From assembly GCA_958296445.1 (NCBI GenBank), contig OY282565.1, positions 3,211,570 through 3,275,569 on the forward strand: a stretch of DNA of 64,000 nucleotides, given 5' to 3'. The notes under the pieces were generated by a model that saw only the letters and a program-made list of their open reading frames with translations, made no database searches and was not told the DNA's origin. Position numbers and translations under genes: made by a program. Shown here one piece after another: positions 1-64,000 of the stretch (positions within the stretch are counted from its first letter, which is position 1; the number at the start of each line of letters is the position of its first letter). The DNA comes from an uncultured Dehalococcoidia bacterium (GTDB lineage: Bacteria > Chloroflexota > Dehalococcoidia > Lucifugimonadales > UBA3495).

Positions 1-767
1 GAAGCCTGTAGCAGCGGCTCCGGCTCGGCGGCGTCGGCGAATTCCTCCAGCACCGGGCCCCTTTCCGCGTCCAGCAGGTCAAGGGCGGCCTTTAGCACCT
101 GATGCTGCAACAGCGGGTCGCCGGCCTGGCCCAGGGCGTTGCCGAAGGCGTAGGGAACCCACAGCATTCGGGGGGGCTTGGTGCGCTCGGCGTGTTCCTT
201 GACCAGCACGATGCCGGTGGCGCTGATACCGGCTTCCTCGAAACACCGCGCCAGCACGCTGACCGCGTGCGAGCAGAGGGGTCAAGTGGGGGTTAGAAAC
301 GCGACTTCCACGCCCTCGTCCAGCATCCGCCGCGCCACCTCGGGCCCGGTTTCCGCCGCCGCCCGGGAGGCGTCCCGCAATGCGCCCATAAAGGAGTAGT
401 TGTTGTCGGCGAGCGAGCCAATGACTCCCTGCTCCCGCAGTTCCTCCATCCGGTCAATGGGGAAAGTGACGTTGATGTCGCGGTAAATGCTGGTGTGATC
501 GAACCCGATGCTGACGTGGCTCTGGATGATGTCCGCCGCCGGGGTGCCGCGCGGTATGACGCGATAGGAATTGTCGCCGCCGCTCTGGTGGTCGGTGATG
601 AAGGGCCGGTCGCCGCGCCGGTGCAGCCCGGCCGAGGTCACCAGCGCCACCCGGCTATCGGCCAGGGGCTTGCGCATTGGCGCCCACGGGGTATCGTCGT
701 GTTCCATACACGGGAACATTTGCAGCATCCGCCGCTGCACTTCGCTAAGGGTGTCAAGCCTGGGCAT
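1..767 (-). CDS. GrdB-like selenoprotein candidate, read through an in-frame TGA; 3' end off the window
   Basis: The product resembles the short proteins related to selenoprotein B of glycine/betaine/sarcosine reductase. Conserved-looking stretches are WAPMRKPLADSRVALVTSAG near the N-terminus and FDHTSIYRDINVTFPIDRM in the middle. The frame meets TGA at 284-282 (codon 162 from the ATG at 767) directly before Pro-Leu-Cys, giving a UxxC redox motif. It then stays open without another stop to the window edge, and the continuation (GISATGIVLVKEH, KPPRMLWVPYAFGNALG) looks like the normal C-terminal half of the family. A GTG at 773 is also possible, but the AGGTG before ATG 767 fits that start better. 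A conventional caller would end the gene at 282. The physiological reaction of the short family members is not known to me. No sel genes are in the window. Confidence 0.8.
254..270 (-). promoter_or_regulatory. SECIS-like hairpin just after the in-frame TGA
   Basis: On the minus strand, GCACGC (270-265) pairs perfectly with GCGUGC (259-254) around the loop GGUCA (264-260). The loop begins 18 nt after the UGA, within the usual bacterial SECIS spacing. It carries GGUC, as in the apical loop of the E. coli fdhF element recognised by SelB. The hairpin lies inside the coding sequence, as bacterial SECIS elements do. Function is inferred from position, stem and loop only. Confidence 0.62.
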
Positions 768-803
768 ATTCACACCTGCCGGTTATGGATTTAGGGGTCG
801 CCA

Positions 804-1523
804 TCAGGTTTGGCCGCGATGCGGCTCCGCTTGCGCCCTTGAATTGTAGAACCCGTCTATCATTTGGTCTACGTGTTCCGAAAGATCGGGGGATACCCCT
901 TGCCGAAGGGAGTCTAGGATTACAGTGACGCCCTCGCGCCTTGCCAGCCTTGCCGCAGGCACGAAATCGCTGTCCCCGGATACCAGAACGATGATGCTGA
1001 CAAATTTTTTGAGAGTCAGCGACGCTATGTCGAGGCCAATACGCATATCAACCCCTTTCTGGAGTAAATTTGCAGTAAAATCCTCGTCTTTCAAGTCGGA
1101 TACCGCAATATCTCCTTTCAGCAAACGATTTTGGACGTCCGCCTTTAGAATCCAGCCGGAATCCCCCGGTCTTACTACTTCTCCCAGTCGTAGAGCGAAA
1201 TCGGGCTGGTTGCGCAAGAGGGATAAAAGTTTGTTGCGAAATAATGCCATATCCGATTTGGCATAGTCTATTGACCTATTGCTGACCGGCAGATGCGCCT
1301 TTTTAGCGTAAGGCGGGGCGTCGTAGAAAAAGCATCGGTACAGCAGTTGGGCAGGATTGGGATAGCGGTATACTTCGTTGATTTGCCTGAGATGCCCGTC
1401 AACCAGTTGCCGCATTGACTCGGCCACCGCTTGCGGGTTCGAGACGTCCAAGTCGGGACGGACGCCCCTCAGCCTTTTCATATAAAACCCGCCATCCAAA
1501 AGGATGGCTACTTTAACGGCCAT
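804..1523 (-). CDS. NYN-domain (LabA/DUF88-like) putative ribonuclease
   Basis: The protein is about 239 residues and has the NYN/PIN-like fold signature. There is an N-terminal LLDGGFYMKR with the first acidic residue, a central GVDMRIGLD, and SGDSDFVPAA followed by an alternating strand/helix end. These acidic residues usually bind metal for RNA cleavage. The start is placed at the ATG at 1523 because GAGGTG lies just upstream; the longer frame to 1589 adds an unrelated hydrophobic tail. The gene is AT-richer than its neighbours and stands alone, suggesting an accessory gene. The RNA target is unknown. Confidence 0.8.
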   Translation of the reverse strand: MAVKVAILLDGGFYMKRLRGVRPDLDVSNPQAVAESMRQLVDGHLRQINEVYRYPNPAQLLYRCFFYDAPPYAKKAHLPVSNRSIDYAKSDMALFRNKLLSLLRNQPDFALRLGEVVRPGDSGWILKADVQNRLLKGDIAVSDLKDEDFTANLLQKGVDMRIGLDIASLTLKKFVSIIVLVSGDSDFVPAARLARREGVTVILDSLRQGVSPDLSEHVDQMIDGFYNSRAQAEPHRGQT

Positions 1524-1715
1524 TACGCACCTCACATTGACGATTAAGACAACAAAAAGCCCCAAGGGCTCGGCCGATCCCGTAATCACCAGCCTCGTAC
1601 TGTCGCTAGCTCTAGTTCAAGGCTGGGGGACACAGCTTACTGCCAAGGGGCGAATGTAGGCACTATGCTACCACCGCCAAGCCCGCTTGTCAAGGGGATT
1701 GGGCGAGGGGATTTT

Positions 1716-2159
1716 TCAGGCGTCCGGCGGCGGATGGGCGGTTTCCGCTATTCGGGTGTAGATGTGGAGCATATAGTGGAGCCAGGCGGCCATATCCGGC
1801 CAGTTGTCGGGGTTGGCGGTGTCGAACTCGCGGGTGGCGTCGAAGCCGTTGGGGGTGTCTTGCCAGCGGGTGCCGGGGGGCAGGGGCAGGGCGTTGAAGG
1901 CGTCGGTCAGGGTTTGGCGGAAGGTTTCGCGCAGGGGTTTTATGCGCGGTTCGGCGGCGGCGGGCGGTTCGCCCTTGCGACCGCGCAGCCACAGCCCTAC
2001 GCCCCATTGATTGAGGGCCAGCGATATGTTGAGGTCAACGGATTGCACCGGAATCCAGGCGCTGGGGCGGCCCCAGCCGGGGGCTACGCCGTCGCCGGGG
2101 TAAAGCTCGGCGTAGCGCGTCCAGAAATTCCGCCGGAACTTGGTGGCGTCGCCGTTCAT
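1716..2159 (-). CDS. Conserved-looking hypothetical protein (DUF4268-like)
   Basis: This 147-residue protein is rich in Trp and Arg (FWTRYAELYPG, GVGLWLRGRKGEPP, DNWPDMAAWLHYML). Its pattern recalls the C-terminal modules called DUF4268 in restriction-like proteins, but I cannot confirm that from sequence alone. No signal peptide or membrane segment is visible. It is divergent from the cobalamin gene downstream of 2347, so the 2160-2346 interval serves both genes. The high-GC codon use matches the surrounding genome. Confidence 0.55.
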   Translation of the reverse strand: MNGDATKFRRNFWTRYAELYPGDGVAPGWGRPSAWIPVQSVDLNISLALNQWGVGLWLRGRKGEPPAAAEPRIKPLRETFRQTLTDAFNALPLPPGTRWQDTPNGFDATREFDTANPDNWPDMAAWLHYMLHIYTRIAETAHPPPDA

Positions 2160-2190
2160 ACCAGACTCCTGCCGCCGGGCGGTTACGGGG

Positions 2191-2270
2191 CGCCCCGCCC
2201 TGCCACAACCCCGCCGCCACAGGGCGTCAAAGCAGGCAATGTTGTGCTATGGTAACGAAAGGGCGGGGCG
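2191..2270 (+). other. Nested inverted repeats in the leader of the cobB-like gene
   Basis: CGCCCCGCCC (2191-2200) is the exact complement of GGGCGGGGCG (2261-2270). Inside it CACAAC (2204-2209) pairs with GTTGTG (2241-2246). The two stems could form a folded leader upstream of the gene that starts at 2347. I do not recognise a cobalamin riboswitch: the B12-box pattern is not convincing. GC-rich sequence makes chance pairing possible. Confidence 0.35.
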
Positions 2271-2276
2271 GGTGTC

Positions 2277-2324
2277 AAAAATTTACCGGGGCCAAAAATT
2301 TACCGGGGCCAAAAATTTACCGGG
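2277..2324 (+). repeat. Three 17-bp tandem repeats before the cobB-like gene
   Basis: The unit AAAAATTTACCGGGGCC is present at 2277-2293 (its first base is C instead of A only if read from 2276), at 2294-2310, and partially at 2311-2324. The array ends 22 bp before the ATG at 2347. It is AT-rich within a GC-rich region, so it may hold a regulator site or be a slippage product. Confidence 0.85.
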
Positions 2325-2346
2325 ATGGAATCGGGGGCCGGGACCT

Positions 2347-3723
2347 ATGACGCCGACGGTTGTTGTGGCCGGAGTTCGCAGCGGGGTGGGCAAGACCACC
2401 ATCGCCACCGGCATTATGGGGGCGCTTACCCGCCGGGGCTATGCCGTGCAGCCCTTTAAGGCCGGGCCTGACTATATTGACCCTTCCTATCATAAGTCGG
2501 CCTGCGGCGTGCCTTCCCGCAACCTGGACACTTGGCTGCTGCCCCATCCTACGGCACTGGAGCTGTACGGCAAGGCGGCGGCGCGGCGGGATATGGCGGT
2601 GGTCGAGGGCGTGATGGGGCTGTTCGACGGCCATTCCAGCCTAGACGAGGAAGGCTCGACCGCGCAGCTTGCCAAGCTGCTGGGGGCGCCGGTGCTGCTG
2701 GTGGCCGATGCATCGAAAGTCGCCCGCAGCGTGGCCGCCGAGGTGCTGGGCTACCAGCAGTTCGACCCGGCCCTGCGGCTGGCCGGGGTTATCCTCAACG
2801 GCGTTGGCGGGCCGGGCCATCTGGAGTTCTGCCGCCCGCAAATCGAGGCCACCACCGGGCTGCCGGTGCTGGGCTACCTGCCCACCCGCCCCGAATTCGC
2901 GCAGCCGGAACGCCACTTGGGGCTGATTCCCACGGTCGAGGGAACCGTGGCCCGCCAGTGGTACGACGCGCTGATTGCTCAGGTCGAGGAAACCATTGAC
3001 GTCGGGCGCATCGCGGAGCTGGCCCGGCAGTGCGCCGCGCCCCCGCAACCGGACGCGCCGCTGGTCTACCCGCCGGAGCCGCAGCCCAAACACGCGGTTA
3101 TTGCCTTGGCGCAGGACAAGGCGTTTAATTTCTACTACCAAGACTCACTGGATTTGCTGGAGGCTTGGGGCGCGGAAATCGCGCCGTTCAGTCCGCTGGA
3201 GGACGCATCGCTGCCCGAAGGCGCGGGCGGGGTGTATCTGGGCGGCGGCTTTCCCGAGATGTTCGCCGCCGAGCTGTCGGCCAACCGCCCGATGCTGGAT
3301 TCCCTGCGGCGGGCGGCGGCGCGGGGCGTGCCGGTGTACGCCGAATGCGGCGGGCTGATGTATCTGGGCCGCAGCCTTACCGGGTTCGACGGTGCGGCCC
3401 ATCCGATGGCCGGGCTGATTCCGGCGGCGTCGGCGATGTCGCAGTCGCGGCTGTCGCTGGGCTACCGCGAGGTGGAGGCGCGGGCCGACGGGCCGCTGCT
3501 GGCCGCGGGCCGGCGGGTTCGCGGCCACGAATTCCACTGGTCAACGCTGGAGCGGGGGCCGGACGCCGCCGAATCGGTCTACCGGGTGGTCAACCAGGGC
3601 GGGCGGGCCGACGGATTCCGGGCCGGGAGCGTGTGGGCCACTTACGTTCACGTCCACTTGGGCAGCAGCCCGGGGCTGGCCCCCCGTTTCGTCGAAACCT
3701 GCGCCGCCCACAGCGCCGTCTGA
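2347..3723 (+). CDS. cobB: Cobyrinate a,c-diamide synthase (CobB/CbiA family)
   Basis: The product, 458 residues, has the two-part layout of the family: an N-terminal dethiobiotin-synthetase-like ATPase and a C-terminal class I glutamine amidotransferase. The P-loop is GVRSGVGKTT at residues 9-18, followed by KAGPDYIDPSYH. The glutaminase nucleophile is the Cys of YAECGGLMYLG near residue 334. The enzyme amidates the a and c side chains of (hydrogeno)cobyrinate using glutamine and ATP in adenosylcobalamin synthesis. The frame is open from 2140, but ATG 2347 gives the family N-terminus. The adenosyltransferase gene follows after about 50 bp, suggesting one transcription unit. Confidence 0.93.
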   Translation: MTPTVVVAGVRSGVGKTTIATGIMGALTRRGYAVQPFKAGPDYIDPSYHKSACGVPSRNLDTWLLPHPTALELYGKAAARRDMAVVEGVMGLFDGHSSLDEEGSTAQLAKLLGAPVLLVADASKVARSVAAEVLGYQQFDPALRLAGVILNGVGGPGHLEFCRPQIEATTGLPVLGYLPTRPEFAQPERHLGLIPTVEGTVARQWYDALIAQVEETIDVGRIAELARQCAAPPQPDAPLVYPPEPQPKHAVIALAQDKAFNFYYQDSLDLLEAWGAEIAPFSPLEDASLPEGAGGVYLGGGFPEMFAAELSANRPMLDSLRRAAARGVPVYAECGGLMYLGRSLTGFDGAAHPMAGLIPAASAMSQSRLSLGYREVEARADGPLLAAGRRVRGHEFHWSTLERGPDAAESVYRVVNQGGRADGFRAGSVWATYVHVHLGSSPGLAPRFVETCAAHSAV

Positions 3724-3774
3724 TTACAAAATCCTCTTTCCCGCGGGAGAGGGCCAGAGTGAGGTAAACCGGAA

Positions 3775-4365
3775 ATGACCGCCAGCCAGCAGCCGGAATC
3801 CGGCGCCAACCCGTCCAACGCCCCGCAGTCGGTCACCGGGCCGCGAATCAACAAGGGGCTGGTCATCGTCAACACGGGCAGCGGCAAGGGCAAAACCACC
3901 GCCGCTATGGGCCTGATGCTGCGGGCCTGGGGGCGGGATATGAAAGTCATAATGCTCCAGTTCATCAAGCACACCACGGCCAACTTTGGCGAGCAGCGGG
4001 CCGCCCGCCGGATGGGCATTGAGATGCGGGCGATGGGCGACGGGTTCACTTGGCGCTCCCGGGACCTGGAGCATAGCGCCGATTTGGCCCGCGAGCATTG
4101 GGAACATTGCAAGGATGTAATCGTCAACGGGGGCTACGATGTGGTAATTCTGGACGAGTTCACCTACGCCCTGCACTACGGCTGGGTTCCGGTGGACGAT
4201 GCGCTGGAAACGCTGCGAGGCCGCCCGGAGATGCAGCACGTGATAATCACCGGCCGCAACGCCCCCGCGGAGCTGGTGGAGTTCGCGGATTTGGTGACGG
4301 AGATGCAGGTGGTCAAGCATCCGTACAACGAGGGGATCAAGGCGCAGCCGGGGGTTGAGTTTTAG
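3775..4365 (+). CDS. cobO: Cob(I)alamin adenosyltransferase (CobO/BtuR)
   Basis: The protein is 196 residues, normal for the CobO type. The P-loop is NTGSGKGKTTAAMG, followed by LRAWGRD, FIKHTT, and the acidic VVILDEFTYALHYG that takes part in ATP/Mg binding. ITGRNAP and PYNEGIKAQPGVEF close the family signature. It transfers the 5'-deoxyadenosyl group of ATP to cob(I)alamin or its precursors. The N-terminal 25 residues are low-complexity and probably disordered. The 50-bp gap to the preceding gene contains a GC-rich dispersed repeat (CCCGCGGGAGAGGG) whose relative may lie inside the large-subunit gene near 43360. Confidence 0.94.
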   Translation: MTASQQPESGANPSNAPQSVTGPRINKGLVIVNTGSGKGKTTAAMGLMLRAWGRDMKVIMLQFIKHTTANFGEQRAARRMGIEMRAMGDGFTWRSRDLEHSADLAREHWEHCKDVIVNGGYDVVILDEFTYALHYGWVPVDDALETLRGRPEMQHVIITGRNAPAELVEFADLVTEMQVVKHPYNEGIKAQPGVEF

Positions 4366-4381
4366 GGGGGCGGATTAAGCT

Positions 4382-5800
4382 GTGACGCCTGATGATATTC
4401 GGAAACTGGCCGTGGACGGCGAATCCGAAAGGCTGGAACTTAAAAGCACCACCGGGGAGCGGCGCGAAGCCGCCAAAACCGCTTGCTCTATGCTTAACCA
4501 TCAGGGTGGCCTAATCATCATCGGCGTTACGCCCGACGGAAAGGTCGCCGGGCAGCAGGTTGGCAGCGACACCATTGAGGATATTAGCCGGGAGTTTCAG
4601 GAAATTGACCCGCCCGCCTTTCCGTCCATAGAGCGGATTCCTGTTGACGCAGGTCGTGAAGTCCTGCTGGTTAGAGTGAGCCGTGGCGATGTGGCGCCGT
4701 ATCGGTATCGCAATGAGGCTTACCGGCGGGTTGGCAGCACCGACCGGCGGATGTCGCGGGATGACGAACACCGGATGTTTTTGGAGCGGGTTCATACCGA
4801 ACTGCGTTGGGAAAATCAACCCGCCGACGGCTGGGCGCCGGATGATTTGGACGTAGCTGAAATCCGGCGCACTGCAAACGCGGCGATTCAGATAGGCCGG
4901 TTGTCTGAACCCGTACCCGAAACTACAGAGGAAATACTGCGCGGGATGGGATTGCTTAAGGATGGCGTCCTGCTGCGAGCCGCTGTGGTGATGTTCGGAC
5001 GGGAACAATCCATTGCCACGTCATCGCAATGGATGCAGTGTCTATTGCGGGTTGCCCGCTTTCAGGGCGTATCCAACACCGGGGATTTTACGGACAACCG
5101 GCAATTTCGCGGCAATGCTTTCGCGCTTCTGAGCCATGCTGAGCGTTTTTTGAGCGATAATCTGCCCATTGCCGGGCGCATAACGCCGGATTCTTTCGTG
5201 CGAGTAGACGAACCGCTGTATCCGCGGGAGGCGTTGCGCGAGGCACTGGCAAACGCCTTGTGCCATCGGGAATACAGCGACGGCGGCGGTTCGGTGGGCG
5301 TGGGCATATTTGACGACCGATTGGAAATCGCATCTACCGGAGCCCTGCATTTCGGGCTAACCCCGGCAATGCTTTTCCAGCCCCACGCCTCGCGGCCTTG
5401 GAACCCGCTGATTGCCAACGGGTTTTATATGCGCGGCATCATAGAGCGATGGGGCCGCGGCACCAACAAGATGGCGGATATGGTCACAGCCGTCGGCCTG
5501 CCCCAGCCGGAAATCGAGGAATTCGCCGGCGCCGTCACCGTCCGTTTTCGCCCCAGCCAGTACATCCCGCCGCGGCGGGCAGAACACAATCTCACTGAAC
5601 GCCAAAGAGAAATCCTGCTAATCCTTGACGGCGCCCCGGATGGGATTCCGCTCAGGGAAATTTTGGCCCTTTTGGGCGGTCAGTATACGCAGCGTCAAGT
5701 CAAATTCGACTTGCAACTCCTGCGAAGCATTAATTTGGCGGACTATCTGGGGCGCGGATACTCCGCCAAATGGGAGCGTGTACGGGAAAATAATCGTTGA
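4382..5800 (+). CDS. AlbA-2/Schlafen-type DNA-binding protein with ATPase-like and winged-helix domains
   Basis: The 472-residue product starts with an AlbA_2 domain (ESERLELKSTTG, NHQGGLIIIGVTPDGKV, RGDVAPYRYRNEAYRRVGS). A GHKL-type ATPase-like domain follows (LREALANALCHREYSDGGGSVGVGIFDDRLEI, GIIERWGRGTNKM). It ends with a winged helix (LTERQREILLIL onward). Such proteins are usually annotated as transcriptional regulators or RecG-like ATP-binding proteins and often accompany mobile or defence genes. The start is a GTG. The gene follows cobO by 16 bp but has no obvious link to cobalamin. Confidence 0.85.
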   Translation: MTPDDIRKLAVDGESERLELKSTTGERREAAKTACSMLNHQGGLIIIGVTPDGKVAGQQVGSDTIEDISREFQEIDPPAFPSIERIPVDAGREVLLVRVSRGDVAPYRYRNEAYRRVGSTDRRMSRDDEHRMFLERVHTELRWENQPADGWAPDDLDVAEIRRTANAAIQIGRLSEPVPETTEEILRGMGLLKDGVLLRAAVVMFGREQSIATSSQWMQCLLRVARFQGVSNTGDFTDNRQFRGNAFALLSHAERFLSDNLPIAGRITPDSFVRVDEPLYPREALREALANALCHREYSDGGGSVGVGIFDDRLEIASTGALHFGLTPAMLFQPHASRPWNPLIANGFYMRGIIERWGRGTNKMADMVTAVGLPQPEIEEFAGAVTVRFRPSQYIPPRRAEHNLTERQREILLILDGAPDGIPLREILALLGGQYTQRQVKFDLQLLRSINLADYLGRGYSAKWERVRENNR

Positions 5801-5819
5801 CCACCTTGTTGGTGTCACC

Positions 5820-5869
5820 ATTATGTACCAATTATGTACCAATTATGTACCAATTATGTACCAATTATG
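5820..5869 (+). repeat. Four 11-bp iterons
   Basis: The unit ATTATGTACCA is repeated exactly at 5820-5830, 5831-5841, 5842-5852 and 5853-5863, with a fifth partial copy ATTATGG at 5864. Eleven bp is close to one helical turn, so all copies face the same side of the DNA. The array lies 19 bp after the AlbA-type regulator and 103 bp before the next gene. It could be an operator array for that regulator, but there is no direct evidence. Confidence 0.9.
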
Positions 5870-5972
5870 GCACTATGTCCCGCCAACCCCGGCCAGGTGC
5901 CGGGCCTTGCCGCCCCCCAACCCGCGGCATTAGAATCACGGGATACGAAAGCAGACATAAAGGAGTGGGGCT

Positions 5973-6575
5973 ATGACCACCATCAGCGAGCAGGAAGTGG
6001 GCGAAAGCCGGTTCAATGGGGAGTTCGGGCCGCCGTCGGAGCGGGCGGTGAACAAGCTCAAAGGCCACCTTACCCCGTGGGTTCAGGAGTTCGTGCGCAA
6101 TGCCCCCTTCGTGGTTATGGCTACCGCCGACGCCGACGGGCGTTGCGACGCCTCGCCCAAGGGCGGCAAGCCGGGCTTCGTCAAGGTGCTGGACGAAAAC
6201 CGTCTGATCTTTCCCGACGTGGCCGGCAACAAGCTCTTTCAGTCCTACCAGAACCTGGACGGCAACCCCTACGTCGGCCTGATTTTCTTTATCCCCGGCC
6301 TCAACGACACCGTGCGGGTGAATGGCCGCGCCAGCATCGTCGGCAAGGGCGAGCTGGACCGGCAGAGCATTGAGCTTTCCCTTTACGAAACCGACGACAA
6401 CTCCCGCCATCTCCAGGGCCTGCTCATCGAGGTCGAGGAATCCTACAGCCATTGCCCCCGCGCCCTCAAGTTCTCCAAGCTGTGGGACGCCGAGGAAATC
6501 GGCAGCAACCGGGCCAACTCGCCGGTCAGCGAGCGCACCGACGCCAACTACTGGCAACACCAAGCCGAGGAGTAG
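5973..6575 (+). CDS. Pyridoxamine 5'-phosphate oxidase-family FMN-binding protein
   Basis: The 200-residue product has the split-barrel FMN-binding pattern: FVVMATADADGRCDASPKGG near residues 48-67, LIFPDVAGNKLFQSYQN, and VGLIFFIPGLNDTVRVNGRA. The C-terminus (CPRALKFSKLW) matches the longer MSMEG_1061-like subgroup rather than true PdxH. Members bind FMN or F420 and reduce assorted small molecules, and the substrate cannot be told here. GGAG lies before the ATG. The gene ends 2 bp before the first retropepsin-like gene, so translation may be coupled. Confidence 0.87.
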   Translation: MTTISEQEVGESRFNGEFGPPSERAVNKLKGHLTPWVQEFVRNAPFVVMATADADGRCDASPKGGKPGFVKVLDENRLIFPDVAGNKLFQSYQNLDGNPYVGLIFFIPGLNDTVRVNGRASIVGKGELDRQSIELSLYETDDNSRHLQGLLIEVEESYSHCPRALKFSKLWDAEEIGSNRANSPVSERTDANYWQHQAEE

Positions 6576-6577
6576 AT

Positions 6578-6931
6578 ATGGGCCTTTTCAGGGTTTCTTT
6601 ACAGGTGGGCAATCCGTTCACCGAACAATCGGAAACCGTGGAAGCAATGGTTGACACCGGCGCCGTTGATTCGATGATGCCGGCATCGCTGTTGCGGCGG
6701 CTGGGCGTCGCGCCGCTCAGGATGGTGCGCTTTCGCACGGCCAGCGGAGAGCGCGTCGAGTACGAGGTGGGCCGGGCGTACTTTTCCGCCGAGGGGGAAA
6801 GCTGCTTTGCCAACGTCGCATTCGGGCCGGAAGACACGCTGCTGATGGGCGCCACTACCCTGGGGCAGCTTTACATGGCAGTTGACCCGGTGAATCAAAG
6901 GCTGGTTCCTGTTGAGGGGCTGTTGCTATAG
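6578..6931 (+). CDS. Retropepsin-like clan AA aspartic protease, copy 1
   Basis: This protein of about 117 residues has the catalytic VDTGA followed by a flap-like region and the second signature LLMGATTLGQL, the usual monomer architecture of retropepsin-like single-domain proteases that work as dimers. The start at 6578 is supported by GAGGAG overlapping the stop of the preceding gene; the frame is open further upstream. It is the first of three paralogues sharing MGxFxVxLQVGxP, DTGA, MPxS and FGPEDxxLMGAT. No signal peptide or membrane anchor is seen. Substrate unknown. Confidence 0.83.
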   Translation: MGLFRVSLQVGNPFTEQSETVEAMVDTGAVDSMMPASLLRRLGVAPLRMVRFRTASGERVEYEVGRAYFSAEGESCFANVAFGPEDTLLMGATTLGQLYMAVDPVNQRLVPVEGLLL

Positions 6932-6978
6932 CCGGGAAAATTGCGAAATTGCTTCCGCTGTCTGTCACTTGAGCGAAG

Positions 6979-7162
6979 CCTGTCATTCTTCGCTTCGCTC
7001 AGAATCCCGGCTTGGGCGGTGAGGCCCTTCGCTCCGCTCAGGGTGACAAAGGGATTGCTCAGGGTGACAACAGGGATTGCTCAGGGCGCCAACAGGGATT
7101 GCTCAGGGCGCCAACAGGGGACGTTGCGGGTGGTATACGGGGGACGTTGAAGGTGGCATACG
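6979..7162 (+). repeat. Dispersed GAAGAATCCCGGC repeat followed by two minisatellites
   Basis: The 328-bp gap between the first two protease genes holds no gene. Positions 6979-7049 are a copy of a dispersed palindromic repeat (TTCGCTTCGCTCAGAATCCC, then CTTCGCTCCGCTCAGGGTGA). Next come three 22-bp units (7051-7072, 7073-7094, 7095-7116; the last two identical) built on GGGATTGCTCAGGG. Two 23-bp units follow (7117-7139, 7140-7162) built on GGGGACGTTG. Slippage seems to have amplified the end of the dispersed repeat. Confidence 0.88.
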
Positions 7163-7259
7163 GGCGGGGGCGTAAAAGCGGCTCACTCCGGCCGGGGCAA
7201 GGGGTTATACTGTCGGGAAATGGGGGACTGGCGCGATGCGCCGCCCCGGAGGACTACGT

Positions 7260-7631
7260 ATGGGCAGCTTCCGCGTTCCGCTCCAAGTAGGGAAACCGGC
7301 TAACGGACATTCCGAAGGCGACAGCCCTACTGAAACGGTTATCGCCTTGGTTGACACCGGCGCCACTTTTTCGATGATACCGGCGTCCATACTGGGGCGT
7401 CTGGGCGTTGAGGCGGATGATACGGTTCTGTTCCGTATCGCCACCGCAGAAATCGTCGAATACCCCGTAGGAGAGGCGTCATTTTCGGCGGAAGGACGGC
7501 GGCGCCGGACTTCCCCGGTCATTTTCGGGCCGGAAAATCACTATATTATGGGGGCTATGGCTATGGAAAGCCTGCTATTGACCGTAGACCCCATAAATGA
7601 GTGCCTTGTCCCTTACATCAGTTATCTGTAA
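7260..7631 (+). CDS. Retropepsin-like clan AA aspartic protease, copy 2
   Basis: This copy has 123 residues. It carries VDTGATFSMIPASILGRLGV as the catalytic segment and YIMGAMAMESL as the second signature. Relative to the other two copies it has a short insertion near residue 20 (HSEGDSPTE). The start at 7260 is preceded by GGAGG. A 28-bp gap containing GGTTATAC and the low-complexity stretch of the 5' side separate it from the minisatellites. It is followed 43 bp later by copy 3. Confidence 0.83.
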   Translation: MGSFRVPLQVGKPANGHSEGDSPTETVIALVDTGATFSMIPASILGRLGVEADDTVLFRIATAEIVEYPVGEASFSAEGRRRRTSPVIFGPENHYIMGAMAMESLLLTVDPINECLVPYISYL

Positions 7632-7674
7632 CCCGGCGGATAACCCCGATACAAAATTGTGGAGGAACAGCAGT

Positions 7675-8031
7675 ATGGGCGTTTTCAAGGTTTCGCTTCA
7701 GGTCGGTAATCCGTTCAGCCAGACTATTGAAACGGTGGATGCAATGGTGGACACCGGGGCCATATTTTCGGTGATGCCTTCCTCGATGTTGCGGGGTATG
7801 GGTATCGAGCCGGTTGAAAACATCACTTTTGGCTTAGCCAACGGCGAGGATGTGGAGTATCCAACCGGCTGGGCTTTATTTTCCGCTGAAGGCCGCCGCG
7901 GTATGGCCCGGGTTGTCTTTGGCCCGGAAGATCAATACCTTATGGGGGCTACGACTCTGGAAGATTTGTTGCTTATGGTGGATCCGGTACGGAACCGTCT
8001 TATCCATTTCGAGCGGCCCCCGTTGAGTTAG
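7675..8031 (+). CDS. Retropepsin-like clan AA aspartic protease, copy 3
   Basis: The product has 118 residues and is closer to copy 1 than to copy 2: SLQVGNPFSQTIETVDAMVD mirrors copy 1. It has VDTGAIFSVMPSSMLRGMGI and YLMGATTLEDL. The start at 7675 has GGAGG upstream; the track-open frame begins earlier but inside the previous gene. A second copy of the DTGA motif is absent, so activity would need a dimer, as in the family. The M16 peptidase gene follows after 82 bp. Confidence 0.83.
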   Translation: MGVFKVSLQVGNPFSQTIETVDAMVDTGAIFSVMPSSMLRGMGIEPVENITFGLANGEDVEYPTGWALFSAEGRRGMARVVFGPEDQYLMGATTLEDLLLMVDPVRNRLIHFERPPLS

Positions 8032-8113
8032 GCCGGGTTCACTCATTGGCAAAGACTAACCGCCCGGCGCAATGTTTCCCTAAACTTTAACGGAATCAAA
8101 AAGGACTTGCTGT

Positions 8114-10783
8114 ATGGTCACCATCGCCTTCGAGCAGCACAAGCTATCCAACGGAATGGATGTCATACTCCACGAAGACCACACCATCCCGCTGGTGGCT
8201 GTCAATGTGTGGTATCACGTGGGATCCAAGAATGAAGAAATGGGGCGCACCGGCTTTGCCCACCTGTTCGAGCACGTGATGTTCGAAGGCACCAAGCATC
8301 ATAACCGCAGTCACTTCGAGCCGCTCCAGAAGGCGGGCGCCAACCTCAACGGCTCTACTACCACCGATCGCACCAACTATTGGGAAGACGTGCCGTCCAA
8401 CTATTTGGAGCTGGCCCTCTGGCTGGAGGCCGACCGTATGGGTTTTTTGCTGGACGGGCTGGATCAGCAGAAGTTTGATGTGCAGCGCGATGTGGTGAAA
8501 AACGAGCGCCGCCAGTCCTACGAAAACCGGCCCTATGGCATGGCCCCCTGGCACTTGCGGTCATCCCTGTTCCCCCTGCCCCACCCCTACCACTGGATGA
8601 CTATTGGCTCACAGGAAGACTTGGACGCCGCCAGCCTGGACGACGTTAAAGACTTTTTCCAGCGTTTCTACGGCCCTTCCAACGCCAGCCTGGCCATCGC
8701 CGGGGACTTTCACCCGGAGCAGGCGCTGGAGCTGGTGAATCGGTACTTCGGCGACCTGCCCCCCGGCGAGAGCGTGCCGCGCATTGGCCGCCAAGATTCC
8801 GCGCTGACCGGGCGCATTGACATTGAGATGCGCGACAAGGTGACCCTGCCCCGTCTTTACATCGCTTGGCCCGCGCCCCCGGAAGGCCACCCCGACGACG
8901 CGCCGCTGGAGCTGTACCAAGCCGTGATGTCCGACGGCCTCAGCTCCCGGCTTCACCGCTCCCTAGTATATGAAAAGCAGATTGCCCAGCACGCCTTTGT
9001 GCGCTATGTGCCATCGGAGATTGCCGGGGAGCTTCTGGTGCAGGCGACCGCCGCCGAGGGCCACAGTCTGGACGAGGTAGAGGCGGCGATAGAGGCCGAG
9101 CTGGAGAACATTCACCGCAACCCGCCCACCGACGAGGAAATCGCCCGCTCCAAGAACCGTATCGAGGCCAACCACTACCGGCAGTTGGCCCGCATCGGCG
9201 GCTTCAGCGGGCGGGCCGAACAGCTCAATCACTTCAACGTGTTCGAGTCCGACGCCGGGTTGATTAACACCAGCCTTGACCGCTACCTAGCCGTGCAGCG
9301 CGAGGACATCCTGCGGGTGGCCGATACTTACGTGTCCGGCAACCGGGTGCGGCTGCGGGTGCTGCCCGAAACGCCGCTGTCCGCCGCCGTCGCCGTTGAC
9401 CGCAACATTATGCCGCCGCCCGCGGTGGAGCCGGTTTTCACTCCGCCGCTGCCATCCCGCGACCGGCTGCCCAACGGGATGGGCGTCACCGTGGTGGAGC
9501 AGCGCGGGATGCCCATTGTGGCTTTCGGGATGCTGCTGGACGCCGGAGCGTCGGGCGACCCGGCGCGGCTGCCCGGCCTAGCCGGTCTGGTCGCCGGAAT
9601 GTTGCCGGAAGGGGCCGCTGGCAAGTCCAGCCAGCAGATAGCCGGTGATTTCGAGTTCATCGGCGCCCGCCTGTCGGTGGACAGCCGACGCGAATACACC
9701 CTAGTATCCACCGAAACGCTGTCCAAGCACTGGACGCGGGGGCTGGAGATGCTGGGCGAAATTTTACTGTCGCCCGACTTCCCGGAGCATGAGCTGGAGC
9801 GGGTGCGCCGCGAACACTTAACCGACCTGCGCCGCAGCAAGGACGAACCCAACGTAATCGCCGAGCGGCTGGTGTCGGGCCTAGTCTACCCGGCGGCCAG
9901 CGGCTACGCCCATCCCATCGCCGGCACCGAAGCCTCGGCCCAAGCCGTGGCCCGCGACGACATTCTCGGCCAGTTTCGCCGCGACTACCGCGCCGGCAAC
10001 GCCCATCTGGTCATCGCCGGCGACATAGACCGGGAGGAAGTGATGCGCCGGGCCGCCGCCGTCTTTGGCGGCTGGAGCGCAGATGCGCCATCCGCCCCGA
10101 GTTCGCCGGTTAGCGATGGCGATGGGGCCATCCTGAGCTTGTCGAAGGACGCCGCCATTTACTTGGTAGACCGCCCCGGGGCGCCGCAGTCGGTGATTCG
10201 CGCCGTTCACTCCATCGTGCCGCGCCGCCATCCCGACTACTTCGCCCTGTTGCTGGCTAACTACGCCTTTGGCGGCCAGTTTTCGGCGCGGCTGAACCAG
10301 AACCTGCGGCAGGACAAGGGCTACAGCTACGGCTACCAGTCTTATATCCAGTGGCAGCGCCGCCCGTCGCTGCTGGTGGCCGGCGGGTCGGTGCAGAGCA
10401 ACGCCACCAAAGAATCGGTCTACGAAACGCTCAAGGAGTTCAACGAAGTCCGCGCCGCCCGCCCCATAACCGCCGAGGAGCTTGCTAACGCCCAAGACGG
10501 CCTGCTGCGGGCCTACCCCGCCAGCTTCGAGCGGCCCGCGTCGGTTCTGGGCCAACTGGTGTCTATGGAGCAGTACGGCCTGCCCGCCGACTACTTCCGC
10601 ACCGTCCGCCCGTCCCTAGAGGCCATCACTCTGGACGACATACACCGCGCCGCCGACTCTCACATCCGCCCGGCCAACCTGCAAATCTTGGTAGTGGGCG
10701 ACCGGGCATCTATCGAGGCCCCGCTGTCGGAGCTGGCCCTGCCCATAGTCCACATAACGGCAGACGGCGAACCGGCGGCCTAG
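8114..10783 (+). CDS. M16-family zinc metallopeptidase, fused active and inactive halves
   Basis: The 889-residue protein joins two M16 units. The N-terminal unit has the inverted zinc motif HLFEH (H50, E53, H54) and the expected downstream acidic helix. The C-terminal unit begins near LPNGMGVTVVEQ and lacks HxxEH, as in the regulatory half of pitrilysin-like enzymes. Other family marks are DVVKNERRQSYENRPYG and RQDKGYSYGYQSY near the end. No signal peptide is visible. The C-terminal half contains ILSLSKD at 10135-10155, which looks like an in-frame copy of a dispersed DNA repeat (TGAGCTTGTCGAAGG). Probable substrates are unfolded peptides. Confidence 0.92.
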   Translation: MVTIAFEQHKLSNGMDVILHEDHTIPLVAVNVWYHVGSKNEEMGRTGFAHLFEHVMFEGTKHHNRSHFEPLQKAGANLNGSTTTDRTNYWEDVPSNYLELALWLEADRMGFLLDGLDQQKFDVQRDVVKNERRQSYENRPYGMAPWHLRSSLFPLPHPYHWMTIGSQEDLDAASLDDVKDFFQRFYGPSNASLAIAGDFHPEQALELVNRYFGDLPPGESVPRIGRQDSALTGRIDIEMRDKVTLPRLYIAWPAPPEGHPDDAPLELYQAVMSDGLSSRLHRSLVYEKQIAQHAFVRYVPSEIAGELLVQATAAEGHSLDEVEAAIEAELENIHRNPPTDEEIARSKNRIEANHYRQLARIGGFSGRAEQLNHFNVFESDAGLINTSLDRYLAVQREDILRVADTYVSGNRVRLRVLPETPLSAAVAVDRNIMPPPAVEPVFTPPLPSRDRLPNGMGVTVVEQRGMPIVAFGMLLDAGASGDPARLPGLAGLVAGMLPEGAAGKSSQQIAGDFEFIGARLSVDSRREYTLVSTETLSKHWTRGLEMLGEILLSPDFPEHELERVRREHLTDLRRSKDEPNVIAERLVSGLVYPAASGYAHPIAGTEASAQAVARDDILGQFRRDYRAGNAHLVIAGDIDREEVMRRAAAVFGGWSADAPSAPSSPVSDGDGAILSLSKDAAIYLVDRPGAPQSVIRAVHSIVPRRHPDYFALLLANYAFGGQFSARLNQNLRQDKGYSYGYQSYIQWQRRPSLLVAGGSVQSNATKESVYETLKEFNEVRAARPITAEELANAQDGLLRAYPASFERPASVLGQLVSMEQYGLPADYFRTVRPSLEAITLDDIHRAADSHIRPANLQILVVGDRASIEAPLSELALPIVHITADGEPAA

Positions 10784-10804
10784 GGTTTGCGCCACGGATG
10801 TATC

Positions 10805-10913
10805 TGTCATTCTGAGCGTACCCGTCATTCTGAGAGTACCTGTCATTCTGAACGAAGCGAAGAATCCCGGCTCAGGCGGCGAGACCTTTCGCTTCGCGCA
10901 GGATGGCAAAGGG
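10805..10913 (+). repeat. Dispersed TGTCATTCTGA...GAATCCCGGC repeat
   Basis: The gap between the M16 gene and rph contains three starts of the unit TGTCATTCTGA (10805, 10823, 10841) followed by AACGAAGCGAAGAATCCCGG and a relaxed inverted arm ending in CAGGATGGCAAAGGG. The convergent gene ends make it a candidate bidirectional terminator. Confidence 0.8.
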
Positions 10914-10926
10914 CTGGGGTGGAAAA

Positions 10927-11658
10927 TCACGCCCGCCGCAACGCATCCCGTTGCGCCCGGAACGCCGGTTCCAGCCCCCGCGCCGCCAGCGCCAACACCC
11001 GCTCCACCATCGGGCGGGGGAAGGGGCGGGCTTCCGTTGCGCCTTGCAGCTCCACCAGCCCGCCGCGGGCCGTCAGCACTACGTTGAAGTCGACATCGGC
11101 ATCGTAATCCTCGGCGTAACAGAGGTCGAGGAGCAGTTGTTCCCGCAACAGCCCCACGCTCACCGCCGCCACCGGGCTCTCCAGCGGCACGCGGCGCAGG
11201 ACGCGCTGGCGCACCAGCAGCGTAAGGGCCTGGTGCAGGGCCACGTAGGCCCCGGTGATGGCCGCCGTCCGGGTGCCGCCGTCGGCTTCGATAACGTCGC
11301 AGTCAATCTGCACTGTCCGCTCGCCCAGGGCCGCCATATCGGTCACCGCCCGCAGCGACCGCCCGATGAGCCGCTGGATTTCCTGCGAGCGGCCGCTGAC
11401 CCGTCCGGCGTCGCGCTCGCGGGCGGTGCGGGTGTTGGTGGCCCGGGGCAGCATCGAATACTCGGCAGTAACCCAGCCGCGCCCCTGGCCCCGCAGGAAG
11501 GCAGGCACCCGCTCCTCCAGCGAGGCGGCGCAAAGCACCCTAGTGCCGCCGGTTTCAATCAGCGCCGACCCCTCCGCCGACCGCTGATAGCCCATAGTGA
11601 TGTTCACCGGGCGCGGCTCATCCCACCGCCGCCCGTCAATCCGCTGTATTCCGGTCAA
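10927..11658 (-). CDS. rph: Ribonuclease PH
   Basis: The 243-residue product aligns by eye over the whole RNase PH length. Marks are GSALIETGGTRVLCAASLEE, GRGWVTAEYSMLPRAT, RERDAGRVSGRSQEIQRLIGRSLRA with the phosphate-binding arginines, and DCDVIEADGGTRTAAITGA. It is a phosphorolytic 3'-5' exoribonuclease that trims tRNA precursors and forms a hexameric ring. The start ATG at 11658 gives the family N-terminus. A short decayed copy of a neighbour gene lies 11 bp upstream. Confidence 0.96.
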   Translation of the reverse strand: MTGIQRIDGRRWDEPRPVNITMGYQRSAEGSALIETGGTRVLCAASLEERVPAFLRGQGRGWVTAEYSMLPRATNTRTARERDAGRVSGRSQEIQRLIGRSLRAVTDMAALGERTVQIDCDVIEADGGTRTAAITGAYVALHQALTLLVRQRVLRRVPLESPVAAVSVGLLREQLLLDLCYAEDYDADVDFNVVLTARGGLVELQGATEARPFPRPMVERVLALAARGLEPAFRAQRDALRRA

Positions 11659-11669
11659 TGCCTGCGCCC

Positions 11670-11960
11670 CTATCCCGATTTACTGCTGGCTGCCGTTTTC
11701 TTGATTCTGTCGTACCTGGCCCGCTCATCCGCCACGCCCGCGGCATAGCTTTCCGCAAAGGCTACGGCATAGGCTTCCGCCACGGCTTTGGCCCGGGCTT
11801 CGGTGACGGCCTTTTCTACGGCTTCGGCGATACGCCGCTCGGTGGCGATTTTCCCCCACCGCTCGCTGATTGCTTCGTAGACGCCCATTGCTATGTCCTC
11901 CAATGAACACCGGAGTAGGCGTTATTGCCCCGTCCGGCGTCGCGCTTGCGGTGGGCGCGG
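11670..11960 (-). pseudogene. Partial, frameshifted copy of the 12048-12578 membrane protein gene
   Basis: The open frame 11903-11670 (77 residues, TTG start) encodes IAMGVYEAISERWGKIATERRIAEAV, almost the same as residues 108-134 of the neighbour, then a similar Ala/Glu-rich helix. Upstream of the TTG, similarity to the neighbour continues in another frame (ACGCCTACTCCGGTGTTC against ACGCCTCCTCTGGTGTTT), with one extra base in GGAGGACATA against GGAGATATA. The two transmembrane segments are missing. It looks like a duplicated 3' end that decayed, though the short frame could still be expressed. Confidence 0.65.
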
Positions 11961-12047
11961 GTATCAGTGGCTTGAGGCAACGCAAAGCGCCCACCGCCGC
12001 CCGTCAATCTGCTGTGTGCCGGGCAATGCCCGCGCTCTTATCCCGAT

Positions 12048-12578
12048 TTACTGCTGGATGCCGTTTTCCCGGTTCTGCTGCTCCTGCCGCTCGGCTTCCT
12101 GCCGGGCCTGCTCTTCTGCCACCCTCAGGGCATATCCCTTTTCTATGCCTTGGGCCAGTGCTTTGGCGGCGGCCTCGTCGACAGCTTCGGCGATGCGCCG
12201 CTCGGTGGCGATTTTCCCCCAACGTTCGCTGATTGCTTCGTAGATGCCCATTGCTATATCTCCCATAAACACCAGAGGAGGCGTTACCATTGCGGCAGCT
12301 ATGGTTGCCCCCATGGCGATTTTTGAGAATCTTTCCAGTACGCCGTATATTGCCGACGCGACGGATTGGGCCGGTTGGCAGTCCGGGTTCGTTCCCTCGG
12401 CGCAATTCAGCGTCAGGTATATTGATAGGGCCAGGGATGCGAGCCAGAAGCTGCTTAGAATCAGGAAAAACTGGTTCTTTACCCCTTTCGATACGCTCCA
12501 GAAGGGTTCCCGTTCCTTGCTTGACCTAGCCCATATCCGCTGGACCATCCAGCCGATGAGTCTTTTCAGCCCGGACAT
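12048..12578 (-). CDS. Small membrane protein with charged coiled-coil tail
   Basis: The 176-residue product has two hydrophobic segments: FFLILSSFWLASLALSIYLT near residues 37-56 and an Ala-rich stretch near 93-110. A charged Ala/Glu/Arg-rich helix follows (RIAEAVDEAAAKALAQGIEK). The ATG start has GGAG upstream. The intervening loop has two Cys. No family is recognised; the topology suggests an anchored coiled-coil, perhaps a scaffold. Its 3' half is duplicated downstream. Confidence 0.7.
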   Translation of the reverse strand: MSGLKRLIGWMVQRIWARSSKEREPFWSVSKGVKNQFFLILSSFWLASLALSIYLTLNCAEGTNPDCQPAQSVASAIYGVLERFSKIAMGATIAAAMVTPPLVFMGDIAMGIYEAISERWGKIATERRIAEAVDEAAAKALAQGIEKGYALRVAEEQARQEAERQEQQNRENGIQQ

Positions 12579-12718
12579 TGGGGTTCTCCTTTCGCTCCGG
12601 CGTCCGGTTCCCCAATGCGGCGCCTTTGATTGCTCGCGCTGCTAGAATCGTAACCGAAAGACTACGGAAAGGGCAACGGGATGGTTGCCCCGCATGAGTA
12701 TTTGGCAAAGGCGATGCG

Positions 12719-15202
12719 CTACCGCTCTGTCCGCACCCACGCCGATGCCCCGTCCGTCACCACTTCAATATCCCCCTGCGTATCCGTGCGAAACACATTC
12801 TCCGCGCCCAGCCGCGCCTCCAGCCGTTCCGTTACCGACGGCGCGGGGTGGCCGTAGGGGTTGTCGCGCCCGGCGGATATTACCGCGACGGCAGGGTTTA
12901 CCGCGTTCAGAAAGTCCGGCGTGGTCGAGGAATTGCTGCCGTGGTGCGCCACTTTCAGCACCGTGGCGGAAAGCTCGGCGGCGCCGTTCACTAACCGCGT
13001 TTCCGCTTCCTGCCCGATGTCGGCGGCCAGCAAAAAGCTGACTTCCCCGTAGGTGAGACGTACAACCATCGAGCCGTTGTTGGAATCATCGAAGGGATGT
13101 TCCGGCGGCGGATTCAGCACGCGCAGCTCCACGCCGTCGTCCAGATGAATCGCATATCCGGCGGTCACTTCCACTAGAGGGACGCCGCGTTTCGCCAGCT
13201 CCTGCTCCCATTGCGCCTGCATCGCGTTGCCCGGCTCCGACGGCGGGGATAGCGCCGCGCCCACGGCGTAGCGGCCTAAAGCCCCTACTAGGCCGCGGCT
13301 GTGGTCGGCGTCGGGGTGGGTCATAACCGCCAGCTCCAGGCTGCGGTCGCCTCCGGGCAGCGCGTCGGCCAGTGCCTGCGATGCGGCGTCGGCGTCCGGC
13401 CCCCCGTCTATCAGTGCCTGCCGTCCCGACGGCGTGACAATCAGAATGCTGTCGCCCTGCCCGATGTCGAAAAAGTGGACGCGCAGGTATCCGTCGGGGC
13501 CGCCGGTGACCCTGGCCCACAGGATGGCGGCGGCGATGCCTAGCGCAACGGCTGCCGTCACCGTAAAATATGGACTAGGCAGACGAATTACGGTTCCCCA
13601 TACCCGGCTTGAACTTCCCTCTGTCCGTTCTGAGCTTGCCCAAGGGCGCCATCGCCCAATCGCCTGCCGCCATCGCTTTATGCGGTGGGGCGATGCGGCC
13701 AGCAGCGCCAGCCCCAGGCCGCCGTACCAGGCTAGGAGCAGCGGCTTGCCAACCCAGCCCGCTTCCAGCGTCCATGCGGGAAAGGCCGACACTACGGCAA
13801 TCAGGTATGCCGCCGGTGCCGCCGCAATCCAGCCCAGCAGTTCCCCCAGCGGCCCAAAGGCCAGCCCGCCCGCGGCTGCGGCCGCCGTCGCCGCGATGAG
13901 CGGCGCCATAGCCGGAACCGTCAGCAGCGAAACCGGCACGCCCAGCAGGGCCACTTGTCCGAAATTCGCCGCAACCAGCGGCCAAGTCGCCAGCGTTGCC
14001 GCCGCCGACACCACGGCCAGCGAGATCCCCCAGCCCGCAAGCCGCCCCCGCCATCCCGTCGCAGCGGGCCACCGGCCAAACCGGCCGCCGGAAATCGCCG
14101 ACGCCAGCGCAATCCCGCCCACGGCGGCAAAGCTCAACTGAAAGCTCACTTGCCGCAGCAGATTGGGCGATACGGCGGTCATTAGCGCCCCGGCCAAAGC
14201 CAGCGCGGGCAACGCGCCCGACGGACGCCCCAGCCCCAGCGCCGTGAGGTAAACCGTTCCCATCACCGCCGCCCGCAGTGCCGAGGGCGGGGCCCCGGCG
14301 GTAAGGGCGTAAAGCCAAATCACCGCGGCCGCCGCTATCAGGTACGTGGGCCGTTGCCGCCCCAGCAGCCAGGCCGCCGCGCCTGCGGTCACGGCCAGCA
14401 GCACGCCCACGTGCAGCCCGGAAATCGCCAGCAGATGCGCCGCGCCGACGCCGCGAAACTGCTCCACCAGCTCAGGCGGCAATGATTCCCGCTTGCCCAG
14501 CAGCAGCGCCGTTCCCAACGCCGACTCCGGGTAAGGCATAACCCGTTGGATGCTGTCGTCCAGCCGCCCGCGAACCGCATAAATCGCGGCCCGCCATCGC
14601 GCCCCGGCCATTTCGGAAATTAGCTGCGTTTCCCGCGCCAGCAGTGTCGCCGTGATGCCCTGCGCCGCCAGATACGCCGGATAGTCGAACCCGTCAATGG
14701 GCCGGGGTTCCTGTAGGGTTCCCCGGACGGTGAGGACGTCTCCGTAGCGGAAATAGGGGGCGTCCCGCCGCGCCACCAGTTCATTGGGCGGCTGGGCGTA
14801 GACCAGCCAACGCTCGCTGAAATCCTGCGTTTCGCCGTCAACCCGGATTTGAGAAACCAGCAGCTCGAAGCGGATTTTCGTTGCCGTATTCTCCGGGTCG
14901 TCGGCAATCCGGCCCACTGCGGTGACATCCCGACCGGGGAAAGCGGCGGCGGCGTATCCGGCTTGGGAAGCATCGGCCCGCGCCAGCCCCAGCAACAGAA
15001 TCGCCGCCATAACCGCCGGTAACGCAGGCAGACGGGCCAGTCGCAGCGCCGCCGCGGACAGCCCGGCGGCTCCGACCAGCAGCAGGGCCGCGCCCGGCCC
15101 CGGCCCTTGGGAAAACTCCGGGGCCAGCCCCAGCAGAACCCCGCCCAGCCAGGCCGCCGCCAACAGCCCCAGCTTCAATGTTTGTACTCCAGCGGCCCGC
15201 AC
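12719..15202 (-). CDS. comEC: ComEC/Rec2 competence DNA-uptake channel
   Basis: The 827-residue protein has the full ComEC plan. It starts with short N-terminal membrane helices and an OB-like DUF4131 region. A polytopic Competence domain follows, containing ESLPPELVEQFRGVGAAHLL and AISGLHVGVLLAV. Last is a metallo-beta-lactamase-like domain with FDIGQGDSILI, THPDADHSRG and VAHHGSNSSTTPDFL. In the family the channel transports single-stranded DNA across the inner membrane and the C-terminal domain may degrade the other strand. A GTG start is used. The linker near 13610-13640 encodes SSERTEGSSS and overlaps a copy of a dispersed repeat (TTCTGAGCTTGCCCAAGGG). It follows comEA by about 100 bp. 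Confidence 0.95.
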   Translation of the reverse strand: MRAAGVQTLKLGLLAAAWLGGVLLGLAPEFSQGPGPGAALLLVGAAGLSAAALRLARLPALPAVMAAILLLGLARADASQAGYAAAAFPGRDVTAVGRIADDPENTATKIRFELLVSQIRVDGETQDFSERWLVYAQPPNELVARRDAPYFRYGDVLTVRGTLQEPRPIDGFDYPAYLAAQGITATLLARETQLISEMAGARWRAAIYAVRGRLDDSIQRVMPYPESALGTALLLGKRESLPPELVEQFRGVGAAHLLAISGLHVGVLLAVTAGAAAWLLGRQRPTYLIAAAAVIWLYALTAGAPPSALRAAVMGTVYLTALGLGRPSGALPALALAGALMTAVSPNLLRQVSFQLSFAAVGGIALASAISGGRFGRWPAATGWRGRLAGWGISLAVVSAAATLATWPLVAANFGQVALLGVPVSLLTVPAMAPLIAATAAAAAGGLAFGPLGELLGWIAAAPAAYLIAVVSAFPAWTLEAGWVGKPLLLAWYGGLGLALLAASPHRIKRWRQAIGRWRPWASSERTEGSSSRVWGTVIRLPSPYFTVTAAVALGIAAAILWARVTGGPDGYLRVHFFDIGQGDSILIVTPSGRQALIDGGPDADAASQALADALPGGDRSLELAVMTHPDADHSRGLVGALGRYAVGAALSPPSEPGNAMQAQWEQELAKRGVPLVEVTAGYAIHLDDGVELRVLNPPPEHPFDDSNNGSMVVRLTYGEVSFLLAADIGQEAETRLVNGAAELSATVLKVAHHGSNSSTTPDFLNAVNPAVAVISAGRDNPYGHPAPSVTERLEARLGAENVFRTDTQGDIEVVTDGASAWVRTER

Positions 15203-15301
15203 TCCCGCTGCCCGCGTTCCCGACGCCCACGCTCCCGAAGTTGATACTCCCGTCCGGGCCGCCGCCCCCCGCCGGGCTTTGGGGAGCGCAAGGGCAACTC
15301 G

Positions 15302-15907
15302 CTACTGCCCGGCAGACAAGGTTACAAACCGGCGGATGGCGTCCAGCGTCTTGGGGCCGATGCCGGGAACGTTGTCCACGTCGTCAATAGTGGCAAAAGG
15401 GCCGTGGCCCTCGCGGTAGGCGATAATCGCCCCCGCCAAAGACGGGCCGATGCCGGGCAGCGACTCCATTTCTTGGGCCGGGGCCGTGTTGAGGTCAATC
15501 AGCCCGCCGCTTTCGCCCGCCGCGCCTGCTGTCGGGGCGGCGGCGGGCGTTGACTTTCCGATGGCGGGAATGTGGTAATGGGCTTCGTCCTTGACCCGGC
15601 GGGACAGGTTGACGCCCGACAGGTCGGCGCCGGGGCCGAGTCCACCGGCGGCGGCGATGGCGTCAATCACCCGGTCGCCGGCCTTCACCGGATACACGCC
15701 GGGAAACATAACCGCGCCGCTGACCTGAACCTTAATATCCGCAATATCCGCCTCGGCCTCGCTGACCGCGGCAGGTTCCGGCGCCACGATACGCACCGGC
15801 GCGGCGTCATCGCTGCGGGCCAGCAACGCCGCCGCGGCCCCCACCAGCGCCAGCGCGGCAAGGGCCGCCAGCACCGCGCCGGCAACCCTGAGCCTTTGCC
15901 CACTCAT
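15302..15907 (-). CDS. comEA: ComEA-type DNA-binding protein
   Basis: The 201-residue product has an N-terminal membrane anchor (AGAVLAALAALALVGAAAAL), an SLBB-like segment (VQVSGAVMFPGVYPVKAGDR) and two helix-hairpin-helix units (LPGIGPSLAGAIIAYRE, VPGIGPKTLDAIRRF) joined through the LIDLNTAPAQEME motif. It should bind incoming double-stranded DNA outside the inner membrane and pass it to ComEC. It precedes comEC on the same strand. No pilus genes are in the window. Confidence 0.94.
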   Translation of the reverse strand: MSGQRLRVAGAVLAALAALALVGAAAALLARSDDAAPVRIVAPEPAAVSEAEADIADIKVQVSGAVMFPGVYPVKAGDRVIDAIAAAGGLGPGADLSGVNLSRRVKDEAHYHIPAIGKSTPAAAPTAGAAGESGGLIDLNTAPAQEMESLPGIGPSLAGAIIAYREGHGPFATIDDVDNVPGIGPKTLDAIRRFVTLSAGQ

Positions 15908-16120
15908 TCTCCGGCTCCGTCACCCCGGCCCAATCCGGGCCGGCCGCCGGGCATTATAGCCCACACCCCGCCTCTTTTGCCCGGGACGACAGGCAATCCC
16001 GCCCCAATCCAACCACTTTCCCGCAAACCCCAAGGGCATAAGCCGCCGCTCGCGCCCCCTGCCATTCCAGCACCATCCCTGCAACCCCCGCGCCCTCCGT
16101 CATTCCCGCCCGCCGCCGTC

Positions 16121-17000
16121 ATTCCCGCGAAAGCGGGAATCCATACAGCCTTGCCTTTGGATGAATGGCTTGGTCCGGGATGCTCTGGGTTCCCGCTTTC
16201 GCGGGGATGACGGTTGCCCGGAGGGACGGATAGCTGGTTGCCAAGCGGCCAGTATCATAACCGTTTCCCGCGCCCCGCCGTCATTCCCGCGAAAGCGGGA
16301 ATCCATACGGCCTTGTCCTTGGAGAATGGCCTGGCGCAGGGATGCCCTGGATTCCCGCTTTCGCGGGAATGACGGTCGCCCGGAGGGACGGTAGCCGGTT
16401 GCCCGGCGACCAGTATCATAATCGTTTCCCGCGTCCCGCCGTCATTCCCGCGAAAGCGGGAATCCATACGGCCTTGTCTTTGGAGAATGGCCTGGCGCCT
16501 GGATGCCTTGGATTCCCGCTTTCGCGGGAATGACGGTTGCCTAGAGGGACGGCAGCCGGTTGCCCGGCGACCAGTATCATAATCGTTTCCCGCGCCCGCC
16601 ACCGCCATTCCCGCGAAGGCGGGAATCCATACAGCCTTGCCATTGGAGAATGGCCTGCGCCGGGATGCTCTGGATTCCCGCTTTCGCGGGAATGACGGTT
16701 GACCGGCAACCGGCAGCGGGTTGACTGCTGGCAGTATCGAGCATGATGCGAAATTCCCTTTTGTCACCCTGAGCGAAGCGAAGGGTCTCGCCGCCCAAGC
16801 CGGGATTCTTCGCTCCGCTCAGAATGACAGACGGACAGAATGGCAGTCGGCGGAAGTAATTTCACAATCGTCCCGCCGTATCATAACCGCTTCCCGCGCC
16901 CCGCCGTCATTCTCCCTTTCGCGGAAATCCACACGCCTTGCCTTTAGGGAGTGGTTTGGGCCGGGATGCCCTGGATTCCCGCGAAAGCGGGAATGACGGC
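16121..17000. repeat. Tandem array of about 162-bp inverted-repeat units
   Basis: The region between comEA and ilvE (15908-17144) has no credible gene. From 16121 it consists of units starting with ATTCCCGCGAAAGCGGGAAT at 16121, 16283, 16444 and 16606 (period 161-162), with a degenerate unit at 16908. Each unit starts and ends with complementary arms (ATTCCCGCGAAAGCGGGAAT and TGGATTCCCGCTTTCGCGGG), so each can fold into a long hairpin. A copy of a different repeat family (16761-16832) sits between units 4 and 5. Open frames here are artefacts of the repeats. Confidence 0.92.
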
Positions 17001-17082
17001 GCAGGGCGGGAATGTGCGGGGGCGCGGGAATGGCGGTTGCCGGTTGCCCGGCAGCCGGTGGGCATAACCGCTTCCCTGATGG

Positions 17083-17112
17083 TTGTCATAGATTTGCGCT
17101 TTACCATATAAT
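17083..17112 (+). promoter_or_regulatory. Sigma-70-type promoter of ilvE
   Basis: TTGTCA (17083-17088), an 18-bp spacer and TATAAT (17107-17112) match the housekeeping consensus closely. The predicted start near 17119 leaves about 25 nt before the ATG at 17145. It lies directly after the repeat array, consistent with the array being outside the transcription unit. Confidence 0.8.
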
Positions 17113-17144
17113 CTAATCCTGATTCTGGCATGAGGACAGATAAA

Positions 17145-18113
17145 ATGACCAACCGCACGGCATCCGTCAACGGCGCTCCCCATCCCCAGTTCGCTTTTTT
17201 CCGGGGCGAGATGGTGCCTTTGGAGGATGCCCGTGTGAGTGTGATGACTCATGCTCTCCATTACGGGACCGCCGTTTTCGAGGGCATCCGGGGCAACTGG
17301 AACGTTGAGCAGGAGAAAATGTATATCTTTCGCCTGCGCGAGCATTACGAGCGGCTGATGCAGGGCTGCCGGATGCTTATGATGGAGCTCCCCTACACGG
17401 TTGACGACCTTTGCCGGATTACCGTGGAGCTGGTGGAGCGCAACGCCAACCGCTCCGACATTTACATCCGCCCGCTGGCCTACAAGGGCGCCGAAATGGT
17501 CGCCAACCTGAAGCTCCACGAGCTTTCCAGCGACTTCACCCTCATTGTCGTGCCTTTCGGCAACTACCTCGGCACCGAAAACCTGCGTTGTTGCACCTCC
17601 TCTTGGCGGCGGCTGGAAGACCAGATGACGCCGACGCAAATCAAGACCTCGGCCAATTATCTGAACAGCATCCTCGCCAAGACCGAGGCGGTTCTGGCCG
17701 GGTTCGACGAGGCGATACTGCTGAATCAGGACGGCCACGTTTCCGAAGGCTCCGGCGAAAACCTGTTTATGATGCGCAAGGGCAAGCTGATTACGCCGGT
17801 GCTGGAAGACAACCCCTTGCCCGGCATCACCCGCGAAACGGTGATGGAGCTGGCCCAAGAGGATCTGGGGCTGGAAGTGGTAGAGCGGCGCATTGACCGC
17901 AGCGAGCTTTACTTGGCCGACGAGGTGTTTCTCAGCGGCACGGCGGCCCACCTTACCCCGGTAATCTCCCTGGACAGCCGCCCCATCGCCGACGGCGAGC
18001 CCGGCCCGGTGTCCACCGCCCTGAAGCGGATGTACTTCGACATCGTGTTCGGGCGCAACCCCAAGTACCTGCACTGGTGCACCGCCGCCGTCCTCAACCT
18101 GGTCGCGGCGTAA
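17145..18113 (+). CDS. ilvE: Branched-chain amino acid aminotransferase
   Basis: The product, about 322 residues, is a fold-type IV PLP enzyme. Family marks are THALHYGTAVFEGIRGNW, YIRPLAYKGAEMV, the lysine of IKTSANYLNSILAK that forms the Schiff base, and SEGSGENLFMMRKGKLITP, LPGITRETVMELA. It transfers amino groups between 2-oxoglutarate and branched-chain keto acids in Ile, Leu and Val metabolism. The start at 17145 is preferred over the ATG at 17130 because GAGG precedes it and the promoter ends at 17112. A short orphan follows after 27 bp. Confidence 0.95.
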   Translation: MTNRTASVNGAPHPQFAFFRGEMVPLEDARVSVMTHALHYGTAVFEGIRGNWNVEQEKMYIFRLREHYERLMQGCRMLMMELPYTVDDLCRITVELVERNANRSDIYIRPLAYKGAEMVANLKLHELSSDFTLIVVPFGNYLGTENLRCCTSSWRRLEDQMTPTQIKTSANYLNSILAKTEAVLAGFDEAILLNQDGHVSEGSGENLFMMRKGKLITPVLEDNPLPGITRETVMELAQEDLGLEVVERRIDRSELYLADEVFLSGTAAHLTPVISLDSRPIADGEPGPVSTALKRMYFDIVFGRNPKYLHWCTAAVLNLVAA

Positions 18114-18140
18114 AGTCCTATAAAACGAAAGGCGGACGCA

Positions 18141-18503
18141 ATGGGAATTGTCAGCGAAGAACTGCTGGATTACTTCCTCGACCATCGGAACGAATGCCGG
18201 GCGCTGGATCTGCTGGACGAAGCAGTAAGAGTGCTTGGCAAAATCGAACTTGGCAGCGACAGGAAGCCGACCAAGCGCATCCTGGAAGCGAAGGAAATCC
18301 TCAAGGAAGAGGCAACCAGGATCCGCGAAGAGAACTACGACCATTGGGGAAACATTATGTACCGCGCGTCGCAACTGGAGAGCCGGCGCTGGTGGGAGGG
18401 CTGGCAAACCAGAGACGAGACCGACGACCTGCGGGAGGCGGAACGGCGCGTCCAGGATTATATCCGCAAGCCAGGGGACGATTTCACCCTCAGGCTGCGC
18501 TGA
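18141..18503 (+). CDS. Hypothetical helical protein
   Basis: The product has 120 residues, is strongly charged and almost entirely helical (ALDLLDEAVRVLGKIE, EAKEILKEEATRIREENYDHWGNIMYRA, ESRRWWEGWQTRDE). No signal peptide, membrane segment or known motif is visible. The ATG is preceded by GGCGGACGCA with an AAAGG-type site. It lies between ilvE and the coiled-coil orphan on the same strand, possibly cotranscribed. I do not recognise it. Confidence 0.6.
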   Translation: MGIVSEELLDYFLDHRNECRALDLLDEAVRVLGKIELGSDRKPTKRILEAKEILKEEATRIREENYDHWGNIMYRASQLESRRWWEGWQTRDETDDLREAERRVQDYIRKPGDDFTLRLR

Positions 18504-18608
18504 AAACCCATACCGGCGAGCTGCCGCAAGCCCGGCGGCTCTGCCTAGTAGCATCGGGGCGGAAAATTCCCGCCCCGCAAACCGCTGAAAAATGGAGATC
18601 CAACCGGC

Positions 18609-19439
18609 ATGACAACTTTCAACACCCCGGAAGAATTCCTGCGGGCTCTCGAAGAAAACCCCCAATGGAAAGAGGCGGTTCGCGCCATCATCCTGAGCGA
18701 TGAGTTGATGCAACTGCCCGTCCAGTTCATAGCCTTCGTCGGGCGGATGACCGCGTTCATTGACCAGATGACCGCCTTTGTCGCCGAGCAAAGGCAGACA
18801 AACGCGCGAGTGGATGCCTTCATTGAGGAACAAAGGCAGACAAACGCGCGGGTGGATGCCTTTATCGAGGAACAAAGGGAGATTAACACCGAGCAAAAGC
18901 AGTTCAATGAAAGGATGGATGCCTTCGTTGAGGAGCAAAGGGCGATTAACACCGAGCAAAAACAGTTCAACAAAGCCTTTGTTCGCCGTCTGACTAGGAT
19001 CGAAGGGGACATAAAAAATTTCAGATTTGCCTACGCCAGGGATTACGCCACCCGGGACGCCGCGGCCATAGCTGTCAGTCTGGGCCTTGATTATGTCCGA
19101 GTCGTGCCCCGCGAAGACTTGGTGCGTATGGCGCAGAGAGCCGTAGGCAGAATCCCGAATAACGAACTGACGAGCTTCCGGAGCGCAGACCTCATAATTG
19201 AAGCCAGCGACGGAAGCGGCGCTGCCCACTACATCACCGTGGAAATCTCCTACACCGCCGACCAGCGCGACACTGACCGCGCCCTGCGCAACGTCCGGTT
19301 CCTGACGGAATTCACCGGCCAACCCGCCCATGCAGTCGTAGCCAGCGTTAGGAACGAGAACCACGTGGCCGCCCTGATAGAGTCCGGGGACGTTTACTGG
19401 TATGCCCTAGTTGAGCGCGATACGGCAGAGCAACAGTAA
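18609..19439 (+). CDS. Coiled-coil protein with repeat helix and nuclease-like C-terminal domain
   Basis: The 276-residue protein has an N-terminal helical cap, then near-identical repeats built on FIEEQRQTNARVDAFIEEQR (residues about 60-115) with hydrophobic positions suiting a long coiled coil. The C-terminal half has alternating strands and helices with DLIIEASDGSGAAHYITVEI and ISYTADQRDTDRALRN, resembling the acidic layout of PD-(D/E)xK nucleases (D-x(n)-E-x-hydrophobic). That match is only by pattern. The repeated DNA makes the coiled-coil length prone to change. No partner gene is obvious. Confidence 0.65.
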   Translation: MTTFNTPEEFLRALEENPQWKEAVRAIILSDELMQLPVQFIAFVGRMTAFIDQMTAFVAEQRQTNARVDAFIEEQRQTNARVDAFIEEQREINTEQKQFNERMDAFVEEQRAINTEQKQFNKAFVRRLTRIEGDIKNFRFAYARDYATRDAAAIAVSLGLDYVRVVPREDLVRMAQRAVGRIPNNELTSFRSADLIIEASDGSGAAHYITVEISYTADQRDTDRALRNVRFLTEFTGQPAHAVVASVRNENHVAALIESGDVYWYALVERDTAEQQ

Positions 19440-19466
19440 CGCAACCGGGCGGGACGGCAGGCGCTA

Positions 19467-20063
19467 GTGGAAACCTTGACGGAGATTGCCCACTGGCTGG
19501 GGCTGGGACTGCTGGCCTACGCCATCGGCGGAATCCCCACGGCGTATCTGTTCACCCGCTACGCCCTGGGGCGCGACATTCGCGGCATCGGCGACAACAA
19601 CAGCGGCGCGGCCAACGTGTTCCGCGAAGTCGGCCCGCGGGCCGGGCTGTCCTGCGGCGCCATAGACATCATCAAGGGCGGCGTCGCTGTGCTGGCGGTG
19701 CGGCTCATCATCCACGACACGGGCATTGAGATGCTGGCCGGAATCTGCGCCCTAGCCGGACACAACTGGCCGGTCTATCTGCGTTTCCGGGGCGGACGGG
19801 GCGCCGCCGTCGCCGTGGGCGTGATTATCGCCACGCTGCCGCTGATTGCCCTGCCCTTGGGCGCGTTGTCGCTGATTGCCCTCTACCACACCCGAAAGGC
19901 GATGGTTCCCTTGGCGATGTTCCTCGTCGGCATCCCCGTGCTGTCCTGGCCCGCCGGTTATCCCCCGGAGGTGGCCCTCTACGCCCTGGCCGTTCCCTTG
20001 CTGGTGGGGATGAGCCACGTATATTCCACCAGAATACTGCCCCGGTTCCAAAAAGCCCCTTGA
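19467..20063 (+). CDS. plsY: Glycerol-3-phosphate acyltransferase PlsY
   Basis: The 198-residue protein is a polytopic membrane protein. It has the three PlsY motifs: IPTAYLFTRYALGRDIRGIG, GDNNSGAANVFREVG, and FRGGRGAAVAVG. It acylates glycerol-3-phosphate from acyl phosphate in the first step of phospholipid synthesis. The start is a GTG at 19467 following GGACGGCAGG. The acceptor motif reads GIGDNNSGAANVFR where many members have GSGNxGATNVxR, a modest variation. No plsX is visible. Confidence 0.92.
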   Translation: METLTEIAHWLGLGLLAYAIGGIPTAYLFTRYALGRDIRGIGDNNSGAANVFREVGPRAGLSCGAIDIIKGGVAVLAVRLIIHDTGIEMLAGICALAGHNWPVYLRFRGGRGAAVAVGVIIATLPLIALPLGALSLIALYHTRKAMVPLAMFLVGIPVLSWPAGYPPEVALYALAVPLLVGMSHVYSTRILPRFQKAP

Positions 20064-20144
20064 AGCGATTATTCGCTACTCCTTAAAGCAAGGGCGGGGC
20101 GGAAGCGACCGTCGGGCAACCCCAAAGCGTCAGCGAGGCACAGT

Positions 20145-21272
20145 ATGTCCAGCATCGAAGTAATCGGTATGATTGGCGTGAACCGCGAGCGGGATTCCTC
20201 GCGCGGGGTGACTGTCAGCCTGTTCGGGGGCGGCATCAACCCCGCCGACGAAATACCTGCGGGCATAGACCCGGAATACATCGCCGAGTTCGCCCAAGCC
20301 CACGAGGAAAGCGGCTTCGACAAGGCGCTGCTGGGCTATTCCTCGGCCACCGCCGACGGGTTCGCCGTGGCGGGCTATGCCGCCACCCGCACCGAAAGGC
20401 TGGGCTACCTCATCGCCCACCGCGCCGGTTTTATGGCGCCCACTCTGGCCGCCCGCCACGCCGCCACCCTGGACCAGTTGACCGGCGGGCGCATCGCGCT
20501 GCACGTCATATCCGGCGGCAGCGACGCGGAGCAGCGGCGCGACGGCGACTGGCTGGACCACGATTCGCGCTACCGCCGCACCGGGGAATGGATGGACATA
20601 GTGCGCCGCATCTGGAGCGAGTATGCGCCCTTTGATTACGAGGGCGAGTTTTTCCGGCTGGAGCAGGCCCACAGCCAAGTGCGGACAAAACAGCGGCCCC
20701 ACATCCCGCTCTACTTCGGCGGCGCATCCGAGGCGGCCATGCAAACCGGGGCGCGGCACGCCGACGTTTATGCCCTGTGGGGCGAGCCGCTGGCCGCCAT
20801 CCGGGAGCAGATAGCCGACATCCGCGCCCGCGCCGCCCGCTACCGGCGTTCCGTCCGCTTCAGCCTGTCGGTGCGCCCCATCCTGGGCGACACCGAAGGC
20901 GAGGCGTGGGAACGGGCCAGGGGGATTCTGGAGCGGGTGAGCAACTCGGTGGACGAATCGGTCGGCCCCGGCCGTCCGGCGCGGCTGCAATCGGTGGGTT
21001 CCCGGCGGCTTTTGGACTTTGCCGCCCAAGGGGAAATCCACGACCGGCGGCTGTGGATGCCCATAGCCGCCGCCACCGGCGCCGCCGGCAGCACCACCGC
21101 CCTAGTCGGCACTGCCGAGCAGGTGGCCGAGTCGCTGCTGGCCTACTACGACGCCGGCTGCTCCACCGTCCTGATTCGCGGCTTCGACCCGTTGCAGGAC
21201 ACCATCGAGTACGGCAAAGAGCTTATCCCCATCCTACGTTCCGAAGCCGCCGCCCGCCCCACGCCGGTTTAG
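20145..21272 (+). CDS. LLM-class flavin-dependent monooxygenase (SsuD-like)
   Basis: The product of 375 residues shows the TIM-barrel luciferase-like pattern: YIAEFAQAHEESGFDKALLGYSS, RLGYLIAHRAGFMAPTLAARHAATLDQLTGGRIALHVISGG, FDYEGEFFRLEQAH and IPLYFGGASEAAM. Similarity is greatest to alkanesulfonate and related monooxygenases, which take reduced FMN from a partner reductase. No reductase or ssuABC gene is nearby, so the substrate could be another sulfonate, a ketone or an organosulfur compound. The ATG at 20145 is preceded by GCGAGGCACAGT. Confidence 0.9.
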   Translation: MSSIEVIGMIGVNRERDSSRGVTVSLFGGGINPADEIPAGIDPEYIAEFAQAHEESGFDKALLGYSSATADGFAVAGYAATRTERLGYLIAHRAGFMAPTLAARHAATLDQLTGGRIALHVISGGSDAEQRRDGDWLDHDSRYRRTGEWMDIVRRIWSEYAPFDYEGEFFRLEQAHSQVRTKQRPHIPLYFGGASEAAMQTGARHADVYALWGEPLAAIREQIADIRARAARYRRSVRFSLSVRPILGDTEGEAWERARGILERVSNSVDESVGPGRPARLQSVGSRRLLDFAAQGEIHDRRLWMPIAAATGAAGSTTALVGTAEQVAESLLAYYDAGCSTVLIRGFDPLQDTIEYGKELIPILRSEAAARPTPV

Positions 21273-21308
21273 GGAGTGTTGAGAAATTACTTCCGGCTGT
21301 CTGTCATT

Positions 21309-21365
21309 GTAGGGGCGCACAGCCGTGCGCCCTTTAACCCCGTAGGGGCGCACAGCCGTGCGCCC
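21309..21365 (+). repeat. Two copies of the GGGCGCACAGCCGTGCGCCC palindrome
   Basis: The repeat at 21309-21332 and again at 21342-21365 reads GTAGG followed by a perfect 8-bp hairpin around AGCC and a short T-rich tail. It lies between convergent genes (LLM oxidoreductase and lipoprotein). Single copies occur at 32271, 33575, 37783, 41149, 41240, 51427 and 52471, nearly all in the same orientation. Terminator function is plausible, given the hairpin and following T runs in several copies. Confidence 0.9.
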
Positions 21366-21381
21366 TTTTGGCCGGCGCAGC

Positions 21382-22797
21382 CTAGCCGCCGGGGGCAATC
21401 CCCGTATCCAACCCGCACTCCTCCGCCGCGTCGAAAAAGGCCGTGGGTTGGCCGCCGTCGGCGGGTTGCAGGGCCGCGGCCAATTCCTCCGGCCCGCCCA
21501 GCGTTGCCATAACGCATTGCAGATCTTCCCGCCCGTTGGGATCCAGGGCCAAGCCGGGGGCGGCGGCCTGCCATTCCGCATCGTTGAGGCAGGCAAGGGT
21601 AAGGGTAAAGGCCGCCATACTGCCCGCCATAGCCGTTGCCGGGTCGGAATTGACCGCCCCGGACAGCATCACCGAGCGCAGGTCAAAGTTGGAGAGTGCG
21701 GTGTTGACGCAAGCCGAGCTTTCTGCGCTCAACGGCCCAATACCGGACAGTATCCCGGCCTGGAACACCCGCATCAGAGAGTCGTCGCTCAGACAGCCAA
21801 TCAATGCGTCGGCCTCCTCCGTCGAGTTGATTGGCGCTCCCCCGGGGAACCCGGCCAGAGTTATGATTTGTTGCGGGTCGGAATTTTTTTCCGAAAGGCA
21901 GGATTGTTCGGCGTCGGTAAGTTCGGACACTAACGCTTGAACCGCCGCCGTATCGCCGGGATCGGCCATGCCGGACGGATCGGGCGTCCCGGACGGCCCG
22001 GAATCCGTCGTCCCGGCCACGCCGCACTCCGACGCTGCTTCCAAAAAGGCAACGGGCGGGCCGCCGTCGGCGGGCATCAGGGCCGCGGCCACTTCCGCCG
22101 GGCCGCCCAGCGTTGCCATCACGCATTGCAGCCCTTCCCGGTCGTCGAGGTTGAAGCCTAGGGACGGGGCGCCTATCTGCCATTCCGCCTCGTTCAGGCA
22201 GGAAACGGTCAAGAAAAAGGCTGCCATACTGCCCATCATAGCCGTTTCCGGGTCGGCCTCGGCGGTTCCGGCCAGCATTATCGGGCGCATATCAAAGCCC
22301 CCGAACCCGGCGCGGACACAGGCCGAAGTGTCCTCGCTGAGCGGCCCTATCTCCGTGATAAGCCCGGACAAAAACAGCAACATCAGGGTATCGCCGCTCA
22401 GGCAGTCAATCCATTCGGCGGCATCCTCGGCCGACGGGGGTTGCGGGTCGCCGCTTACGATTCCCCTAAGCTGTAGGGGGTCGCCGCCCGCTTGGGAAAG
22501 GCAGGATTGTTCGGATTCGGACAGCGCGGCCAGCAGCGCCTGCGGGTCATCCATATTGATGGGGGCAATCACGCCGGAAGCGGAAACCGGGCGGGCCGCC
22601 GCCATCGTCGGTTCAGGCGCCGGCGTATCCGTGGGGAGCGCCGTAGCGGTGGGCGGCGCCGGAACCGCCGTCGCCGTGGGCGGCGGGGGCTGGGTCGGAA
22701 CGGGGGTAGCGGTGGGATCCGGCGTGGGCGTCGGGCTGGAACAGGCCACCAGTGCCGCCGCCACGACAAACACGACGCAATACAGCAACTTTAGCAT
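21382..22797 (-). CDS. Secreted lipoprotein with two six-cysteine domains
   Basis: The 471-residue protein begins with a lipoprotein signal (LLYCVVFVVAAALVACSS), then a Pro/Thr-rich linker of about 60 residues. Two homologous units of about 150 residues follow. Each has six Cys in the same order (EQSCLS, IDCLS or IGCLS, ACV, SCLN or ACLN, QCVMATLGGP, ECG). Shared words are SAESSACV or SEDTSACV, MGSMAAF or AGSMAAF, and DLQCVMATLGGP or GLQCVMATLGGP. The family is unknown to me; extracytoplasmic and disulfide-stabilised is the safe reading. No nearby gene suggests a partner. Confidence 0.8.
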   Translation of the reverse strand: MLKLLYCVVFVVAAALVACSSPTPTPDPTATPVPTQPPPPTATAVPAPPTATALPTDTPAPEPTMAAARPVSASGVIAPINMDDPQALLAALSESEQSCLSQAGGDPLQLRGIVSGDPQPPSAEDAAEWIDCLSGDTLMLLFLSGLITEIGPLSEDTSACVRAGFGGFDMRPIMLAGTAEADPETAMMGSMAAFFLTVSCLNEAEWQIGAPSLGFNLDDREGLQCVMATLGGPAEVAAALMPADGGPPVAFLEAASECGVAGTTDSGPSGTPDPSGMADPGDTAAVQALVSELTDAEQSCLSEKNSDPQQIITLAGFPGGAPINSTEEADALIGCLSDDSLMRVFQAGILSGIGPLSAESSACVNTALSNFDLRSVMLSGAVNSDPATAMAGSMAAFTLTLACLNDAEWQAAAPGLALDPNGREDLQCVMATLGGPEELAAALQPADGGQPTAFFDAAEECGLDTGIAPGG

Positions 22798-23001
22798 TGT
22801 TATTCTCCTTTCCGTTCATCCGGGCCAAATGATGCTTCGACACCTGCTGCCTCCTTAATTGAGATGCCTGACACCAGTATAGCAACGATTTTCCGGTGAA
22901 AGATATGGAAACCGGCCTTTGTCCTACGCCCTTTATCCTATGGAAAACCGCCCGTCCTGTCCCCGGCCCGGCTATGGGCGGGAAGTGCGCCGATGCCCCG
23001 G

Positions 23002-23934
23002 CTAAAGCCCTTGCCAGCCCAGCAGTTGGCGCAGCAGGGCGAAAAAGCGCGGCGCGTCCACTTGGTGGGCTAGGGCGATGGGGCCGGGTTCGCTAGTGAC
23101 CGTGGTTTCGCCCCAATGCTCGCCGGGCGTGGTTCCGGCAGTCAGCGCAACCCGGCGCACTGTCGCCACTGCCGGGTCTAGGGCCAGGGCCACGGCCAGC
23201 GGGTCATAGAACTCGAACCGCTCCCGCCGGGCGTCGCGGGCGAACCAGCCCTGCACCATCCGCAGCGCCAGTTGGCCCAGCGGCCCATCCGCCGACAGCC
23301 CCGCCGCCTGTTGGCGGCTGATGCCCACTTGCCGACAAGCGGCCAAGTCAACCAGCGTGGCCGGATGGCCCAAGGCCAAAACGTGGGCCGCCGCCACCGG
23401 GTCGCTGTGGATGTTGAACTCCGCCCGCGCCGTAACATTGCCGGGAGCGTCCACCGCGCCGCCCATAATCACCAGCCCGGCGGCTTGGGGCAATACGCCC
23501 GGATGCCGGTCTTCCAGCCGCGACAGGTTGGTAAGCGGCCCCAATGCCACAATAGTGACCCGGCCCGGATTGGACGTGACGGTTTCGGCCAGAAAGTCCA
23601 CCGCCGTTTGCCCGATGGCCGCCGCCGACGGTTCCGGCAACCGGGCCGACAGCCCGCCGGGGCCGTGAAAGGCCACCGACGGACGGAAACGCCCCGTCCG
23701 GGGCCGCGCCGCCCCCGCCGCCACCGGCACATCGGAACGCCCGGCGGCCTGAAGCAGGGCCAGCGCATTCCGCGTCGCCCGCGCCCGCGGCACATTGCCC
23801 CCCAGCGTGGTCACCCCAACCACCTCAACCCCCGGCGCGGCCAATGCCATCAGAATGGCAACCGCATCATCCACCCCCGGGTCGGTGTCCAGCACGAGGC
23901 GCAACGGCGCATCACGGTTCACACTGATACCCAC
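23002..23934 (-). CDS. Nucleoside hydrolase (inosine-uridine preferring family)
   Basis: The 310-residue product has the calcium-binding LDTDPGVDDAVAILMAL near its start, VVGVTTLGGNVPRARATRNAL, a GGAVDAPGNVTARAEFNIHSDP segment matching the mid-sequence loop, and YDPLAVALALDP near the end. It hydrolyses the N-glycosidic bond of nucleosides. The start could be the ATG at 23934 or a later in-frame Leu/Val codon. It is isolated from pyrimidine genes. Confidence in the family is high, in specificity low. Confidence 0.92.
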   Translation of the reverse strand: MGISVNRDAPLRLVLDTDPGVDDAVAILMALAAPGVEVVGVTTLGGNVPRARATRNALALLQAAGRSDVPVAAGAARPRTGRFRPSVAFHGPGGLSARLPEPSAAAIGQTAVDFLAETVTSNPGRVTIVALGPLTNLSRLEDRHPGVLPQAAGLVIMGGAVDAPGNVTARAEFNIHSDPVAAAHVLALGHPATLVDLAACRQVGISRQQAAGLSADGPLGQLALRMVQGWFARDARRERFEFYDPLAVALALDPAVATVRRVALTAGTTPGEHWGETTVTSEPGPIALAHQVDAPRFFALLRQLLGWQGL

Positions 23935-24295
23935 GCTTCCAGACTCCCGCGGAATTACATACGGCGGAAATTGTCTGTGTCACTTTATCTATACGTTATT
24001 CCTACCCTAACTGTATTCCTGCCGCGCCCATCATTTCCGTTATTCATCCGTCATTCCCGCATTACCATTGTTCCCGCCCAACCTGTCATTTCCGCTGCCA
24101 TCCCGTCATTCCCGCGTAGGCAGGAATCAAGAGAGTCCCCGGCTCAAGTCAACTTTCCGTAGGCAATGGCGTATGGATTCCCGCCTACGCGGGAATGACG
24201 GGGGCGCGGGAATGACGGATTGGTGATAGGAATGATGGGTTGGCGGCAGCCACGGCGAACAGCCGTTTCCGGCTCGCGCCGGGGGCGGGCGCGGC
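23935..24295. repeat. Noncoding interval with variant inverted repeats
   Basis: This 361-bp stretch has no credible gene. It contains several copies of TCATTCCCGC, an arm CATTCCCGCGTAGGCAGGAA (near 24106) and its partner ATTCCCGCCTACGCGGGAAT (near 24178). These can pair across about 60 bp. The family resembles that at 16121 but has GTAGGC in place of GAAAGC. The rest is unremarkable. Confidence 0.8.
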
Positions 24296-25276
24296 CTAGC
24301 GGATTTCGGCGCGTTTGCGGAGGCGCCATTGCACTTCGTCGCTGGAGTTGGCGAGGGCGGTTACGGCGTCTTGGGCGGTATGGCGGAAGCGGTAGCCCGT
24401 GGTCTGGTGCAGGCGGGCCGCGCTCATTATCACCGGCCAGCGGGCTAGGTTGTGGGCGTCGGCGGCAACCCCGCCCCCGGCCAGTCGGTTCAGGGGTTGG
24501 GCCAGGGCCGACGGCAAAAGGGTTTGCCGGATTGCCAGCGCATCGGCCAGCTCTCTCAAAAACACTACGCCGTTGCCCGCAACGTTGAAAACGCCGGGCA
24601 GCTCTTCGGTGATAGCCAGGCACAAGACCCGCGCCAAATCGTCGTCGTATACGAACTGCAACGGCGGGTTATAGTCCGACTGCCCCAGCCCCCCCGGAAA
24701 GTAGAACTCCCGCAGCAGGGCTACGCCGGCCAAGGTTCCCAGCACCGGGCAGCAACGAAAGATGGTGAGTTTCGTCCCCGGATTCGCTTGGGAAAACGCC
24801 TGTAGCATCCCTTCCGCCCGGCAGTGGTCATTGGCGTACTGGAAACCGGGGGCCGGACGCAGGGGCGCGTCTTCGCCGATGGGCAAGGGGTTGTCCGGGC
24901 GGGCGCCGTAGACGGTATGCGAACTCAGGTATATCAGATGTTCGATGGGGGCGCGGGCGCAGGCGTGGAGGACGCTTTCCAGCATCAGCCGGTTCCGTTC
25001 ACTGGCGGCGGCAGCGTCGCGCCGGTTGGCGGCGCTGCGGTGGGCCGAGGCCAGATGCGCCAGCGTGCCGACCCGGTGCCGGTTCAGCTCTTCCTCTATG
25101 GGAGTCGCCACGTCGCGGCGGAAAGCAGCGATGTTGTGAATCGGCGCGGCCATCGGCCGGGTGTCAAAGGTCACCAGCTTCCCCAGCCCCGGCGTTTCCT
25201 CCAGATGCTCCAGCAGCTTGGCGCCGATGTAGCCCGAAGCGCCGGTAACCGCCACTACCTTACGCTGCGTCGTCAT
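24296..25276 (-). CDS. NAD-dependent epimerase/dehydratase-family SDR protein
   Basis: The 326-residue protein has the extended-SDR Rossmann start TGASGYIGAKLLEHLEE. It continues with LAHLASAHRSA, YLSSHTVYGARPDNPLP and FRCCPVLG. The active-site tyrosine is Tyr147 (FQYANDH), but the YxxxK lysine position is His151. The catalytic mechanism is therefore doubtful and the protein may bind nucleotide rather than turn over. The Arg-rich C-terminal half and GVFNVAGNG motif are typical of the fold. It is 283 bp away from the hopanoid operon, on the same strand, and may be independent. Confidence 0.8.
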   Translation of the reverse strand: MTTQRKVVAVTGASGYIGAKLLEHLEETPGLGKLVTFDTRPMAAPIHNIAAFRRDVATPIEEELNRHRVGTLAHLASAHRSAANRRDAAAASERNRLMLESVLHACARAPIEHLIYLSSHTVYGARPDNPLPIGEDAPLRPAPGFQYANDHCRAEGMLQAFSQANPGTKLTIFRCCPVLGTLAGVALLREFYFPGGLGQSDYNPPLQFVYDDDLARVLCLAITEELPGVFNVAGNGVVFLRELADALAIRQTLLPSALAQPLNRLAGGGVAADAHNLARWPVIMSAARLHQTTGYRFRHTAQDAVTALANSSDEVQWRLRKRAEIR

Positions 25277-25361
25277 AGCCAGAGTTTAATGGATTCCCAC
25301 GCCCCCGTCATTCCCGCCCAGCCCTATCTGTCATTCTGAGCGTAGCGAAGAATCCCGGCTT

Positions 25362-25452
25362 TTGTCTGAATCAGGATTTTCAGGATTCGGGGATTTACCG
25401 GATAGGGGAAATCATGAGAATCCTTAAATCCTGAAAATCCTGATTCAGACAA
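25362..25452. repeat. 91-bp hairpin element with perfect 26-bp arms, copy 1
   Basis: Arms at 25362-25387 and 25427-25452 are exact reverse complements around a 39-nt loop. A second copy at 52549-52639 has arms changed at two positions, both compensated on the partner arm. Both copies follow CCCGGCTT. The same gap (25277-25558) also holds the TGTCATTCTGAG repeat near 25329 and again at 25500-25561. No coding potential is seen; a MITE-like or structured-RNA element is possible. Confidence 0.93.
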
Positions 25453-25558
25453 TTCCGTTAATGACCAGTGTTTAAGAAATTGCGAAATTACTTCCGCCGT
25501 CTGTCATTCTGAGCAAAGCGAAGAATCCCGGCTTAGGCGGCAAGGCCCTTAGCTTTGT

Positions 25559-26455
25559 TCAGCCCGGCAGGCCGGGCAGGGAGAGCATACTGGTCATCCA
25601 GGCGCGGAGGGCGATGCGGGCCTTTTCGCCGCCGCTCAGGGCGATGCGCCGCTCGCTGAGGACGTCGTAGCCGGAAGCCTCGATGCGGTCCAGCACCCGC
25701 GAATAGATGGCCCCCAGCGCCGCCGGGCAGCCCCGGGTGCGGCGCGGCAGGTAGGGCAGCATACGGAAGCCGCTGCGGAAGTAGCCCCTGGCCCGCTGCC
25801 CCTGGAACCGCAGCAGCTCCACGAAAGCGTCGTTGCGAATCCCGCCGCCCAGTTGCTCCTCGGTGTAGCCGAAGCGGGCCATTTCGTCTTGGGGCAGGTA
25901 GACCCGGCCCATACTCCAGTCCTCGCGCACATCGCGCATTATGTTGGTCAACTGCATCGCCAGCCCCAAGTCTACGGCCCCGGCCTGGGCCGATGCGGCG
26001 GCCTGGGGCGGGTACTGGAAAATCTGGAGGCAGACCAGCCCCACCACCGAGGCCACCCGGTAGCAGTATTCCCGCAGTTCGCCGAAGTCTTGGTAGCGCG
26101 TCTTGACCAGATCGCTCTCCACGCCCCGGATTATCTCGCTGAAATACTCTTGGGGAATGGCGTATCGGTCGGCGGCGTCGGCCAGGGCCAGAAACACCGG
26201 CGTTGCCGGGCGGCCCCGATACGCCTGGGTCAGGTTGTCTTGCAGCCCGGCCAGCGCCGACAGCTTGGCCTCCGGCGAGGCCGCTTCGTCCACCGAATCA
26301 TCGCAGCAACGGCAAAAGGCGTAGGCCGCATAGATGGCCTTCCGCTTGTCCGGCGGAAGGGTCACGAAGGCGTAGTAGAAATTCTTGGCCTCCCGCCGGG
26401 TGATGCTCCGGCAATCGGCGTAGGCCAGCTCCAGCTCGCTATTGGATACCGCCAT
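25559..26455 (-). CDS. Squalene/phytoene synthase family protein
   Basis: The 298-residue protein has both Asp-rich motifs of trans-isoprenyl head-to-head synthases: CRCCDDSVDEA near residues 48-58 and NIMRDVREDWSMGRVYLP near residues 169-186. The QLTNIMRD helix and FYYAFVTLPPDKRKAIYA at the N-terminus fit. In this cluster it most likely makes squalene (or its precursor) for the cyclase, but sequence alone does not separate squalene from phytoene synthase. HpnC and HpnE relatives are absent. It is the last gene of the operon; spacing to the previous gene is about 80 bp with a short dispersed repeat (CCCCTCCGGGAGAG). Confidence 0.88.
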   Translation of the reverse strand: MAVSNSELELAYADCRSITRREAKNFYYAFVTLPPDKRKAIYAAYAFCRCCDDSVDEAASPEAKLSALAGLQDNLTQAYRGRPATPVFLALADAADRYAIPQEYFSEIIRGVESDLVKTRYQDFGELREYCYRVASVVGLVCLQIFQYPPQAAASAQAGAVDLGLAMQLTNIMRDVREDWSMGRVYLPQDEMARFGYTEEQLGGGIRNDAFVELLRFQGQRARGYFRSGFRMLPYLPRRTRGCPAALGAIYSRVLDRIEASGYDVLSERRIALSGGEKARIALRAWMTSMLSLPGLPG

Positions 26456-26536
26456 ATATCAGTCCCCGCTCCCTCCCCCGCTCTCTCCGCCCATCCCCTC
26501 CGGGAGAGAGTTAGGGTGGGGGGCGCAAATCCGCCC

Positions 26537-26980
26537 CTATTCCCCCACTACCTGCACCATCACCTGCCGGTTGCGCGGGTGGTCCAGCTCGATGAAAAAG
26601 ATGCTCTGGTAGACGCCGAACTGCATTTCGCCGTCGAGAATCGGCACGGTTTCGCTGGTTCCCAGCAGCAGGTGCTGGAGGTGGGCGTGGCCGTTGGGCG
26701 ATTCGTCCGGCGTCATATTGACTGTGCGGATGGAAAAATCGTTGTGGTGATAAGGGGCGTGTCGGGGGGCGTTGCGCTCCAGAAACTCGGTCATATCCTC
26801 CAGCAGCAGCGGCTCGTTTTCGTTGATTTTCACCGCCGCCGTGGTGTGCTTGGAATAGACGACGGCGAATCCGTTGCTCACTTGGGAGTCAGCGACGCAA
26901 CCCGACACCCAATCGGTGATGTCAATAAACTGAGGGGCGCTCTTGGTTTTGACGCTGAGGCAGAACGATTTGGTTTTCAT
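26537..26980 (-). CDS. YjbQ/UPF0047 family protein
   Basis: The 147-residue protein shows the conserved YjbQ pattern: FAVVYSKHTTAAVKINENEP, APYHHNDFSIRTVNMTPDES, NGHAHLQHLLLGTSETVPI and QFGVYQSIFFIELDHPRNRQ. Histidines in these segments probably bind metal. The family has been called secondary thiamine-phosphate synthase on indirect grounds, and its true role is uncertain. It lies inside the hopanoid operon, between shc and the squalene synthase-like gene, with no evident biosynthetic reason. Confidence 0.9.
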   Translation of the reverse strand: MKTKSFCLSVKTKSAPQFIDITDWVSGCVADSQVSNGFAVVYSKHTTAAVKINENEPLLLEDMTEFLERNAPRHAPYHHNDFSIRTVNMTPDESPNGHAHLQHLLLGTSETVPILDGEMQFGVYQSIFFIELDHPRNRQVMVQVVGE

Positions 26981-27028
26981 GCTTCACATCCCCTTGCGGC
27001 GTGGCCGGGCCCTTGCGGCGTGGCCGGG

Positions 27029-29119
27029 CTATGTAGAGGCGGCGCCCTCGAACCGGCGTGGCTCCGGCTCCCGGCGGTCTTGGGAGCCGGCCTGGTGGTG
27101 GTCTTGCGCGATGGCCCTGGCGAAGCGTCCCAGCGCCAGCAGGGGCCAGTAATTGCGATAGAGATGATAGTTGATCATAAATCCGGCGGGCATATCCAAA
27201 CCCTGATACTCCGGTTCGCCGGGTTTGGGGATTCCCTTGGGCGGCTCGCCGATGCGGTAGCCGGGAAAGCCGGTGCCGGTGAAATAGGGTTCGTCCCAAC
27301 TGCCGTCGGGCTGCTGGATGCCCAGCAGATACTCGACCCCCCGGCGGCAGGCGGGCGAACCGGCCTCGCCCGCGGCGATGAGGGCCAGCAGCGCCCACGC
27401 CGTTTGCGACGCGGTGGAAGGGCCGACGCCCCGCAGCGTTTCGTCCACGTAGGAACCACAGCACTCGCCCCAGCCGCCGTCATCGTTCTGGTGGGCCAGC
27501 AGCCAGTTCACGGCGCGGCGGACGTGGGGCTGCCCCATATCCTCGCCGATGGCTTCCAGGGCCGGCAGGGCCGCGCCGACGCCGTAGATATAGTTGACGC
27601 CCCAGCGCCCAAACCAGGGGCCGTCGGTTTCCTGCTCCTGAAGCAGGTACTGGTAGGCGCGGCGCACCGGCGGGTGTTCGGTGGAGTAGCCCAGCCGCCC
27701 GTACATCTCTAGGATGTGGGCCGTAACGTCGGCGCTGGGCGGATCCAGCGTTTCGCCGAAATCGGAAAAGGGAATCTTGGTGACGTAGCGCCGGTTGTTG
27801 TCTTTGTCGAAAGCGGCCCAGCCCCCGCTGCGGGACTGCATCCCCTCGATCCATTCCACGCCGCGCCGGATGGCCTCGCGGCGGCGACTGTCCTCGCTGC
27901 CATCCAGCCGGGCCAAGTCAAGGGCGATGATGACCTCGGATGAGTCGTCAATGTCGGGGTACTTGTCGTTGTGAAACTCAAAGGCCCAGCCGCCGGGGGG
28001 CGTGTCTTTGGCCCGCACCTGCCAGTCGCCTTCGGCCAGAATCTGGTTGTCCATCAGCCAGCGGCTGGACTGTTGCACCATAGGGTCGTCGGCCGCCACG
28101 CCGGACTCCAGCAGCGCAACCTGGGCCAGACAGGTATCCCATACCGGCGAAATGCAGGCTTGCACCGTGCAGGTGTCTTCGTCTTCGATGGCGTAGGAAT
28201 CGAACCCCTCGAACCCCTTGTTCAGCGCATCGGAAAACTCTTCCAGCCCGGCGTGATGCAGGGCGATGAGCGAGTAGACCCACGGCGGCTGGATGCCGCC
28301 CCACGCGCCGTCGGCTTCCTGATGCTCCAGAATCCACTCGATTACCCGCCGCCGGGCCAGCCCCCGCAACGGCTGCATCGGAATCTTGCGATACAGGTTC
28401 ATCAGCCGGTCAAGGGTGAAAAACCCGCGCGAAAGCCAGTCATCCGGCACCGACAGCGAAAAGTCGGTAGCTTCCCGCCCGCCGGGATACAGCTCGTCTA
28501 TGTTGGCCGACTCCGGCACCGGGCAGTAGGGCCGCTCGGTCAATATGATGCTCATAGGCACGATGGTGGCTCTGGCCCAACTGGAAAACTCGTAGATATT
28601 GAAAGGCGCCCACGAGGGCAGCAGTATCAGCTCCGGCGGCAGGTTGGGGGTTCCGCTCCATTCCCACTGCCCGAACAGGGCCAACCATATTTTGGTGAAC
28701 ACCCGCGTTTTAGGCACGCCCCCCCGGCTGAGGATGAACTCCCGGGCCCGGGTAAGCGCGGGCGAATCCGCCCGGTGTCCGGCCAGCTTGAGGGCGAAGT
28801 AGCATTCAACGCTGGTGCTGACGTCGCCGGGGGCTTCGTAATACTGCCCCCAAGAACCGTTTTCCTGTTGTTTGCTCAGGATATAGTTGGCGATTTTGCG
28901 CCACCGTTCCGGGCGCTGTCGGCCCAGAAAATGGCTCAACATCAGGTATTCGGCTTCCATAGTGGGGTTGGACTCCAGCTCCCCCCACCAATAGCCGTCG
29001 GGATGCTGCGAGTCGCGGAAATACTTATGGGAATGGCGGATTGCCTGCCCCAGCCTTTTCGACAATTCGGCCGGTTTCGCCAGTCCGTTCCGGGCCGAAC
29101 CGTTGGATTCTGCTTTCAA
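27029..29119 (-). CDS. shc: Squalene-hopene cyclase
   Basis: The 696-residue protein has several QW-type repeats (NGSWGQYYEAPG, DGAWGGIQPPW, GGWAAFDKD, DGPWFGRWGVNYIYG, DGGWGECCGSYVDE, DGSWDEPYFTGTGFPG). The catalytic motif is DIDDSSEV near residues 388-395; most cyclases have DxDDTA. It cyclises squalene to hopene at the membrane. The TTG start at 29119 overlaps the hpnA stop (TTGA), so translation is coupled. The SS after DIDD may or may not change the product; other conserved parts are intact. Confidence 0.96.
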   Translation of the reverse strand: MKAESNGSARNGLAKPAELSKRLGQAIRHSHKYFRDSQHPDGYWWGELESNPTMEAEYLMLSHFLGRQRPERWRKIANYILSKQQENGSWGQYYEAPGDVSTSVECYFALKLAGHRADSPALTRAREFILSRGGVPKTRVFTKIWLALFGQWEWSGTPNLPPELILLPSWAPFNIYEFSSWARATIVPMSIILTERPYCPVPESANIDELYPGGREATDFSLSVPDDWLSRGFFTLDRLMNLYRKIPMQPLRGLARRRVIEWILEHQEADGAWGGIQPPWVYSLIALHHAGLEEFSDALNKGFEGFDSYAIEDEDTCTVQACISPVWDTCLAQVALLESGVAADDPMVQQSSRWLMDNQILAEGDWQVRAKDTPPGGWAFEFHNDKYPDIDDSSEVIIALDLARLDGSEDSRRREAIRRGVEWIEGMQSRSGGWAAFDKDNNRRYVTKIPFSDFGETLDPPSADVTAHILEMYGRLGYSTEHPPVRRAYQYLLQEQETDGPWFGRWGVNYIYGVGAALPALEAIGEDMGQPHVRRAVNWLLAHQNDDGGWGECCGSYVDETLRGVGPSTASQTAWALLALIAAGEAGSPACRRGVEYLLGIQQPDGSWDEPYFTGTGFPGYRIGEPPKGIPKPGEPEYQGLDMPAGFMINYHLYRNYWPLLALGRFARAIAQDHHQAGSQDRREPEPRRFEGAAST

Positions 29120-30264
29120 GACCTGGCACCGTCCTTCCTTAGATCACTATGCCGGGAATCGCGATACCGGGAATCCAGACGCCCGGTATCCAGATACCCG
29201 TAGGATGCGAACCACTCCGCCGCCTGCCGCAGGGCGTCCTCCACCGGGCTTTGGGGCAGCCCCAGCTCCCGCACCGCCCGCTGGCAGCTTACCCAGGCCG
29301 GTTTCTTGGATGCCAGCACCCCCTCCACGGGTATAGCCGGAGTGCGCCCCAGCGTCCACCTCCCCCCGGACTTTCCCCCCGGCGACGCGGGAATATACCG
29401 GGAAACGGCCTGCTCGGCGTAGCCCGCGCCGACCACCAGCCAGTAGGGCAGCCGCACCCGCGGGGCGGCCCGGCCCGTTATCCGGCTGAGCATCGAAAAC
29501 ATTTCCTTTAACGTCACGTTGCGGTTTCCCAAGATGTATCTTTGCCCCGTCCGGCCCCGCTCTAGGGCCAAGATATGCCCGGCGCTCACATCGGCCACAT
29601 CAACTAGGTTAAGCCCGGTGGACAGGTAGGCCGGTATGCGCCCCCGCAGAAAGTCCAGCACGATTTTGCCGGTGGGCGTCGGCTTAACGTCCCACGGCCC
29701 CACCGGAGCCGTAGGGTTCACCACCACCACCGGCACGCCCTCTCCGTGTGGCGGCGGCTGGGCCAGCCGCAGCGCCTCCCGCTCCGCCTCAAACTTGGAC
29801 TGCTTATAATGGCCGTGGAGCGTTTTCGGCGACAGCGGGGTATCCTCATCGCCCAACCCGCCGGGGGACATTCCGATAGTGGATACGGTGCTGGTGTAGA
29901 CGATGCGCTCCACCCCGGCGGCGGCGGCGCATTGCAGCACGTTGACCGTGCCGTCCACGTTGGCCCGCCGCACCCCTCGCGGGTCTTTCGACCAGAAAGT
30001 GTAGGCCGCGGCGCAGTGAAACACGGCTTCGCACCGGTCGCCCCGTCCGGCGCCCACGGCCCGCCGCACCGAATCCCGGTCGAGGATGTCGCCCTCGACC
30101 AGCTCGATTCCGGCGTATTTGCCCCCGTCTTTGCCGATGTTTTTTATTGTTAAAAGGTTGCTGCCGGGCCGCACCAGTGCCCGGACGTCATAACCGCGGG
30201 CGCAGAGCTCGCGGGCCAGATTGCCGCCGATAAACCCGGTGGCCCCGGTGACCAGGACTTTCAT
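29116..30264 (-). CDS. hpnA: Hopanoid-associated NAD-dependent sugar epimerase
   Basis: The product from ATG 30264 has 382 residues. It starts with VLVTGATGFIGGNLARELCARGYDVRALVRPGSN, the typical HpnA beginning, and contains YTSTVSTIGMSPGG and the intact YKQSKFEAE catalytic segment. NPTAPVGPWDVKPTPTGKIV is also typical. An earlier in-frame start at 30468 adds an unrelated N-terminus, so it is not used. The gene joins hpnG after 57 bp and overlaps shc. In hopanoid clusters HpnA members are associated with modifying sugar or ribose side chains; the exact reaction here is not established. Confidence 0.9.
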   Translation of the reverse strand: MKVLVTGATGFIGGNLARELCARGYDVRALVRPGSNLLTIKNIGKDGGKYAGIELVEGDILDRDSVRRAVGAGRGDRCEAVFHCAAAYTFWSKDPRGVRRANVDGTVNVLQCAAAAGVERIVYTSTVSTIGMSPGGLGDEDTPLSPKTLHGHYKQSKFEAEREALRLAQPPPHGEGVPVVVVNPTAPVGPWDVKPTPTGKIVLDFLRGRIPAYLSTGLNLVDVADVSAGHILALERGRTGQRYILGNRNVTLKEMFSMLSRITGRAAPRVRLPYWLVVGAGYAEQAVSRYIPASPGGKSGGRWTLGRTPAIPVEGVLASKKPAWVSCQRAVRELGLPQSPVEDALRQAAEWFASYGYLDTGRLDSRYRDSRHSDLRKDGARS

Positions 30265-30320
30265 CGCCCCCCGGCCAATTCGCCCCCATCCCCTTATAGA
30301 GAGAATCAGGGGCGGCGTTC

Positions 30321-31076
30321 TTAGTAAATTGCCTCTTTGGACGCCTGTTCTTGGGCGTTCCTGCGCCTTTCCCCTTCCAGCCGCAGATATGACATACCGA
30401 AACGGCCCAGCACCGCTTGGCACAGCTCCATTTGCGCTTTCAGCCGCAACAGGGTGGGGATGCGCCAAGGCTGGGCCAGCACCTGCGTAAAGACCGCGCT
30501 GCGGCCCCGCGACAGCCCCGGCAGGTAGCCGGGCAGCCGCTGTTCCGCAGTGTCCAGAATCACCCTGGCCGAAAGGAAAGGCACGCCCGCCGCGCCGGCC
30601 GCCGCCGCAACCGCGTGATCTTCCATATTGACGCTCGCCACGCCGTACTTTTCCCGCAGTTGCCGCCGTTCCCGGCCCTCGGTTATCAGATGGTCTACGG
30701 TCAGCGAACCGCCCCGGTTGACCGGCATCCGGGCCGCCACCGCCGCCGCTTCCGCCAATGCCAGCATCGCCGGGTCAGGAGCGATGGCCTTTGCCGGTTC
30801 CCCATCCGAGTCCAGCGCGTAGCTTGCGGAGAGCAGCAACTCCCCCGATTCCCTACCCGGCTCCACCGCCCCGGCCACGCCCAGCATCAACGCCCCCTGC
30901 GGGCGGCGCCGGGCCCCGCCCAGCAACGCCGCCATAGCGTCCCCGGCCCGGCGCGGCCCCACGCCAACCACGTGCAACTCCACCGGAAAGCCCACACCCC
31001 CCGACGGCTCCAGGGCATCCAGCTCCGGCCGCAGTCCGGCCAGCTCCTCTTCCATGCTGACGACGATGTAGAGCAA
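30321..31076 (-). CDS. hpnG: HpnG-type nucleosidase (adenosylhopane phosphorylase/nucleosidase)
   Basis: From the TTG at 31076 the product has 251 residues. It belongs to the purine-nucleoside phosphorylase/MTA nucleosidase superfamily: VVGVGPRRAGDAMAALL, ALMLGVAGAVEPGRESGELL, VNRGGSLTVDHLITEGRERR, YGVASVNMEDHAVAAAAGAAGVPFLSARVILDT. In the hopanoid pathway HpnG cleaves adenine from adenosylhopane to leave ribosylhopane or its phosphate. The upstream part of the open frame (31077-31382) overlaps hpnH and is not coding. A second in-frame ATG is at 31055. The start is the least certain part. Confidence 0.86.
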   Translation of the reverse strand: MLYIVVSMEEELAGLRPELDALEPSGGVGFPVELHVVGVGPRRAGDAMAALLGGARRRPQGALMLGVAGAVEPGRESGELLLSASYALDSDGEPAKAIAPDPAMLALAEAAAVAARMPVNRGGSLTVDHLITEGRERRQLREKYGVASVNMEDHAVAAAAGAAGVPFLSARVILDTAEQRLPGYLPGLSRGRSAVFTQVLAQPWRIPTLLRLKAQMELCQAVLGRFGMSYLRLEGERRRNAQEQASKEAIY

Positions 31077-31108
31077 CTTCCTTACACCCCGGCGCCTAAC
31101 GCCCGCCC

Positions 31109-32164
31109 CTAGGCCGCCGTGATTCCCCCCTTGTGGGCCGCGCCCGACTTGATTAGCGTCGCCCAGTCTCGCGGCGACCCCACCGCGTTGAATATCGTCG
31201 CCGACTCGAACCCGCAGTGCATCATACAGTTGGCGCAGCGCGGGTCTTTCCCCGGCCCGTACTTTTCCCACAATTCCTTGTCGAACAACTCGGCCACCCG
31301 CTCCACGTGTTCGTCCGCCAGCGGATAGCACGGCTTCCGCCACCCCATCACCGTGTACGTGGGGTTCGACCAGGCCGTGCATTGATACTCCCGGTCGCCT
31401 TTCAGGAAATTCAGATACAGCGGGTTGTTGTAGAACCGCGCCCCCTCGGAGTTTTCCGAATCCAGCAGTTCCCGGAACTTGCTATGCGATTCCTGCCGCG
31501 TCAGAAAAATCTCCTGATCCGGCGCGTCAACAAAATCGTAGCCCGGCGAAATCATCGAACCCTCAACGCCGATGCCGCTGACCAGCCGGAACATTTCCGA
31601 CAAGTCTTCCACGTCGCTGCCACGGAACACCGTCGTATTGGTGCAGACCCGGTAGCCCCGGTCCAACGCCTGCTCAATCACCGCCACCGCCTTCTTGAAA
31701 ACACCGGCGCGGGCCACCGACTCGTCGTGCTTTTCCTCCATCCCGTCCAAGTGAACCACCCAGCACAGATACTTGGACGGCGGCACCTTGTCCATCACCC
31801 GCTCCAGCAGCAGCCCGTTGGTGCAGCAATAGACGAAATACTTTTCTTCCACCAGCCGGTTGATGATTTCGTGGATCCGCGGGTGTATCGTCGGCTCACC
31901 CCCGGCGATGGACACTATCGGCGCCCCCGATTCCTTGACCGCCCCAATCGCCTCGTCAACGGGCATCATCTTGTCCAGCACCGGCTTGTATTCCCGGATC
32001 CGCCCGCACCCGATACAGGCCAGGTTGCACATCTCCAAAGGCTCCAGCATCGTCACCAGCGGAAACCTGCTCCGCCCCCGCGCCTTGTTTCGGATGATGT
32101 ACCCCGCCAGCCGCACCGACAGCTCCATAGGCCGCTTCGCCCGTTTCGTGGTAGTGGTCATCAA
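31109..32164 (-). CDS. hpnH: HpnH adenosyl-hopene transferase, radical SAM
   Basis: The 351-residue protein has the radical SAM cluster motif MCNLACIGCGR (C46, C50, C53) and HpnH marks such as PIVSIAGGEPTIHPRIHEII, YLCWVVHLDGMEEKHDESVARAGVF and PLYLNFLKGDREYQCTAWS. The C-terminus has RCANCMMHCGFESATIFNA, a second cysteine set. It joins the 5'-deoxyadenosyl radical to hopene, making adenosylhopane, the first committed step to extended hopanoids. Spacing to hpnG is 32 bp, with the two products acting successively. Confidence 0.96.
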   Translation of the reverse strand: MMTTTTKRAKRPMELSVRLAGYIIRNKARGRSRFPLVTMLEPLEMCNLACIGCGRIREYKPVLDKMMPVDEAIGAVKESGAPIVSIAGGEPTIHPRIHEIINRLVEEKYFVYCCTNGLLLERVMDKVPPSKYLCWVVHLDGMEEKHDESVARAGVFKKAVAVIEQALDRGYRVCTNTTVFRGSDVEDLSEMFRLVSGIGVEGSMISPGYDFVDAPDQEIFLTRQESHSKFRELLDSENSEGARFYNNPLYLNFLKGDREYQCTAWSNPTYTVMGWRKPCYPLADEHVERVAELFDKELWEKYGPGKDPRCANCMMHCGFESATIFNAVGSPRDWATLIKSGAAHKGGITAA

Positions 32165-32270
32165 CTATCCTTTACCCAATACCGGCCCGTATTGGAATAC
32201 CGAAAATGGGGAAACGCCCCGCCCCGGAGCCTTCCCCCCTCCCTATTCTACTCCATACCTCCCAACCCCC

Positions 32271-32294
32271 GTAGGGGCGCACAGCCGTGCGCCC
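32271..32294 (+). repeat. GGGCGCACAGCCGTGCGCCC palindrome
   Basis: One copy lies between the prenyl synthase and hpnH genes, inside the hopanoid operon. If it is a terminator, it would attenuate rather than separate the cluster. It is on the opposite strand to the operon, so its tail would face the wrong way for minus-strand transcription. Confidence 0.85.
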
Positions 32295-32300
32295 GCTCCC

Positions 32301-33398
32301 CTAGTATTCCCGCCGGGACAGGAAATCCACCAGTTCCTCCGCCTCAACCCTCGCCCAAGCCGGCAGCCCGATGCCCGACAGGGCCTCCAGTGCCCGGTTG
32401 GCCGCCCTTTCCGTCAACGCCTGCGCCTGCTCCCGCGCCCCCACCTCGTCCAGCACCGCCAGAACCCGCTGGACGTCGTCCTCCTCCAGCTCCGTTTGGG
32501 AATAGATGCGGCGCAGGTCGGACAATGCCGCGCCATCCGCTCGCTCCAGCGCGAACACCACGGGGTAGGACTTCTTGCGGCGGCGGATGTCGTTGCCCGT
32601 CGCCTTGCCCAGCGTGGCCTCGTCGCCCCACACCCCCAAGTAATCGTCCCGAATCTGGAAAGCCTGCCCCAGCCCGTCGCCGAACCGGGCAAAGGCCCGC
32701 ACGGCGGCATCGTCGCCGTCGGCCAGCAGCGCCCCGATTTCCAGCCCGCAGCGGATGAGGGCGCCGGTCTTGCAGGCAATCATATAAAGGTATTCGCCGG
32801 TAGTGATGTCGGTTCGCCCCTCGAACTCCAAGTCGAGGCACTGCCCCTCAATCATTTCCAGATAGCTGCCGGTGAAAATGTCCGACACCTTTAGGGACAC
32901 CTCCGGCGAAACGCCCTGCTGCGCCACTGCCAACATCGCCAGGTCGCCGGTGGAGTGCATGGCGTCGCCGGCCACTAGGGCCCTTGGGATGCCCCACAGG
33001 CTCCAGGCGGTAGGCTGGTGGCGCCGCTCCAAGTCTTGGTCCTGGATGTCGTCGTGGAGCAGGGAAAAGTTGTGAATCAGCTCCATAGCGGCGGCGGCGG
33101 GCATAGCGCGGGCGCAATCGGGGTTCAGGGCCTCGCAGGCGAACATACACAGGGTTGGCCGCAGGGCCTTGCCCTGGGACGACGCCGACGGCGCAGGCAC
33201 GCCGCGCCGGTCAACCCAGCCCAAGTGATAGCGCAGGAGCAACTGCACGTCCGCGCCGCTAGTTTCCGGCACGGCGCGGCCCAGCTCCTCCTCTATCCGG
33301 CCCTTGTAGCGGGAAAACATCCCCGGCAGCCGGGGGCCGGGCCCGGCATCAGCGGGAATCGAGTCCGGTGCCATCGCTTGCGCCTTTTCCGCCTGCAT
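32301..33398 (-). CDS. Polyprenyl (farnesyl/geranylgeranyl) diphosphate synthase
   Basis: The product, about 365 residues from ATG 33398, has both Asp-rich motifs of trans-prenyl synthases: LLHDDIQDQD in the first region and QIRDDYLGVWGDEATLGK in the second. GKALRPTLCMFACEAL and HQPTAWSLWGIPRALVAGDAM are also typical. It should supply farnesyl diphosphate for squalene (or a longer prenyl unit). The residue before the first motif, Leu-Leu, does not settle chain length. ATG 33374 with AAAGG upstream is an equally good start. An in-frame TTG at 33479 lies before the predicted transcription start and is unlikely. It is the first gene of the hopanoid operon. Confidence 0.9.
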   Translation of the reverse strand: MQAEKAQAMAPDSIPADAGPGPRLPGMFSRYKGRIEEELGRAVPETSGADVQLLLRYHLGWVDRRGVPAPSASSQGKALRPTLCMFACEALNPDCARAMPAAAAMELIHNFSLLHDDIQDQDLERRHQPTAWSLWGIPRALVAGDAMHSTGDLAMLAVAQQGVSPEVSLKVSDIFTGSYLEMIEGQCLDLEFEGRTDITTGEYLYMIACKTGALIRCGLEIGALLADGDDAAVRAFARFGDGLGQAFQIRDDYLGVWGDEATLGKATGNDIRRRKKSYPVVFALERADGAALSDLRRIYSQTELEEDDVQRVLAVLDEVGAREQAQALTERAANRALEALSGIGLPAWARVEAEELVDFLSRREY

Positions 33399-33479
33399 AT
33401 CTATAGTAGGGGCAGGTATGGGAACCGCCGCGGCGGGCGCCGCCAGCGGGCAACATCGGATTCCGATGTATGGCAGCAA

Positions 33480-33508
33480 ATCCTAGCAAAGGTTAAAAAA
33501 ACTGTCAA
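33480..33508 (-). promoter_or_regulatory. Strong promoter of the hopanoid operon
   Basis: On the minus strand TTGACA (33508-33503), a 17-bp spacer and TAGGAT (33485-33480) match the sigma-70 consensus. The predicted start near 33473 leaves a leader of about 75-100 nt before the prenyl synthase ATG. All seven downstream genes lie on this strand with short gaps or overlap. Confidence 0.8.
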
Positions 33509-33638
33509 GCAACGGGGCAGCCGCCAATCCGCGGATTTCGCAGGCCGCCCCCTAACGGGGGGCCGCCCCACCCCGTAGGGGCGCACAGCCGTGCGCCCGC
33601 CCCGTGCGCCCGCCCCGGAAGGTTGACCGGGAAAACTG

Positions 33639-33667
33639 TTGACACTTCCGCCAGATTGCCATATATT
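33639..33667 (+). promoter_or_regulatory. Near-consensus promoter of the DUF1800 operon
   Basis: TTGACA (33639-33644), a 17-bp spacer and TATATT (33662-33667) form the best promoter seen in the window. It is divergent from the hopanoid promoter about 130 bp away. The predicted start is near 33674, giving a leader of about 148 nt before the ATG at 33822. A GGAGG ribosome site precedes that ATG. Confidence 0.85.
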
Positions 33668-33674
33668 CTTATCT

Positions 33675-33690
33675 TGTAACGAATGTTACA
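33675..33690. promoter_or_regulatory. Operator-like palindrome at the transcription start
   Basis: TGTAAC (33675-33680), GAAT, GTTACA (33685-33690) is a perfect inverted repeat. It sits a few bases after the predicted start of the preceding promoter, where a dimeric repressor would block initiation. No regulator gene is adjacent. The rest of the interval 33399-33821 contains one palindrome repeat copy (33575-33598) and the two promoters. Confidence 0.6.
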
Positions 33691-33821
33691 TAAGGATGGC
33701 GCACCCCACCCGGCGGCCTGCGCCGGGCGGAGCGTCGCTTTACGTAACCGGGCGAAATTCCGCGCATAGCAGCCTGGCTTTCTGAACGGTTCAGGGAAAA
33801 GGCTAAGATAAGGAGGAGTAT

Positions 33822-35240
33822 ATGGCAGACCAAGACATCGCATTGGTAGCTCACCTGATGCGCCGCGCCGGATTCGGAGCGAGCCGGGATGAGATCGAAG
33901 CCAAAGCGGCCCAAGGCTACGACAGCGTGGTTCAGGATTTGCTCAACCCCGCCGGCGGCCTCGACGACGACATCCTGATGCGCTACAACCCGTCCTACTA
34001 CGAACCGGGCGCCATCGAGGTCAATACCCAGCTCTGGGTATACCGGATGATTAACAGCCCCAACCAGCTCCAAGAAAAGGTCGCCCTGTTCTGGCACATG
34101 ATTTTTTGCGCCGGCCACAGCAAAATCGACAGCGGCCAAGAAATGGGCATTATGGTCAATATGTTCCGGGAACACGGCATGGGCCGGTTCGACGACCTGC
34201 TGCTCCGCCTTTCCCAGAACCCGGGGATGATGTACTACCTCGACAACACCGAATCCCACAAGGCCAACCTCAACGAAAACTATGGCCGCGAACTGCTGGA
34301 GCTGTTCTCTCTGGGCGTCGGCAAAGACGGTTCTTTCAACTACAGCGAGGACGACGTAAAGGTCTGCGCCCGCGCCTTCACCGGCTGGAACGTGGCCCCG
34401 GCCTACCCGCCCTTCCCTCATGGCCGCAGCCCCTGGGTCTTCCGCTTCGACCCGGCCGACCACGACGAAACGGAAAAGACTTTCTTGGGCGAAACCGGCC
34501 CCTGGAACGGCGACGACATCATTCGCATCATCTGCGAGCAGCCGGGAACGGCCCGCTTCCTCGCCCGCCATCTGTACAACTTCTTCGTAGCCGACGAGCC
34601 GCAGGTGCCGGCCTGGCGCCTGACCCCGCCGCGGGACGTCGAGGCCATCCAGATTCTCGAGCAGGCTTACTTCGACTCCAACTACTCCATCAAGGCAATG
34701 CTCGAGGCCCTCTTCACCTCTGAGTTCTTCAAGGACGAGGCTGTCCGCTACCAGAAGGTCAAGAACCCCGCCGAGATGGTCATAAGCCTGCTCCGCATGG
34801 TCGGCGAACACCAAGAAATCAAGCCCGGCCTGTTCGAGATTTCCCAAGAACCCAAGTATATGGGCATGGACTTGATGAACCCGCCCACCGTCGAAGGCTG
34901 GCACACCGGCCGCGAGTGGATTGACAGCGGCACGCTGGTGGAGCGCATCAACTTCGCCGCCGAAATGCTGGGCAACACCGAGCTGGATGGGGTGCGCGGG
35001 CTGGTCAGCCGCCTGATGGATCGCGGCGACACCCTCAGCCCCGAACAGTTCGTGGACGGCTGCCTCGATATGACCGGCCCGGTGCAGGTCACCGCCGACA
35101 CCCACGCCCAACTGGTGGCCCACGCCGCCCGGGAAGGCGACCTCAGCCACGGCAGCGACGATGAGCGCGTCACCTTCACCCGCCGCACCGGCGAAATGTT
35201 CCAGATGATCGCCGCCACCGCCGAATTCCAGTTCGAGTAA
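33822..35240 (+). CDS. DUF1800 family protein
   Basis: The 472-residue protein shows the DUF1800 marks: VAHLMRRAGFGASRDEIE, QEKVALFWHMIFC, YYLDNTESHKANLNENYGRELLELFSLG, YSEDDVKVCARAFTGWN and FYNFF-like RHLYNFFVADEP. The molecular function is unknown; members usually pair with DUF1501, as here, and are often exported by Tat. This protein lacks a signal peptide. GGAGGAG precedes the ATG. The gene's leader is long and carries the palindrome described above. Confidence 0.94.
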   Translation: MADQDIALVAHLMRRAGFGASRDEIEAKAAQGYDSVVQDLLNPAGGLDDDILMRYNPSYYEPGAIEVNTQLWVYRMINSPNQLQEKVALFWHMIFCAGHSKIDSGQEMGIMVNMFREHGMGRFDDLLLRLSQNPGMMYYLDNTESHKANLNENYGRELLELFSLGVGKDGSFNYSEDDVKVCARAFTGWNVAPAYPPFPHGRSPWVFRFDPADHDETEKTFLGETGPWNGDDIIRIICEQPGTARFLARHLYNFFVADEPQVPAWRLTPPRDVEAIQILEQAYFDSNYSIKAMLEALFTSEFFKDEAVRYQKVKNPAEMVISLLRMVGEHQEIKPGLFEISQEPKYMGMDLMNPPTVEGWHTGREWIDSGTLVERINFAAEMLGNTELDGVRGLVSRLMDRGDTLSPEQFVDGCLDMTGPVQVTADTHAQLVAHAAREGDLSHGSDDERVTFTRRTGEMFQMIAATAEFQFE

Positions 35241-35405
35241 ACCCGGTTCCCAACGCCGGCCGCTTGCCGAAACGCGGGCGGCCGCACTGCCACCCCCTCA
35301 ATGGGGACGGCGATTCTTAGGCAGCATCAAGCCCGCTCACCCTGAGCTTGCCCCAGCGCGAGGGGGCTTACCGGACGAAAATCACAACGCTTAAAGGAGC
35401 AGCAC

Positions 35406-36545
35406 ATGGTATCGACCGCGAAAGACCCTGTCCTGGCAGTCCTTTCTCTGTCGGGCGGCAACGACGGCCTCAACACCGTTATCCCGCGCAACAACGGCCA
35501 CTATCGGGACTTCCGCCCCACCATCGGCGTGCCGGAAGAGCAGATCCTGCCCATCAATGACGAGCTGGGCTTTCACCCCACCATGGCGCCCCTGATGAAG
35601 TACTGGGAAGCCGGGCAACTGGCCGTGTTCGTCGGCATCGGCTACCCCACCCCCAGCTACTCTCACTTCCGCTCAATGGACATCTGGCACACCTGCGAGC
35701 CCGAAATCATCGGCACCGAGGGCTGGCTGGGCCGCGCCGCCAAGCTGATGGACCCCACCGCCGAGAACGTGCTGACCTCCGTCAACTTTGGCCGCGGCCT
35801 GCCCCGCGCCCTGGTTATGGAAGGCGTCCCGGTCGCTTCCGTCGGCAACCTCGAAACCTACGGCCTGCTGACCGGCATTGACGGCGAGGCCCAGCGCTCC
35901 GACGCTCTGGACGTCTTCGGACGGATGTACGCCCCGGCCATCGGCACCGGCTCGGTGATGGACTACATCCACTCCACCGGCACCGACGCCCTCAAGGGCG
36001 CCGACATCCTGGCTACCGCGCCCGACAAGTACACCTCCAACGTCGAGTACTCCGGCACCGTCGTCGGCCAGTATATGAAAAACATCGCCCAGACCCACCT
36101 AGCCGACTTCGGCACCCGCATCCTGTACACCACGTCGCCCTACAACGGCTTTGACTCCCACGCCAACCAGGCCCAGGCCAACGCCGCCCTGTGGACCGAC
36201 GTCTCCAGCACCGTAGACACCTTCTACACCGACCTGCGTGACCACAACGCCAGCGACAACGTAACGCTGTTCCTGTTCACCGAGTTTGGCCGCCGCGTCG
36301 CCGACAACGGCTCCGGCACCGACCACGGCGCAGCCGGCGTGGCCCTGGCCGTCGGCGAACACGTAAAGGGCGGCGTCTATGGTGTCTACCCGTCCCTAGC
36401 CCCGGCCGACCAGGAAGAGGGCGGCAACCTGAAGTTCAACCTAGACTTCCGCTCCGTCTACTCCACCTTCCTGGAAGACTGGTTCGGCCTCGAAGCCGAA
36501 CCCATCGTCAACGGCAACTTCGAGCGCGTCAAGTTCTTCAAGTAG
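35406..36545 (+). CDS. DUF1501 family protein
   Basis: The 379-residue protein has the DUF1501 beginning VLSLSGGNDGLNTVIPRNN, HPTMAPLMKYWEAGQLAVFVG and YSHFRSMDIWHT. The C-terminal half has FLFTEFGRRVADNGSGTDHGAAGVALAVG, the sulfatase-like metal region. No Tat signal is present, unlike many members. The gap to the DUF1800 gene is 165 bp and includes a repeat remnant (CACCCTGAGCTTGCCCC). The pair is common in Planctomycetes, Verrucomicrobia and Chloroflexota, and the function is unknown. Confidence 0.94.
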   Translation: MVSTAKDPVLAVLSLSGGNDGLNTVIPRNNGHYRDFRPTIGVPEEQILPINDELGFHPTMAPLMKYWEAGQLAVFVGIGYPTPSYSHFRSMDIWHTCEPEIIGTEGWLGRAAKLMDPTAENVLTSVNFGRGLPRALVMEGVPVASVGNLETYGLLTGIDGEAQRSDALDVFGRMYAPAIGTGSVMDYIHSTGTDALKGADILATAPDKYTSNVEYSGTVVGQYMKNIAQTHLADFGTRILYTTSPYNGFDSHANQAQANAALWTDVSSTVDTFYTDLRDHNASDNVTLFLFTEFGRRVADNGSGTDHGAAGVALAVGEHVKGGVYGVYPSLAPADQEEGGNLKFNLDFRSVYSTFLEDWFGLEAEPIVNGNFERVKFFK

Positions 36546-36640
36546 GGGCGCCCCTTGTGGGCGCCCACCGGACGCGCAACCCCCGTAGGGGCGCCCACCG
36601 GACGAAACCACCCGCAGGGGCGCCCCTTGTGGGCGCCCAC
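36543..36640 (+). repeat. Variant palindromic repeats
   Basis: The gap between the DUF1501 and NHL genes contains several copies of GTAGGGGCGCCC with TGTGGGCGCCCAC, a variant of the GGGCGCACAGCC family with a different centre. Open frames on either strand within it are artefacts. The stop codon at 36543 overlaps the first copy. Confidence 0.8.
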
Positions 36641-36753
36641 AAGGCCAAGGCTCGCAATAACCGGGCAACCCAAGGGTTGCCCCTGCAACACGGCAATTCC
36701 GGCGCAGAAAATCCGCGCCGGGGAATCGAACAACACACGGCGAGGTTAAGGAT

Positions 36754-37758
36754 ATGGCAACACATTTCTTCGGTCTGAAAGACCGGACGTTTTACCATAG
36801 CCATGCCGTCGGCCGGAACGAATTTGCCGGCACCGGCTTCCGCAACCCGGTGGATATGGCTATCGCTTCCGACGGCTCGGTATATGTCGTCAACCGTTCC
36901 TACGAAAACCGTCCCGACGGCGTTCATATGACCGTCTGCACGCTGGACGAGGAATACATCAGCGCCTTCGGGGCCTACGGGCAGGGCGACGGCGAGTTTG
37001 TCTGGCCCACGGCAGTGGCGCTGGACAGCAACGACAACGTCTACGTCGCCGACGAGTGGCTGAACCGCATCACCAAGTTCACCCGCGACGGCGAATACGT
37101 CAGCAAGTGGGGCGTCTCCGGTTCCGGCGAGGGCGAACTCAACGGCCCCTCCGGCATCGCCATTGACTCCCAAGGCAATATGGTCGTGGTGGACAGCAAG
37201 AACAACCGGGTGCAGAAGTTCACCATTGACGGCCAATACATCAGCAGCTTCGGCTCCGAGGGCGACGGCCCCGGCCAGTTCAACCTGCCCTGGGGCATCA
37301 GCCTCGACGGCAACGACAACATCTACATCGCCGACTGGCGGAACGACCGGATACAGGTCTTCAACAGCGACGGCGAGTGGCAGCAGTCCATCGGCACCAG
37401 CGGCGACGGCGTAGGCCAGTTCAACCGGCCCAACGGCGTGGCCGTTGACGCCGACGGCGACATCTACGTCGCCGACTGGATGAACAACCGGGTGCAGGTT
37501 TTCGCTCCCGACGGCCGCTTCATAACCCTGTTCCGCGGCGACGCCGCCCTCTCCAAGTGGGGCAAGGACAAGCTAAATTCCAACCCCGATATGATTCGGC
37601 AGCGGAACATAGCCTACTCCAACGACCCCGCCTACGAGCAGCGCTTCGCCCATCCCTGCGGCGTCCGCATAGACGACCAGGGCCGCATAGCGGTCATAGA
37701 CCACACCCGCGGCCGCATCCAGGTCTACGTCAAGGAAGACGAACCCGTCCTCCGCTAG
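36754..37758 (+). CDS. NHL-repeat beta-propeller protein
   Basis: The 334-residue product contains five or six NHL blades, seen as the recurring pattern GxGQFNxPxGIAVDxxGNIYVADxxNNRVQVF (for example VFNSDGEW, VAVDADGDIYVADWMNNRVQ). The beta-propeller usually binds proteins or substrates or, in PAL-like enzymes, acts in cleavage. No signal peptide is evident. It starts with ATG after AAGGAT and probably belongs to the DUF1800/DUF1501 operon, though a 208-bp repeat-filled gap separates it. Confidence 0.9.
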   Translation: MATHFFGLKDRTFYHSHAVGRNEFAGTGFRNPVDMAIASDGSVYVVNRSYENRPDGVHMTVCTLDEEYISAFGAYGQGDGEFVWPTAVALDSNDNVYVADEWLNRITKFTRDGEYVSKWGVSGSGEGELNGPSGIAIDSQGNMVVVDSKNNRVQKFTIDGQYISSFGSEGDGPGQFNLPWGISLDGNDNIYIADWRNDRIQVFNSDGEWQQSIGTSGDGVGQFNRPNGVAVDADGDIYVADWMNNRVQVFAPDGRFITLFRGDAALSKWGKDKLNSNPDMIRQRNIAYSNDPAYEQRFAHPCGVRIDDQGRIAVIDHTRGRIQVYVKEDEPVLR

Positions 37759-37782
37759 GCCATCGCCTACACCGGCAACAAC

Positions 37783-37899
37783 GTAGGGGCGCACAGCCGT
37801 GCGCCCCTTTTGCTCGCTTGACACGTATTGCCAACACCGTGTAATCTAGCGATGTCGGGTGCCTCCAGCAGGCTCGAAATGGTTTGCCCAGCCCGACAT
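37783..37899 (+). terminator. Palindrome plus a second hairpin in a convergent gap
   Basis: A repeat hairpin (37783-37806) with a T-rich tail follows the NHL gene. A second, 9-bp stem (GATGTCGGG at 37852-37860 with CCCGACATC at 37891-37899) stands at the end of the opposite gene. Together they can serve as a bidirectional terminator between the two convergent genes. Confidence 0.6.
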
Positions 37900-38750
37900 C
37901 ATTCGTCCTCTCTAAGAGAGGGCTTTTTCTTTGTCTGCTCCCAAGCGTTTCTTGCCAGATTTACTAGAGGGGAACCATCGGGCCAAATCTTAAGTCCGTT
38001 CAGGACTGCGCCGTCGCGGGCGCTATAAAAATGGCCCAGCAAGTTATTGAAATATGGGTAGTCAATGTTTTCGTAGCGAAAGGCCCGGTAGACGTTGTAG
38101 GCAAGCTGGTCGGCGAGCTGTACTCCGTTGGATAACTCGCTACGGGTGAAAAAGGGATATTCGACGATGTTAGGGAAGCTCATATTCCGGTTGCCATACC
38201 GTTGGAAAGACGCGTGCCGCATCGCAACAGATTGGTTGAGCTTTTTATCAGTGTCGTCCATCACTATCAGTGCTTGATGTTTCCGATGATATTCTTTAAG
38301 ATAGTTCTGCATTCGCTCCAACAGAAACTCGTAGGCGATTGTGTGCAACCTTTCCTGAGTTGTGCCGGGGTACAGATAGCGCTTGTCAATCACAGACGCT
38401 ATCACTACTGCATTCCGTTTTGCCACTTGGCTGAAATAGACATCGGTAAGACGCTGCAAGTCTGCTGGAGCAAGGGCGCGTAGGAAAGGACTGCGTTTCT
38501 CGCGTTCCGTAGGTATGCGAAGCCAATTTGACTTGACCTCGCAGTCGGCAAGCTCAAACCGCCCCTTGCCAGCCTGTTGCAATCGCTCGGCTAGTTCCAG
38601 TTTAAGTTGCGATATTTCCCATTCAAAGGGCCGCCACTGACGTTCATACAGCCCAACAGCGAGCAACACGTAAATGTGCTCCTTGGGATTCTCCGGCGTG
38701 CCGACTGACGGATCGCGTGAACCGGATTCGTCGAGGTAGAAAAAGTACAA
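37899..38750 (-). CDS. DUF3800 domain protein
   Basis: The 283-residue protein has the DUF3800 start FFYLDESGS, ALIVMDDTD in the middle and LADQLAYNVYRAF near the end. These acidic positions recall an RNase H-like active site. Many members sit in defence or mobile regions. Base composition is visibly AT-richer than the flanks, suggesting transfer. The TTG start follows directly on the stop of the upstream gene (TAATTG), so coupling is likely. Substrate unknown. Confidence 0.88.
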   Translation of the reverse strand: MYFFYLDESGSRDPSVGTPENPKEHIYVLLAVGLYERQWRPFEWEISQLKLELAERLQQAGKGRFELADCEVKSNWLRIPTEREKRSPFLRALAPADLQRLTDVYFSQVAKRNAVVIASVIDKRYLYPGTTQERLHTIAYEFLLERMQNYLKEYHRKHQALIVMDDTDKKLNQSVAMRHASFQRYGNRNMSFPNIVEYPFFTRSELSNGVQLADQLAYNVYRAFRYENIDYPYFNNLLGHFYSARDGAVLNGLKIWPDGSPLVNLARNAWEQTKKKPSLREDE

Positions 38751-39107
38751 TTACTCTTGGCCTTCCGGCGGCCCGTAAGGCATCCCGCCGTCAATCCAGG
38801 CCACGATTTCGTCGATCTCCTCGCGCGGCATAAACGGCCCCCTGAGCGGCATCCGCCCGGAGGTGCCGACGCTGCGGGCCAGAGAACGCACCAGTTGCGT
38901 TTCCCGCCCGGGGATGCCCGGCTCAATGGCCCGGATGCCCGACAGCACCGCCGATTGCAGTTCCTCCGGCGTTTCCCAATAGTAGGCGTGGATGCCCGGC
39001 AGCGGCTCGCGCCCCCACCGCTCCTTCCACTTATCCATAATGCCGTCCAGAAGTTCCTTGACCCTAGGCCAGTAGACCACCTGCTCGTTGCTGGAACCTT
39101 CGCTCAT
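38751..39107 (-). CDS. Hypothetical protein
   Basis: The product has 118 residues from the ATG at 39107 (a longer frame begins at 39191). It is soluble, Trp- and charged-residue-rich (VKELLDGIMDKWKERWG), with a C-terminal GPFMPREEIDEIVAWIDGGMPYGPP. That end resembles the helix after a cytochrome-c-like domain, but no CxxCH is present. Its stop abuts the start of the DUF3800 gene. I assign no function. Confidence 0.55.
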   Translation of the reverse strand: MSEGSSNEQVVYWPRVKELLDGIMDKWKERWGREPLPGIHAYYWETPEELQSAVLSGIRAIEPGIPGRETQLVRSLARSVGTSGRMPLRGPFMPREEIDEIVAWIDGGMPYGPPEGQE

Positions 39108-39206
39108 GCTCCCTAATCCGACTTCAGATTGTTGCGGAAAATCCGCGCATTCCCGTTTTCCCGTCCGTTTTCCGGTCCATTTTCCCGGCAACGGCGCCGC
39201 CGCCGT

Positions 39207-39698
39207 TCAGACCGGATGCTCGCTCACCGTTTCCCGTTGCAGCAGCTCTATGGCGTGGTGCAGGACGGGCTGCACCACCTCCAGGCACTCGCGCACCCCT
39301 TTGGTGCTGCCGGGCAGGGTGATAATCAGCGTACTGCCCCGGATGCCGGCCACCGAGCGGCTCAACATCGCCATCGGCGTAAACTGTAGCGTTTTGGCCC
39401 GCATCGTTTCGGCCAGCCCCGGCACTTCCTTGTCCAGGATAGACAAGCAGGCTTCCGGGGTAACGTCGCGCCGCCCCATCCCGGTGCCGCCGGTGGTGAC
39501 AATCAGGTCAACGCCCGGCGCGTCGGCCCACTCCGTAAGCCGTTCCGCAATCAGCGCCTGGTCGTCCGGCACGATGGCCGAGCGCACCACCTCGAACCCG
39601 TCCGCCGTCAGCATATCGCGGATGGCCTGCCCGCTGCTATCCTCGCGGCTGCCCTGCGCTCCCGATGTGCTAACCGTCAAAACACCCAAGCCAAACAT
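39207..39698 (-). CDS. MoaB/MogA family molybdopterin adenylyltransferase
   Basis: From ATG 39698 the protein has 163 residues, family length. It has GVLTVSTSGAQGSREDSSGQAI, DLIVTTGGTGMGRRDVTPEA and STLIITLPGSTKGVRECLE, the MoCF-binding signatures. It adenylates molybdopterin before molybdenum insertion, which agrees with the molybdenum hydroxylases encoded 3-10 kb away. An earlier start (39761) adds a leader with no recognisable function. The gene is not in an operon with other cofactor genes here. Confidence 0.88.
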   Translation of the reverse strand: MFGLGVLTVSTSGAQGSREDSSGQAIRDMLTADGFEVVRSAIVPDDQALIAERLTEWADAPGVDLIVTTGGTGMGRRDVTPEACLSILDKEVPGLAETMRAKTLQFTPMAMLSRSVAGIRGSTLIITLPGSTKGVRECLEVVQPVLHHAIELLQRETVSEHPV

Positions 39699-39906
39699 AA
39701 AGCCCTCCGACGCAAATAATACCATACCCGGCCAAAGCGGAAAATGCGCCCGCGCCGCCATTCCTGCCGTCTACCCGTCATTCCCGCCGCTTACCGTCAT
39801 TTCCCGCGCCCACCCACCCGGCCAAAGGGCGCGTTGACAACCCGGCGGCCCGCGACTATATTCACAGCGAAATACGCCGCAGAACCGGCCCCCCGGAAGC
39901 AAGCCA

Positions 39907-40299
39907 TTGAATACCAACCCCAACTGCGTCTTTTGCCGGATAGTCGCCGGCCGCTCGCCGGCCCGGGTGCGCTATCTGGACAACGACATCATCGTCTTTG
40001 ACAACCTGCTCGACTGGGTGCCGCTGATGCTGCTGGTTATGCCCAAGGAACACCTGTCGCAGATTGGGATGTGGGACAGCGGGCTGCTGCCGCGCTTGGG
40101 TCGGCTGGCGGTGGATCTGGGGGCGATGTACGCGCCCAACGGCTTTCGCATTCTTTCCAACTTTGGCCGCGACGGGCTGCAAAGCCAGAGCCACGGCCAC
40201 CTCCACGTGGTCGGCGGAACTTTCCTCGGCCACTATGTCGAGCACCTAGGCCCGTCCTCCATTCCCAGCCCATACCCGCCCCGGCCCGGCCGGTCATAA
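39907..40299 (+). CDS. HIT-family nucleotide hydrolase/transferase
   Basis: The 130-residue protein has CVFCRIVAGRSPARVRY at the N-terminus, VMPKEHLSQIG, and the histidine triad SHGHLHVVGG, whose middle His is the nucleophile. It hydrolyses AMP-lysine-like or dinucleoside substrates, specificity unclear. The start TTG at 39907 follows GGAAGCAAGCC. The C-terminal tail is proline-rich. It is followed by the crotonase gene 49 bp later, perhaps cotranscribed. Confidence 0.88.
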   Translation: MNTNPNCVFCRIVAGRSPARVRYLDNDIIVFDNLLDWVPLMLLVMPKEHLSQIGMWDSGLLPRLGRLAVDLGAMYAPNGFRILSNFGRDGLQSQSHGHLHVVGGTFLGHYVEHLGPSSIPSPYPPRPGRS

Positions 40300-40348
40300 C
40301 CCGGTTCCCGGCCGCGCAGCAACACACTTCGCAAGGGAGCAAGCCGCC

Positions 40349-41125
40349 TTGTCTGAAACAGTCCTTTACGAAAAGCGGGACAACATCGCCATCATCACCC
40401 TGAACCGCCCCGACGCGCTCAACGCCATCAACCGGCAGTTGCGGGCCGACCTGTCCGCCGCCATAACCGAATTCGACACCGACCCCCAAGCCTTCGTCGC
40501 CATCGTAACCGGGGCCGGGCGGGCCTTCTGCGCCGGCCGCGACCTCAAGGAACGGGCCGAGGACAACGCCGAGGGGGTGCAGGCCCGCGCTTCCCATAGC
40601 ATGAGCCCCGACCGCCCTTATATGTGGCCCCAGACCTGGAAGCCGATGATTGCCGCGGTCAACGGGTTCGCCCTGGCCGGTGGCTGGTCCATCGCCCAGA
40701 TGTGCGACCTGCGCCTAGCCGCCGAGGACGCCCGCCTCGGCATCACCGAAACCAAGTGGAGCCTGCTCCCGCCCTTTGGCACCATCCTGCCCAAGATGAT
40801 TCCCCTTTCGGCAGTGCTGGAGCTGGTCTTCACCGCCGCCCCCATCACCGCCCAGCGAGCCTACGACATCGGCTTCCTCAACAAGGTAGTCCCGGCCAGC
40901 GACCTGATGGAAGAAGCAATGGCCCTAGCCCAGCAAATCGCCGAAAACGCCCCCTTGGCAGTGCAATACTTCAAGGAACTGGCCTACCGCGGCCTGAATA
41001 TGTCCACCCAAGACATATCATCCCTGACTTATCATATGTACGACCAGCTCCTAACCACCGAGGACAGCAAAGAAGGCCCCCGCGCCTTCGCCGAAAAACG
41101 CAAACCCAACTGGCAAGGCCGCTAG
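40349..41125 (+). CDS. Enoyl-CoA hydratase/isomerase family protein
   Basis: The 258-residue crotonase-fold protein starts with VLYEKRDNIAIITLNRPDALNAIN and has the oxyanion-hole segments AFCAGRDLKE and AAVNGFALAGGWSIAQMCDLRLAAEDARLG. ETKWSLLPPFG follows, where a catalytic glutamate is expected. FAEKRKPNWQGR is a typical C-terminus. It hydrates or isomerises acyl-CoA substrates. The start is TTG at 40349 after AAGGGAG. The acyl-CoA dehydrogenase at 52738 is the nearest pathway relative. Confidence 0.93.
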   Translation: MSETVLYEKRDNIAIITLNRPDALNAINRQLRADLSAAITEFDTDPQAFVAIVTGAGRAFCAGRDLKERAEDNAEGVQARASHSMSPDRPYMWPQTWKPMIAAVNGFALAGGWSIAQMCDLRLAAEDARLGITETKWSLLPPFGTILPKMIPLSAVLELVFTAAPITAQRAYDIGFLNKVVPASDLMEEAMALAQQIAENAPLAVQYFKELAYRGLNMSTQDISSLTYHMYDQLLTTEDSKEGPRAFAEKRKPNWQGR

Positions 41126-41148
41126 GCAAACACCATACCCGAAAAAAC

Positions 41149-41263
41149 GTAGGGGCGCACAGCCGTGCGCCCTTTTCTCTAATATGCCAATTGCTGAAAG
41201 TGAGACCCTTCGCTTCGCTCAGGGTGACAAAGGGCCAACGTAGGGGCGCACAGCCGTGCGCCC
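41149..41263 (+). repeat. Two palindromes flanking a GAAG-type repeat
   Basis: Copies of GGGCGCACAGCCGTGCGCCC lie at 41149-41172 and 41240-41263. Between them is CCTTCGCTTCGCTCAGGGTG, half of the other dispersed repeat. The unit separates convergent genes and may act as a terminator. Nothing else is seen in 41126-41310. Confidence 0.88.
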
Positions 41264-41310
41264 TTTTCTCCGATATTCCAAACTTTGCCGGACGGATTGA
41301 AACCCGCCCC

Positions 41311-41799
41311 CTACAAACCATCCAGCGGAATGACTCCCGTATCTTCAAGCTCCTGACAGATTTCCACTACCAGCTCCAGGTCAAGACGCAATCGGTCGGA
41401 TATGTCATCGTAGCATAGCGTTTCTCCGCTGGCGAACAGGTCAATGATTTCGGCCTGGGCTTCTTCTTTCGGGATTGTCCTGATCTGAATTGCCGGTTCC
41501 GGGCAGTCTTCCGCCGGTTCGGCCTTCAGTTTCATCCCCAGCAAGCGGGTGATGCGCGACACCGCCGCGAATGAAGGGCCGCCGTCTTCGGAGAGCTCCT
41601 TACGCAACTCCTCGCCGGTAATTCCGGTTTCGTACTTTATTCGGTTTGTGTCTAGGGCCCGCGCAATATGGCCTAGAGCGGCCCGAATCAGCCGACCATC
41701 CCCGGAGTTTTCATCTACGACAACTTCAAGATAACAACGGACATCTTCCTTAGTGTGCAAGTAGTCTACAGGATCCCACGGGATGAGCTTTCCAGCCAT
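41311..41799 (-). CDS. HI1420-type antitoxin with a C-terminal winged-helix-like extension
   Basis: The N-terminal 100 residues match the 'probable addiction module antidote' family by eye: DPVDYLHTKEDVRCYLEVVV, AALGHIARALD, YETGITGEELRKELSEDGGPSFAAVSRITRLLGMKL. The C-terminal 60 residues (IRTIPKEEAQAEIIDLFASG, LDLELVVEICQELEDTGVIPLD) closely resemble the end of the neighbour at 42019, so the domain is shared. The usual HI1419-like toxin gene is not adjacent. The ATG has GGAGG upstream. Toxin-antitoxin function is therefore unproven. Confidence 0.75.
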   Translation of the reverse strand: MAGKLIPWDPVDYLHTKEDVRCYLEVVVDENSGDGRLIRAALGHIARALDTNRIKYETGITGEELRKELSEDGGPSFAAVSRITRLLGMKLKAEPAEDCPEPAIQIRTIPKEEAQAEIIDLFASGETLCYDDISDRLRLDLELVVEICQELEDTGVIPLDGL

Positions 41800-41837
41800 T
41801 GACTACCTCCATTCTCGGGCCAGCCGTTGAGCGAGTC

Positions 41838-42038
41838 CTACGAATCGCCCGCGCGTTCCTTCGGCCGGGGGTAAAGCGGCATTTCAATCACGCAATAAGC
41901 ATTGTCCCGGGCCGTAACCGTAACCGCCCGATGCCGCCCTGACTGGTTGATAATCCGGGGCGGGCTTACCCTTCTGGAAACAACGAGTATCCGGTCGCCG
42001 CGCAGGGCGTCGCCTGTATTAAACAGCGTTGTAGGCAT
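41838..42038 (-). CDS. Small hypothetical protein
   Basis: The 66-residue frame overlaps the stop region of the upstream gene by 20 bp and has a plausible codon composition (LRGDRILVVSRRVSPPRIINQSGRHRAVTVTARDNAYCVIEM). No family, signal or membrane segment is recognised. It would link the two antitoxin-like genes into a single unit. The ribosome site is weak, so it may not be real. Confidence 0.42.
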   Translation of the reverse strand: MPTTLFNTGDALRGDRILVVSRRVSPPRIINQSGRHRAVTVTARDNAYCVIEMPLYPRPKERAGDS

Positions 42039-42342
42039 CTAAGCCTATCACCCCCTCGTCCAGCAGTTCTTGGCAGATTTCCACCACCAGCTCCGGCTCG
42101 ATGCCCAGCCGCTCCATAATATCGGAGTAATACAATGGCGCCTCAGTTTCGCCAAAGATCTCGGCGATTTCGTATTTGGCTTGTTCTCTGCTGATAGTCC
42201 TAAGCGTAATTACCTTGGGGGCGGGTTCCTCTGCAATCCGGGCAAGCTCCGACTCCAGAAAAACCACCCGTTCCCGCAAATCGGCGACTTCACTAAGCAG
42301 ATGTTGAATTACCGCGCTCTGGTTCTCCGCCATCAAAGTCAT
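42019..42342 (-). CDS. Small coiled-coil and winged-helix-like protein
   Basis: The product from ATG 42342 has about 107 residues. It begins with a leucine/valine-rich coiled coil (LLSEVADLRERVVFLESELAR). It ends with ITLRTISREQAKYEIAEIFG and MERLGIEPELVVEICQELLDEGVIGLDAY, matching the C-terminal domain of the 41311 gene. TGGAG precedes the ATG. It resembles a partner subunit using the same small domain. I know no named family for the full protein. Confidence 0.7.
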   Translation of the reverse strand: MTLMAENQSAVIQHLLSEVADLRERVVFLESELARIAEEPAPKVITLRTISREQAKYEIAEIFGETEAPLYYSDIMERLGIEPELVVEICQELLDEGVIGLDAYNAV

Positions 42343-42399
42343 AGCGCACTCCAGCACGTTAGGATGTGCGAGCATCGTAGGCGAACCTTGCTGCCAGCG

Positions 42400-44823
42400 T
42401 CAACCGCCATCCGCCTCCCGTATCAGCCGCCGGATGCGGTCGGGGCTTAGGGGCAGGTCGCGCACCTGGACGCCTAGGGGGGCGAGGGCCTGGGACACGG
42501 CGTTGGACAGGGCCGCGCCGGTGGCGACGATGCCGATTTCGCCGCCGCCCTTGACGCCCAAGGGGTTCAGCGGCGAGGGCGCCAAGTCCATCACCCTTGT
42601 CTCAAAGGCCGGAATGTCCGTGCTGGTCGGCAGCAGGTAGTCCATCAGCGTTCCCGCCAGCGGCTGCCCCCGCTCATCGTACACCAGTTCCTCCAGCAGG
42701 GTTGCGCCCACCCCCTGGGCCGCCGCGCCGGTTATCTGCCCCTGGAGCAGCAGCGGGTTGATGACGCGGCCCACGTCCTCGGCGATGACGTAGCGCAGGA
42801 TTTCGATTTGGCCCGTTTCCGGGTCTACCACCACGCGCACCGCGTGGGCGCCGTAGGGGTAGAGTTCCTGCGGCGACTGGAAGTAGTGGCTGGCCTCCAG
42901 CCCGGCCTCGCCCAAGTTGTAGCGGCTGGCCGGGGCCGCCAAACGCAGCGCCTCCGGCAGGTTCAGCGCCGCCGCCCCGGAGTCTTCTTTGCCGGGGTCT
43001 TCTTTGCGGTAAATCAGGCCGTTGCTCAGTAGCAGTTCCGAGGGGTCTATGTCTAGGTAGCCCGCGGCTACGGCCAGAACCCGCTGGCGGAGTTTCTGGG
43101 CCGCCCCGTAGACCGCGTTGCCGGCCAGCGTGGTGCCGCGGCTGGCGTAGGTGCCGCCGCCGTAGGGCGTCAGGTCAGTGCTGCCGTGATAGACGGTGAC
43201 GCTCTCCAGCGGCACGCCGAGGCCGTCGGCGCATATCTGGGCAAAGATGGTCTCATGCCCCTGCCCCATAGTGGCGATGCCCAGATACACCGCGACTTCG
43301 GCTTGGGGTATCGGCCCATCCAAACCGGGGTATGGGCTGACGCCGCGCTCGCCGGGCAGCGGGCCTTGATGCGGGCCGCCCGCGCTGGTTATCACGATTC
43401 GGGCGCCCTCGCCGGGGTCGCCGGTGCCGGTGCTTTTGACGAAGCAGGCCGTGCCGACGCCGTGATACCGCCCGTCGGCCCCGCGCCCGGTGAGCGGACG
43501 CAACGATTCGTAGTCAATGTCCGCCAATGCCTGTCGCAGCAACGCCGGGTAGTCGCCGCTGTCGTAAATGATAGAGTAGGTTTCGGGGCGGGTGCGGCCC
43601 AGTTCGTAGGGCATCATTGACGGCGGGATAAGGTTCTTCAGCCGGAATTCCGCCGGGTCAATGCCCAAATCAGCCGCCGCTATGTCAAACATCCGCTCCC
43701 GGAAAAAGCAGGATTCGTAACGCCCCGGAGCGCTAAACGTCCCCATTCCCACCTTGTTGGTAAGAACGCATTTCACGTCCCACTGGTAGTTGGGGATGAG
43801 GTAGGGGCCGGTTAGCAGGGCGGTGGTCGAGGTTGGCACCGACGCGCCGTGAGTGCGGACATAGCCCCCCAACGCGCCGAGGACGCTGGCCCGCATCCCC
43901 AATATCGTGCCGTCGCTGCGGACGGCCAGCTCCAGTTCGCAAACGTGTTCCCGGGAATGATTGGCCGCGATAAGATGCTCGGCCCGGTCTTCCGTCCACT
44001 TTACCGGGCGGCCCGTCTTGATGGCGGCGAAAGGCACCAAGAAATTTTCCGGGTAAAACTCGCCCCGCACCCCGAACCCGCCCCCCACGTCCGGCTCCAC
44101 GAAGTGAATCCGATGCTCCGGCATTTGGAGCAGCGACGACAGCACGCCGCGGTTGTAATGGGGAACCTTGGTTTCGCCCCAGACGGTTAGCTGCTCCCGC
44201 CCCGCGTCCCACGAAGCCGCCAGCCCCCGCGTTTCCATCGGGTTGGCGGTATGCCGGTGGCATCGGAACTCTTCCTTGCGGACGTAATCGGCGGCGCGAA
44301 AGGCGGCCTCCGGGTCGCCGATGAACGAGGAAAACTCAAAGGCCACGTTGGTGCCTTGCGCCTCGTGAATCAGCGTTTCGCCCTTCAGCGACTCTTTCAC
44401 GTCCACCAGAGCGGGCAGCGGCTCGTATTCCACCGCCACAGCGTCCAGCGCGTCCTCGGCCAGATAGCGGCTTTCGGCCAGCACCACCGCCACCGGGTCG
44501 CCCACATAGCGAGCCTTGTCGTGGGCCAGAGGATATTGCAGGAACCGCAGCAGGTCGCTATAGGCCCGCAGCCGCACCGGAATAGGGCGCGGCTCAACGG
44601 CGGCGGCGATGTCATCGAAAGTCAACACATCAACCACGCCCGGCATTTCCCGCGCCGGCGCGGTGTCTATGGAAAGGATGCGGGCATGGGCGTGCGGGCT
44701 GCGCACAATGGCGGCGTGGAGCATATTGGGCAGCTTCACGTCATCCACAAACTGCCCCCGCCCGGTAAGAAACCGCCGGTCTTCCCTCCGCCGGATGGGA
44801 GCGCCGATGTATTGCTGCGTCAT
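42400..44823 (-). CDS. Molybdopterin-binding large subunit of a xanthine dehydrogenase-family hydroxylase
   Basis: The 807-residue protein has the CoxL/XdhB layout: YIGAPIRRREDRRFLTGRGQFVDDVKLP, TDDV-like domains, VEPDVGGGFGVRGEFYPEN, and the C-terminal catalytic KGGGEIGIVATGAAL. The AYRCSFR loop of form I CO dehydrogenase is absent; the corresponding part reads GTFSAPGRYESCFFRER, so CO is an unlikely substrate. A segment near residues 480-500 (HQGPLPGERG) may derive from a dispersed DNA repeat. The M and S subunit genes lie 8 kb upstream, closer to the second large subunit. Confidence 0.92.
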   Translation of the reverse strand: MTQQYIGAPIRRREDRRFLTGRGQFVDDVKLPNMLHAAIVRSPHAHARILSIDTAPAREMPGVVDVLTFDDIAAAVEPRPIPVRLRAYSDLLRFLQYPLAHDKARYVGDPVAVVLAESRYLAEDALDAVAVEYEPLPALVDVKESLKGETLIHEAQGTNVAFEFSSFIGDPEAAFRAADYVRKEEFRCHRHTANPMETRGLAASWDAGREQLTVWGETKVPHYNRGVLSSLLQMPEHRIHFVEPDVGGGFGVRGEFYPENFLVPFAAIKTGRPVKWTEDRAEHLIAANHSREHVCELELAVRSDGTILGMRASVLGALGGYVRTHGASVPTSTTALLTGPYLIPNYQWDVKCVLTNKVGMGTFSAPGRYESCFFRERMFDIAAADLGIDPAEFRLKNLIPPSMMPYELGRTRPETYSIIYDSGDYPALLRQALADIDYESLRPLTGRGADGRYHGVGTACFVKSTGTGDPGEGARIVITSAGGPHQGPLPGERGVSPYPGLDGPIPQAEVAVYLGIATMGQGHETIFAQICADGLGVPLESVTVYHGSTDLTPYGGGTYASRGTTLAGNAVYGAAQKLRQRVLAVAAGYLDIDPSELLLSNGLIYRKEDPGKEDSGAAALNLPEALRLAAPASRYNLGEAGLEASHYFQSPQELYPYGAHAVRVVVDPETGQIEILRYVIAEDVGRVINPLLLQGQITGAAAQGVGATLLEELVYDERGQPLAGTLMDYLLPTSTDIPAFETRVMDLAPSPLNPLGVKGGGEIGIVATGAALSNAVSQALAPLGVQVRDLPLSPDRIRRLIREADGG

Positions 44824-44824
44824 T
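44776..44824. repeat. 49-bp direct repeat, copy at the start of the large-subunit gene
   Basis: Exactly matches 45675-45723. This copy covers the start codon and the first 16 codons of the 42400-44823 gene. Between the copies lies the HicAB module. The sequence reads CCGGTCTTCCCTCCGCCGGA onward. It may mark an insertion that duplicated its target, or an ectopic duplication. Confidence 0.93.
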
Positions 44825-44886
44825 CCCGACCCCCATTCCCCTTGCGGGTATCGTATTTTCGGGCATTGTATTTTCGGATATTGTAT

Positions 44887-45375
44887 TTAATCTGCAATCT
44901 GCGCGATTGACTCGGTTTCGGCTGGAATCCTGATTGCGTCTTCGATTACCAAGGCATAGCCAACCGCGTGAAGGGCATTCTCCAATTGGGTTAAATGCGA
45001 CCTATATCCCGGATCCAGCAACTTGCGGACAGCTTCTTTTTCCAGTTGCAAGATACCGGCCAAGTCGTCGGCGGATACGCCCTGCTTGCGCATAGCCGTA
45101 TAAAGCGACAGCTTTGCCGCCACCACCGGCGGCACCGGGATTGGCACCTGCCCCTCGGCAACCTGGCTTGGCTGCGGTATGTCTTCTCCGGCGTCCACGT
45201 ACATTCCGAGGGCAACACCTAAACAATCTTCGGCCATTTCGACGGCTTCTTCCCAAGACCAGCCGCAAGTGTTCGCCCCATACACATCAGGAAAGGTTAC
45301 ATTGAAAGCCGCCCTTCCCGTAGTTTGCAACTCTTCCGCATCAGGCACGATATTGCACGGGAAAACGTATCGCAT
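44887..45375 (-). CDS. hicB: HicB-family antitoxin
   Basis: The product has 162 residues. Its N-terminus has the partly degraded RNase H-like fold of HicB (FNVTFPDVYGANTCGWSWEEAVEMAEDCLGVAL) and its C-terminus an HTH (MRKQGVSADDLAGILQLEKEAVRKLLDP). It lies 3 bp after the hicA stop, with the toxin gene first as is usual. It should neutralise HicA and autoregulate. The gene and hicA lie between two 49-bp direct repeats. Confidence 0.86.
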   Translation of the reverse strand: MRYVFPCNIVPDAEELQTTGRAAFNVTFPDVYGANTCGWSWEEAVEMAEDCLGVALGMYVDAGEDIPQPSQVAEGQVPIPVPPVVAAKLSLYTAMRKQGVSADDLAGILQLEKEAVRKLLDPGYRSHLTQLENALHAVGYALVIEDAIRIPAETESIAQIAD

Positions 45376-45378
45376 AAA

Positions 45379-45585
45379 TCAAAACTCCCGCCGCGGGATA
45401 TTCAAGTCCCTCAGCATCGAATATAAAGTGCCCCTCGCAATCTCGCCGTGTTGAACGGTGGTGCGGTATTCCCCGATGTGGACTTCCCCGTGGCTACCCT
45501 TTCCGATGCTGGGGTCAAAATAAAATTCCAGCCCGTGAGCGCGAGCGTATCGCCTAGCCCGCCGGAGGAACTCCCTGCCGTTCAT
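45379..45585 (-). CDS. hicA: HicA-family mRNA interferase toxin
   Basis: The 68-residue protein has the double-stranded RNA-binding-like HicA fold. The catalytic His is in GKGSHGEVHIG, followed by HGEIARGTLYSMLRDLNI. It cleaves mRNA or tmRNA in known members. The start overlaps a short pseudo-frame that continues the repeated 5' end of the large-subunit gene. The gene is divergent from a second hicA about 230 bp away. Confidence 0.88.
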   Translation of the reverse strand: MNGREFLRRARRYARAHGLEFYFDPSIGKGSHGEVHIGEYRTTVQHGEIARGTLYSMLRDLNIPRREF

Positions 45586-45674
45586 AAGTCTAGCATAACC
45601 CTTGCCGGCCCGGCGCTGGAACCGAACACGGATGGGGGCGCGGCCCCAGATGTTGGCCTAAGCAGTTTCCTCTT

Positions 45675-45723
45675 CCGGTCTTCCCTCCGCCGGATGGGAG
45701 CGCCGATGTATTGCTGCGTCATT
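45675..45723. repeat. 49-bp direct repeat, copy on the far side of the HicAB module
   Basis: Identical to 44776-44824. Read on the minus strand it starts with ATG and the first 16 codons of the large-subunit gene (MTQQYIGAPIRRREDR), then continues for 25 more codons in unrelated sequence before a stop inside hicA. The distance between copies is 899 bp. Confidence 0.93.
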
Positions 45724-45776
45724 TCTTTCACCACAAAAGCCGCCGCGTTTTTGCGTTTCCGGCGGTGAATCAGTGC

Positions 45777-45806
45777 TTGCGATTTGGCCTTTATACCGCC
45801 TATTAT
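45777..45806 (+). promoter_or_regulatory. Promoter of the second HicAB pair, giving a leaderless mRNA
   Basis: TTGCGA (45777-45782), an 18-bp spacer and TATTAT (45801-45806) precede the ATG at 45814 by only 7 bp. The predicted start is near 45813, so the ATG would be at or next to the 5' end of the transcript. No ribosome site is visible, consistent with leaderless translation. Confidence 0.55.
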
Positions 45807-45813
45807 ATGGTAT

Positions 45814-46080
45814 ATGATGAGAAGAAGGCACCGCAGAACGCTTGAGGCGATTTTTCGGCGGCCTACCCAATCAGGAATTCGATGGGACGATATCGAGTCC
45901 CTGTTCCTTGCTTGCGGGGCCTACATCGAAGAGCTGGAAGGATCAAAATTAGCGGTCGAAATCAACGATATTACCTCGATTTTTCATCGTCCCCATCCTA
46001 GACGGGATACCGATAGGGTGGCGGTGGAGTCGGTGCGAAAGTTCCTGACTAGAGCGGGAATCACGGAGAGCCAACTATGA
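45814..46080 (+). CDS. hicA: HicA-family toxin, second module
   Basis: The 88-residue product (98 if the TTG at 45784 is used) follows the HicA pattern: RRHRRTLEAIFRRPTQSGI, LACGAYIEELEGSKLAVEIN, FHRPHPRRDTDRVAVESVRKFLTRAGI. The catalytic GSH reads GSK here, but the later RPHP is conserved in this subfamily. It overlaps the next gene by 4 bp (ATGA). It faces away from the first module. Confidence 0.78.
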   Translation: MMRRRHRRTLEAIFRRPTQSGIRWDDIESLFLACGAYIEELEGSKLAVEINDITSIFHRPHPRRDTDRVAVESVRKFLTRAGITESQL

Positions 46081-46322
46081 TTGAATACAAAGGTTATCAC
46101 GGGGCGTTTGATTTTGACGGCGAGGCCGGAATCTTTCACGGCGAAGTTGTGGGAACACGCGATGTCATAACATTTCAGGGCCACTCGGTGGAAGAAACAC
46201 AAGCGGCATTCAGAGATTCTATTGATGCGTACCTGAAGTTCTGCGCTAAACGAGGCCGCCAGCCGAACCCGCCGGGTCACTCGACACCTCAAGAGCTCCA
46301 GAATGCCACAGAGTTTCTTTAG
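46077..46322 (+). CDS. hicB: HicB-family antitoxin, second module
   Basis: The 81-residue protein shows the HicB repeat YHGAFDFDGEAGIFHGEVVGTRDVITFQGHSVEETQAAFRDSIDAYL. No C-terminal DNA-binding domain is present, so autoregulation may differ from the first module. It overlaps the toxin stop by 4 bp. Confidence 0.85.
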   Translation: MIEYKGYHGAFDFDGEAGIFHGEVVGTRDVITFQGHSVEETQAAFRDSIDAYLKFCAKRGRQPNPPGHSTPQELQNATEFL

Positions 46323-46363
46323 GGAAAATTGCGAACTTTCCCTTTGCCACCCTGAGCGACCAG

Positions 46364-46520
46364 CGGGGGCGCACGGCTGTGCGCCCCTACTTTTGTCACC
46401 CTGATCTTTGTTACCCTAAGCGCCCCCTTGTCCAACCTGAGCGAAGCGAAGGGTCTCACCGCCCAAGCCGGGATTCTTCGCTTTGCTCAGAATGACAGAC
46501 AGCGCCCAGAATGACAGACG
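46364..46520 (+). repeat. Mixed dispersed repeats
   Basis: The interval after the second HicB (46323-46581) contains a palindrome copy in the other orientation (GCGCACGGCTGTGCGCCC near 46374) and a long GAAG-type repeat (AACCTGAGCGAAGCGAAGGG to GAATGACAGACAG). No gene is seen. It separates convergent genes. Confidence 0.85.
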
Positions 46521-46581
46521 TTTGCTCAAAACGGCAGACGAGTGACAGGCGGCGAAAGCAATATAGCAATTTTCGCGTTCT

Positions 46582-48969
46582 TTAATTCCCCTGCCCGCCG
46601 CCTGCCTCTGCGCCGGAGTTTATCAGCCGCCACACCCGTTGCGGGCCTACCGGCGGGTGAGTGACTTCCACGCCCAGCGGCAGCAGCGCGTCGGCGACGG
46701 CGTTGCCTACGGCGGTGAACGCGCCCACGGTGCCGGCCTCGCCCACGCCCTTGACGCCGCCCTCGGTGAAGGGCGACGGCGTTTCGGTGTGCGTGGTCTG
46801 GATCGCCGGAATGTCCGGCGCGGTGGGAACCAAGTAATCCATAAAAGTGCCGGTGAGCAGGTCGCCGGACTCGCTGTAGACCAGCTCCTCGTGCAGCGCG
46901 TTGCCGATGCCCAGGGCCACGCCGCCCACTACCTGCCCGTCCACGATTACGTGGTCAATGATGGTGCCGCAGTCCTCCACGCAGACATACTGCTCCACCT
47001 TGACGATGCCCGTTTCCGGGTCAATGCGGACAAAAGCCAGATGCGCCCCGTGGCCGAAAGTCTGATGCGGCGGGTCGAAGGTGCGGGTGGATTGCAGGCC
47101 CCGCTCGATGCTGTCGGGCAAGGAAACCACGCGGGAAGCGTCGTGGGCCGCGGCGGCCACGCTGGCGAATGGCACCCGCCGCGACGGGTCGGCGGCGGCG
47201 TAAATCTGGCCGTCGGCGATTTCCAACGCTTCGCCCTCGCCCTCCAAGAAAAAGCGGGCTATTTCGGCGGCCTTGCGCTTGATGTCCTGCGCCGCCAAGC
47301 GGATGGCCCCGCCGGTGCTTACCGCGCTGCGGCTCACCCCGGTTCCGGCCCCGAAAGGCACGGCGTCGGTGTCGCCCTCCAGAATCTTGACCGTCTCATA
47401 AGGCACGCCCAGCTCCCGGGCCACCAGACTGGCAAAAACGCTGTCGTGGCTCTGGCCGGTGGACTTGGCGCTCACCGCCACCAGCACATTGCCGCCCGCG
47501 TCCACCTTGATGGTGGCGGAATCGAAGGCCGGCATTCCGTAAACGCCCCGCCGCCGGTAATCCTGCGACCCGGTGCTGGAATGCTCCACGAAACAACAGA
47601 TGCCAACCCCGGCCAGCTCGCCCTGCGCCCGCGCTTCGGCCTGCGCCGCCCGCAGCCGCTCATAGCCGGAAACGTCCAGCAGCTTCGCCAGCGTGTCCGG
47701 GTAGTCGCCGCTGTCATATAGCCGCCCCGCCGAGGTGTTAAAGGGCTGGTCCTGCGGCTGGATAAAGTTTCTCATCCGCACTTCCGCCGGGTCCAGCCCC
47801 AGCCGGGCGGCTACCATATCCATCATCCGCTCGATAACGAACACGCCCTGCACCGTGCCGACGCCCCGGTAGGCTGCGCCGGGGCATTTGTTGGTCAGGA
47901 TGCCGTAGGCGTCGCAACGGAAATTGTCTATCCGGTAGGGGCCGACGATGGACTGCCCGGCGGTCATCGGCTCCAGCCCCGCCGAAGTGGGGCCGAGGGT
48001 GTGCGCCCCCTGATCCACCAGCACCTTGGCGTCAACGCCCAGAATCCGCCCGTCGCTGCTGGCCGCCGCCGACACTTCAACCACCATTTCGTGGGCGTGT
48101 CCGCAGGCCAGCAGGTTCTCCATACGGTCTTCCACCCACTTGACCGGGCGGTCAATTTTGCGGGAAAGAAAGGCCAGCACGATGCCCTCCGGGTAGGCCG
48201 CGCCCTTGATGCCGAACTCGCCGCCCACGTCCGGCGATATGACCCGCACGGCGTGCTGCGGCAGCCGCATCACCGCCGATATGGTGGTGCGAACCAGATG
48301 GGGCGAGCGGCAGGACGCCCAAACCGACAGCCGTTCCTCGCCCCGGTCGTAGTGGGCGATGACGCCCCGGGTTTCCACCGGAACCGCCGTTTGCCGGGGA
48401 AAGCGGAAAGTCTTTTCCAGCGTCAAGTCGGCCTGCCGGAAAGCCCGGGCCACATCGCCCCCGCCAAACTCGCGGTGAAATACGATGTTGTCGCCCATTC
48501 CGGCGTGCAGCGTCGGCGCATCGGGCGCCAGGGCCTGCTCCACATTGCCCACCGTGGGCAAGGGCGCGTATTCCACCACAACCGCCTCGACCATATCCTG
48601 AGCGGCGTGGGCGGTTTCGGCGGCCACGGCCACGATGGGATCGCCCACGAAGTTGACCTTCCACCCGTCCCCGTTCCGGGGCGGCACGGGATAGCGGTCA
48701 TAAGGCCGGGCAAACTCGCTGGATCCCGGGGCCGCCGGACGCACCGGGTTGACGTGGGGCAGCACCTCATCGGGCGTAATGACGCCGATGGCCCCGGGCA
48801 CTTTCAACGCCTCCTCGACGTTGATGGACTTGACATTGGCGTGGGCAACCTCGCTGCGCACGAAGGCCGCGAAACACATCCCCGGCAACTTGATGTCGTC
48901 CACAAACCTGCCACGTCCCCGCACCATACGGGCCAACTCCGGGCGGGCTATATCCTCGTGAATATCCAT
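46582..48969 (-). CDS. Molybdopterin-binding large subunit of a second xanthine dehydrogenase-family hydroxylase
   Basis: The 795-residue protein is only distantly like the 42400 gene. It has RGRGRFVDDIKLPGMCFAAFVRS, VISPDVGGEFGIKGAAYPEG, NKCPGAAYRGVGTVQGVF where family I CO dehydrogenases have AYRCxFR, and the C-terminal KGVGEAGTVGAFTAVGNAV containing the catalytic Glu. Substrate cannot be told; CO is unlikely because the Cys is missing. It is the last gene of a M-S-Uma2x3-L transcription order. A GGGGAG precedes the start. Confidence 0.92.
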   Translation of the reverse strand: MDIHEDIARPELARMVRGRGRFVDDIKLPGMCFAAFVRSEVAHANVKSINVEEALKVPGAIGVITPDEVLPHVNPVRPAAPGSSEFARPYDRYPVPPRNGDGWKVNFVGDPIVAVAAETAHAAQDMVEAVVVEYAPLPTVGNVEQALAPDAPTLHAGMGDNIVFHREFGGGDVARAFRQADLTLEKTFRFPRQTAVPVETRGVIAHYDRGEERLSVWASCRSPHLVRTTISAVMRLPQHAVRVISPDVGGEFGIKGAAYPEGIVLAFLSRKIDRPVKWVEDRMENLLACGHAHEMVVEVSAAASSDGRILGVDAKVLVDQGAHTLGPTSAGLEPMTAGQSIVGPYRIDNFRCDAYGILTNKCPGAAYRGVGTVQGVFVIERMMDMVAARLGLDPAEVRMRNFIQPQDQPFNTSAGRLYDSGDYPDTLAKLLDVSGYERLRAAQAEARAQGELAGVGICCFVEHSSTGSQDYRRRGVYGMPAFDSATIKVDAGGNVLVAVSAKSTGQSHDSVFASLVARELGVPYETVKILEGDTDAVPFGAGTGVSRSAVSTGGAIRLAAQDIKRKAAEIARFFLEGEGEALEIADGQIYAAADPSRRVPFASVAAAAHDASRVVSLPDSIERGLQSTRTFDPPHQTFGHGAHLAFVRIDPETGIVKVEQYVCVEDCGTIIDHVIVDGQVVGGVALGIGNALHEELVYSESGDLLTGTFMDYLVPTAPDIPAIQTTHTETPSPFTEGGVKGVGEAGTVGAFTAVGNAVADALLPLGVEVTHPPVGPQRVWRLINSGAEAGGGQGN

Positions 48970-48993
48970 CGTGCGCTCCCCTTAAGGGTTGTT

Positions 48994-49548
48994 TTAGCGT
49001 TGGCGCCGGAAAAACCGCCATACCGGGATGGCGAAGCCGGGCAGCACATCGCCCCCGTCGAACACATCATCCTCGGTCAAAGTTACAGGTTCGGCGTTGG
49101 GCCGGTATACCGTAAATGTGGAATACCGCGGGTCGGCAATCACCGCCATCCGCGAGCCGTAGCTGAGCCACATCCGGGCCTTGGCCGCCATCTCCGGGTT
49201 GGAATTGCCGGGGGACTTGACTTCTATCACCAAGTCGGGGGCAATTTCGGGGTAGCCCTGGGTGCCTTCCGGGATGCGTCCCGGCGCAAACCACGCCACG
49301 TCCGGGGCCCGCACGGTATCCGGGTCGCGCTCCAGCCGGTGGCCGGGTTCGCCGGCGAGGCCAACTCCGTAGTCGTTGGCGTCGGCATAGTTGCCTATCA
49401 GCATTGATATTCTGGACACGACGATTGCATGGGGATGTCCCGGAGCCATTTTCGGTACTAACACTCCCCGGATAAGCTCGTAGCGGTTGCCGTCTTTGGG
49501 CATCAGCAACAAATCATCCGCAGTTATCAGCTTTGGCTTAGTAATCAT
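48994..49548 (-). CDS. Uma2-family (DUF820) putative nuclease, copy 3
   Basis: The 184-residue product has the Uma2 pattern: AEDL-like ITADDLLLMPKDGNRYELIRG, APDVAWFAPGRIPEGTQGYP and APDLVIEVKSPGNSNPEM, with the PD...EVK acidic set typical of PD-(D/E)xK folds. It is the most diverged of three tandem copies (about 70% identity by eye to copy 2). It ends 25 bp before the large-subunit gene and is on the same strand. The role of Uma2 genes is unknown; they are highly abundant in Cyanobacteria and Chloroflexota. Confidence 0.9.
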   Translation of the reverse strand: MITKPKLITADDLLLMPKDGNRYELIRGVLVPKMAPGHPHAIVVSRISMLIGNYADANDYGVGLAGEPGHRLERDPDTVRAPDVAWFAPGRIPEGTQGYPEIAPDLVIEVKSPGNSNPEMAAKARMWLSYGSRMAVIADPRYSTFTVYRPNAEPVTLTEDDVFDGGDVLPGFAIPVWRFFRRQR

Positions 49549-49633
49549 TTCACACCGTGCCGGGCGGCTGTTTCAGATGCGCGGCCTTCCGCCAATTTAT
49601 GCCCCCTGTTAGAGCTTTTATCAGGATGGCGAT

Positions 49634-50188
49634 TCAGCGACTCCGACGGAAAAACCGCCATACCGGGATGGCGAAGCCGGGCAGCAGGCCGCCGAAGTCA
49701 AGGGTATCGTCCTCGCCGAAAATGACCGGCGCGGCGTTGGGCCGGTAAAGCGCAGCCGTAACGGTGGCCGGGTCAAGCACCACCGCAACTTGGGAACCAT
49801 AGCAAAGCCACATCCGGGCTTTGGCGGCCATCTCCGGGTTGGAGTTGCCGGGAGACTTGACTTCTATCGCCAAATCCGGGGCCATCTCCGGGTAGCCCTG
49901 CGTGCCTGCGGGAATACGGCCCGGCGCGAACCACGCCACGTCCGGGGCCCGCACAGTGTCCGGGTCGCGCTCCAGCCGGTAGCCGGGTTCCCCGGAACGG
50001 ACAACGCCGTAATCGTTATCTTCGGCGTAACTTCCCACCAAGATAGTAGTGCGGGCTACTGAATCGCCGTGAGGGTCTCCCGTCGGCATCTTTTCTATCA
50101 GCACTCCCCGGATAAGCTCATAGCGGTTGCCGTCTTTGGGCATCAGCAACAAATCATCCGCAGTTATCAGCTTTGGCTTAGTAATCAT
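49634..50188 (-). CDS. Uma2-family putative nuclease, copy 2
   Basis: The 184-residue protein differs from copy 1 at few positions over the middle and end (APDLAIEVKSPGNSNPEM, YGSQVAVVLDPATVTAALYR). The 85-bp gap that follows is also nearly identical to that after copy 1. Copies 1 to 3 are spaced 640-646 bp. This suggests a recent tandem duplication including the flank. Confidence 0.9.
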   Translation of the reverse strand: MITKPKLITADDLLLMPKDGNRYELIRGVLIEKMPTGDPHGDSVARTTILVGSYAEDNDYGVVRSGEPGYRLERDPDTVRAPDVAWFAPGRIPAGTQGYPEMAPDLAIEVKSPGNSNPEMAAKARMWLCYGSQVAVVLDPATVTAALYRPNAAPVIFGEDDTLDFGGLLPGFAIPVWRFFRRSR

Positions 50189-50273
50189 TTCACACCGTGC
50201 CGGGCGGCTGTTTCAGATGCGCGGCGTTCCGCCAATTTATGCTCCCTTTTAGAGCGTTTATCGGTATGGCGAT

Positions 50274-50834
50274 TCAGCGACTCCGCCGGAAAAACCGCCA
50301 TACCGGGACGGCGAATCCGGGCAGCAGCCCGCCGAAGTCAAGCGTATCGTCCTCGCCGAAAATGACCGGCTCGGTGTTGGGCCGGTAAAGCGCAGCCGTA
50401 ACTGTAGCCGGGTCAAGCGCCACCGCAACTTGGGAGCCATAGCAAAGCCACATCCGGGCTTTGGCGGCCATCTCCGGGTTGGAGTTGCCGGGAGACTTGA
50501 CTTCTATCGCCAAATCCGGGGCCATTTCCGGGTAGCCCTGCGTGCCTGCGGGAATACGGCCCGGCGCGAACCACGCCACGTCCGGGGCCCGCACAGTGTC
50601 CGGGTCGCGCTCCAGCCGGTAGCCGGGTTCCCCGGAACGCACAACGCCGTAATCGTTGGCATCGACGTAATCAAGTATCCAATAGGAAGTCCTGGTTACA
50701 GCCTCCCCGTGAGGGTCTCCCGTCGGCATCTTTTCTATCAGCACTCCCCGGATAAGCTCATAGCGCCTGCCATCCCCTCGCGGAAGCCGCAGCAACTCGT
50801 CGGCAGTCATCAATTTTTGTTCTGTGGTTGTCAC
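50274..50834 (-). CDS. Uma2-family putative nuclease, copy 1
   Basis: The 186-residue protein is the first of the tandem trio, next to the 2Fe-2S subunit gene. Its first 25 residues differ (MTTTEQKLMTADELLRLPRGDGRRYELIRG); the rest is almost the same as copy 2. Its 3' end matches the other copies closely, suggesting gene conversion. Confidence 0.9.
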   Translation of the reverse strand: MTTTEQKLMTADELLRLPRGDGRRYELIRGVLIEKMPTGDPHGEAVTRTSYWILDYVDANDYGVVRSGEPGYRLERDPDTVRAPDVAWFAPGRIPAGTQGYPEMAPDLAIEVKSPGNSNPEMAAKARMWLCYGSQVAVALDPATVTAALYRPNTEPVIFGEDDTLDFGGLLPGFAVPVWRFFRRSR

Positions 50835-50883
50835 TACACACCTTTCCGGCCTGTAACGCCGTTATATGCGCTCTGGCAGATAG

Positions 50884-51351
50884 CTAAACCGTGCCGGTCT
50901 GCTGGATGGCGCGGATGATGGGAGCGTAGCCGGTGCAACGGCAGATGTTGCCGCCGATGCCCTGGCGCACTTCGCTTTCCGACGGGTTGGGGTTATCGCG
51001 CAGCAGGGCATAGGCCGTCATCAGGAATCCGGGGGTGCAGAAACCGCACTGTAGGGCGTGATTTTCCTGAAAGGCCGCCTGTAGCGGGTGCAGCTCGTCG
51101 CCGTCGGCCAGCCCCTCGACGGTCATCAGCGTAGCCCCGTCGGCCTGCACCGCCAGCAACAGACAAGAACGCACGGCCTCCCCGTCCACCAAGATAGTGC
51201 AGGCGCCGCAGACCCCATGCTCGCAGCCCAGATGAGTGCCGGTAAGGTTCAGTTCGTTGCGGAGAAAGTCGGCCAGCGTAAGGCGCGACTCCACCCGCCC
51301 ACCATACTCCCGCCCGTTTACCGTCATCCTAATCTCAATAAGCGGCATCAT
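50884..51351 (-). CDS. 2Fe-2S small subunit of a xanthine dehydrogenase-family hydroxylase
   Basis: The 155-residue product has a plant-type ferredoxin fold with GCEHGVCGACTILVDGE (C43, C48, C51), C63, and the second cluster QCGFCTPG with ICRCTGYAPI. It transfers electrons from the molybdenum site to FAD. The start is the ATG at 51351 with GGAGGGG upstream; the TTG at 51366 is part of that ribosome site. It lies about 140 bp after the FAD subunit gene. Confidence 0.94.
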   Translation of the reverse strand: MMPLIEIRMTVNGREYGGRVESRLTLADFLRNELNLTGTHLGCEHGVCGACTILVDGEAVRSCLLLAVQADGATLMTVEGLADGDELHPLQAAFQENHALQCGFCTPGFLMTAYALLRDNPNPSESEVRQGIGGNICRCTGYAPIIRAIQQTGTV

Positions 51352-51426
51352 AGCCCACCCCTCCAAATAACATTACCACAGAAAATTACGAAGTTACTTC
51401 CGCCGCCCGCCACCCTGCAAATGAAT

Positions 51427-51450
51427 GTAGGGGCGCACAGCCGTGCGCCC
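51427..51450 (+). repeat. GGGCGCACAGCCGTGCGCCC palindrome
   Basis: One copy lies between the FAD-subunit and 2Fe-2S-subunit genes, which transcribe the opposite way. It should therefore not terminate their transcript. Position 51367-51492 contains nothing else. Confidence 0.85.
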
Positions 51451-51492
51451 TCACCCGCCGACCGCCCATCCCCAACCAACCAGATACGGCCC

Positions 51493-52365
51493 TTAACCCG
51501 AAACGGCGTCCTCCAGAGCGCGGCGGGCCATTACGCCGCTCACTTCCTTGCGGTATTCGGCGGATGCGTGAATGTCCGAGCCGGGATCCACCGCCTGCGA
51601 AACCAGACCGGCGGCTTCGGCCCGGGCATCGGCATCCACCGCCCTACCCACCAGAGCGGCTTCGGCCCCGGGAATCCGCGCCGGGCCGTCGCCCACGCCG
51701 AACATAGCGATACGCGCTTCCCGGCAGACGTTATCCCCGTCAAGGCGCAACAGCGCAATAGCCCCGACGAGGGCAAAGTCGCCGTCGCGTCGGCACACCT
51801 CCCGGAACCCCCAGCGCCACTGGCTTTCCCCGTCGCTGTCCAGCCAGGGCAGGCGCACCTCGGTTAGCAGCTCATCCGGCTCCAGCGCGGTAGTAAGCAG
51901 GCCGAGGGAGAAATCCCCGGCGGCGATAGTCCGCTCGCCGCGGCTGCTGGCCGCGGTGATTTCGGCGTCAAGAGCCAGGCACAGGGCGGGAATCTCGGCG
52001 GCCGGGTCGGAATGGGCCAGACTGCCCCCCACCGTTCCCCGGTTGCGTATCTGGAAATGGGCGATATGCGGCACCGCGGCGGCAATCAGCGGGAACCGCT
52101 CCCGCACCTCCGCAGAACGCTCCAGATCCCGCTGCCGGGTCATAGCCCCGATAGTCATACCGCTTTCGCCGCTGTCAATCCCGCTCAACCCGGCCACCCG
52201 GTTGATGTCCACCACCACCGCAGGCCGGGCCAGCCGCAGGTTCATCATCGGCATCAAACTCTGCCCCCCGGCCAGCGCCTTGGCGTCATACCCGTGCTGC
52301 CCCAGCAACCCCAGCGCCTCATCACGGGCAACGGGAGCATAATAGTCGAACTTGGCCGGTTTCAT
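51493..52365 (-). CDS. FAD-binding medium subunit of a xanthine dehydrogenase-family hydroxylase
   Basis: The 290-residue protein has the vanillyl-oxidase-like FAD site: AKALAGGQSLMPMMNLRLARP, IAHFQIRNRGTVGGSLAHSDPAAEIPALCLAL, and LPWLDSDGESQWRWGFREVCRRDGDFALV. It accepts electrons from the 2Fe-2S subunit and passes them to the acceptor. ATG 52365 is preceded by AGGGG. The gene opens the transcription order M-S-Uma2-L. Confidence 0.93.
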   Translation of the reverse strand: MKPAKFDYYAPVARDEALGLLGQHGYDAKALAGGQSLMPMMNLRLARPAVVVDINRVAGLSGIDSGESGMTIGAMTRQRDLERSAEVRERFPLIAAAVPHIAHFQIRNRGTVGGSLAHSDPAAEIPALCLALDAEITAASSRGERTIAAGDFSLGLLTTALEPDELLTEVRLPWLDSDGESQWRWGFREVCRRDGDFALVGAIALLRLDGDNVCREARIAMFGVGDGPARIPGAEAALVGRAVDADARAEAAGLVSQAVDPGSDIHASAEYRKEVSGVMARRALEDAVSG

Positions 52366-52470
52366 TACAAACCCCTCGTCCCGAACCCTGCTAAAGGATT
52401 CCGGCATTTCCCCCAATGTTCCCGTCGGATAATACCGCAGCCCCCACCAACCGCACAAGGCAACAAACGT

Positions 52471-52639
52471 GTAGGGGCGCACAGCCGTGCGCCCACCCCC
52501 GCCGGCCGCTCAGAACGCCATAGGAAAACCCCACAATTCCCCCGGCTTTTGTCTGAATCAGGATTTACCGGATTCAAGGATTTACCGGATGGGGGAAATC
52601 CTGAGAATCCTTAAATCCGGTAAATCCTGATTCAGACAA
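52471..52639 (+). repeat. Palindrome plus the second 91-bp hairpin element
   Basis: The interval 52366-52737 holds no gene. A GGGCGCACAGCCGTGCGCCC copy occupies 52471-52494. The 91-bp hairpin (52549-52639) has perfect 26-bp arms at 52549-52574 and 52614-52639, matching the element at 25362. Further on (52657-52684) is a GAAG-type repeat half. The order palindrome, hairpin and half-repeat suggests accumulation at a tolerated site. Confidence 0.92.
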
Positions 52640-52737
52640 TCCCACCCCGGACGGCCAGACCCTTCGCTCCGCTCAGGGTGACAAAGAGGCAAGCCAACAA
52701 CCATAGGGGCGCACAACCGCACACCCACCCCCGCCGC

Positions 52738-53907
52738 CTAAATCTGGTACTCCGGGCGGCGCAGAAGCTGCCGGGCTATCACCAGCCGCATCACCTCGTT
52801 GGTGCCTTCGCCGATAATCATTAGCGGGGCGTCGCGGTAGTAGCGCTCTACCGGGGATTCCTTGATGAAGCCATAGCCGCCGTGGATACGCATTGCTTCC
52901 ATAGTGACCTCGCCGCAGACCTCGCTGGCGAACAGCTTTGCCATCCCGGACTCCAAATCTATGCGCCCGCCCTGGTCTTTCTTGGCCGCGGCATCGTAAA
53001 CCAGCAGACGGGACGCCTGAATTTTGGTCGCCATATCGGCCAGCTTCAGTTGGATGGCCTGATGTTCGGCGATGGGCTTGCCAAAGGTTTCCCGCTGCTG
53101 GGCGTAGCGGATGGCGGCGTTGAAGGCGGCCTGCGCCACGCCCACGGCCCGGGCCGCCACGTTGATGCGCCCGGTCTCCAGCCCGCTCATAACCTGGCCG
53201 AAACCCGCGCCTTCCGTTTCGCCCACCAGATTTTCGGCGGGAATGGCGTAGTTGTTGAAATTCAGCTCGCAGGTGTCCAGCCCCCGGTAGCCCAGCTTGT
53301 CCAAATCGCGGCCCACCTCGAAGCCGGAACCGGGGGCGCCCCTTTCCATCACGAAAGCACTCAACCCCCGGTGGCGCGGTTCGGCGTCCCTATCGGTGCG
53401 GGCCAGCAGACAGAACATATCGCCGTAACGCCCGTTGGTAATAAACATCTTGGAGCCGTTGATGACGTATTCCTCGCCGTTCTTGGCCGCGGTGGTTTGC
53501 AGGTTGGCGACGTCGGTGCCGCCGCCCGGTTCGGTAAGGGCCAGCCCGCCCCGCTTGCGCCCGGATGCCAAATCGGGCAGGAATTTCCGCTTCTGCTCCT
53601 CGGTGCCGTAGTGGGCAATCACGTAGGTCAGGATGTGATGGGTGCCGATGGCCCCGCTCAGGCTCATCAACCCCTGGCTCAACTCCTCAAAGATAGTGGC
53701 AAAGGTGGTGTAGTCCAGCCCCAGCCCGCCGTATTCCTCCGGCACGGTGATGCCGAACAGCCCCAGCTCCTTCATCTGGTCAATCAAATCGTGCGGCACC
53801 CGGTCGTCGCGGTCCAGCTCGGCGGCCACCGGCTCCACTTCCCGGCGCACAAAATCGCGCACTAGGCTGACAATCTGGGCGCGGGCTTCTGCGGATGTTG
53901 TGGTCAC
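52738..53907 (-). CDS. Acyl-CoA dehydrogenase
   Basis: The 389-residue protein has the ACAD signatures LFGITVPEEYGGLGLDYTTF, LALTEPGGGTDVANLQTTA, AVGVAQAAFNAAIRYAQQRETFGKPIAEHQ, and MRIHGGYGFIKESPVERYYRDAPLMIIGEGTNEV with the catalytic Glu of EGTNE nearby. It reduces FAD while making the alpha-beta double bond of acyl-CoA. The start is GTG after AAAGGAG. An acyl chain preference cannot be told. Confidence 0.95.
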   Translation of the reverse strand: MTTTSAEARAQIVSLVRDFVRREVEPVAAELDRDDRVPHDLIDQMKELGLFGITVPEEYGGLGLDYTTFATIFEELSQGLMSLSGAIGTHHILTYVIAHYGTEEQKRKFLPDLASGRKRGGLALTEPGGGTDVANLQTTAAKNGEEYVINGSKMFITNGRYGDMFCLLARTDRDAEPRHRGLSAFVMERGAPGSGFEVGRDLDKLGYRGLDTCELNFNNYAIPAENLVGETEGAGFGQVMSGLETGRINVAARAVGVAQAAFNAAIRYAQQRETFGKPIAEHQAIQLKLADMATKIQASRLLVYDAAAKKDQGGRIDLESGMAKLFASEVCGEVTMEAMRIHGGYGFIKESPVERYYRDAPLMIIGEGTNEVMRLVIARQLLRRPEYQI

Positions 53908-53927
53908 GGTTTTCTCCTTTGATTTTC

Positions 53928-54018
53928 AACGCAGAGGGCGCAGAGAACGCAGAGGTTTTATTTTGCCGTTTCCTGAATTTCTCTGCGCCCTCTGCGTTTT
54001 CTCTGCGTACTCTGCGTT
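53928..54018. repeat. Inverted GCAGAG repeats
   Basis: The arm AACGCAGAGGGCGCAGAGAA (53928-53947, extending to 53955) pairs with TCTCTGCGCCCTCTGCGTTT and CTCTGCGTACTCTGCGTT (53981-54018). It can form a hairpin between the ACAD start and the CotH end. A second single copy CTCTGCGCCCTCTGCGTTTA is near 60003. This family differs from the other repeats. Confidence 0.85.
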
Positions 54019-54026
54019 AAAACTTG

Positions 54027-56921
54027 TTATGGCCGGTTTGCGGCGCCCGGCGTGGCGTTGCCGGTGGTTTGGAAATCGCCGGTGGCGTCCGGGATACGGG
54101 CGTAGCTCTGGCCCTCGCCCGACTGCCCCTCGTCCCAGTCAACCTGCGCTAACAGAATGCCGTCCAGCGTCCAGATGCCCAGCTCCTCGTCGCCGCCCAG
54201 TCCGAAGCCGGGCCAGCCGTCCTTGTCCAGTTCAATTCGCAGGTATTCCCCCGGCCCGATTACAGTATTGGGCGGGAAGGCCACCCGCTTGCCCGCGTCG
54301 ACCAAGTCATCGGCCACCACGAAATTTGCCAGATCTATATGAGAATCGGTTGCGTTGTACAGCTCGAACCAGTCCAGCGGTTCGCCGGACGCTGCCACTT
54401 CGTTGATTATCAGGCCGGGGCCGGATACCGGGCCGCCGCCGGATTCAGGAACGTCAGCCCCGCCGATGGCCCCGTAGAACCGCCCCGAGATAGCCGCCCC
54501 CGGCCCGGCGCCGGCCACATCCAGCTCCAGCCGCCCGCCGCTGAACGGCGCGAACCAGTCCGGCGCCGACGCCCCGGCCGGTATGCTCCACATCCCGCCG
54601 CCAATGACGTCCTCGCCGAAAACCAGCACCGCCCCGTCAACCAGCAACGATTTGGGCAGCGCCACGGTTATCCCGCCCAGCGAACCGTCCGGGATAGGCG
54701 CGAAAATATCTATCGCCGCCGTATCCGCCACGCCCGGCAGGATGAGCTGCTGCTCCGGGCTGGCCGCGCCCGCCACTACCCCCATATCCGCCGGGATAGC
54801 CTGGCCGGAGCCCACAACGGAAACATAATCAACCGCCCCGGGCGTCCCGCCTGCATTCGACCCATAGGCCGTACTGAAATGCGCCTCAAAGGCGCCGTAT
54901 TCCCGCGCCGCTATTTCGGCCAACGGCCCGGCGCCCTCTAGGCCGACGCCGGAAAGCTGGCCGCCGTCGAAACTGAAACTGGCAAAGAGACGGCCCGAAA
55001 CCACCGCCCCCGGCTCCGTGCCGGCCGCAGTAATTTCGATTTCCCCGCCGGTGACAGGGATAAAGCCCTCGGGTTCGGAACCGCCGGGGGGTATATTCCA
55101 CACAGCGCCGCCAACATCGTCGTCCACGCCGATGGTCAGCGCGGCCCCGGCGGAAAGGCGGTCTATGGGCAGCCAAAAGGTGACCCCTTGGACGGTTCCG
55201 TCGGGATACAGCCCCATAACCGACACCATCGCCAGATTCTCCGCGCCGATGTCCGCCTCCTGCTGCGGCCCGGCCCGGCCGGCGATCGCCCCGGCGTTCC
55301 CATCGTCCTCCACCCATTCCCCGGCATCGTTCAAGTCGTAAACCGTTCCCTCCTCCAGCGGATTGGCGCTTTGCAGGGTTCCCCAAGCGGCATCAAACCG
55401 AATCTCAAAGGCATCGAGTTCCAGTCCCCCCGCCGAATAATCGGGTTCGGGCCAGTCCGGCGGTTCCGGCGTGAGGTCGGCCAGAATTTCGCCGCGGCGT
55501 TTCAGGATGAACTTACGCACCCGTTCCGCGTCTTTGGCCGCCTCCGCCCGGTTTTCCGGCAGCGCGTTGGCGGCGACGATGCCGGCCAACTGGTCAACGC
55601 TCGCCAGCAGCTTATCCTCGTCCCAGACGGTATCCAACAACTGCTTCAGGCGGGCGGCGTATTTCGTCCGCCATTCCGGGATGTTATACAGCCGGTTGGG
55701 AATGGCCGTCAGGGCCAGCACCGACGGCGGCGGATTGCTGATGTTGTCGAAAGGATTGGGGTCATCCTTCAGGTGGAAAACGTCATCCACGCCCCAAGGG
55801 ATGAACACAAAGGGGCCGTCGGGTTCCCGGTAAAAGTGATAATTGTTGCGGTCGCCGGTATAGCCGTCCCAATGCCCTACCAGTACCTCCGTAGCCCAGA
55901 AGCTAAGGAACCGATCCAAGTCAACCGCCTTGCCCAACGCCTCCAGCCCGGCCGGCGTGGTGTCTTGCAGGGCGGCTACCAGGGCGTCAATGTCCGACCA
56001 GTCGTCGGCGTCCTCATTGGTTTTCTTCTCAAGGGTGCCGCGATATCTGGGGGTGAAATCGCTTACCGTTCCCTCATAAAGGTTGCCCTCGGCGCTGTCG
56101 AAGTGCCGCGCCAAGAACGGCGCCTTGATTTCCTCCACGTGAATATACAGCCCCAGATTTTTCCCGTTCACCGAAACCGTGGCGAAACTGCAACGCGATG
56201 ACGGCAGCCCGGCCGCGGCAAAAATCTGATACGCCAGACAGGTATTAACCATCGAGGGGTCTTGCTTGCTGTTGTTCAGTGTCATACGCTCGATAGCCCC
56301 GCCCAGCGACTGCCCGTCCACGTATTTGTCGAAACGCAGCTTCAGCGACGGCTTGGTGTCGCTCTGGCTGCCGAGGAACCCCTTTTTGCGGACGCCCACA
56401 TTGCCGTAGGTTTCGCCGTCCACAGTCACTTGCCCTGAGAACCAGTCATAAATGCTGGCAAAGGGCCGGGAAAGATTGTACCTTTCGATTTCCGCCATCA
56501 AATCATCAAAAGTCCGGGTCTGATGGCGCAGGGTATCCCAATCGTCGGCGTCAATCTCAATGGCGATGTCCAGAACCCGGTCGAGGGCGAAATAGGCGTC
56601 GCTGGCAGGCGGCGCCGGGGTTGCCGTGGGCGCGGGCGTGGGCGCCGGCGTCGCCGTTACCGGAAGCACCACCGTTCTCACCTGAGTCGTCGGCGTGGGC
56701 GTTGCCGTCGGCGATGGCGGCGGCGTAGGCGTCGCGGCCGGGGCAACGGCAACAGTAACCGCAGGCGATGCCGCCGTAGGCGGCACGGTCGCCGCAGGCG
56801 CCGGAACGGGCGTAGCCGTAGCGTCCTCCCCGCACGCAACGGCCAGCGCCGCCAACACCAGCAGGACAGCCATCCCGGTTAATCCCCGGACACGGCGCAG
56901 GAACGAAAAGGGCAGCTTCAT
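54027..56921 (-). CDS. CotH-family kinase-like lipoprotein with lamin-tail domain
   Basis: The product, about 964 residues from ATG 56921, has a lipoprotein signal (MAVLLVLAALAVACGE) and a long Pro/Thr/Ala linker. The CotH kinase-like region follows (LDIAIEIDADDWDTLRHQTR, RKKGFLGSQSDTKPSLKLRF, MTLNNSKQDPSM, LYIHVEEIKAPFLARHF, WATEVLVGHWDGYTGDRNNYHF, PWGVDDVF). The C-terminus has a lamin-tail-like domain (LIINEVAASGEPLDWFELYN). Some CotH proteins phosphorylate extracellular proteins, and the relevant Asp residues are present. GGAG precedes the ATG. The middle region repeats two beta-rich modules of unknown role. Confidence 0.9.
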   Translation of the reverse strand: MKLPFSFLRRVRGLTGMAVLLVLAALAVACGEDATATPVPAPAATVPPTAASPAVTVAVAPAATPTPPPSPTATPTPTTQVRTVVLPVTATPAPTPAPTATPAPPASDAYFALDRVLDIAIEIDADDWDTLRHQTRTFDDLMAEIERYNLSRPFASIYDWFSGQVTVDGETYGNVGVRKKGFLGSQSDTKPSLKLRFDKYVDGQSLGGAIERMTLNNSKQDPSMVNTCLAYQIFAAAGLPSSRCSFATVSVNGKNLGLYIHVEEIKAPFLARHFDSAEGNLYEGTVSDFTPRYRGTLEKKTNEDADDWSDIDALVAALQDTTPAGLEALGKAVDLDRFLSFWATEVLVGHWDGYTGDRNNYHFYREPDGPFVFIPWGVDDVFHLKDDPNPFDNISNPPPSVLALTAIPNRLYNIPEWRTKYAARLKQLLDTVWDEDKLLASVDQLAGIVAANALPENRAEAAKDAERVRKFILKRRGEILADLTPEPPDWPEPDYSAGGLELDAFEIRFDAAWGTLQSANPLEEGTVYDLNDAGEWVEDDGNAGAIAGRAGPQQEADIGAENLAMVSVMGLYPDGTVQGVTFWLPIDRLSAGAALTIGVDDDVGGAVWNIPPGGSEPEGFIPVTGGEIEITAAGTEPGAVVSGRLFASFSFDGGQLSGVGLEGAGPLAEIAAREYGAFEAHFSTAYGSNAGGTPGAVDYVSVVGSGQAIPADMGVVAGAASPEQQLILPGVADTAAIDIFAPIPDGSLGGITVALPKSLLVDGAVLVFGEDVIGGGMWSIPAGASAPDWFAPFSGGRLELDVAGAGPGAAISGRFYGAIGGADVPESGGGPVSGPGLIINEVAASGEPLDWFELYNATDSHIDLANFVVADDLVDAGKRVAFPPNTVIGPGEYLRIELDKDGWPGFGLGGDEELGIWTLDGILLAQVDWDEGQSGEGQSYARIPDATGDFQTTGNATPGAANRP

Positions 56922-56973
56922 CGGGTTCTCCAGGTTAATTCTTGTTGCCAATCGTTGTCGCTGATTGTTGCCG

Positions 56974-59754
56974 TTAATCATCGTTCAGCGCGGCTTGGGC
57001 CGCCGCCAAGCGGGCGACGGGAACGCGAAAGGGCGAGCAGCTAACGTAATCCAGCCCCGCTTCGTGGCAGAAAGCCACGCTGCGCGGGTCGCCGCCATGC
57101 TCGCCGCAAATGCCGATTTCCAGCCCCGGCCGCGCCTTGCGCCCCGCGTCCACCGCCAGTCGCACCAGTTGCCCCACCCCGTCCCGGTCTATGCTGGCAA
57201 AGGGATCGCCGGGCAGCACGCCCTCGTTGATATAATTCCGCAGAAACTTGCCCTCGGCATCGTCGCGGCTGAAGCCGTAAGTCATCTGCGTCAAATCGTT
57301 GGTGCCGAAACTGAAAAACTCCGATTCCCCGGCCACCGCTCCGGCGGTCAGCGCGGCCCGGGGCGTTTCAATCATCGTGCCGAACTTGTAATGCACCTCA
57401 ACCCCCATCCGCCCCTGCACCTCGGCGGCCACTTCGGTTAAGGCGGCCCGCAGGCGGCGCATTTCCTCGGCGTCCACCGTAAGCGGAATCATAATCTCCG
57501 GGTTCACCGCCACCCCTTCCGACAGCAATTGCGCCCCGGCGGTGATGATCGCCTCAACCTGCATCCGATATATGTAAGGGAAAGACAGCCCCAACCGGCA
57601 GCCGCGATGCCCCAGCATCGGGTTGGTTTCCCGCAGCGAGTCCACCCGCTGCAAAAAGGCTTCCTTTTCCGCCAATTCCTCCGCCGCCGGCCCCGCGGCA
57701 AGCCCCGGCCCGACGGAAAGTTGGCCGCGCCGGGTTGCCAGCTCGGTAAGCAGCTCATCATAGGGCGGCAGAAACTCGTGCAGGGGCGCGTCCAGCAGCC
57801 GGATAATCACCGGCCGATGGGACATAACCCGCAGGATGCCCCGGAAATCGTTGGTCTGGAGCCGCCGCACCCGGCCCAAGGCTTCGTGGAAACGGATTAC
57901 CCCCTCGGGTATTCCCGGCTCTTCCAGATTCACCGGGCGGTCGCCGTGCCGCCGCCGCCATTCCTCGGCGGCTTCGGAGTTCAGCAACATTTGGCGCACT
58001 GCGGGCAGCCGGTTGGGGTCAAGAAACATATGCTCGGTGCGGCACAGGCCGATGCCCCCGGCGCCCATCGCCAGCGCTTGGCGGGCGTCGGCCGGCGTGT
58101 CGGCGTTTGCCATCACCCCCAGCCGACGGGCCCCGTCGGCCCAGCCCAGCAGCACATTGGCCTCGGGCAAGTCCTCCAGCCGCGGGTTCACCGTAGCCAG
58201 CTCGCCCACGTAAACCTGCCCCAACGCGCCGTCAATGCTCAGGCGCTCCCCCTCGCGGATGATATGGCCGTTGCCGCTCATTTCCTTGAGTTCCAAGTCA
58301 ACCTGCATACCCTCGCAGCCGACGATGCAAGGCTTGCCCAGCCCGCGGGTGACCACCGCGGCGTGGCTGGTGACCCCGCCCCGGCTGGTGACCACCCCGG
58401 CGGCGGCGATGATGCCGTGGATGTCGTCGGGCTTGGTTTCGGGGCGCACCAGTATGACCCGCTCGCCGCGCCGGGCCAAGTCTTCGGCGGTGTCGGCGTC
58501 GAAACACGCCTTGCCCGACGCGGCCCCCGGCGACGCCCCGGCCCCGGTGGCCGCCAGCCTTTGGGCCAATTCCCCCGGCGTAAGGTCGGCGGCGAACTGC
58601 GGCACCAGCAGTTGGGTGATTTCCTCCGGGTCTACCCGCCTTAACGCCTGTTCCCGGTCAATCATCCCTTCCCGGACCATATCAACCGCCGTCTTGACCG
58701 CCGACAGCGGGGTTCGCTTGGCGTTGCGCGTCTGGAGCAGGTAGAGCCGCCCCTGCTCAATGGTGAACTCCACATCCTGAACGTCGCGGTAGTGCTTTTC
58801 CAGATTATCGGCCAGCCGCAGCAACTCCTCCGACCGTTCCGGCATACTGTAGGCCAGCGCGGCCAAGGGTTCGGGGGTGCGGACTCCGGCCACCACGTCC
58901 TCGCCCTGCGCGTTGCTCAGAAACTCCCCGTAAACTTCCCGCCGCCCGGTGGAAGGATCGCGGGTAAACAGCACTCCCGTGCCGCTGGTGGGGCCCAGGT
59001 TGCCGTACACCATCCCCATAATGGTCACGGCGGTTCCCATATCGTGGTCAATGCCGTACTGGTTGCGGTAGACGATGGCCCGAGGGTTGTTCCAACTGCG
59101 GAACACCGCTTCCACCGCTCCGAATAGCTGCTCCCACGGGTCATCCGGCGGGGCCGTTCCGGCGGCCTGGCGGGCGATGTCCTTAAAGTCGGCGGTGACC
59201 GCCTGCAACTGCCCGGCGGTAAGCTGGTAATCCAGCTCGATACCGGCCCTAGACTTATGGGCCGCCAAACATTCCTCAAAGGGTTCCGGGGCGGCCTCCA
59301 GCACCACTTCGGAATATATCTGCACAAAGCGGCGGTAGGCGTCCCACGCCGGGCGGCGGTCGCCCATCATCGCGCCCAGCCCTTCCACGATTTCGTCGTT
59401 AATGCCCAAATTCAGGATGGTATCCATCATCCCGGGCATTGATACGCGGGCGCCGGAGCGCACCGACACCAGCAGCGGGTTGGCGGGCGAACCGAACTGG
59501 TGGCCGATGGCCCGCTCCAGCTCAACGATGCGCTCCCTGACGGTTCCGGCCAGCCCCTCGGGCAGCGTATAGCCACCGGCCAGATAATCGCGGCAAACCT
59601 GCGTGGTTATGACAAACCCCGCCGGAACCGGCAGGCCCAGCCGGGTCATCTCGCATAGATTGCTGCCCTTGCCGCCAAGAAGGGCCGCCATCGAGGCGTC
59701 CCCCTCACTGAACCGATACACCAACTTGCCACCCGAAGCCTGCTGCACAACCAT
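56974..59754 (-). CDS. ppdK: Pyruvate, phosphate dikinase
   Basis: The 926-residue enzyme has the ATP-grasp start (LLGGKGSNLCEMTRLGLPVP, SVRSGARVSMPGMMDTILNLG), the swivelling histidine domain TSRGGVTSHAAVVTRGLGKPCIVG with the phospho-His, and the C-terminal TIM barrel (RTEHMF, NPMLGHRGCRLGL, FGTMIETPRAAL, GICGEHGGDP with its catalytic Cys). It interconverts pyruvate and phosphoenolpyruvate with ATP and phosphate. GGAGGGG precedes the ATG. No ppdK regulatory protein gene is near. Confidence 0.97.
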   Translation of the reverse strand: MVVQQASGGKLVYRFSEGDASMAALLGGKGSNLCEMTRLGLPVPAGFVITTQVCRDYLAGGYTLPEGLAGTVRERIVELERAIGHQFGSPANPLLVSVRSGARVSMPGMMDTILNLGINDEIVEGLGAMMGDRRPAWDAYRRFVQIYSEVVLEAAPEPFEECLAAHKSRAGIELDYQLTAGQLQAVTADFKDIARQAAGTAPPDDPWEQLFGAVEAVFRSWNNPRAIVYRNQYGIDHDMGTAVTIMGMVYGNLGPTSGTGVLFTRDPSTGRREVYGEFLSNAQGEDVVAGVRTPEPLAALAYSMPERSEELLRLADNLEKHYRDVQDVEFTIEQGRLYLLQTRNAKRTPLSAVKTAVDMVREGMIDREQALRRVDPEEITQLLVPQFAADLTPGELAQRLAATGAGASPGAASGKACFDADTAEDLARRGERVILVRPETKPDDIHGIIAAAGVVTSRGGVTSHAAVVTRGLGKPCIVGCEGMQVDLELKEMSGNGHIIREGERLSIDGALGQVYVGELATVNPRLEDLPEANVLLGWADGARRLGVMANADTPADARQALAMGAGGIGLCRTEHMFLDPNRLPAVRQMLLNSEAAEEWRRRHGDRPVNLEEPGIPEGVIRFHEALGRVRRLQTNDFRGILRVMSHRPVIIRLLDAPLHEFLPPYDELLTELATRRGQLSVGPGLAAGPAAEELAEKEAFLQRVDSLRETNPMLGHRGCRLGLSFPYIYRMQVEAIITAGAQLLSEGVAVNPEIMIPLTVDAEEMRRLRAALTEVAAEVQGRMGVEVHYKFGTMIETPRAALTAGAVAGESEFFSFGTNDLTQMTYGFSRDDAEGKFLRNYINEGVLPGDPFASIDRDGVGQLVRLAVDAGRKARPGLEIGICGEHGGDPRSVAFCHEAGLDYVSCSPFRVPVARLAAAQAALNDD

Positions 59755-59827
59755 AGGCCGGATACCCCTCCATTCCGCAAAAGCCGTCTAGCCCCCCAGC
59801 CCCAAACCTGCCAAAGGGCCAAAAAAG

Positions 59828-59855
59828 ATTATACCCGACAGCGGCGGCTAAGCAA
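59828..59855 (-). promoter_or_regulatory. Promoter of ppdK
   Basis: On the minus strand TTGCTT (59855-59850), a 16-bp spacer and TATAAT (59833-59828) lie upstream of the ppdK ATG at 59754. The predicted start is near 59821, leaving a leader of about 67 nt. Confidence 0.72.
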
Positions 59856-59879
59856 AATGCCCCCACCCGACAGGCGATT

Positions 59880-60025
59880 GCCAAATCCCCTCTCCCTCCG
59901 GGAGAGGGCTAGGGTGGGGGCGCACCAACGGGCCGACCCGCAGAATCACGGCTAATCAACCACCGAAACCACAAAAACCACCGAGAAACCCCAATAAAAT
60001 CTCTGCGCCCTCTGCGTTTAACCCC
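59880..60025. repeat. Short dispersed repeats between ppdK and the reductase gene
   Basis: The 277-bp gap contains a copy of CCCTCTCCCTCCGGGAGAGG (59888-59907) and a GCAGAG-type half repeat near 60003. Apart from the ppdK promoter, nothing else is seen. Confidence 0.75.
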
Positions 60026-60031
60026 CCGTCC

Positions 60032-61033
60032 CTAGATTTCGCGGAACACCGGCTCCGGGTCGGCCAGATAGAATTTGTTTTGCCACAGCTCGTCCATCAG
60101 CGCCTGCTCTTCGTCGGTGAGGGCGGGCGTGTCCACTGCGGCGGTGTATTCCTGCAATTCCGCCATCTTGGTGAAATTGGGCAGCACCGACACAATCTGC
60201 GGCTTTTTCAGCACGAACTGGATCGCCGACTGCCCCATAGTGCGGGCGTCTTCCTGAATGAGAAACTGAACCCGCTGCACCTTCGCCAGCGCCTCGCGCA
60301 TCCACTCGGCGCGGCGGTGGGCGCGGTGGTCGGATTCGTCAAAGGCCGGCACCTCGGTGAACTCGCCGGTCAGCGTGTTGGATGCGTGCGGCACCCGCGA
60401 CAGCAGCCCCACCTGGCACTCATCGGCGATGGGAAAGAAGTCAATCGCCGGTTCCTGCTCCAAGATGCTGTAAATGATTTGCAGACTGTCCACCTGCCGG
60501 TCGCGCATCGACGTTTCCCCTTCCTCGAACCAGCCGATGTCCGGCCCCAGGGCCACGCCGAAGTAGCGGATTTTCCCCTCGAACTTGAGCTGCTCCAGGG
60601 TCTCAAACAGCTCGTCGCGCTCTAGGGCGTCCACCCGCGGATTGTGAACCTGGTACAGGTCAATGTAGTCGGTGTTCAGGCGGCGCAGGCTTTGCTCGCA
60701 GGCGAACTTGACAAACTCGCGGTCGAACTTCTGCGGGCGTTCCCGATGGCCGTCGCGGGGCGTGGGGTCGTAAATGTCATAGCCGAACTTGGTGGCGATA
60801 ACGATGTCATTGCGCCTGTGGCCCAACACCTTGGCCAGAATTTCCTCGCCGTAGCCGTCGCCGTAAGTGTCGGCGGTATCGAAAAAGTTGACGCCCAGCT
60901 CCAGGGCATTCTCCAGCAGCGCGGCCCGCTCGGCGTCCTCAATCCGCCCCCACCAGTTGGTGGCGACAGTCCAGACCCCGAAGCCCACTTCGGACAGGAT
61001 AAGATCGGTTCGAGGGAGTTGACGGAATTTCAT
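60032..61033 (-). CDS. Aldo/keto reductase
   Basis: The 333-residue AKR has the TIM-barrel catalytic tetrad: FFDTADTYGDGYGEE (Asp and Tyr), ATKFGYDIYD (Lys), and IDLYQVHNPRVDALE (His). The N-terminus LILSEVGFGVWTVATNWWG and the C-terminal LKKPQIVSVLPNFTKMAEL agree. It is an NAD(P)H-dependent carbonyl reductase of unknown substrate. The start ATG at 61033 follows AAGATATG. Confidence 0.93.
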   Translation of the reverse strand: MKFRQLPRTDLILSEVGFGVWTVATNWWGRIEDAERAALLENALELGVNFFDTADTYGDGYGEEILAKVLGHRRNDIVIATKFGYDIYDPTPRDGHRERPQKFDREFVKFACEQSLRRLNTDYIDLYQVHNPRVDALERDELFETLEQLKFEGKIRYFGVALGPDIGWFEEGETSMRDRQVDSLQIIYSILEQEPAIDFFPIADECQVGLLSRVPHASNTLTGEFTEVPAFDESDHRAHRRAEWMREALAKVQRVQFLIQEDARTMGQSAIQFVLKKPQIVSVLPNFTKMAELQEYTAAVDTPALTDEEQALMDELWQNKFYLADPEPVFREI

Positions 61034-61087
61034 ATCTTGCGTTTCCTTAAAGCGAATTTGCGCGGACGGACGGATTTTGCGGCGCCA

Positions 61088-61309
61088 TCAGAAACCCCGG
61101 ATTATCAACGCGATTAAAGCGACAATGATGCCGCCGCCAACGCCGATGATGGCGTAAAACAGCCGGTCAACCTTGGCGTCGAGCCGGTCAATGCGGACGT
61201 TGGTTCTTTGCTGTTCGGATTTCACTTCTGTAACGCCGGTTTGCACGTTTTCCACATTGGCCTCAAGACGGCCCAAAGTGCGCTCCGTAGACTGTTCTCC
61301 GGTAGTCAT
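61088..61309 (-). CDS. Small coiled-coil protein with C-terminal membrane anchor
   Basis: The product of 73 residues from ATG 61309 is a heptad-rich coiled coil (TLGRLEANVENVQTGVTEVK, RIDRLDAKVDRLF) ending in YAIIGVGGGIIVALIALIIRGF, one transmembrane helix. It resembles XhlA-like proteins associated with phage or plasmids. No adjacent lysin or phage gene is seen. AACATCG-type upstream bases give no strong ribosome site. Confidence 0.65.
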   Translation of the reverse strand: MTTGEQSTERTLGRLEANVENVQTGVTEVKSEQQRTNVRIDRLDAKVDRLFYAIIGVGGGIIVALIALIIRGF

Positions 61310-61332
61310 CGCTAACATCCTCTCCCTAAGAT

Positions 61333-61443
61333 TCAGGTTGATTCGCCCAACCAGCGGCCCATACCCTCAATAAAATCATCCCGCAACGAGCTACGGGTGC
61401 CGCGGAAACTTCCAATCAGCCATTCCTTGAAATGCTACGGATC
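61333..61443 (-). pseudogene. Decayed copy of the 3' end of the transglutaminase-like gene
   Basis: The minus-strand sequence encodes LRDDFIEGMGRWLGEST followed by TGA, matching exactly the end of the 62093 gene (LRDDFIEGMGRWLGEST). The preceding codons read DP, TAG, HFKEWLIGSF, the first being an in-frame stop. Only the last 40 codons or so are present. It overlaps the end of the next gene in another frame. Confidence 0.82.
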
Positions 61444-61877
61444 CTAAATGATTGAGACGCCAAGAAAAAATCCTCTTTCACCAATGCTTGAGTCACTTTG
61501 GAACGCTCGGTAACTACGTTGCGTTCTTTGACATTGACAAACTCTCCGTTCTTGTTAATAGCAGAAAATAGCGCCATGTTAGCGTCAAGAAACCAAATGC
61601 CAACAACGCGCCCGTCTGGAAACCACCACTCTCCAACAATCCAGCCCTCCGGCGAGCAGGACAGCCCGACCTCGCTATCTGATTCAACGCTGGCAAAAAG
61701 CTCAAAGAACCCCCGTGCGCTTTCCACCGTAGCAGGCGATTCACCGGGTTCCAAATCTTCGTCCGACGCCAGATAATCCAACCTGTCGGCCAGGGTGGTA
61801 TCACCCATACTCCTAAGAAAGGCGGATATGTCGCTTATGGTGGCGACATCTGAAAGAGTCATATTTGACAACTCCAC
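61416..61877 (-). CDS. Hypothetical protein
   Basis: The 153-residue product is acidic and soluble, with a C-terminal beta-rich part (GLSCSPEGWIVGEWWFPDGRVVGIWFL, NKNGEFVNVKERNVVTERSKV). Its last 10 residues come from reading the pseudogene remnant in a different frame, so the gene may have lost its natural end. No family is recognised. Confidence 0.6.
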   Translation of the reverse strand: MELSNMTLSDVATISDISAFLRSMGDTTLADRLDYLASDEDLEPGESPATVESARGFFELFASVESDSEVGLSCSPEGWIVGEWWFPDGRVVGIWFLDANMALFSAINKNGEFVNVKERNVVTERSKVTQALVKEDFFLASQSFRIRSISRNG

Positions 61878-61954
61878 TGCCAGAATTTCTATACCATCCG
61901 TCCCATAGTATTACCGAGGCGCTTGCGAAATCGGACGCTTACGGAATCGCCCTT

Positions 61955-62055
61955 TGTCACCCTGAGCGAAAGCGAATGGCCTAGCCGCCCAAGCCAAGAT
62001 TCTTAGCTTTGCTCAGAATGACAGGCAACTCTGCTCAGAATAACAGACGGCGGAA
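61955..62055 (+). repeat. GAAG-type dispersed repeat
   Basis: The gap upstream of the 153-residue gene carries one copy: TTGTCACCCTGAGCGAAAGC to TTTGCTCAGAATGACAGGCA, followed by two partial starts. This family also occurs at 6979, 10805, 16761, 25329, 25500, 41200, 46432 and 52657. Confidence 0.85.
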
Positions 62056-62092
62056 GCAATGTCGCAATTTTCTAAGCATTACCCTCCGTCCT

Positions 62093-62695
62093 TTAGGTGG
62101 ATTCGCCCAGCCAGCGGCCCATGCCCTCGATGAAATCGTCCCGCAATTGGCTTTGCGGGCCGCAGAACTCCTTGATTAGCCGTTCCTTGAACCCCTGCGG
62201 ATCCTGTCCGGCGGGAACCTCAAAGCTGTCAATAGGGTCGCAGGCCAGCGTCATATCAGTGCCGGCGTCGAAAACCCGGTTCACAGTCATTCCCAAAGGC
62301 CCGGCGCTGCTAGGCCAAGTAGCGTCCACCACCGTCCAGCCTTTGCCGGTATTCACCCTCAAATACGTATGCACGTCCGGGACAGGTCTGACGGCCACCA
62401 GCGCCCGCAGCTCCGCCGGAAAATGCCGGGTGTTGCCGGGAGTGAACCGATGAGTACACATTATAACCCGCGACTCCAGCCCCAACTCGCCGAATATACC
62501 GGCCAGCAGGTAATGTTTTCCCGAACAAGTGCCGCGCCATTCCTCGATAATGGCCTCGGGCTTCCGCGAACTGGCCCGCCGGTAAGGCATATCCCGAACC
62601 AGCGCGAAAGCCCGCTCCGGCGTGAGCAACTCGCCCGCGGGCAACAGGCCGCGCCGGCGGCTTTCGCGCTCCAGCAGGGGCAGCAGGGTGGTCAT
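62093..62695 (-). CDS. Transglutaminase-like cysteine protease/peptidase fold protein
   Basis: The 200-residue protein has the transglutaminase core: EEWRGTCSGKHYLLAGIF (Cys57), VPDVHTYLRVNTGKGWTVVDATW (His109 and Asp124). These form the expected catalytic triad. No signal peptide is visible, and the partner is unknown. Its ATG overlaps the stop of the HNH gene by 4 bp. The last part is duplicated as a pseudogene 0.65 kb away. Confidence 0.87.
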   Translation of the reverse strand: MTTLLPLLERESRRRGLLPAGELLTPERAFALVRDMPYRRASSRKPEAIIEEWRGTCSGKHYLLAGIFGELGLESRVIMCTHRFTPGNTRHFPAELRALVAVRPVPDVHTYLRVNTGKGWTVVDATWPSSAGPLGMTVNRVFDAGTDMTLACDPIDSFEVPAGQDPQGFKERLIKEFCGPQSQLRDDFIEGMGRWLGEST

Positions 62696-63564
62696 ATTTC
62701 CCTCGCGCTATGGGCAGTTTCTTTATTAGGCATTGCCCGCAACAAGTTGGGGTTAATGGGCGGGTTGGCCGGCGTTCTTTCCGTCTGCGGCAGATATCTT
62801 GCGTGCTTTTGCCTGAACTCGATGTCCGTCATAGTCCCTTTGGCCTGATTGCAAACCTTGCAGGCCAACTGGCAGTTTCGTATATTATCCGGGCCGCCCA
62901 GCCTCTTGGGAATCATGTGTTCGATTTCCAGTCCGTCATAGGGGTACTCGTGGCCGCAATAGACGCACTTGCGTTGCTGGTCGTGGAACAATTGCCGTTT
63001 GTCCTTGGCTTTCTGATCCTCCTCTATTAAAACTGTACGATCGGAGAAAGTGTTAGCCTTTGGAGAATCGTACCGCCGGGTTTTTTCCGGTATCCTTACC
63101 GGCGGTTCCGGCGGTTTGACGCCGGTATCACGGATTTTTGCGTTAGTTTTCTGGTTGCACTCAAGGCATAGCGGATACTTTGATTCCTTGAACACGCCGC
63201 ACTGAGAACACTTGTTGATAAGCCCGCCCCGCATTTGTTTCCAGTGATTACTGCACAAGTAATCACCATCCTTCAATAATCTTGTGGAACAGTTTTGTTC
63301 CAAGCAAATTTTCGGTGTTGTCACAGGTTCCGGTGATTCCGTGCGCACATTTGTCGAGGGCGTGTTAGTTTTCTTGTTGCACTCAATGCACAAGGGATAC
63401 TTTGATTCCTTGAATACACCGCATTGAGAACACTTGTTGATGAGCTTGTCTCGCATTTGTTTCCAATGCTTGCCGCATAAGTAGTCATTGGTTTTCAACA
63501 ATTGCGTGGAGCAAGTCTGCTCCAGACAAATTTTCGCCGTCGTCACAGATTCCTCTCCTTTCAA
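62692..63564 (-). CDS. HNH endonuclease with two duplicated zinc-binding modules
   Basis: The 290-residue protein has two homologous modules of about 72 residues (roughly 10-66 and 83-139). Each has C and H sites in ICLEQ, DYLC, HWKQMR, INKCSQCGVFKESKYPLC and ECN. A C-terminal HNH domain follows: CVYCGHEYP (C200, C203), EIEHMIPKRLGGPDN with the catalytic H216, and CKVCNQAKG. The modules probably bind zinc and perhaps DNA. AT-rich codons suggest recent transfer. The overlap with the transglutaminase-like gene hints at a joint cassette. Confidence 0.9.
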   Translation of the reverse strand: MKGEESVTTAKICLEQTCSTQLLKTNDYLCGKHWKQMRDKLINKCSQCGVFKESKYPLCIECNKKTNTPSTNVRTESPEPVTTPKICLEQNCSTRLLKDGDYLCSNHWKQMRGGLINKCSQCGVFKESKYPLCLECNQKTNAKIRDTGVKPPEPPVRIPEKTRRYDSPKANTFSDRTVLIEEDQKAKDKRQLFHDQQRKCVYCGHEYPYDGLEIEHMIPKRLGGPDNIRNCQLACKVCNQAKGTMTDIEFRQKHARYLPQTERTPANPPINPNLLRAMPNKETAHSAREI

Positions 63565-63587
63565 GCCTCTATTTAGGTTTCATCAAT

Positions 63588-63896
63588 CTAAATTAGAAGC
63601 TGGATAGCCGATATTCCCGCGCCGATAACCAACAGCCCGATAACAAACGAAAGACATCCGCCACCTGACGTTTCCTGTCGCTGTGGCCCTCGGTATTCTG
63701 TCCGGCGGGGAGCCGCGTTTTGTTGTGGCCGTGGATGCTCTGTCCGGCGCGGAGCCGCGTTGGGATTGCATTTTGCGCAAAGGGCGTATTGCGGCCTCTT
63801 GCGCCCTCTGCATCGGGGGCAAGTGCCGCATTCCCTACACCAGTCAAACCCAGGATTCTTGTACCCGCCGCAAAAGCGGCACGTATTTTCGTCCAT
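63588..63896 (-). CDS. Zinc-ribbon protein with C-terminal membrane helix
   Basis: The 102-residue product starts with two zinc-ribbon units (CRFCGGYKNPGFDWCRECG, CPRCRGRKRPQYALCAKCN), then a two-fold Pro/Arg linker repeat (AAPRRTEHPRPQQN and AAPRRTEYRGPQRQ) and ends in CLSFVIGLLVIGAGISAIQL, a membrane helix. The second ribbon resembles the CSQCGxFKxSKYPLCxECN module of the HNH nuclease next door. It is 23 bp upstream of it on the same strand. No function is known to me. Confidence 0.72.
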   Translation of the reverse strand: MDENTCRFCGGYKNPGFDWCRECGTCPRCRGRKRPQYALCAKCNPNAAPRRTEHPRPQQNAAPRRTEYRGPQRQETSGGGCLSFVIGLLVIGAGISAIQLLI

Positions 63897-63938
63897 ACAG
63901 CCAGTCCATTTACAACGTGTTTGTTAAAAACGTTGGCA

Positions 63939-64000
63939 TCACCCCGCCGCCACCGCCAGCCCCAGGCTGCCCTTGATGGCGTCAACCCGCGTCTGAAACT
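63939..64000 (-). CDS. 3' end of an unidentified gene running off the window
   Basis: The frame ending at the TGA at 63941-63939 codes for 19 residues (TRVDAIKGSLGLAVAAG at the end) and stays open to the window edge. Composition fits a normal coding end. Too little is present to identify it. Confidence 0.4.
   Translation of the reverse strand, partial: FQTRVDAIKGSLGLAVAAG

Follow-up and report, generated by a model that had tools for sequence, protein, structure and literature searches.

The bacterium whose DNA was analysed here, a Dehalococcoidia-type member of the Chloroflexota, apparently carries a gene for a selenoprotein of 399 amino acids, which belongs to the PrdB/GrdB superfamily and would contain selenocysteine (Sec) at position 162, decoded with the help of a bacterial SECIS hairpin. 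The protein would use a Sec-Cys pair in catalysis, probably on a substrate that is neither D-proline nor glycine. We put the probability of this reading as a whole at about 0.96, and the recoding of the in-frame TGA as Sec is, judging from the sequences, close to certain. It is accepted because the TGA is conserved, the protein is constrained on both sides of it, TGA-less homologues have Cys at the site, and a covarying hairpin follows it. The whole stretch of 64,000 nucleotides that was analysed is referred to as the window, and positions are those of the window unless stated otherwise.

An open reading frame that continues past an in-frame TGA

The 5' part of the gene occupies positions 1-767 on the minus strand (codons 1-255), and the rest lies beyond the window edge at G000:C1:3211137-3211569, with TAG at its end; the whole gene is G000:C1:3211137-3212336. 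From the ATG at 767 (MPRLDTLSEVQRR...), 161 open codons lead to a TGA at codon 162 (282-284, minus strand). The TGA would encode the first residue of a UPLC (UxxC) redox motif, in the context TPTUPLCSHAV, and the partner residue of the motif, Cys165 (TGC, 273-275, minus strand), is invariant in a 27-row alignment. The first-pass annotation had recognized this motif, and both the motif and its coordinates proved right, with the gene cut by the window edge. It had also reported that the frame stays open for at least 93 codons past TGA 284-282. This is true up to the window edge, and the genome extends the frame to 237 codons, ending at the TAG outside the window. According to a calculation from base composition at 63% GC, 93 open codons have a chance of approximately 7%, which is only mildly unusual, and 237 open codons a chance of approximately 0.1%. 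Conservation of MPRL among the nearest homologues makes the ATG at 767 the likely start codon, with a GTG two codons upstream as a possible alternative.

As had been anticipated at first pass, an ordinary gene caller truncates the gene. Standard gene calling splits the locus into a 163-aa ORF (282-773, minus strand) and a separate second ORF of 229 aa, and most homologues are likewise split into two ORFs. This outcome speaks for the view that the TGA is a real stop, be it in a pseudogene, between two genuine ORFs of 163 and 229 aa, or through a sequencing error. We regard that view as scarcely credible, given the single TGA at the same codon in distant homologues, the covarying hairpin tied to the TGA and the complete Sec machinery in the genome (all described below), and given the constraint on the protein on both sides of the TGA. 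In the two nearest pairs of sequences, pN/pS was 0.15-0.28 after the TGA and 0.27-0.28 before it, and purifying selection downstream of the TGA is similar to that upstream.

Sec and Cys forms among the homologues

A search with the whole protein found homologues in 127 of the 393 genomes of the class, and nearly all class homologues among the matches listed have exactly one in-frame TGA. Among 99 genomes of close relatives, 62 gave a match, and 38 full-length orthologues with at least 52% identity (a count that takes in the gene of the window itself) all have one TGA. Even homologues with only approximately 35% identity have the single TGA at this codon. Sequences at 83% identity come from a genome of the same genus and from the public record Chloroflexi bacterium SB0662_bin_29, and an uncultured Dehalococcoidia record is 71% identical. 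A scan of genome contigs with short query patterns returned two very close relatives only, because it relies on short patterns of the query. The first-pass annotation had raised the possibility of a sequencing error at the TGA; this is excluded, since many independent genomes carry the same TGA, including the same-genus genome at 83% identity.

Matches without the TGA turn up at the phylum level. An alignment with Cys-containing homologues, proposed at first pass as a check on the recoding, gave a uniform result: all 18 TGA-less homologues examined have a Cys codon (TGC or TGT) at the equivalent position, in the motif CPLC, one of them having a TAA elsewhere in frame. These Cys forms mostly stop approximately 100 residues past the motif.

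The genome also contains a second, distant PrdB-like gene (G000:C1:2621919-2622560; L026), which is 35% identical and has an in-frame TGA in the motif UPVC. Its TGA is followed, in the register described below for the gene of the window, by a hairpin of 7 bp (CCGGUCC UUG GGACUGG).

A covarying hairpin downstream of the TGA

A 6-bp hairpin was predicted from fold and covariation at 254-270 on the minus strand, its first base lying 14 nt beyond the T of the TGA. Its 5' arm is at 270-265 (GCACGC), its loop at 264-260 (GGUCA) and its 3' arm at 259-254 (GCGUGC). The TGA forms share one common register, with positions 14-19 paired with 25-30 (T of TGA = 0), and in 30 distinct sequences 94.4% of the hairpin cells are paired, while registers slid by one to three columns reached at most 65% pairing. 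Both sides have changed at four of the six pairs (C-G to G-C, G-C to A-U, C-G to U-A, and A-U to G-C). In the same 30 sequences, 36 double-changed cells were observed and 7.8 in shuffles; owing to the relatedness of the sequences, these counts are not of independent events. RNAalifold, run unaided, recovered the same helix minus its outermost pair. The folding energy after the TGA was no better than that of shuffled sequence (z 0.29), and as it is not significant, the hairpin rests on covariation.

In a larger set, at least five of the six pairs are kept in 73 of 75 distinct TGA sequences, nearly all of which have GU at loop positions two and three. The short forms retain the helix as well, despite having other amino acids in the hairpin stretch. 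In 16 distinct sequences of the Cys forms, two to four of the six pairs are kept, a loss that is also a lineage difference, as the Cys sequences form a group of their own. The helix is thus kept in TGA sequences, short forms included, and lost in Cys sequences, and the hairpin is therefore tied to the TGA. A bacterial SECIS has been described as a stem-loop just 3' of the UGA with a small apical loop containing G (PMC1088965, PMC9312934). The hairpin of the window fits this description with its 6-bp stem, its loop GGUCA and its compensatory changes, and at the level of predicted structure it is a bacterial SECIS. A search of the window against Rfam at gathering level gave no match.

Selenocysteine machinery of the genome

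The genome holding the window (4.0 Mb, one contig) was searched for selA, selB, selC and selD, whose absence would have spoken against recoding according to the first-pass annotation, and all four are present. The tRNA-Sec gene scored 67.9 bits (cut-off 47) and has the anticodon TCA according to ARAGORN, and SelA, SelB and SelD were found with 536, 308 and 376 bits, respectively. A further tRNA-Sec match of 46.7 bits in the same genome is a tRNA-Ser according to ARAGORN. Among the 99 close-relative genomes, 88 have tRNA-Sec matches at or above the cut-off, some of which lie near the cut-off and are probably tRNA-Ser. The SelD gene itself encodes a selenoprotein, its in-frame TGA lying in the context SHCAGUAAKLS (G000:C1:1386245-1387165; L021:1393-2439, minus strand).

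The first-pass proposal that the TGA is recoded as Sec is supported by the homologues, the machinery and the covarying hairpin together. In the mechanism we envisage, which builds on the machinery, the hairpin and the Sec/Cys exchange as read from sequence, the hairpin right after the UGA would recruit SelB carrying Sec-tRNA(Sec). SelD would supply the selenophosphate from which SelA makes this charged tRNA. The UGA would then be read as Sec at position 162, within UPLC; the actual insertion is what we infer. An in-frame TGA as such would also suit a changed genetic code or plain readthrough, with Trp, Gly or Cys inserted. We give this almost no weight, since TGA is the ordinary stop of 15 of the 45 likely genes of the window, the homologues have Cys at the site and not Trp or Gly, and tRNA-Sec, SelB and the SECIS are present. 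Taken as candidates in their own right, a pseudogene, a sequencing error and a changed code were rejected on the TGA/Cys comparison among homologues, the pN/pS values and the ordinary TGA stops.

Relationship to PrdB and GrdB

The protein had been called GrdB-like at first pass, a label that stands in so far as it matches Pfam PF07355 GRDB (47.5 bits, gathering cut-off 22; 2e-12) but that needs amending in favour of PrdB. The best NCBIfam model is TIGR04483 PrdB, with 148.5 bits over residues 27-232, compared with weak scores of 37-54 bits for the GrdF, GrdH and GrdB models. For the long group overall, too, PrdB is the best-matching family, and all 27 members match it. The GRDB match covers only the last part of the PF07355 model (positions 207-347). 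The protein thus resembles GrdB, GrdF and GrdH in the C-terminal part of the model, with UxxC at the site, but lacks the N-terminal half of GrdB, and no GrdA was found in its genome.

The likeness to PrdB extends over residues 27-232 and includes the UxxC motif with Sec, and both this motif and the best NCBIfam match would agree with a Sec-containing, true PrdB subunit of D-proline reductase working with PrdA. We consider such an enzyme improbable. The score of 148.5 bits is half of the curated equivalog cut-off of 300, the protein has about 135-160 extra C-terminal residues, no reductase operon adjoins the gene, and no PrdA match was found in the genome, though the control genomes gave none either. 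Similarly, GrdA had no match in the genome or in any control genome. The absence of PrdA and GrdA is only moderately strong, because the control genomes are silent too. Given the PrdB score below the cut-off, the protein is best described, from its sequence relationships, as a PrdB/GrdB-like homologue of both PrdB and GrdB rather than as an established D-proline or glycine reductase. By homology with PrdB and GrdB, the 399-aa selenoprotein is most likely a reductive enzyme whose catalytic selenol/thiol is the Sec-Cys pair. With neither PrdA nor GrdA found, and with an extra conserved region at the C-terminus of the protein, we infer that the substrate is probably neither D-proline nor glycine.

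Relatives of this kind have been reported from the sea. PrdB-family UxxC selenoproteins were reported to rank with the most abundant ones both in the Sargasso Sea data, where they numbered 42 sequences (PMC1088965), and in the Global Ocean Sampling (GOS) data, where 235 Sec and 110 Cys sequences with UxxC were assigned to pfam07355 (PMC2398784). Among bacterial selenoproteins, PrdB is one of the five that are most widespread (PMC9312934). The marine sequences share the Pfam family, the UxxC motif and the occurrence of Sec and Cys forms with the protein of the window, and they very likely belong to the same broad group. They are metagenome sequences, and the passages on PrdB in those two marine reports mention no C-terminal extension (PMC1088965, PMC2398784).

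The C-terminal region of the long form

Residues ~265-399 (~135 aa) are common to the long group, in whose alignment E272, G294, D340, E347, W364 and T369 are invariant. A Pfam search of this region at E 10 gave no match in the protein of the window and stray weak matches in others, and sequence and profile searches of the PDB found no related solved structure. Structure prediction from three sequences reached a pLDDT of 39, a model too poor to use. The selenoprotein family is already known from the sea, and only for the long Chloroflexota form with its extra C-terminal region did we find no description in the open-licence literature.

Gene neighbourhood

No gene neighbour is conserved across most of 23 loci, so the surroundings of the gene do not hint at a substrate. 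Genes for VOC and metallo-beta-lactamase proteins near the locus are held in common with the closest relative (L057).

Several other features of the surroundings were recorded. An NYN-domain gene (putative RNase; 804-1589, minus strand) lies directly upstream of the selenoprotein gene. Just downstream of it and outside the window, an imperfect inverted repeat of the type cgcagagtacgcagag ... ctctgcgtactctgcg (L002:11430-11560) sits between the selenoprotein gene and the next gene, for a VOC (glyoxalase-like) protein. A short tandem repeat of aaaatttaccggggcc, with approximately three copies at 2275-2325, lies immediately before a cobB-like gene; a cobO-like gene comes next. Further along, three adjoining small paralogues of the retropepsin-like aspartyl protease type (6599-6931, 7236-7631, and 7678-8031; plus strand) were assigned on the basis of Pfam Asp_protease_2 / gag-asp_proteas.

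Implications

Most annotation pipelines would present this selenoprotein gene, and its many Chloroflexota relatives, as two fragments. The use of Sec is widespread in these Chloroflexota bacteria, and the gene is a clear example of a SECIS that Sec forms retain and Cys forms lack. It is conceivable, at a little less than even odds in our estimate, that the long form represents a separate Chloroflexota selenoenzyme subfamily that combines a PrdB-like Sec domain with a conserved, previously undescribed C-terminal domain and acts on another substrate independently of PrdA/GrdA. If so, the long form would be a new selenium-dependent reductase, widely shared among Dehalococcoidia-type bacteria and, in some genomes, encoded in several copies.
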